Virus record (IMG/VR): IMGVR_UViG_3300017720_000099
Span: 1-20,033 of that record
Direction: 5' to 3' (one strand)
Source of the DNA: a virus
DNA: 20,033 nt
The position numbers were made by a program, and so were the translations under genes. Positions 1 through 20,033 of the stretch are shown piece by piece (position 1 is the stretch's first letter; each line of letters opens with the position of its first letter). The notes beneath the pieces are model-generated. The model had not been told where the DNA came from. It did no database searches and worked only from the letters and a program-made list of their open reading frames with translations.

Positions 1-162
1 AAGGCACTGCATAAGATAGAATCACTTAGTGCGAATGCCCGTTCAGAGTATGTACAGCTAGAAGCAAGCAAAGATATACTGGATAGAGCAGGATTCAAAG
101 CACCAGACAAACATCAACATCTAGTTGCTGGGGAACTGTCTATCAATATCGACCTCTCTTAG
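1..162 (+). CDS. Probable terminase small subunit, C-terminal fragment (5' end outside window)
   Basis: Frame 1 is open from the first base to TAG at 160-162, giving the last 53 residues of a protein whose start lies upstream. The fragment reads ...ARSEYVQLEASKDILDRAGF followed by KAPDKHQH and a short strand-like tail ending in NIDLS. The ASKDILDRAG helix followed by a lysine/histidine-rich turn and a GELxINIDL-type tail is the kind of C-terminus I know from helix-turn-helix small terminase subunits and related phage DNA-binding proteins. The DNA-binding N-terminus is not visible. In phages the small subunit recognises the packaging site and hands DNA to the large subunit, and a location about 1.4 kb upstream of the large terminase gene fits that role. 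Function is inferred from this short pattern and from position; another DNA-binding phage protein is possible. Confidence 0.55.
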   Translation, partial: KALHKIESLSANARSEYVQLEASKDILDRAGFKAPDKHQHLVAGELSINIDLS

Positions 163-403
163 ACTTAGCGTACTGCGTACACTCATCTATACTCGGACTT
201 ATGTGTCCTCGATTCTCAATAGCATGTGCATTCGCACATTAGAATGACACGGACTGGTTTCAGACCGCACCTAGTCATGAGAATAGTAGTACTGTCTGTG
301 CCTTGTGGGACTAGGGGGGTCTTAAAAACCAGCCGTGACTACTTATATAACCACCCTTACACACAATATTTCCTTTCAAGGTTCGTTATGATATATTGGG
401 TCT
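163..403 (+). other. Non-coding spacer between probable small terminase and the small-gene cassette
   Basis: This 241-base stretch is the longest gene-free interval in the window. It starts with a direct repeat of GCGTAC (168-173 and 175-180). It then carries two large potential stem-loops (203-250 and 251-334, extendable to 248-337), described separately. The last part (338-403) is A/T- and C-rich and contains no clear -35/-10 pair. The only ORF across it (226-411) has no ribosome-binding site, runs through the stem-loops and overlaps the next gene, so I do not accept it. The location could suit a structured leader RNA, a processing site, a packaging site or a phage-specific promoter. Confidence 0.6.
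203..337 (+). ncRNA. Candidate structured RNA: two large adjacent stem-loops
   Basis: Stem-loop A: GTGTC 203-207 pairs with GACAC 246-250, ATTCT 212-216 with AGAAT 241-245, and ATGTGC 224-229 with GCACAT 234-239, closing a 4-base loop. That is 16 pairs, with a 4-base bulge and a 7x1 internal loop. Stem-loop B: GG 251-252 pairs with CC 333-334, then after a bulged A253, CTGGTTT 254-260 pairs with AAACCAG 326-332, AGACC 262-266 with GGTCT 318-322, and CCTAGTC 270-276 with GACTAGG 309-315, leaving a 32-base apical region (277-308). B can be extended outward to 248/337 at the expense of the base of A. Local G+C is about 48% by my count, well above the surroundings, as is usual for structured RNA in AT-rich genomes. 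I recognise no known family: there is no CTGATGA hammerhead core and no tRNA arms. A structured DNA packaging site is an alternative. Pairings are seen directly; function is unknown. Confidence 0.5.
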
Positions 404-550
404 ATGGCTAAACTATGTGCAAAGGGCAAAGCTGCTGCGAAAAGGAAATTCAAAGTATATCCGTCTGCTTATGCGAATATGTATGCAGCTGGTATTTGCT
501 CTGGTAGAATCAAACCGAAAGGTAAAAAGAGTGGCAAAAAAAGGTCTTAA
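404..550 (+). CDS. Small basic marine-phage protein (LCAKGKAAAKRKFKVYPSAY type), unknown function
   Basis: ATG 404 opens a 48-residue frame ending at TAA 548-550. The protein starts MAKLCAKGKAAAKRKFKVYP and continues with SAYANMYAAGICSG and a lysine-rich tail. The block of L-C-x-x-G-K-A-A-A-K-R-K-F followed by VYPSAYAN and a second cysteine is a pattern I recognise from small conserved proteins of marine phages and environmental sequences, usually next to DUF5872-type genes as here. No function is established to my knowledge. The protein is strongly basic, with two cysteines (C5 and C33) that could bind metal or form a disulfide. The Shine-Dalgarno is poor (only GGG at 398-400), so the start rests on the conserved N-terminus and on a TGA just upstream in the same frame (389-391). 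The next gene starts inside its 3' end. Coding status fairly sure; role unknown. Confidence 0.75.
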   Translation: MAKLCAKGKAAAKRKFKVYPSAYANMYAAGICSGRIKPKGKKSGKKRS

Positions 551-770
551 ACAATGGGTAAAAGATAAGTGGGTTGACATTGCTAACCCTCGTTCTGACG
601 GTTCATTCCCACCTTGTGGCAGGTCAAAGGGTGAGAAAAGATCAAAGTATCCAAAATGCGTGCCTTTAGCTAAAGCTAGAAGCATGTCAGCTTCCAAGCG
701 CAGAGGTGCTGTAAAGCGCAAACAAGCCAAATCCAACAAGGGACCTAAACCCTCATATGCTAGAACATGA
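531..770 (+). CDS. DUF5872-like small basic protein
   Basis: I choose GTG 531 as start: AAAGG at 518-522 lies 8 bases upstream, and the resulting N-terminus MAKKGLKQWVKDKWVDI matches the usual beginning of this family. ATG 396 in the same frame would run through the preceding gene. The 79-residue protein has KWVDIANP, a CGRS motif, YPKCVPLAKARSMS and a K/R-rich tail ending in SNKGPKPSYART, the order seen in DUF5872 proteins (KWVDIxAP, CGR, KYPKCVPxxKAxxM, AVxRK). These are small basic proteins of phages and some large viruses with no settled role; the conserved cysteines suggest a metal or redox site and the charge suggests nucleic-acid contact. It overlaps the gene before it by 20 bases and the gene after it by 4 (ATGA). 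Confidence 0.82.
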   Translation: MAKKGLKQWVKDKWVDIANPRSDGSFPPCGRSKGEKRSKYPKCVPLAKARSMSASKRRGAVKRKQAKSNKGPKPSYART

Positions 771-1012
771 TTGAAAGAGCAGGTGAAAAATTTTCTGGTT
801 ACAATAAGCCAAAACGTTCCAGAACCAAAACAAAGAAGTTTGCTGTACTTGCCAAGGTAGGCAATAAGGTTAGATTGATTAGGTTTGGTGACGCTAATAT
901 GACAATAAAAAAAGATCAACCAGCACGTAGGAAATCATTTAGAGCAAGGCATAAGTGTGCTACTGCTAAAGATAAACTAACAGCAAGATATTGGAGTTGT
1001 AAAAAATGGTAG
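767..1012 (+). CDS. DUF6321-like small basic protein
   Basis: This 81-residue frame starts at ATG 767, overlapping the previous stop in an ATGA arrangement that implies coupled translation. The sequence shows GEKFSGYNKPKR, then KFAVLAKVGNKVRLIRFGD, then RRKSFRARHKCATAKDKLTA and ends YWSCKKW. The sequence G-x-x-F-x-G-Y-N-K-P-K-R, AVLAKxGxKVxLIRFG, RxxSFxARHxC and a terminal YWxCKxW is the signature of the DUF6321 family, found in phages and environmental viral genomes and commonly paired with DUF5872. No biochemical function is known to me. The C-terminal cysteine pair and the high arginine/lysine content again suggest a small nucleic-acid-associated or metal-binding protein. Family assignment is from memory of the motif. 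Confidence 0.82.
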   Translation: MIERAGEKFSGYNKPKRSRTKTKKFAVLAKVGNKVRLIRFGDANMTIKKDQPARRKSFRARHKCATAKDKLTARYWSCKKW

Positions 1013-1137
1013 ACATCAAATACATTAATAGAAAAATAAAACAACAAGAAATGGATAAGAGGATTGAGAAGTACAAAGAAGACCTTAAAAAGAAGAAACA
1101 ACAGTCATCTAGTACCAATACTCATGATTCAAAATAA
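1006..1137 (+). CDS. 43-residue lysine/glutamine-rich helical protein, unknown
   Basis: ATG 1006 overlaps the previous gene by 7 bases and has GGAG at 993-996, nine bases upstream. The frame ends at TAA 1135-1137. The product begins MVDIKYINRKIKQQEMDKRI, continues with alternating lysine/glutamate (EKYKEDLKKKKQQ), and ends in a polar serine/threonine tail. It should be one long charged helix, perhaps a coiled coil. I do not recognise a family. Support comes from the ribosome-binding site, the overlapping arrangement and the filling of an otherwise empty stretch. A spacer of 79 bases follows before the next gene. Confidence 0.55.
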   Translation: MVDIKYINRKIKQQEMDKRIEKYKEDLKKKKQQSSSTNTHDSK

Positions 1138-1206
1138 ACAGCGATTTTACCCTATTTAAGGGCTTTATATGAGATGTTAAGAATTCAACGACAAGTAGCA
1201 GTTAAG

Positions 1207-1212
1207 AGGAGG
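1207..1212 (+). promoter_or_regulatory. Strong Shine-Dalgarno deciding the start at 1217
   Basis: AGGAGG (within AAGAGGAGGAGAG) lies four bases before ATG 1217, and a shifted GGAG lies even closer. It is the best ribosome-binding site of the small-gene cassette and shows that the 56-residue frame, rather than the shorter frame from ATG 1175 that it sits inside, is translated. Upstream, 1138-1206 holds only a weak hairpin (CCCT 1150-1153 with AGGG 1159-1162). Confidence 0.7.
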
Positions 1213-1216
1213 AGAG

Positions 1217-1387
1217 ATGAGCTTAGAAAAGAACAAGAAAAGAGCAAAAGAAATAGAAAAAAATCTAGCAAAAGAAAAGCGTGAGTACAGAAACACCAGA
1301 ATGAAACAATGTTTGGAGGTTAAAATGCTCAAAGGACATTCACTAGAACAAGCTACCAAGCTATGTTCAGGACTAATTGATAGCTAA
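1217..1387 (+). CDS. 56-residue basic protein with C-terminal two-cysteine helix, unknown
   Basis: ATG 1217 follows a strong Shine-Dalgarno (AGGAGG at 1207-1212) and runs to TAA 1385-1387. The N-terminal half is a charged helix (MSLEKNKKRAKEIEKNLAKE). The C-terminal half reads KQCLEVKMLKGHSLEQATKL followed by C, a two-cysteine arrangement (C-x17-C) around a GHSLEQA turn that I have seen in other short phage proteins but cannot tie to a function. The stop and the next start share a base (TAATG), so translation of the next gene is likely coupled. Coding status is well supported by the ribosome-binding site. Confidence 0.7.
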   Translation: MSLEKNKKRAKEIEKNLAKEKREYRNTRMKQCLEVKMLKGHSLEQATKLCSGLIDS

Positions 1388-1596
1388 TGGCTTATCATTC
1401 CATAGAAAAATTAAGAAAATACAACCATGGTGCTTTAAAAAAATTGCGAATTGCAGTTAAATTAACTCATATGAAAGACCTACCTAAAGAGGGATTGACA
1501 GATAGAGAGTGTGATAGGGTATTAGAAGCCTTGAATCCAGTCACATTAGAGAAGCTTTACAAACTAGCAGTAGACCATGACATCGTTAACCTATAA
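1387..1596 (+). CDS. 69-residue helical protein directly before the large terminase, unknown
   Basis: ATG 1387 overlaps the preceding stop by one base and the frame ends inside the first codons of the large terminase gene (20-base overlap). The product is highly charged and predicted helical throughout: MAYHSIEKLRKYNHGALKKL, then a segment with LPKEGLTDRECDRVLEALNP and a final helix ending HDIVNL. I see no helix-turn-helix, zinc site or other known motif. Its place immediately before the large terminase would fit a packaging accessory protein, but the better small-terminase candidate lies at the left edge of the window. Coding is supported by its length, coupling and position. Confidence 0.7.
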   Translation: MAYHSIEKLRKYNHGALKKLRIAVKLTHMKDLPKEGLTDRECDRVLEALNPVTLEKLYKLAVDHDIVNL

Positions 1597-3082
1597 GCCA
1601 GACGGCGACGTAATCAAACAATTCATGAAAGACACGTCTTTTTTTCGTGGGCTTCGTGGACCAGTAGGTAGTGGTAAATCAGTCTCTTGTTGTATTGAAA
1701 TATTGAGACGTGCCTTAGAACAAAAGCCATCGGAAGATGGAATCAAAAGATCAAGATGGGCTGTGATAAGAAATACCAACCCACAATTGAAAACAACTAC
1801 AATAAAAACGTGGATTGATTGGTTTCCTGAAGAAACGTGGGGCAAGTTTACATGGTCAGTACCCTATACCCATAAAATAAAAAAAGGCGATTTAGAATTG
1901 GAAGTTATCTTTTTAGCCCTTGATAGACCAGAAGATGTCAAGAAACTACTATCATTGGAGCTAACAGGCGTATGGATTAATGAAGCAAGAGAAATACCTA
2001 AGTCAATTGTTGACGCATGTACCATGAGGGTTGGAAGATATCCTAGTATGCGTGACGGTGGTCCCACATGGTATGGCGTTATATGTGATACCAACCCACC
2101 AGATACAGACCATTGGTGGTCAATCCTTGCAGGTGAAACTGTTATCCCAGATTATATAACTAAGCAAGAAGCTAAGATGTTAGTGAAGCCTGATAACTGG
2201 AGGTTTTTTAATCAACCCCCAGCTATGTTAGAGCAGTACGATGATAGAGGTGAATTGAACACCTATAACGACAATACTAACAAAGAAAATGGAAAGAATC
2301 TAACTAAGAATTATTATGAAAATATTATACGTGGTAAGACCAAATCATGGATTGATGTCTATGTTTTAAACAAATTAGGTCAAGTAGAAGATGGGAAACC
2401 TGTATATGAAATGTTTAATAGAGATGTGCATATAGCTAAAAGCGATATAGCTATAGTGCCACAAGCCCCAGTTTACGTAGGCATAGACTTTGGATTAACC
2501 CCAGCGTGTGTCTTTGGGCAGAAACTTAGAGGTAGATGGCTTATCATTGATGAGCTTGTAGCAGAGGATATGGGTATATTACGCTTTAGCGATCTAATGA
2601 AATCTAAAATGGCAGAGTATTTACCTAGAGATTTTACAATATTTGGCGACCCAGCAGGTGACCATAGGGCGCAGACAGACGAATCTACACCATTTCAGAT
2701 ACTAAAAGGCAGAGGAATTATGGCAAGACCAACTCATTCCAACGATGTTTCATTGCGTTTGGAAAGTGTCAATGCTACATTACAGAGAATGATTGATGGC
2801 GAAAGTGGTTTATTAATAGACCCTAAGTGCGTTAACATTATAAAAGGTTTTGATGGAGGTTATCATTACAGACGTATGCAAGTATCAGGAGAAAGATACG
2901 ATGAAAAGCCTAACAAGAATAGGTTTTCGCATATACATGACGCATTACAGTACATGTTGCTAGGTGCTGGAGAGGGAAGAAGCTTGACAGTAGGTCAATC
3001 TAATTCAAGACCAGTAGTAGCTAAAAGAAACTTTAATGTGTTTGATTTGAAATCAAAATCAATTTATGAAAGGAGAAAATAG
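1577..3082 (+). CDS. terL: Terminase large subunit (packaging ATPase and nuclease)
   Basis: This 501-residue protein is the motor that pumps DNA into the prohead and cuts it to genome length. The ATPase domain is N-terminal: Walker A GPVGSGKS at 28-35, a Walker B-like strand GVWINEARE at 131-139 with the catalytic glutamate at 136, and a coupling motif CDTNPPD at 170-176. The C-terminal RNase H-like nuclease shows three expected acidic positions: D304 in VGIDFG, D358 in FGDPAG and D455 in HIHDAL. The usual Walker B aspartate is asparagine here (N135), which I have seen in other phage terminases. Length is somewhat below T7 gp19 (586). The start overlaps the previous gene by 20 bases and lacks a strong Shine-Dalgarno, so translation is probably coupled. 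Unlike T7, where the gene sits at the right end of the genome, it lies directly before the portal region. Confidence 0.97.
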   Translation: MTSLTYKPDGDVIKQFMKDTSFFRGLRGPVGSGKSVSCCIEILRRALEQKPSEDGIKRSRWAVIRNTNPQLKTTTIKTWIDWFPEETWGKFTWSVPYTHKIKKGDLELEVIFLALDRPEDVKKLLSLELTGVWINEAREIPKSIVDACTMRVGRYPSMRDGGPTWYGVICDTNPPDTDHWWSILAGETVIPDYITKQEAKMLVKPDNWRFFNQPPAMLEQYDDRGELNTYNDNTNKENGKNLTKNYYENIIRGKTKSWIDVYVLNKLGQVEDGKPVYEMFNRDVHIAKSDIAIVPQAPVYVGIDFGLTPACVFGQKLRGRWLIIDELVAEDMGILRFSDLMKSKMAEYLPRDFTIFGDPAGDHRAQTDESTPFQILKGRGIMARPTHSNDVSLRLESVNATLQRMIDGESGLLIDPKCVNIIKGFDGGYHYRRMQVSGERYDEKPNKNRFSHIHDALQYMLLGAGEGRSLTVGQSNSRPVVAKRNFNVFDLKSKSIYERRK

Positions 3083-3084
3083 AA

Positions 3085-3348
3085 ATGTGTGGAAATCCAT
3101 TTAGTAGCCCAAGTATTCCTGCACCACCCCCACCTCCACCAGAGGATGAGAGTGCAAGAGACGCTCGTAAAAGAATGCGAGAAGACGAGCAGAAAGAAAC
3201 GGCTGAGAAAAAACGTGATGATTTAGAAAATAGAATCGCCGCTTTGTATGGGACAACAGGCAGAAGATCGCTCTTAACTGGTAGAACAGGGGGACAGGGT
3301 TTTAAAGTTGGCTCTGAACTTATGAGTAATCGTACACTAGGAGCATAA
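3085..3348 (+). CDS. Small connector-region protein with proline-rich N-terminus, unknown
   Basis: The 87-residue product begins MCGNPFSSPSIPAPPPPPPE, followed by a highly charged helix (about residues 22-52, E/R/K-rich) and ends in GRRSLLTGRTGGQGF plus a short tail. Small proteins with a polyproline start, a charged helix and a RRSLLTG..GGxGF end are common between terminase and portal genes in podoviruses of this kind, but their role is not established as far as I know; a minor virion or packaging factor is a reasonable guess. AAGGAG (about 3069-3075) supplies the ribosome-binding site. The N-terminal Cys2 resembles that of the gp14-like protein at 10924. Confidence 0.8.
   Translation: MCGNPFSSPSIPAPPPPPPEDESARDARKRMREDEQKETAEKKRDDLENRIAALYGTTGRRSLLTGRTGGQGFKVGSELMSNRTLGA
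3339..3343 (+). promoter_or_regulatory. Shine-Dalgarno fixing a TTG start for the portal gene
   Basis: AGGAG lies six bases before TTG 3350. No ATG occurs in the portal frame until far into the protein (around residue 180), so TTG is the only sensible start. The ribosome-binding site lies within the last codons of the upstream gene, which coordinates the two. Confidence 0.75.
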
Positions 3349-3349
3349 T

Positions 3350-4924
3350 TTGGCTGTAATAGACACCTACGCTCCTAGTATTAGCCAACATGATAGTCCT
3401 GTTAATGCTTTATTAAAGCGTTATGAATCTGCAAAAGCAGTAAAAGACCAATGGAAAGGCACGTTTGAAGAGTGCTATGAGTTTGCTTTACCACAAAAAG
3501 AATCATTTTATGATGAAACACAGGGTAGAAGACGCACAGATAGAATCTTTGATGAGACAGCAGTCGTTGGAATCCAAGAGTTTGCTTCAAGATTACAGTC
3601 AGGAATCGTACCAAACTTCAGTAGATGGGCAGAATTCAGGGCTGGTAATGAAATTCCAAAGGAAGATAAAAAAGAAGTAGACCTGTTACTAGACGAAGTA
3701 ACTGAATATGTATTTGAGTTATTGCAAAACTCTAACTTCTCACAAGAAGTACATGAATCATTTTTAGACATAGCATTAGGAACAGCAGTGCTTTTAGTAG
3801 AAGAGGGAGACGCAGTTAACCCTATAGTTTTCAAAAGTATTCCATTACCACAGGTTTATTTGTCATCTGGATATGATGATAAGGTCGATCATGTGTTTAG
3901 AGAAAGACAAATTAGAGCAAAAGATATGTTAATTGCTTACCCAGATGGACAACTTAGCGACGATATGAAGCGTGATATGATAGAAAATCCTGAAAAAATG
4001 TGTGAAATCATAGAGGTTGTATACAAAAATCATGCCAATACAAAGGATGATGAGTACCATTATTGTGCTATTTCACCAGAACATGAGCATAAAATATACG
4101 AAGAAGTCTATAAAGGGCTAGGTGCTAACCCATTTATTGTATACAGATGGTCTAAAAGTAGCGGAGAAACCTATGGTCGTGGACCATTAATGAACGCTTT
4201 ACCTGCTATTAAGACTGCAAACCTACTTATTGAAATGGTTTTAGAAAATGCACAGATGTCTATATCTGGCATGTATCAAGTTGAAGATGACGGCGTAGTT
4301 AACGTAGATAATATCTCATTGATTCCGGGAACAATAATTCCTAAAGCTGCTGGGTCGTCTGGACTACAGCCAATACCACAAGCTGGAAACTTTAATGTTA
4401 GTGACTTGGTTTTAAAAGACCAAAGAAACAATATTAAGAAAGCCTTATATAATGATATGTTGGGAATGCCTAATCAATCTACACCAATGTCTGCAACAGA
4501 AGTAGCAGAAAGACAAGCTGATTTATCACGTCAAATTGGTGCAGCATTCGGAAGATTACAAGCAGAATTAGTAACACCAGTATTACAAAGAGTAGTTTAT
4601 ATCCTTAAAAAACAAGGAAGAATTAAAATACCTAAAGTAAACGGTAGAGAAATAAAAGTAACTTCATCAAGTCCACTAGCACAGGCACAATACCAACAAG
4701 ATGTAGCTACAGTAGACAGATTTTTAGCAATGATACAAGGCAGAGTAGGTCCAGAACTTACAAATTTGATAGTAGATCAAATGAAAGTAGCTAAGTATGT
4801 AGCTAAAAAACTAGGGGTGCCAGAAGAATTGGTGCGTTCTGAAGAGGAAATGCAAGCCGCAGCTCAACAAATGCAACAAATGATGGCTCAACAACAGCAA
4901 TCAACAGAACCACAAGGAGAATAA
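3350..4924 (+). CDS. Portal (head-tail connector) protein, T7 gp8-like
   Basis: This 524-residue protein is close in length to T7 gp8 (536). It forms the dodecameric ring at the unique vertex that docks the terminase, nucleates assembly and later carries the tail. Recognisable features are the N-terminal helix LLKRYESAKAVKDQWKGTFE (21-40), the block ETAVVGIQEFASRLQSGIVP (69-88) ending in NFSRW, a GTAVLLVEEGD strand near 145-155 and the GRGPLMNALPAIKTANLL segment near 277. These are typical of the Head-tail_con family. The C-terminus is glutamine- and methionine-rich (last 25 or so residues), as in several marine podovirus portals. The start is TTG with a good Shine-Dalgarno and only one base separates it from the previous stop. 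Confidence 0.93.
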   Translation: MAVIDTYAPSISQHDSPVNALLKRYESAKAVKDQWKGTFEECYEFALPQKESFYDETQGRRRTDRIFDETAVVGIQEFASRLQSGIVPNFSRWAEFRAGNEIPKEDKKEVDLLLDEVTEYVFELLQNSNFSQEVHESFLDIALGTAVLLVEEGDAVNPIVFKSIPLPQVYLSSGYDDKVDHVFRERQIRAKDMLIAYPDGQLSDDMKRDMIENPEKMCEIIEVVYKNHANTKDDEYHYCAISPEHEHKIYEEVYKGLGANPFIVYRWSKSSGETYGRGPLMNALPAIKTANLLIEMVLENAQMSISGMYQVEDDGVVNVDNISLIPGTIIPKAAGSSGLQPIPQAGNFNVSDLVLKDQRNNIKKALYNDMLGMPNQSTPMSATEVAERQADLSRQIGAAFGRLQAELVTPVLQRVVYILKKQGRIKIPKVNGREIKVTSSSPLAQAQYQQDVATVDRFLAMIQGRVGPELTNLIVDQMKVAKYVAKKLGVPEELVRSEEEMQAAAQQMQQMMAQQQQSTEPQGE

Positions 4925-4926
4925 TT

Positions 4927-5022
4927 ATGCCAATGGGTAAAGGAACTTATGGAAGTAAGGTTGGTCGTCCACCAATGAAAAAGAAAAAGGACAGCATGAA
5001 GAAGAAAAAAAAGAAAAAGTGA
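4927..5022 (+). CDS. 31-residue lysine-rich peptide (GKGTYGSKVGRPP), unknown
   Basis: An AAGGAG ribosome-binding site (4914-4919 region) precedes ATG 4927; the frame ends at TGA 5020-5022. The peptide has a defined head, MPMGKGTYGSKVGRPPMKKK, and then an almost pure lysine tail. I recall near-identical tiny proteins (MPMGxGTYGSxxGRPxKKK) next to structural genes in marine phages, which supports real coding despite its size. The GRPP turn flanked by lysines resembles an AT-hook-like DNA contact. A role in DNA condensation or head assembly is possible but is inference only. It fills the whole gap between the portal and the Bbp19-like gene. Confidence 0.72.
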   Translation: MPMGKGTYGSKVGRPPMKKKKDSMKKKKKKK

Positions 5023-5029
5023 GGTCTTT

Positions 5030-5317
5030 ATGACAGAGAACAAGCCCAATAAACTTATTGGATTAGACGGTATGACCAGACAATCTAAAGATGAGGAGAA
5101 CTTAAATACTTTGTGTTTTGGTGTATTCAACACCGTATCAGGAAAAGAAATCTTAAAGTACTTGAAATCCTTAACCTTAGACGCAGTAGCTGGTCCAGAA
5201 ATATCCAATGAACAATTGAGACATTTAGAGGGACAAAGATACATTGTTGGTTTATTACAAAGAAGAATCAACAAAGGTACTAGTCAAAAATTAGTTAAGG
5301 AGAATAACAATGGCTGA
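5030..5317 (+). CDS. Bbp19-like small head-region protein
   Basis: The 95-residue protein contains CFGVFNTVSGKEILKYLKSL followed by an EISNEQLRHLEGQRYIVGLL helix. The arrangement FxxVFxTxxGKxxLxxL, a variable loop and then xxLxxxEGxRxxVxxLxxxI is that of the Bbp19-like family, small proteins encoded near the scaffold gene in podoviruses such as Bordetella phage BPP-1. Their role is not firmly known; an association with head assembly is inferred from position. A GAGG at 5021-5024, overlapping the previous stop, provides the ribosome-binding site, and the gene overlaps the scaffold start by 8 bases. Confidence 0.75.
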   Translation: MTENKPNKLIGLDGMTRQSKDEENLNTLCFGVFNTVSGKEILKYLKSLTLDAVAGPEISNEQLRHLEGQRYIVGLLQRRINKGTSQKLVKENNNG

Positions 5318-6116
5318 AGAGCAACAAGCAGTAGAATCTACTGAACAAGCAACACAAGAACCCGTACAACAAGAAACAGAAAATGTTTCACGTGAAACAT
5401 CTGAACCTGAAGTTTTAGCAGATAGACCAGACTTTGTACCAGAAAAATTTTGGAATGAAGAAACTGGTGAAGTTAAACTTCAAGATATATGCCACTCATA
5501 TAGCAATGCAGAACAGCTTATTTCTGGAAAAGAAGAAGCATGGGAAGAAAGAATTAAGTCTAAAATGGATTTAGAAAGCAAAGAACTTATTCCTGAATCG
5601 CCAGATAAGTATGAGCTTCCTGATTTGTTAGAGGGAATTAATGAAGAAATGGTAGAATCTAACCCGATTATGGAAGATTTTAGAAAATATGCCCATGAAA
5701 ACAAGGTATCACCAGATCAATTTAAAAACTTAGTTAACATGTATTTGGATAAACTTGTCTATCCACAACAAAAAGCTTTTGAAGAAGAATCTAAAAAGCT
5801 TGGAGACAATGGACCTGAGAGACTTGACGCTGCAAATTCTTTTGTAACTGCAAACTTTACACCAGAAGAAGCACAGTTAATTCAATATACTTTAGGAACA
5901 TCTGCATTAGGCGTTGATATTTTAGAAAAAGTACAGAATCTAACTAAGTCAACTAGGGTAATGGCAGACGCAGTAGCAAAACCACAGTCTCCATTAACTC
6001 TTGCTAAAGTAAGAGAGAAGATGAAAGACCCTAAATACTTTGACCCCAGACATAAGGACCCAGCTTACATCAAGGAAGTAGATGATGACTTTGCTAGGTT
6101 GTATGGAGACAGCTAG
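5310..6116 (+). CDS. Scaffold (capsid assembly) protein, T7 gp9-like
   Basis: The 268-residue acidic protein (T7 gp9 has 307) starts after AAGGAG with ideal spacing. Residues 1-36 are low-complexity E/Q/T/S and surely disordered. Then comes RPDFVPEKFWNEETGEVKLQ (39-58) and a CHSYSNAEQLISG segment, the RPxxVPEKFWxxETGEV..xxSY pattern shared by podovirus scaffolds. The rest is mainly helical and charged, ending in a basic DPRHKDPAYIKEVDDDFARL helix that could bind the coat protein. It should form the temporary core on which capsid subunits assemble, then leave before packaging. Codons 25-30 (NVSRET) encode a perfect parS-like palindrome, described separately. The 3' end overlaps the next gene by up to 35 bases. 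Confidence 0.88.
   Translation: MAEEQQAVESTEQATQEPVQQETENVSRETSEPEVLADRPDFVPEKFWNEETGEVKLQDICHSYSNAEQLISGKEEAWEERIKSKMDLESKELIPESPDKYELPDLLEGINEEMVESNPIMEDFRKYAHENKVSPDQFKNLVNMYLDKLVYPQQKAFEEESKKLGDNGPERLDAANSFVTANFTPEEAQLIQYTLGTSALGVDILEKVQNLTKSTRVMADAVAKPQSPLTLAKVREKMKDPKYFDPRHKDPAYIKEVDDDFARLYGDS
5383..5400. promoter_or_regulatory. Perfect parS consensus palindrome (candidate ParB-binding site) inside the scaffold gene
   Basis: Bases 5383-5400 read ATGTTTCACGTGAAACAT, an uninterrupted 18-bp palindrome. Its inner 16 bases (5384-5399), TGTTTCACGTGAAACA, equal the widely conserved bacterial parS sequence, the site where the CTP-dependent clamp protein ParB loads and spreads during chromosome and plasmid segregation. 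The site lies in codons 25-30 of the scaffold gene, a disordered stretch where the DNA sequence is free to be selected. From base composition I estimate about one chance in 100,000 for this exact 16-mer in a window this size. No second full copy is present here. Binding and function are inferred. Confidence 0.75.
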
Positions 6117-6672
6117 ACTTTATGTCGAACGAGGATTGCCAGATCATTCCTATGAACTGGCACCTCACCTAAAACAATCAGATAAAGAGGAGCTAGCAAT
6201 TATGGGCAATGACCCATTGACTTCTTTGCTTTCTCCTTTTCGTTATAGATACAGAAAAAATATAAATACGTACACAGTAATGACTGCAGACAAGGAAGTT
6301 ATTGCTATGTTTGGTGTTATTCCTTTGATGAATGAAACCAAAAAAGGTGCTGTATGGTTTCTTTCTAAGCAATTTACTAGAAAACAATCACTATATTTTG
6401 CTAAAAGAAATAACAAATGGACAGATTACTTTCTATCTGACTATGATTATGTGTTTAATTTTGTACCAATTCATAATATTTCTACAATAAAGTGGTTAAA
6501 ATGGCAGGGTTTTTTGTTTAAAAGAAATCATTTGCTTGTTAAAGATATTGAAATGTTGTATTTTTATAGGCAGATACAGGGTGTATCTGGAAATATACAG
6601 CCCATTATTGATGATATCGGTCCAGTATGGACAACCGAAAAAGCAGATAAGGGACAACTGTTAGAACATTAA
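6082..6672 (+). CDS. T7 gp13-like internal virion/core assembly protein (GNAT-like fold family)
   Basis: This 196-residue protein shows KQSDKEELAIMGNDP (31-45), EVIAMFGVIP followed by AVWFLSK (72-96), and YDYVFNFVPIHNISTIKWLK with WQGFLFKR (121-148). The order D-x-x-E, xxAxFGV, VWFL, YxxxxNFVxxxNxxxIxWLKxxGF is that of the T7 gp13 / DUF2833 family, which resembles degenerate GNAT acetyltransferases. T7 gp13 (138 residues) is needed for infective particles and is linked to the internal core. Start: ATG 6082 has AAGGA five bases upstream; ATG 6103 is a possible shorter start with a weaker TAGG. The gene overlaps the scaffold gene. In T7 it lies between genes 12 and 14; here it precedes the capsid gene. 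Confidence 0.72.
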   Translation: MMTLLGCMETARLYVERGLPDHSYELAPHLKQSDKEELAIMGNDPLTSLLSPFRYRYRKNINTYTVMTADKEVIAMFGVIPLMNETKKGAVWFLSKQFTRKQSLYFAKRNNKWTDYFLSDYDYVFNFVPIHNISTIKWLKWQGFLFKRNHLLVKDIEMLYFYRQIQGVSGNIQPIIDDIGPVWTTEKADKGQLLEH

Positions 6673-6698
6673 ATGATAATTTTTAAGGAGAGAGTTAA

Positions 6699-7523
6699 AT
6701 GGCAACTCAAATTACAAATTCGTTTATTAAGCAGTTTGAATCCGAAGTCCACATGGCTTATCAAAGAATGGGTTCAAAGCTTAAGAATACGGTAAGACAA
6801 ACATCAAATGTTCAAGGTAACCAAGCAAGATTCCAAAAAGTAGGAACAGGCACAGCGTCTACTAAATCTAGACACGGTGAAGTTCCAACAATGGAGTTAA
6901 CACATTCTACAGTAGATGTCACATTAAGTGATTTCTATGCTGCGGATATGGTTGACAAACTTGATGAGCTAAAAACAAATATTGACGAAAGACAAATATT
7001 AGCTCAATCAGCTGCTTCGGCTCTTGGACGTAAAGTAGACCAGTTAATAATAGATGTATTAGACGCTGGCTCTAACTCAAACAACGTAGTTCATGGTTCA
7101 GCGGCATTGACGCTAGCTAAAGCTTTAACAGTATATGAAGCATTTGGCGAAGCAGATATCCCTGATGACGGACAAAGATACTTTGTTGTATCACCTGCTG
7201 GTTGGGCTGACCTATTACAAATAGATCAATTCAGCAGAGCAGAATACGTAGGAGAGGGAGACTTACCATATGCTGGTGGAATGACTGCCAAGCGTTGGTT
7301 AGGTTTCTTATGGTTTACTCATTCTGGGTTATCCATTTCAAGTACAACTAGGGACTGTCACGCATATCACAACACAGCTGTTGGGATGGCTAGTGGACAG
7401 GACATTACTACTGAAATGAACTATTTACCAGAAAAAGTAAGTAATTTAATAACATCATACTTTAGTGCAGGAGCTGTCATGATTGACAACGACGGTGCTA
7501 TTGAATGTCAAATAACAGAATAA
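6699..7523 (+). CDS. Major capsid protein
   Basis: The 274-residue product follows a strong AAGGAG site, as expected for the most abundant virion protein, and sits right after scaffold-region genes. It begins MATQITNSFIKQFESEVHMA, then has VQGNQARFQKVGTGTASTKS with RHGEVPTMELTHSTVDVTL, then DFYAADMVDKLDELKTNIDE and a helix (QSAASALGRKVDQLIIDVLD). I recognise this as the capsid type of BPP-1-like and marine podoviruses: an N-terminal helical arm, RFQKVGxGTAxTKxRHG and DFYAxDxVDKLDExKxNIDERQ. It is expected to adopt the HK97 fold, though this cannot be shown from sequence alone. It is shorter than T7 gp10A (345) and I see no frameshift site that would make a longer 10B-like form. Confidence 0.9.
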   Translation: MATQITNSFIKQFESEVHMAYQRMGSKLKNTVRQTSNVQGNQARFQKVGTGTASTKSRHGEVPTMELTHSTVDVTLSDFYAADMVDKLDELKTNIDERQILAQSAASALGRKVDQLIIDVLDAGSNSNNVVHGSAALTLAKALTVYEAFGEADIPDDGQRYFVVSPAGWADLLQIDQFSRAEYVGEGDLPYAGGMTAKRWLGFLWFTHSGLSISSTTRDCHAYHNTAVGMASGQDITTEMNYLPEKVSNLITSYFSAGAVMIDNDGAIECQITE

Positions 7524-7533
7524 GGAGGATAAC

Positions 7534-7782
7534 ATGGCTTTAGACGCAACAAACTTAAAAAAGGTAGCTGGCGCAGGCGATCAAAATCTCTTTATTTATA
7601 AGAGTACTGACGCACCAGCAACTATTGCTGGTTCAGGTTACTTTAATTCAGTCACTGCTGACTTGAAACAATTTGATATTATCTTAGCTGTAGGTACCAC
7701 AGGTGGTACTGCAACTGGAGATTTATTATTTGTAACAAGTGCAACTGCAGCGACAACTGTAACGACAACTAACGGTACATAA
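7534..7782 (+). CDS. Small probable capsid decoration/accessory protein
   Basis: An AAGGAGG site ten bases after the capsid stop drives this 82-residue gene. The protein starts MALDATNLKKVAGAGDQNLF, continues with IYKSTDAPATIAGSGYFNS and ends in a threonine/alanine/glycine-rich tail. Short proteins with NLKKV(A/G)G...NLxxYxSxDxxATxxxxGYFN directly behind the capsid gene are common in such phages, and the GYFN segment also occurs in phage surface and fibre proteins. Decoration or cementing of the shell is the likeliest role, from position and composition; there is no catalytic motif. Followed by a strong hairpin. Confidence 0.7.
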   Translation: MALDATNLKKVAGAGDQNLFIYKSTDAPATIAGSGYFNSVTADLKQFDIILAVGTTGGTATGDLLFVTSATAATTVTTTNGT

Positions 7783-7790
7783 CGTACTTA

Positions 7791-7827
7791 GGGGCTGGGT
7801 TATTTCACTCATATTATTCCCAGCCCC
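7791..7827 (+). terminator. Strong hairpin after the capsid genes (terminator-like, no U-tract)
   Basis: GGGGCTGGG (7791-7799) is perfectly complementary to CCCAGCCCC (7819-7827), with a 19-base A/T-rich loop. This nine-pair, G+C-rich stem stands out in an AT-rich genome and lies in the only sizeable gap (7783-7838) of the structural operon, exactly where T7 carries its late terminator after gene 10. The expected run of T residues after the stem is missing (GCCCAAATATT follows), so it could instead be an RNase-processing or 3'-end stability element that raises capsid expression over tail genes. Confidence 0.65.
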
Positions 7828-7838
7828 GCCCAAATATT

Positions 7839-8450
7839 ATGACAGATAGTAAATTTGATATATGTAACCAAGCCCTAGTTTTAGTAGGAGCAAACACTAT
7901 CAACTCATTTAGTGAAAATACAACTGAATCCAAAGTCTGCAATCAATTATATAACATGACTTTAGAAACTATGTTAACCAGATGTAGATGGAGATTTTCA
8001 ACTAAACAACAACAACTATCTAGAAAAACCGATAAACCTTTAGGAAGATTTTCTTCAGCTTATTCGTTGCCATCAGACGCTTTGGTAATGAATACAATAA
8101 CTGTTTCAGATAATGTTATTCAGTATGATAGATATAACGATCAGATTTTTTGCGACGCTACATCAACTGATGTAGTAATAGCAGATTATACATTTCAACC
8201 GTCAGAAGCAGACTTTCCACCATATTTTAAATCCGCATTAGTATTTGAATTAGCTTCATTATTTTCTGGAGCTATAGCAAGAAACGATTCATTATCTCTT
8301 TTGTATCAAAGAAAAGCACAAGGGCAACTATCTATTGCCAAATCACAAGATTCACAAGCACAAACAACAAGACGTGCAGATGTAGACAGATTTAGAAATA
8401 GAAGAAACTCTGGAAGTTTGGGGACTGTAAAAGCTAAAGTATCTTCATAA
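7839..8450 (+). CDS. Tail tubular protein A (T7 gp11-like adaptor)
   Basis: The 203-residue protein (T7 gp11: 196) starts MTDSKFDICNQALVLVGANT and contains ESKVCNQLYNMTLETMLTRC followed by RWRFSTKQQQL. The pattern IcNxALxxxGaxxI, a conserved helix ending RxRWxFxxK and a central YxLPxDALVM is typical of T7-type tail tubular protein A. It forms the ring between portal and nozzle. The start is unusual: no Shine-Dalgarno is visible upstream of ATG 7839, only AAATATT between it and the hairpin. The stop overlaps the next start by one base (TAATG). Confidence 0.88.
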   Translation: MTDSKFDICNQALVLVGANTINSFSENTTESKVCNQLYNMTLETMLTRCRWRFSTKQQQLSRKTDKPLGRFSSAYSLPSDALVMNTITVSDNVIQYDRYNDQIFCDATSTDVVIADYTFQPSEADFPPYFKSALVFELASLFSGAIARNDSLSLLYQRKAQGQLSIAKSQDSQAQTTRRADVDRFRNRRNSGSLGTVKAKVSS

Positions 8451-10924
8451 TGGCAACAACAAGAATTCATCAAGCAAATTTTAGTGGAGGAGAAGTAGAC
8501 CCTAATCTTATTTCACGAAACGATTTAAACGCTTATAGCAAATCATTAGATAAAGCTAGAAACGTAATATGCAGAAACCAAGGGGCAATTGAAAGGAGGG
8601 GTGGGACATTTTGGAGAGCCGATTTAGGAGCAGAATCAAGGCTTGAACCTTTCATATTTAGTGGAGAACAGGAATATATATTTGCGTTTCAAAATACAGC
8701 ATTAAAAATTTATTCAACAAATGGAACATTATTACAAACTATTACAAGTTGTCCGTGGACTACGGCACAATTAAAAAATTTAAATTTATCCCAACAAGCC
8801 GATACTATGATTGTAGTAAATGAAAACTTTATTCCGTCAGTCATAAAAAGAACAGGAGCAACAACTTTTACTAGAACAGATTTTGCATTTGATACTAGTT
8901 TAAATGGAAAAATTACATATCAGCCTTACTTTAAGTTTGCTGATAATACAGTTACATTAGACGCAGATTCATCAAGTGCTGGCACAGGAGTTACAGTCAC
9001 ATCTAGTGCTTCATATTTTACATCTGATTATGTAGGAACAACGCTAAAAATATATGGAACAGAAGCTACGGTTACTGGATATTCTAGTGCAACTTCTATA
9101 ACAGTTACATTAAAAGACGATTTATTTGTTGAACTAGATGATGACCCATTTGCTACACAACAGGGTTCTTCAACAATAAAAGTTACTCACGCAAATCATG
9201 GTTTATCTACAGGAGCTTCTATAGTTTTATCTGGTTCAGAAGATATATTTGATGATGATGGGGCTGGATTAGCACAAGGAAACATAAATGGAACAAGAAC
9301 TATTACTGTGGTAGATGATAACCATTATACTTATACTGCTGGTTCAGGTGATACAGCCACAGAATCTGTAGATGGCGGGGGTGTTAGAGTTATTATAAAA
9401 ACACATGCACCTACTAGAGATTGGCAAGAACAAGTTTTGTCTACTGCAAATGGTTTTCCTAAAACCGTAGCATTTCACGAACAAAGATTATTTTTTGCTG
9501 GAGTTCCGTCATTACCAGATGGAATACAAGGAAGCAACGTAGGAGATTTTTTTAAGTTTGATGTAGGAGAAGCAGCTGATTCTGATTCAATACAAATACA
9601 AATAGCGTCTGATGAGATAAATGAAATAAGACATATTATATCTGGTAAAGTTTTAGAAATATTAACAAACACAGCAGAGTTTTTTCTTAAACCACAAATA
9701 GGAAAACCCCTTACACCTACTGATTTGCAAATAGTTAGACAAAGTTCTTTGGGATGTCAGCTTCCTGCAAGAGCAAAAATATTTGATGGTTCTACAATAT
9801 TTGTGCAAACAAACGGAAAAACAGTAAGAGAGTACACTTTTAATGCTTCTACAGAAGAATTTGTTTCAGCTCCTATTTCGTTATTATCTAGTCATTTGGT
9901 TTCTACGCCAATAGACGCAGACAGAATAAAATCATTAGCAGATCGAGACGAACAATTATACTTTTTGGTAAACACAGATGGAACATTAGGTGTTTACTCG
10001 TCACAAAAAATACAAGAATTACAAGGTTGGGTGCAATGGTCTACAACTGGAATTATACAGTCAGTAGCTTGTTCAACAGATTTTGTTTATATTGCAGTAA
10101 AAAGAACTATAAATTCAGCAGATGTTTATTATTTAGAGCAGTTTGCTTCAACATCTTTTGATGTGCCAACAGACATGACTGTTTCAAAAACTTTATCAGG
10201 TTCTTATCAACCTCATGGTTCACCTTTAACAAACGGTAGTTTTTCTTCTGCTACTACGTTTATTGCTGATGGATTTACAAATGCACCAAATATAGGTGAA
10301 TCATTTCAATTTGCTGGAACAGGTACTGTTTATACAATAAATTCTGTAACAGCAACAGCAAATAGCGGAGAGTATGTAATAGTTTTAGATCAATCAGTTT
10401 CGCAGTCAGATGGAGTAGCTTTACAATTTACAACATCAAGAACGTTTTCTGCGTTAAATAGCAATCCAGATATGAGAGGACTAGAAGTACACGGAACATC
10501 TGGTAGCACAGAATCAGGTAATATTAATTATTATGGAAAAGGAACAGTTACGTCAGGAGGTGTAGTAGTTTTAGATACTCCAGCTTCTTCTGTAGACATT
10601 GGAACGGATTTTACTATGCAAATAAAAACATTGCCTGTTAATGCTAAAGTTACTGCTACTGGCACACAAAATCCTTTAACTGGTAACCCTACAAAAATAG
10701 CAAAATGTATACTAGAACTATCGAGTACGTATAACTTAACCGTTAATTCTAATGACATTTTAATAAATGAAACAACTATTGATACATCTTCAACCATTTC
10801 TAGTTATACTGGAAAGAAGAATGTATACTTTTTAGGATATGACAATGAGCCTGCTATTGATATTACTCAGTCAGTACCATTGCCATTAAGAATATTGGGA
10901 ATAACTTCGGAGGTATATTTTTAA
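8450..10924 (+). CDS. Tail tubular protein B (T7 gp12-like nozzle)
   Basis: This 824-residue protein (T7 gp12: 794) opens MATTRIHQANFSGGEVDPNL, then ISRNDLNAYSKSLDKARNVI and NQGAIERRGGTFW, the conserved N-terminus of podovirus tail nozzle proteins (FSGGExxPxLxxRxDxxxY...N.....GxxxRRpGtxf). Further on are FHEQRLFFAG (about 347-356), SSLGCQLPARAKIFDGSTIF and a propeller-like body. The nozzle closes the tail tip and opens on adsorption. Residues near 240-320 hold an inserted module beginning HANHGLSTGASIVLSG (residue 247 on) with a VVDDNHYTYTA segment, seen in many marine phage structural proteins and probably a beta-rich surface domain. It starts one base into the previous stop. Confidence 0.9.
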   Translation: MATTRIHQANFSGGEVDPNLISRNDLNAYSKSLDKARNVICRNQGAIERRGGTFWRADLGAESRLEPFIFSGEQEYIFAFQNTALKIYSTNGTLLQTITSCPWTTAQLKNLNLSQQADTMIVVNENFIPSVIKRTGATTFTRTDFAFDTSLNGKITYQPYFKFADNTVTLDADSSSAGTGVTVTSSASYFTSDYVGTTLKIYGTEATVTGYSSATSITVTLKDDLFVELDDDPFATQQGSSTIKVTHANHGLSTGASIVLSGSEDIFDDDGAGLAQGNINGTRTITVVDDNHYTYTAGSGDTATESVDGGGVRVIIKTHAPTRDWQEQVLSTANGFPKTVAFHEQRLFFAGVPSLPDGIQGSNVGDFFKFDVGEAADSDSIQIQIASDEINEIRHIISGKVLEILTNTAEFFLKPQIGKPLTPTDLQIVRQSSLGCQLPARAKIFDGSTIFVQTNGKTVREYTFNASTEEFVSAPISLLSSHLVSTPIDADRIKSLADRDEQLYFLVNTDGTLGVYSSQKIQELQGWVQWSTTGIIQSVACSTDFVYIAVKRTINSADVYYLEQFASTSFDVPTDMTVSKTLSGSYQPHGSPLTNGSFSSATTFIADGFTNAPNIGESFQFAGTGTVYTINSVTATANSGEYVIVLDQSVSQSDGVALQFTTSRTFSALNSNPDMRGLEVHGTSGSTESGNINYYGKGTVTSGGVVVLDTPASSVDIGTDFTMQIKTLPVNAKVTATGTQNPLTGNPTKIAKCILELSSTYNLTVNSNDILINETTIDTSSTISSYTGKKNVYFLGYDNEPAIDITQSVPLPLRILGITSEVYF

Positions 10925-11565
10925 TGTGTGACCCAGCAACAATGGTATTAACAGCAAACCTAGTAAATAGTGTTGGTGTAGCTACAGGTATAAGCACAGT
11001 AGGAGCTTCAACAGCAATAGCTGGATTTGCTAATACAGGAATATCACAAGCAATTGGAACAGGATTATCTATAATGGGTGGTCCAATAGGTTCTCTGGGT
11101 ATGAGTTTATTTAGTGCTGGTCAACAAAGAAAAGCTGCTGGTCTTGCTGCCGCACAAAATCAATACCAAATAGATCAATACAAAAGAGACGCTCAAAGAA
11201 AACAACTAGAAACAGATTTGAGAGAAAGTGCTAGAAAAAGAGAATACGATAGAAACTATAAAAAGAACTTATCTATTATGGCTTTTTCTAATGTTGATTT
11301 ATCTAGTGAATCATATAAAGCTTTTTTTTCTACACAAAGAGACCAGTATTTAAGAGACGTAGACGCTATTTCATTGAAAGGACTTGATGATATTACAAGT
11401 GCAAGAGACTTAGAAAACATAGCTAGATTAGATAAAGAAGCAAATTTAAGAGGTGGAAAAGCACAAGGGCTTACAACAATAGCAAAAGGAATGCTTACAT
11501 ATTCAAGTATTAGTGCTGAAACTCCAGACAGTCAATCATTGAGTAAAAAATTATTAGGTCAATAA
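10924..11565 (+). CDS. Internal virion protein, T7 gp14-like
   Basis: The 213-residue protein (T7 gp14: 196) has an N-terminal alanine/glycine-rich hydrophobic region (about residues 7-65: LTANLVNSVGVATGIST and so on) followed by an A/K/R/Q-rich coiled-coil helix (about 66-110) and a mixed tail. A hydrophobic start able to enter a membrane plus a long helix, placed right after the nozzle gene and before two very large proteins, matches gp14, which is ejected into the outer membrane to begin the trans-envelope channel. CGGAGG near 10906 lies about ten bases before ATG 10924, which overlaps the preceding TAA. The MCDP start is common in this family. Assignment rests on architecture and gene order. 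Confidence 0.8.
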   Translation: MCDPATMVLTANLVNSVGVATGISTVGASTAIAGFANTGISQAIGTGLSIMGGPIGSLGMSLFSAGQQRKAAGLAAAQNQYQIDQYKRDAQRKQLETDLRESARKREYDRNYKKNLSIMAFSNVDLSSESYKAFFSTQRDQYLRDVDAISLKGLDDITSARDLENIARLDKEANLRGGKAQGLTTIAKGMLTYSSISAETPDSQSLSKKLLGQ

Positions 11566-13866
11566 ATGGCATTAATAGAAGAAAAACAACGTGCGTTGTA
11601 TGAAAGCAGAATAGGAGTTAGCAGAGGTTCTGCTAAACCTGCTCAGATACAAGATGAAATTGCTACTCAAATAGCAAGTTTAACTAAGACTGTATCTAAA
11701 AATGCTTTTGATAAAGCTGTTGAATCTGGAAAAATAGAAGCAATAGATAGAGCAAACAATTACGAGTTTCAATATGAGACTAAAAATATTGGTGGACAAG
11801 AAGTAAAGGTACCAATAAAACATGTTCAAAGAAATGATCTAGGAAAAACAGGAAATATAAAGTATTGGGAGTTAATGGATAAAAAAAGAATGAATGAGCT
11901 TGAAAATGTATCTTCATCAATTGTCCTTACCAATAGAAACAAATCAGAATCAATGGAAGAATCTGTTGCAGATTTTGACAAAAGCACTAGAGCAGACCTA
12001 TCATTATTTTTTGATAGTTTACCACCAGAAGATAGAGGAAGAGCAAAAATTGTTGCTGAAAATCAAATAACAAATGCAAAATTTTATGTTGATAAAACAC
12101 ATCAAAGAGCAGAAGTTACAAGAAATACTGCTGAACTAGGAAAAGAAATAACAGGCATATTGTTTAGTGCTGATGACGTTTTGTTAAATGAAGATAATCT
12201 TTCTTATGATATTTTAAAGCAAGATGTAGAAGACGCTATACGATTTAGAGAGGGAACTATTCCAAACAATAAAATTAAAACAGCAAGAGAAAAAGCGTTA
12301 AGTACATTAGCTACAAATAAAAATGTAAAAGAATTATTAGGAATTAATTTAGGAGGAATGTTTGACAGAGATAACATTAATAGAAACAACCTAAATATAC
12401 TAAATAAAATAAAACAAGCTTTTGAAAATAATTTTTCTGATGGATTAAAAATTGGAAATAAAGAAATTACCAGAGAACAATTGGTAGCTTCTTTAGACGG
12501 AAACAAAGTAGCTCAATATACTAGGTTAAAAAATTTTTACACAGGACAACATAACGCACTCAATGTTTTAAATACAAGATATCTACATCTCAATACAATG
12601 AGAAGAGATTACAAAACAGGTTCAGCTTCTGCTGTACCGTCAAAAAATAGAAATTTAGTTTTAGATGACCCTGAATTTGCGTCACAATTATTTGAGGAAT
12701 ATTTAGAATCTGAGCGTAGAGTAGGAACCATGGCTGAATATGAAAGGTCTGGTGAAATATTAGACTTTCATCGTTGGACATATAAAACTAAAGGAATAAG
12801 AGCGTTGCCCTCATCAAAAGTTGCAGAAATAAATGGATATTTAAATGGATATAATGTCGATGGAGTAATAAAACATTTACCTTTGATATCTGAAATGGCA
12901 AACGATCTTGACGCATTTCATACAGATATGGGGTTTGATGACAATGCTAGATACATGATGAATTATATATCTCAAAATGCTGAAATTAACAATGCAAGTG
13001 AAAACAATGTTGCGGCAGTTATAACTCAAGCATTTGAAAAAAGAAAAAGAGATGTGGGAGATACTGAGTTAAGAAAAATATTTAGTGGCAGTATAAACAA
13101 AATCCTACAAGATAATCCGAATACTGTTAGTTTAGATAAATCATATAAAACTGCTAATGATTTGTTTAAAGATTTAAATGAATTAGTTGATTCACAAGCT
13201 TATGATGTCATAGGTGCTATGGCATATACAGATATTAAAAATATAGTTTTATCAGATATATCTAAAAGTTTAATGGCACCTAACAGACCAACATTAAAAA
13301 CTTATATAGCAAATGCTATAAACACATTACAAGAAAAAGAATCTTATGGAAAAACATATGCTGGGTTTTCTTTGACTGGATATGAAGAAGTATCTAATCA
13401 ATTAAACATGGACCAATTGCCACCTACAATAATGAAATACGCACCAGAAAAAGTTTATGGTCCAGCTTTTGCAGATGGTGGATTATTGTTAGCAAGAACT
13501 ATAAGAGAAGATATTTTAAAAGTAATTGAAGATAGAACTCTTATTGATAGTAGTTTACAAGACTTTGCTTTAAATCTAAAAACAGGAAAAGATGGAAGAA
13601 TACAAAGAAGTGGCTTACCAGTAGACCCAGTTTTAGAAAGTTTATCGGAACCAGCACGAGGGCATTGGGCTAAAAGTAATTACAAACTTTATCCAAACTT
13701 AGACAATGATGGAACTGTAAGCTATACATTATTTCACGTAGGAAAAAACAAATACGACCCTATGATTGTTAGAGATTCTTTTGGTGACCCTATTGTATTC
13801 GGACCAGAATATTTTAGTGGTGTAGCAAATGCTTTATATGAACAATCAGAACAAGAAGATGAGTAA
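11566..13866 (+). CDS. Internal virion protein in the T7 gp15 position
   Basis: The 766-residue product (T7 gp15: 747) begins one base after the previous stop. It is soluble, highly charged and almost entirely predicted helical, with no membrane segment or enzymatic motif that I can see. Length, helical character and place between gp14- and gp16-like genes make it the gp15-type ejection protein, which spans the periplasm as part of the DNA-translocation tube in T7. Sequence similarity to T7 gp15 is not evident by eye, so the call is mainly by synteny. There is no clear ribosome-binding site beyond the end of the upstream gene, so translation is likely coupled. Confidence 0.78.
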   Translation: MALIEEKQRALYESRIGVSRGSAKPAQIQDEIATQIASLTKTVSKNAFDKAVESGKIEAIDRANNYEFQYETKNIGGQEVKVPIKHVQRNDLGKTGNIKYWELMDKKRMNELENVSSSIVLTNRNKSESMEESVADFDKSTRADLSLFFDSLPPEDRGRAKIVAENQITNAKFYVDKTHQRAEVTRNTAELGKEITGILFSADDVLLNEDNLSYDILKQDVEDAIRFREGTIPNNKIKTAREKALSTLATNKNVKELLGINLGGMFDRDNINRNNLNILNKIKQAFENNFSDGLKIGNKEITREQLVASLDGNKVAQYTRLKNFYTGQHNALNVLNTRYLHLNTMRRDYKTGSASAVPSKNRNLVLDDPEFASQLFEEYLESERRVGTMAEYERSGEILDFHRWTYKTKGIRALPSSKVAEINGYLNGYNVDGVIKHLPLISEMANDLDAFHTDMGFDDNARYMMNYISQNAEINNASENNVAAVITQAFEKRKRDVGDTELRKIFSGSINKILQDNPNTVSLDKSYKTANDLFKDLNELVDSQAYDVIGAMAYTDIKNIVLSDISKSLMAPNRPTLKTYIANAINTLQEKESYGKTYAGFSLTGYEEVSNQLNMDQLPPTIMKYAPEKVYGPAFADGGLLLARTIREDILKVIEDRTLIDSSLQDFALNLKTGKDGRIQRSGLPVDPVLESLSEPARGHWAKSNYKLYPNLDNDGTVSYTLFHVGKNKYDPMIVRDSFGDPIVFGPEYFSGVANALYEQSEQEDE

Positions 13867-16800
13867 AAAATATATAAGCCCTATAGAAATAACAAGGACT
13901 AGAGAAGAACAATTTAATGAGTTTGACGAGCAAAGAAAAATTGTTCAAGAAGAAATAAAAGAACCAATACAGTTAACTGGTAATGTAAAAAAACCAGTAG
14001 GGTCTTATCTTAAAAAATATCAACCAGAAGACAGGACTTTTTGGCAAGATACTGTTGATGAATTTTGGATTAACTGGGTAGGACAGTCTATAGAAAACAA
14101 TTACATTTATGATAGTAGCTACAGTAGAGAAATAGATTTAAATTTTAATCCATACCAAAATAATTATTTAGAGGGCTATGAAGATTATGAAGATCAATTT
14201 CTTAATGCTAGAAACCAAGAAGAAGCTGATAACATTAAAGCAAGAATAGATAGAAACCTTTATAGAAAAGAAAGGTTGTCAAGGTCAGATAGGGTTATGG
14301 GTCCAGCTTTAGTTGGTAATTTATTAAACCCAGAAAATTTTGTACCACTAGGTTTATTCGGCGCTGGTGTAAAATTTGGTAGTAGATTTTATAAAGGTGG
14401 AGCAATATCATCTTTATCTGTAGGTGCTACAGAACCTATAAGAAGACACTTTGACCCAACAGCTACTGACGATGAAACCATAATGTATGTAGGAAGTTCT
14501 TTTCTTTTTGGTGGATTATTTAATGGATTTTTAGGAAGAAGAGGATTAGAAAAATCTATAAAAAAAGAAATTGTAGATGACAAAGGTGGTGAAAACGGAA
14601 TAATAAATAACATTGCAAAAGGCACTAAAGAAACAAATGGTGAAAAAATTTTTGACGGTGAACTTATTAATATACAAAAAGAATATCCAGATATAAAAAT
14701 AATAAGAGTACAAGAGGGAGAAACAAAAACATTTCAAGATATGAATGGAAAACATATTCCAGAAAGCGACGCAATTAATATTTCTAAAAAAAATACTAAT
14801 TGGATAGAAAAACCTGTAACAAAAAAAATAAACATAGACAGAACCACAGATGTATATTCTGTTCAAGGACTACCAAGAAAAGCACCAATTAGAATTGTGC
14901 AAGATGGAGATGAAACCAAAGCAATAGTTAATACAGAGTATATACAAAGAATGTTTGATTCTAAAAAACATATAGCTGGTAACTTAGACAGTCAAACACC
15001 AGCAACAATGCCAAAAGAAATAGCAGATAAATTTAAAAACTCAGACCAACTTACAGAGTTTTATATTAAAAAAGAAATAAACAGAGAAACGGCTTTTAGG
15101 GATAGAAACACTGGCGAATCTGTAGCTGAGTATGAACAAGCTTTAAACTACGATACATACAACAAAGCATTAAAAAACAAAACTGGAGACTACAGAACTG
15201 ACTATGGAGATGTACCTGTATTATCTTTTATGTTGAAGCAAATTGATAAATTTTATGACCAAGGAAAAGTGTCAAATGCACTAAGAGGAATTGATGATGA
15301 ATCAGCAAACACACTAGCTAAAGCAATGTTAGAAATAAATGGAGACAGTTCTATTGTTACGAGGGCTCAAAAAGAGGGCATAGTTTTAAATTCATCTGTT
15401 CACACAAGGACAATGAATAGGTGGGGAAAAACTTTAGATGAGTTTCAAAAAGAATTTGATGACGCTTTTGTTTCTTTTGCAAAAGGAGATGATAACAGAT
15501 TGCTTGGAACTGTAGGTAATATAGATTTAGAATCTGCAAGACTTAAACTTGGCTACAATTTAAAAGGAATAGTAGACCCAAGCCAAGAACCCGTTCATAT
15601 TTATTCAGAATTTAGTCGCAAAGTGTTTCAAGCTATATCAGATCAAGATATATACAAATCATTAACTGACAAAAATATTATTAAGGCAGTCGATATATCA
15701 AGAAAGTTTTTTGATAAATTTGAAAAAGAAGCTACAAGATTAGGAATGTTTGTAAGTCAAAGAAATCTAGGAAACAAAATTGATTTTTATGATGGCATTA
15801 TAAAACAACTAGATAAAAATATTAAAAGTAAAAATTTTACTCCAGAAGCTAAAGCAAGATTTGAAGAGTTAAAAACTAGAACAAATGCACAGTTAGGAAA
15901 AGCAAAATCACAAAAACAAGATATGGATGATGGTTTAATAAATCCATTAACCGATGAATTTAAACAAACATACGTTGCAAGGTATTATAGTTTTGACAAA
16001 ATTAGTAAAAATTTAGAGGGTTTTAAAACCAAGATAAGAACTCATATAACAAATAATGCTGGTTTATATGCTGGTAGATTGCAAAAAAGAAACGGTAATG
16101 TAGATGAACTAGTAGATGATATTACTGAAAACATATTACAACAATCAGCTAGAAATGACGCTGATGGATTAATGGCTTTTGGAAGAACAGGTGGTGCTTA
16201 TAAATCAGGTGCAAGACCATTGATGGAAAGATCGCTAAGAATTGAAAGCAAAGAAATAGAAGAATTTTTAGAAACTGACTTAACTCAAATAACAAGAATG
16301 TATGCAAACAGAATGGGCATGGCTATTGAAATGCAAAGAAGTTTTGGAGACAGGCATTTAGATGATTTTTTAATTAAGACAGAATTAGAAATATTATCAA
16401 AAGGTAATATAAAAACTAAAAAACAAATTACGGCAATGAATAAAGGTTTGGGTGCTATAAATGGTGCTAAAGAAAAAATGTATGGAACATATAACAATAA
16501 GGATATTACAGCTATAGATAAAGTATTAGGACAGTTTGCTCGTAATTTAACATCGTTTAATACTATGGGTAAGGTTCTTTACACAGCATATGCAGACGCT
16601 GGAAGACCAATTATGGTTAATGGAATGTCTAGAGCGTTTCCAGAGTTTTTTGGCACAATGATAAATAACAAACAAGCATATATTAAAATGGCAAAAGACC
16701 ATGACTTTCTTTACCATGCACATGAGTTAGCAAATAACATGGGGGCTATGGAAAGGTACACTACAGGAATTGGACCAGTAGGTTCTAACCTTTTACAAAG

Positions 16801-17800
16801 GTCGCAAGGTGCTTGGTATTGGGCTAATGGTCTTACGCCGTGGACTTTGTTAATGAAAAGATGGACTGGGATTATATCTCAAAAAAGGTTTATAGAAGAT
16901 ATTGTAAAAGTATCAAATGGTACTGCTACAAAAGACGAAATATTTAGATTAAATTCATATAACATTAGTATAGATGACGCTAAATTAATAGCTAAAATGC
17001 CGTGGCAAAAAGAAAAAACTGGGTTAATACTTGCAAATACAAAAGCATGGGGTAGTAAAAAATACGGAAATCATGCGATACAAAAATTTAGAGCAGCCGT
17101 TCAAATGGATATAGAAAGAACAATTATTACTCCTAGCCCTGCAGATAAAATAAATATGATGTTTGGTGTTGTTGATATACCGTCAGAATCATTTAGAAAA
17201 ATTGTAGCTGGTAATGAGCTTTTGCAAAAATTTGGATTTCAAGAACACGCTTATGGTGTTAAATTTCAAAATGCTTTTATGTCTTTGCCATTTCAATTTA
17301 TGAGTTGGATGGTAGCTTCGAATAGAAAATTATTAATGGCTGGTGTAACAGGTAGAGACTTTTATCTAATGCAAGGCGCAATGGCTATGATTGCTTTCGG
17401 TGCTTATGGAGATTATTTAAAAGCTCCTGAGATGTGGTTTAGAAAATCACATCAAGAAAAGTTTTTATCTGGAGTAGAGCGATCTGGTGTATTAGGAATA
17501 TTTAGTGACGTTCCGGGCATGATTGAAAATGCAACAGATAATCAATATGGATTAAGACCAATGTTAGGAATGCCAGACCCATTTGACCCAGACAACAATA
17601 GAGCAAGACCTCATGACAAATATAGAGTATTGATGGGACCTGCTGGTAGCAAATTTTACGATTTATATGATGCTATGACATCAGACGAATTGGGACCAAG
17701 AGACACAAAAAAGGCTGTAAGAGACTTATTACCTACACAAAACTTGCTTTGGTGGGATGATAAGTTTAAATCCATTTACAATTGGTCTACAGACTATTAA
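13859..17800 (+). CDS. Large internal virion protein in the T7 gp16 position
   Basis: I start at ATG 13859 (MSKKYISPIE), which overlaps the previous stop by 8 bases. An upstream ATG at 13829 lacks any ribosome-binding site and would extend the overlap. The 1313-residue product nearly equals T7 gp16 (1318). Residues 1-145 are hydrophilic. Residues 146-226 hold two hydrophobic glycine-rich stretches (GPALVGNLLNPENFVPLGLF and MYVGSSFLFGGLFNGFLG). A long helical body follows, and another hydrophobic segment (FYLMQGAMAMIAFGAYGDYL) lies near 1167. gp16 in T7 carries an N-terminal lytic transglycosylase and completes the channel in the inner membrane. I cannot see a transglycosylase active site here, so the wall-digesting activity may be absent or elsewhere. 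Function rests on size, position and membrane segments. Confidence 0.8.
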   Translation: MSKKYISPIEITRTREEQFNEFDEQRKIVQEEIKEPIQLTGNVKKPVGSYLKKYQPEDRTFWQDTVDEFWINWVGQSIENNYIYDSSYSREIDLNFNPYQNNYLEGYEDYEDQFLNARNQEEADNIKARIDRNLYRKERLSRSDRVMGPALVGNLLNPENFVPLGLFGAGVKFGSRFYKGGAISSLSVGATEPIRRHFDPTATDDETIMYVGSSFLFGGLFNGFLGRRGLEKSIKKEIVDDKGGENGIINNIAKGTKETNGEKIFDGELINIQKEYPDIKIIRVQEGETKTFQDMNGKHIPESDAINISKKNTNWIEKPVTKKINIDRTTDVYSVQGLPRKAPIRIVQDGDETKAIVNTEYIQRMFDSKKHIAGNLDSQTPATMPKEIADKFKNSDQLTEFYIKKEINRETAFRDRNTGESVAEYEQALNYDTYNKALKNKTGDYRTDYGDVPVLSFMLKQIDKFYDQGKVSNALRGIDDESANTLAKAMLEINGDSSIVTRAQKEGIVLNSSVHTRTMNRWGKTLDEFQKEFDDAFVSFAKGDDNRLLGTVGNIDLESARLKLGYNLKGIVDPSQEPVHIYSEFSRKVFQAISDQDIYKSLTDKNIIKAVDISRKFFDKFEKEATRLGMFVSQRNLGNKIDFYDGIIKQLDKNIKSKNFTPEAKARFEELKTRTNAQLGKAKSQKQDMDDGLINPLTDEFKQTYVARYYSFDKISKNLEGFKTKIRTHITNNAGLYAGRLQKRNGNVDELVDDITENILQQSARNDADGLMAFGRTGGAYKSGARPLMERSLRIESKEIEEFLETDLTQITRMYANRMGMAIEMQRSFGDRHLDDFLIKTELEILSKGNIKTKKQITAMNKGLGAINGAKEKMYGTYNNKDITAIDKVLGQFARNLTSFNTMGKVLYTAYADAGRPIMVNGMSRAFPEFFGTMINNKQAYIKMAKDHDFLYHAHELANNMGAMERYTTGIGPVGSNLLQRSQGAWYWANGLTPWTLLMKRWTGIISQKRFIEDIVKVSNGTATKDEIFRLNSYNISIDDAKLIAKMPWQKEKTGLILANTKAWGSKKYGNHAIQKFRAAVQMDIERTIITPSPADKINMMFGVVDIPSESFRKIVAGNELLQKFGFQEHAYGVKFQNAFMSLPFQFMSWMVASNRKLLMAGVTGRDFYLMQGAMAMIAFGAYGDYLKAPEMWFRKSHQEKFLSGVERSGVLGIFSDVPGMIENATDNQYGLRPMLGMPDPFDPDNNRARPHDKYRVLMGPAGSKFYDLYDAMTSDELGPRDTKKAVRDLLPTQNLLWWDDKFKSIYNWSTDY

Positions 17801-17814
17801 GATAAGAGGTAATT

Positions 17815-19773
17815 ATGACTATATTAACGGCTAAAAATACGCCTAGAGTAACCTACACAGCTTCTGGTAGCCAGACTGCTTTTACTATTCCTTTTGAGTT
17901 TTTTAGTACATCTGATATAAAGGTATATAATGGAACAACTTTACTTACTTATGAAGCAACTCCGAGTGCTGCTAACAAGTACAGCATTTCAGGAACAGCT
18001 AGTGCTAGTGATAGTGCTTATGAGTTTGGGGCTGGGGGTACTGTTACTTTGGGTGGTAGTGGAACTACTGCTGGGGACATTATTACTATTATTAGAGATA
18101 TTACAATAGAACGCTCTACAGATTTTCCAACAACTGGCTCATTTGATATAACTTCACTTAACACAGATTTAGACAAAGTATATGCAAAATTAGCTGATAT
18201 TGACCAACAGTCAGATAGATCAGTTAAATTATTAGATACAGATTCTATTGCAGCAACAGTAACATTACCAGCAAAAGCTACCAGAGCATCCAAAGTGCTT
18301 ACATTTGATAGTGATGGCGATGTTCAAACAACAATTGCTGCCACAGATGTAACAACAATTGCTGGTATATCCAGCGATGTTACCACTGTATCTGGTATTG
18401 CTAGCAATGTTACATCTGTTGTAAGTAACGCAAGTAACATAAATACCGTTGCTGGAGCTATATCTAATGTAAATACTGTAGCTGGTATATCATCGAGTGT
18501 TTCGAGTGTGGCTGGAGTAGCCTCGTTAATTACGTCAGACTTTGTATCTGACTTAAATACATTAGCTACATCTGATATTATTTCAGACCTTAATTTAGTA
18601 GCAACATCTGATTTTGTGTCAGATTTAAATAGTCTTGCAACATCAGATTTTGTATCTGACTTAAATGCACTAGAAGCTATAAAAGCAAATGTTAATACTG
18701 TAGCAACAAATATTTCTAGTGTTAATTCTTTTGCAAGTCAATATCGTACAGGTTCATCAGACCCAACAGATTCATTAGATGAGGGCGATTTATTTTATAA
18801 CTCAACAAACAATGTATTAAAATACTATGATGGCTCTGGCTGGGAATCAATTACTGCTGGTGGTATTACAAGTGTAGCAGCTGATAGCACACCACAATTA
18901 GGTGGCGATCTTGACATGAATGGGCAAGATATTGTTACTACCTCTAATGCAGATATAGAATTAGCACCACATGGAACAGGTCATGTAACAGTAAAAGGTA
19001 ATACAAACCAAGGTGCTATACAGTTTAATTGCGAAAACAACACTCATGGACAACAAATAAAAGCTGCCCCACATTCAGAATCAGCTTCAAATATTTTAAC
19101 AATACCAAGCACAGGCGGTAACTCTACTTTAGTTTCAGACGCTTCTACGTCTACACTTACCAACAAAAGTTTAACAGCACCCATATTAACAGGTTCATCA
19201 TCTGCAGCTGGCTCTATTTTATTTAAAGAAGATACAGACAATGGCACAAATGCAGTAACTTTAATTGGACCAGCTTCAACAGCAGATGTTACAGTAACGC
19301 TTCCAGCCGCAGCAGATACGCTAGTCGGCAAAGCAACAACCGATACGTTAACCAATAAAACTATTAGCGGTTCTAGTAACACGCTTTCAAACATTGCTAA
19401 TGGCTCATTAACAAATTCAGCTATTACACTTAATGGCAGTTCTGTTTCTCTAGGTGGGAGTGCAACAATATCAGCAGGCACAGATTGGCAAGCAGTTAAA
19501 ACAAGTGCATATACAGCTTCAGCAGGTGAGGGTGTATTTGCTAATACTACAGGTGGGGCATTTACTTTGACCTTACCTAGCTCACCATCTATTGGCGATG
19601 AAGTATCGTTTAAAGATTACGCTAGTACATTTGATACTAACAACTTAACTATTGGAAGAAATGGAAAGAACATAGAGGGTGCAGCAAGTGATCTAGTAAT
19701 TTCTGTTGAGGGAGCAGGTAACTGTTTGGTCTTTGTAGATGATACAAAAGGCTGGTTAATAAAGAATAAATAA
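17815..19773 (+). CDS. Tail fibre protein with T7 gp17-like N-terminus
   Basis: The 652-residue protein (T7 gp17: 553) starts after AGAGGT with good spacing. Residues 10-40 (RVTYTASGSQTAFTIPFEFF then SDIKVYNGTTLL) and a later DITIERSTDFP match the virion-attachment N-terminus of the T7 tail fibre family. Then come two sets of short repeats: six of 10 residues (180-239, [TSN][TS]VAGI[SA]S-type) and four of 12 residues (240-287, TSDFVSDLNxLA). A module at 314-343 (SSDPTDSLDEGDLFYNS...W) follows, then LTNKS/TNKT-type fibre repeats near 445 and 510, and a beta-rich C-terminal domain ending in GWLIKNK. It should be a trimeric, thread-like fibre. There is no intramolecular chaperone motif that I recognise. 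Confidence 0.9.
   Translation: MTILTAKNTPRVTYTASGSQTAFTIPFEFFSTSDIKVYNGTTLLTYEATPSAANKYSISGTASASDSAYEFGAGGTVTLGGSGTTAGDIITIIRDITIERSTDFPTTGSFDITSLNTDLDKVYAKLADIDQQSDRSVKLLDTDSIAATVTLPAKATRASKVLTFDSDGDVQTTIAATDVTTIAGISSDVTTVSGIASNVTSVVSNASNINTVAGAISNVNTVAGISSSVSSVAGVASLITSDFVSDLNTLATSDIISDLNLVATSDFVSDLNSLATSDFVSDLNALEAIKANVNTVATNISSVNSFASQYRTGSSDPTDSLDEGDLFYNSTNNVLKYYDGSGWESITAGGITSVAADSTPQLGGDLDMNGQDIVTTSNADIELAPHGTGHVTVKGNTNQGAIQFNCENNTHGQQIKAAPHSESASNILTIPSTGGNSTLVSDASTSTLTNKSLTAPILTGSSSAAGSILFKEDTDNGTNAVTLIGPASTADVTVTLPAAADTLVGKATTDTLTNKTISGSSNTLSNIANGSLTNSAITLNGSSVSLGGSATISAGTDWQAVKTSAYTASAGEGVFANTTGGAFTLTLPSSPSIGDEVSFKDYASTFDTNNLTIGRNGKNIEGAASDLVISVEGAGNCLVFVDDTKGWLIKNK
18352..18531 (+). 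repeat. Six 30-base coding repeats in the tail fibre (10-residue period)
   Basis: Starting at codon 180, the protein repeats a 10-residue unit of type TTIAGISSDV, TTVSGIASNV, TSVVSNASNI, NTVAGAISNV, NTVAGISSSV, SSVAGVASLI. The protein pattern is clear while the DNA is moderately diverged. Such units are usual in phage fibre shafts and set fibre length. Confidence 0.8.
18532..18675 (+). repeat. Four 36-base tandem coding repeats in the tail fibre (12-residue period)
   Basis: Exactly four 36-base units run from 18532 to 18675: TSDFVSDLNTLA, TSDIISDLNLVA, TSDFVSDLNSLA and TSDFVSDLNALE. Units 1, 3 and 4 remain close at the DNA level (ttttgtatctgacttaaat is shared by 1 and 4), so the array could change copy number by slippage or recombination. 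They follow the 10-residue array with no linker. Confidence 0.85.
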
Positions 19774-20033
19774 TGACAGATTATAAAGACAAACATGGAA
19801 TTAAAGTACAGGCAGTTTCATCTGACCCTACTAATCCTATAGAGGGACAAGTTTGGTTTAACACCACTACTAATAAACTTAAATACAAAGCGCCACTAGG
19901 GGCAGGCTCGTGGGCTAATGGTGGAAATATGAACTCAGGTAGAAGAAGTGGAGCGTCTTTCGGAACGCAATCGGCTTCTTTGTACGCAGGCGGTAGATTT
20001 GCACCGGGACCCGGAAGAACAGCCTACGTTGAA
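19773..20033 (+). CDS. Second receptor-binding/tail protein, N-terminal part (3' end outside window)
   Basis: ATG 19773 overlaps the fibre stop by one base (TAATG), and 87 codons remain open to the window edge. The sequence begins MTDYKDKHGIKVQAV, then SSDPTNPIEGQVWFNTTTNK leading to W47. This module is also found in the upstream fibre (residues 314-343 there). From residue 50 it shows GGNMNSGRRSGASFGTQSAS with LYAGGR and TAYVE. The N-x-x-x-R...GTQxAxLxxGG...E pattern is typical of kelch-like, beta-propeller repeats in marine phage tail proteins. It is probably an adhesin or fibre tip made together with the fibre; only its first propeller-like repeat is visible. Confidence 0.75.
   Translation, partial: MTDYKDKHGIKVQAVSSDPTNPIEGQVWFNTTTNKLKYKAPLGAGSWANGGNMNSGRRSGASFGTQSASLYAGGRFAPGPGRTAYVE

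Follow-up and report, generated by a model that had tools for sequence, protein, structure and literature searches.

The window analysed here, a stretch of 20,033 bases of viral DNA, contains, all on the plus strand, genes for the terminase large subunit (1577 to 3082; phrog_2), the portal or head-tail connector protein (3350 to 4924; phrog_332), a scaffold protein (5310 to 6116; phrog_3742) and the major head protein (6699 to 7523; phrog_3437). Based on its score with the PF05396 profile (33.3 bits, the cut-off being 27.1) and on its position between the portal and major head protein genes, the 268-aa scaffold product is a capsid assembly protein of the phage T7 type, sharing with that family both the protein body and the order portal-scaffold-head protein. 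Its first 38 residues (5310 to 5423, plus strand) form a leader rich in Glu, Gln and Thr, of which residues 1-33 were predicted to be disordered (pLDDT below 50), the remainder of the protein being mostly helical in the predicted model. Since this model has a mean pLDDT of 67.7 and a pTM of 0.34, only the contrast between order and disorder is used here; a fold search with it returned no match at E ≤0.001. Among isolates, Pelagibacter phage EXVC031P Hodr is nearest (71.8% identity over 86% of positions 1577-7523), and from it we infer the host of the window phage. The Hodr-titled record, L134 (OQ414635), bears EXVC032PBaldr locus tags, probably an annotation slip.

Within the leader lies an exact copy of the 16-bp parS palindrome, TGTTTCACGTGAAACA (5384 to 5399), which agrees with the parS consensus given either as TGTTTCACGTGAAACA or as TGTTCCACGTGAAACA, the latter being the form used experimentally in Bacillus subtilis (PMC7614844, section 5). 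Its conserved part is a 14-bp core, GTTTCACGTGAAAC (5385 to 5398), the outermost bases being variable both in phages and in SAR11 chromosomes. On the plus strand, positions 5382 to 5399 are read in frame with the scaffold gene as N25 V26 S27 R28 E29 T30 (AAT GTT TCA CGT GAA ACA), as the first-pass annotation had stated. That annotation had also described the hexapeptide as the only arginine-bearing patch of a disordered Glu/Gln/Thr-rich leader, and both parts of this description hold: Arg28 is the only arginine before Arg39, and 54 of the 56 distinct site-bearing leaders have no arginine outside the site. One further parS-like match at three or fewer mismatches was found in the whole window, at 9340 (shuffled sequences averaged 0.10); this stretch, 9340-9355, has three mismatches and is found unchanged in L123 and L124 and in variant form in L121 and L127.

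To find relatives we used the body of the scaffold protein, leaving off the leader, so that their choice was independent of the site. The 161 loci compared comprised 77 of the 80 loci nearest the window (L124, L328 and L329, whose leaders are cut off, were dropped), the 80 loci nearest L053, and the window itself, L131, L111 and Hodr. From a separate set of 13 loci, L122, L123 and L131 were retained under their own identifiers; L121, L125 and L128 are identical contigs to L279, L280 and L308; and L126, L127, L129, L130, L132 and L133, all six site-bearing, were left out of the counts. L053 (the same as L364) and L111, which both seeded alignments, came initially from a parS scan and are biased for that reason; the others were reached through protein patterns outside the leader. 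The site was present in the leader at 0-2 mismatches in 68 of the 161 loci and stood at 5-8 mismatches in the other 93, with none at 3 or 4, and its frequency was 61/77 in the set nearest the window versus 3/80 in the set nearest L053. As the first-pass annotation had supposed, other phage scaffolds thus bear the element, but the parS leader is missing from most of the PF05396-type relatives examined. On a quick tree of 140 distinct bodies, presence of the site changed eight times, at least five of these changes being forced by well-supported branches, and the core was still intact where scaffold bodies were down to 28-50% identity. When leader codons were shuffled, 12 of 28,000 draws yielded a site at two or fewer mismatches, whereas 56 of the 140 distinct relatives have one; the leader site therefore exceeds chance expectation.

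We found that the 68 sites encode VSRET (29), VSHET (17), VPRET (15), VSRGT (4), VSNET (2) and VSQET (1), with the first codon being GTT in all 68, the second TCA or CCA, the third CGT, CAT, AAT or CAA and the fourth GAA or GGA. The residue before the site is N, D or E, and never H. Seven changes in the V, S, R and E codons were reconstructed on the tree of the 56 distinct bearers, all seven altering the amino acid and none being synonymous. Over four-codon stretches of the body, the median was 68 nucleotide changes and the minimum 27, versus 7 in the core codons; third-position changes had a median of 36 and a minimum of 16 in the body, versus one in the site. Even the 59 body columns with at most three amino-acid changes averaged 8.0 third-base changes, with a minimum of one, as against none at V, S and E. 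Beyond the 14-bp core the sequence drifts freely, the third base of the Thr codon having changed eight times, always synonymously, and the preceding codon 13 times. In addition, the DNA of the VPRET form, GTTCCACGTGAAAC, is the reverse complement of that of the VSRGT form, GTTTCACGTGGAAC, so that a symmetric DNA-binding dimer would meet one and the same duplex in both; this duplex is the parS form published for B. subtilis. Judged from these substitutions, the constraint expected of a parS acts on the DNA, as the relatives change the protein and keep the DNA site.

The proposal that the peptide may exist only because the DNA element does therefore gains support: the pattern that would speak for selection on the protein, a constant hexapeptide with varied codons, was sought among the 68 sites, and the opposite was seen. 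Its corollary, that (N/H)VSRET could serve as a protein-level handle for finding parS-bearing phages, did not survive, as VSRET occurs at just 29 of the 68 sites, H never precedes it, and other parS-bearing phages place the site outside a leader or in a frame reading FHVK. The right search handle is the DNA pattern, the VSRET peptide being a poor one.

Twenty of the 68 sites, those of a Hodr-like clade that includes Hodr itself, have an altered centre (CACATG, CAAATG or CACAAG), in which the central CG is lost and both arms are kept. Within this clade, 36% of the body columns with an invariant amino acid also lack third-base changes, and at such low divergence constraint and descent look alike. 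The Hodr-like sites may be decaying or may be matched to a changed host ParB. A search of SAR11 for host parS with an altered centre (pattern GTTTCANNTGAAAC) matched 139 of 197 genomes; among the matches listed, most of the other centres occurred in genomes that also have an ordinary core.

On the host side, five SAR11 genomes obtained with a 16S probe each had one site at no more than one mismatch, and a reversed control gave no match. In a wider draw, 152 of 197 SAR11 genomes matched at two or fewer mismatches, but the reversed control pattern matched some of them too, so the host argument rests on the position of the site. In all eight SAR11 genomes tested, a single match to the TIGR00180 ParB model was present, with a GTTTCACGTGAAAC core 1.2-1.6 kb away, which points to a cognate ParB for the site in the host assigned through Hodr. 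Among the phages, the same outer-base variants are seen as in the host sites. In nine of nine loci (L270-L278) the core falls close to the start of a 211-222-codon open frame and is read there as VSRET; in the one locus checked this frame is rsmG (GidB), between gidA and parA; in a further genome (G054, locus L361) it is read in a different frame. The SAR11 chromosomal parS in rsmG (for example, L271:1454-2110) gives NVSRET at about codons 15-21, agreeing with the earlier suggestion that chromosomal parS sites inside genes are read in this way. The same hexapeptide in the same codons can thus be written by both host and phage. The rsmG site shares with the phage site its core, its frame and its place near the N-terminus of a coding sequence; it differs in adjoining parA and parB, and its flanking protein has no relationship with the phage leader.

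Records were also searched along their whole length. Of 39 family records, 29 matched at two or fewer mismatches, each of them having the leader site, and ten had no match; 28 of the 29 had a single match and one, G222 (67.8 kb), had two. The second parS copy of G222 (L527) lies near the N-terminus of a 530-aa ORF. Among 44 further records (a search that covered 39 of the 80 loci of the set nearest L053 whole), four had the leader site, two (L371 and L385) had an exact parS in another gene and none in the leader, and 38 had none. The parS-bearing gene of L371 is a 22%-identical homologue of the window ORF at 13829-17800. parS in another gene, in a record without the leader site, is seen at L525 (G243) and L526 (G249). 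In a podovirus contig, L004, the site is at codon 24 of a gene between the portal and head protein genes, and a query with L004 returned itself alone; a query with L007 found the site in 4 of 80 relatives; and in L444-L447, which have a different portal, NVSRET lies in a Pro/Gln-rich linker and was absent from the relatives shown. Among 17 Pelagibacter phage records, the core is intact only in HTVC027P (16412-16427), a cultured lytic phage of HTCC1062, and the site in Hodr is degenerate. The HTVC027P core (14 bp) lies inside an unannotated 123-aa ORF (L547:1017-1388; HTVC027P 16216-16587) and is read in the other open frame, as FHVKH. No site was found in HTVC022P, described as integration-capable (PMC12753301), and the majority of the cultured pelagiphages examined are without it. 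The absence of the site from 10 of 39 and 38 of 44 records, and the intact core in only 1 of 17 Pelagibacter phage records, indicate that it is not essential for infection of SAR11.

In IMG/VR, the exact parS was found in at least 120 rows, part of which may be prophages, phage-plasmids or host DNA, compared with 11 and 5 rows for two control palindromes of the same dinucleotides; it is thus more than ten times commoner in viral contigs than either control. A general rule that parS sits in head genes was not supported: 54 of the 146 sites in the 120 listed rows fall in ORFs of at least 120 aa (41 in the VSRET and 13 in the FHVK frame), and the 43 of these proteins that were scanned match scattered families, with at most two members each. 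Some viral contigs carry clustered sites: a 437-aa ORF of a contig with 30% GC (L042:5910-7220) contains about 20-residue tandem repeats, and in two of these an exact parS is read as NVSRET (6704 and 6764), and L016, L043 and L052 have three to five exact parS within about 1 kb, as against the single sites of the window family.

The data are probably best explained if the 16-mer mimics the parS of the host chromosome, being selected as DNA and tolerated in a disordered leader, by which host ParB would be drawn to phage DNA; we put the probability of this reading at roughly 0.74. It is suggested by the host-type core, the constraint at the DNA level, the usual single copy per record and the lack of any phage ParB found. 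Specifically, none of the 17 phage records searched, several of them perhaps fragments, matched ParB_N (PF02195), so that, as far as this family tells, parA/parB are not carried on the site's own replicon, and the site would be a parS mimic rather than part of a phage ParABS system. The integrase family (PF00589) likewise had no match in 17 of 17 phage records, some perhaps fragments, and these 17 records thus appear to lack the integrase or ParB of a temperate phage, or of a plasmid prophage with its own partition system.

Most likely, then, the site recruits host ParB onto phage DNA. We infer that SAR11 ParB, a CTP-dependent clamp, would load at the phage site, slide along the adjacent phage DNA and couple it to ParA and SMC. 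Since the host apparently has just one parS, close to parB, and copies of the phage site multiply with the phage, ParB would most likely be drawn off the host origin to phage DNA, with the consequence that phage DNA would be held in the host segregation machinery, and host segregation disturbed, during a long latent period. In B. subtilis, additional parS copies draw ParB away from the origin, and origin separation suffers; a lone site carried by a high-copy plasmid has this effect too (PMC7614844). The parS mimics of SGI1 are described as stabilizing that element and destabilizing its helper (PMC10954446); the same two outcomes may be expected of the phage site. In the scaffold leader, amino-acid changes would come at little cost, which would account for a dispensable peptide, for the consistently hydrophilic frame there and for the use of other spots in other phages.

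Another possibility, which we hold to be considerably weaker, is that the phage hitchhikes for maintenance, ParA and ParB positioning and passing on a non-replicating or slowly replicating phage genome in a carrier state, with ParB not diverted. It shares the ParB-binding step with the reading that we prefer, and confidence in the two overlaps. The use by SGI1 of helper-plasmid parS mimics for its own stability (PMC10954446) would fit it, as would the usual single site per phage record and the latent period of about 18 h given for the lytic pelagiphage HTVC027P in PMC12753301; against it, the module search, consisting of the integrase and ParB families, gave no match in any of the 17 records. 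Capture of ParB by replicating phage DNA is tentatively favoured over partition-like positioning.

It is improbable that some other sequence-specific protein, such as a phage or host transcription or replication factor, binds the site and that its likeness to parS is accidental. The element does lie near the start of a late gene, a position from which a regulator could act, but its core agrees at 14 of 14 bases with the SAR11 chromosomal site that lies 1.2-1.6 kb from parB, the tolerated variants are known parS variants in both orientations, and the same core was gained in other genes by separate phage groups. That selection acts on the VSRET peptide itself, for instance to keep a capsid or protease contact, is very unlikely; V, E and T are kept in most bearers and 20 of 68 sites retain the arms and not the centre, but the codon pattern refutes it in the main (no synonymous against seven amino-acid changes in V-S-R-E), the peptide is absent from 93 of 161 relatives and its region is predicted to be disordered, and L053 has it while L365, an 81% relative, lacks the block. 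Still less probable is an RNA hairpin in the scaffold mRNA: the 16-mer can fold into a 6-bp stem (-3.9 kcal/mol), but no fold is predicted for the VPRET form (0.0), which defeats this reading; moreover, 13 of 56 lack pair 5-12, constraint extends to the central loop bases, and host chromosomes and other genes carry the same element. Chance, or descent without function, is negligible, for, while relatives do share the site by descent with about eight gains or losses on the tree, shuffled leaders rarely produced it (12 of 28,000), the core is intact where bodies are at 28-50% identity, and the two control palindromes are rare.

Bacillus phage phi29, a virulent podovirus, is said to use the host ParB (Spo0J) and parS-like sites for entry into spores. 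The likeness lies in a podovirus with host ParB and parS; the difference is that phi29 would use them for spore entry, whereas SAR11 is not known to make spores. The parS mimics of IncC plasmids in SGI1 are similarly a case of a mobile element bearing the parS of another replicon, for which ParB binding and competition were demonstrated by the authors (PMC10954446). The target of SGI1 is a plasmid ParABS and its sites lie in repeats of an integrative element, whereas the phage target would be a chromosomal ParABS and its site lies in scaffold coding DNA. No paper on a pelagiphage parS, or on a phage parS directed at the ParB of its host, was found by title or abstract, a search that left most subscription journals outside its scope.

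More broadly, the chances seem to us even that phages of SAR11-like ocean bacteria repeatedly wrote the host centromere into coding DNA, mostly into a disposable head-protein leader, so that each replicated genome would capture ParB and DNA would dictate capsid sequence, with gain, loss and relocation of the site marking shifts in takeover strategy. If the mimic reading is true, the machinery that segregates host chromosomes would be exploited by lytic phages of a bacterial group that is among the most abundant, and the leader would clearly illustrate how a DNA site within a gene can shape a segment of a structural protein, in which amino acids change and codons do not drift.
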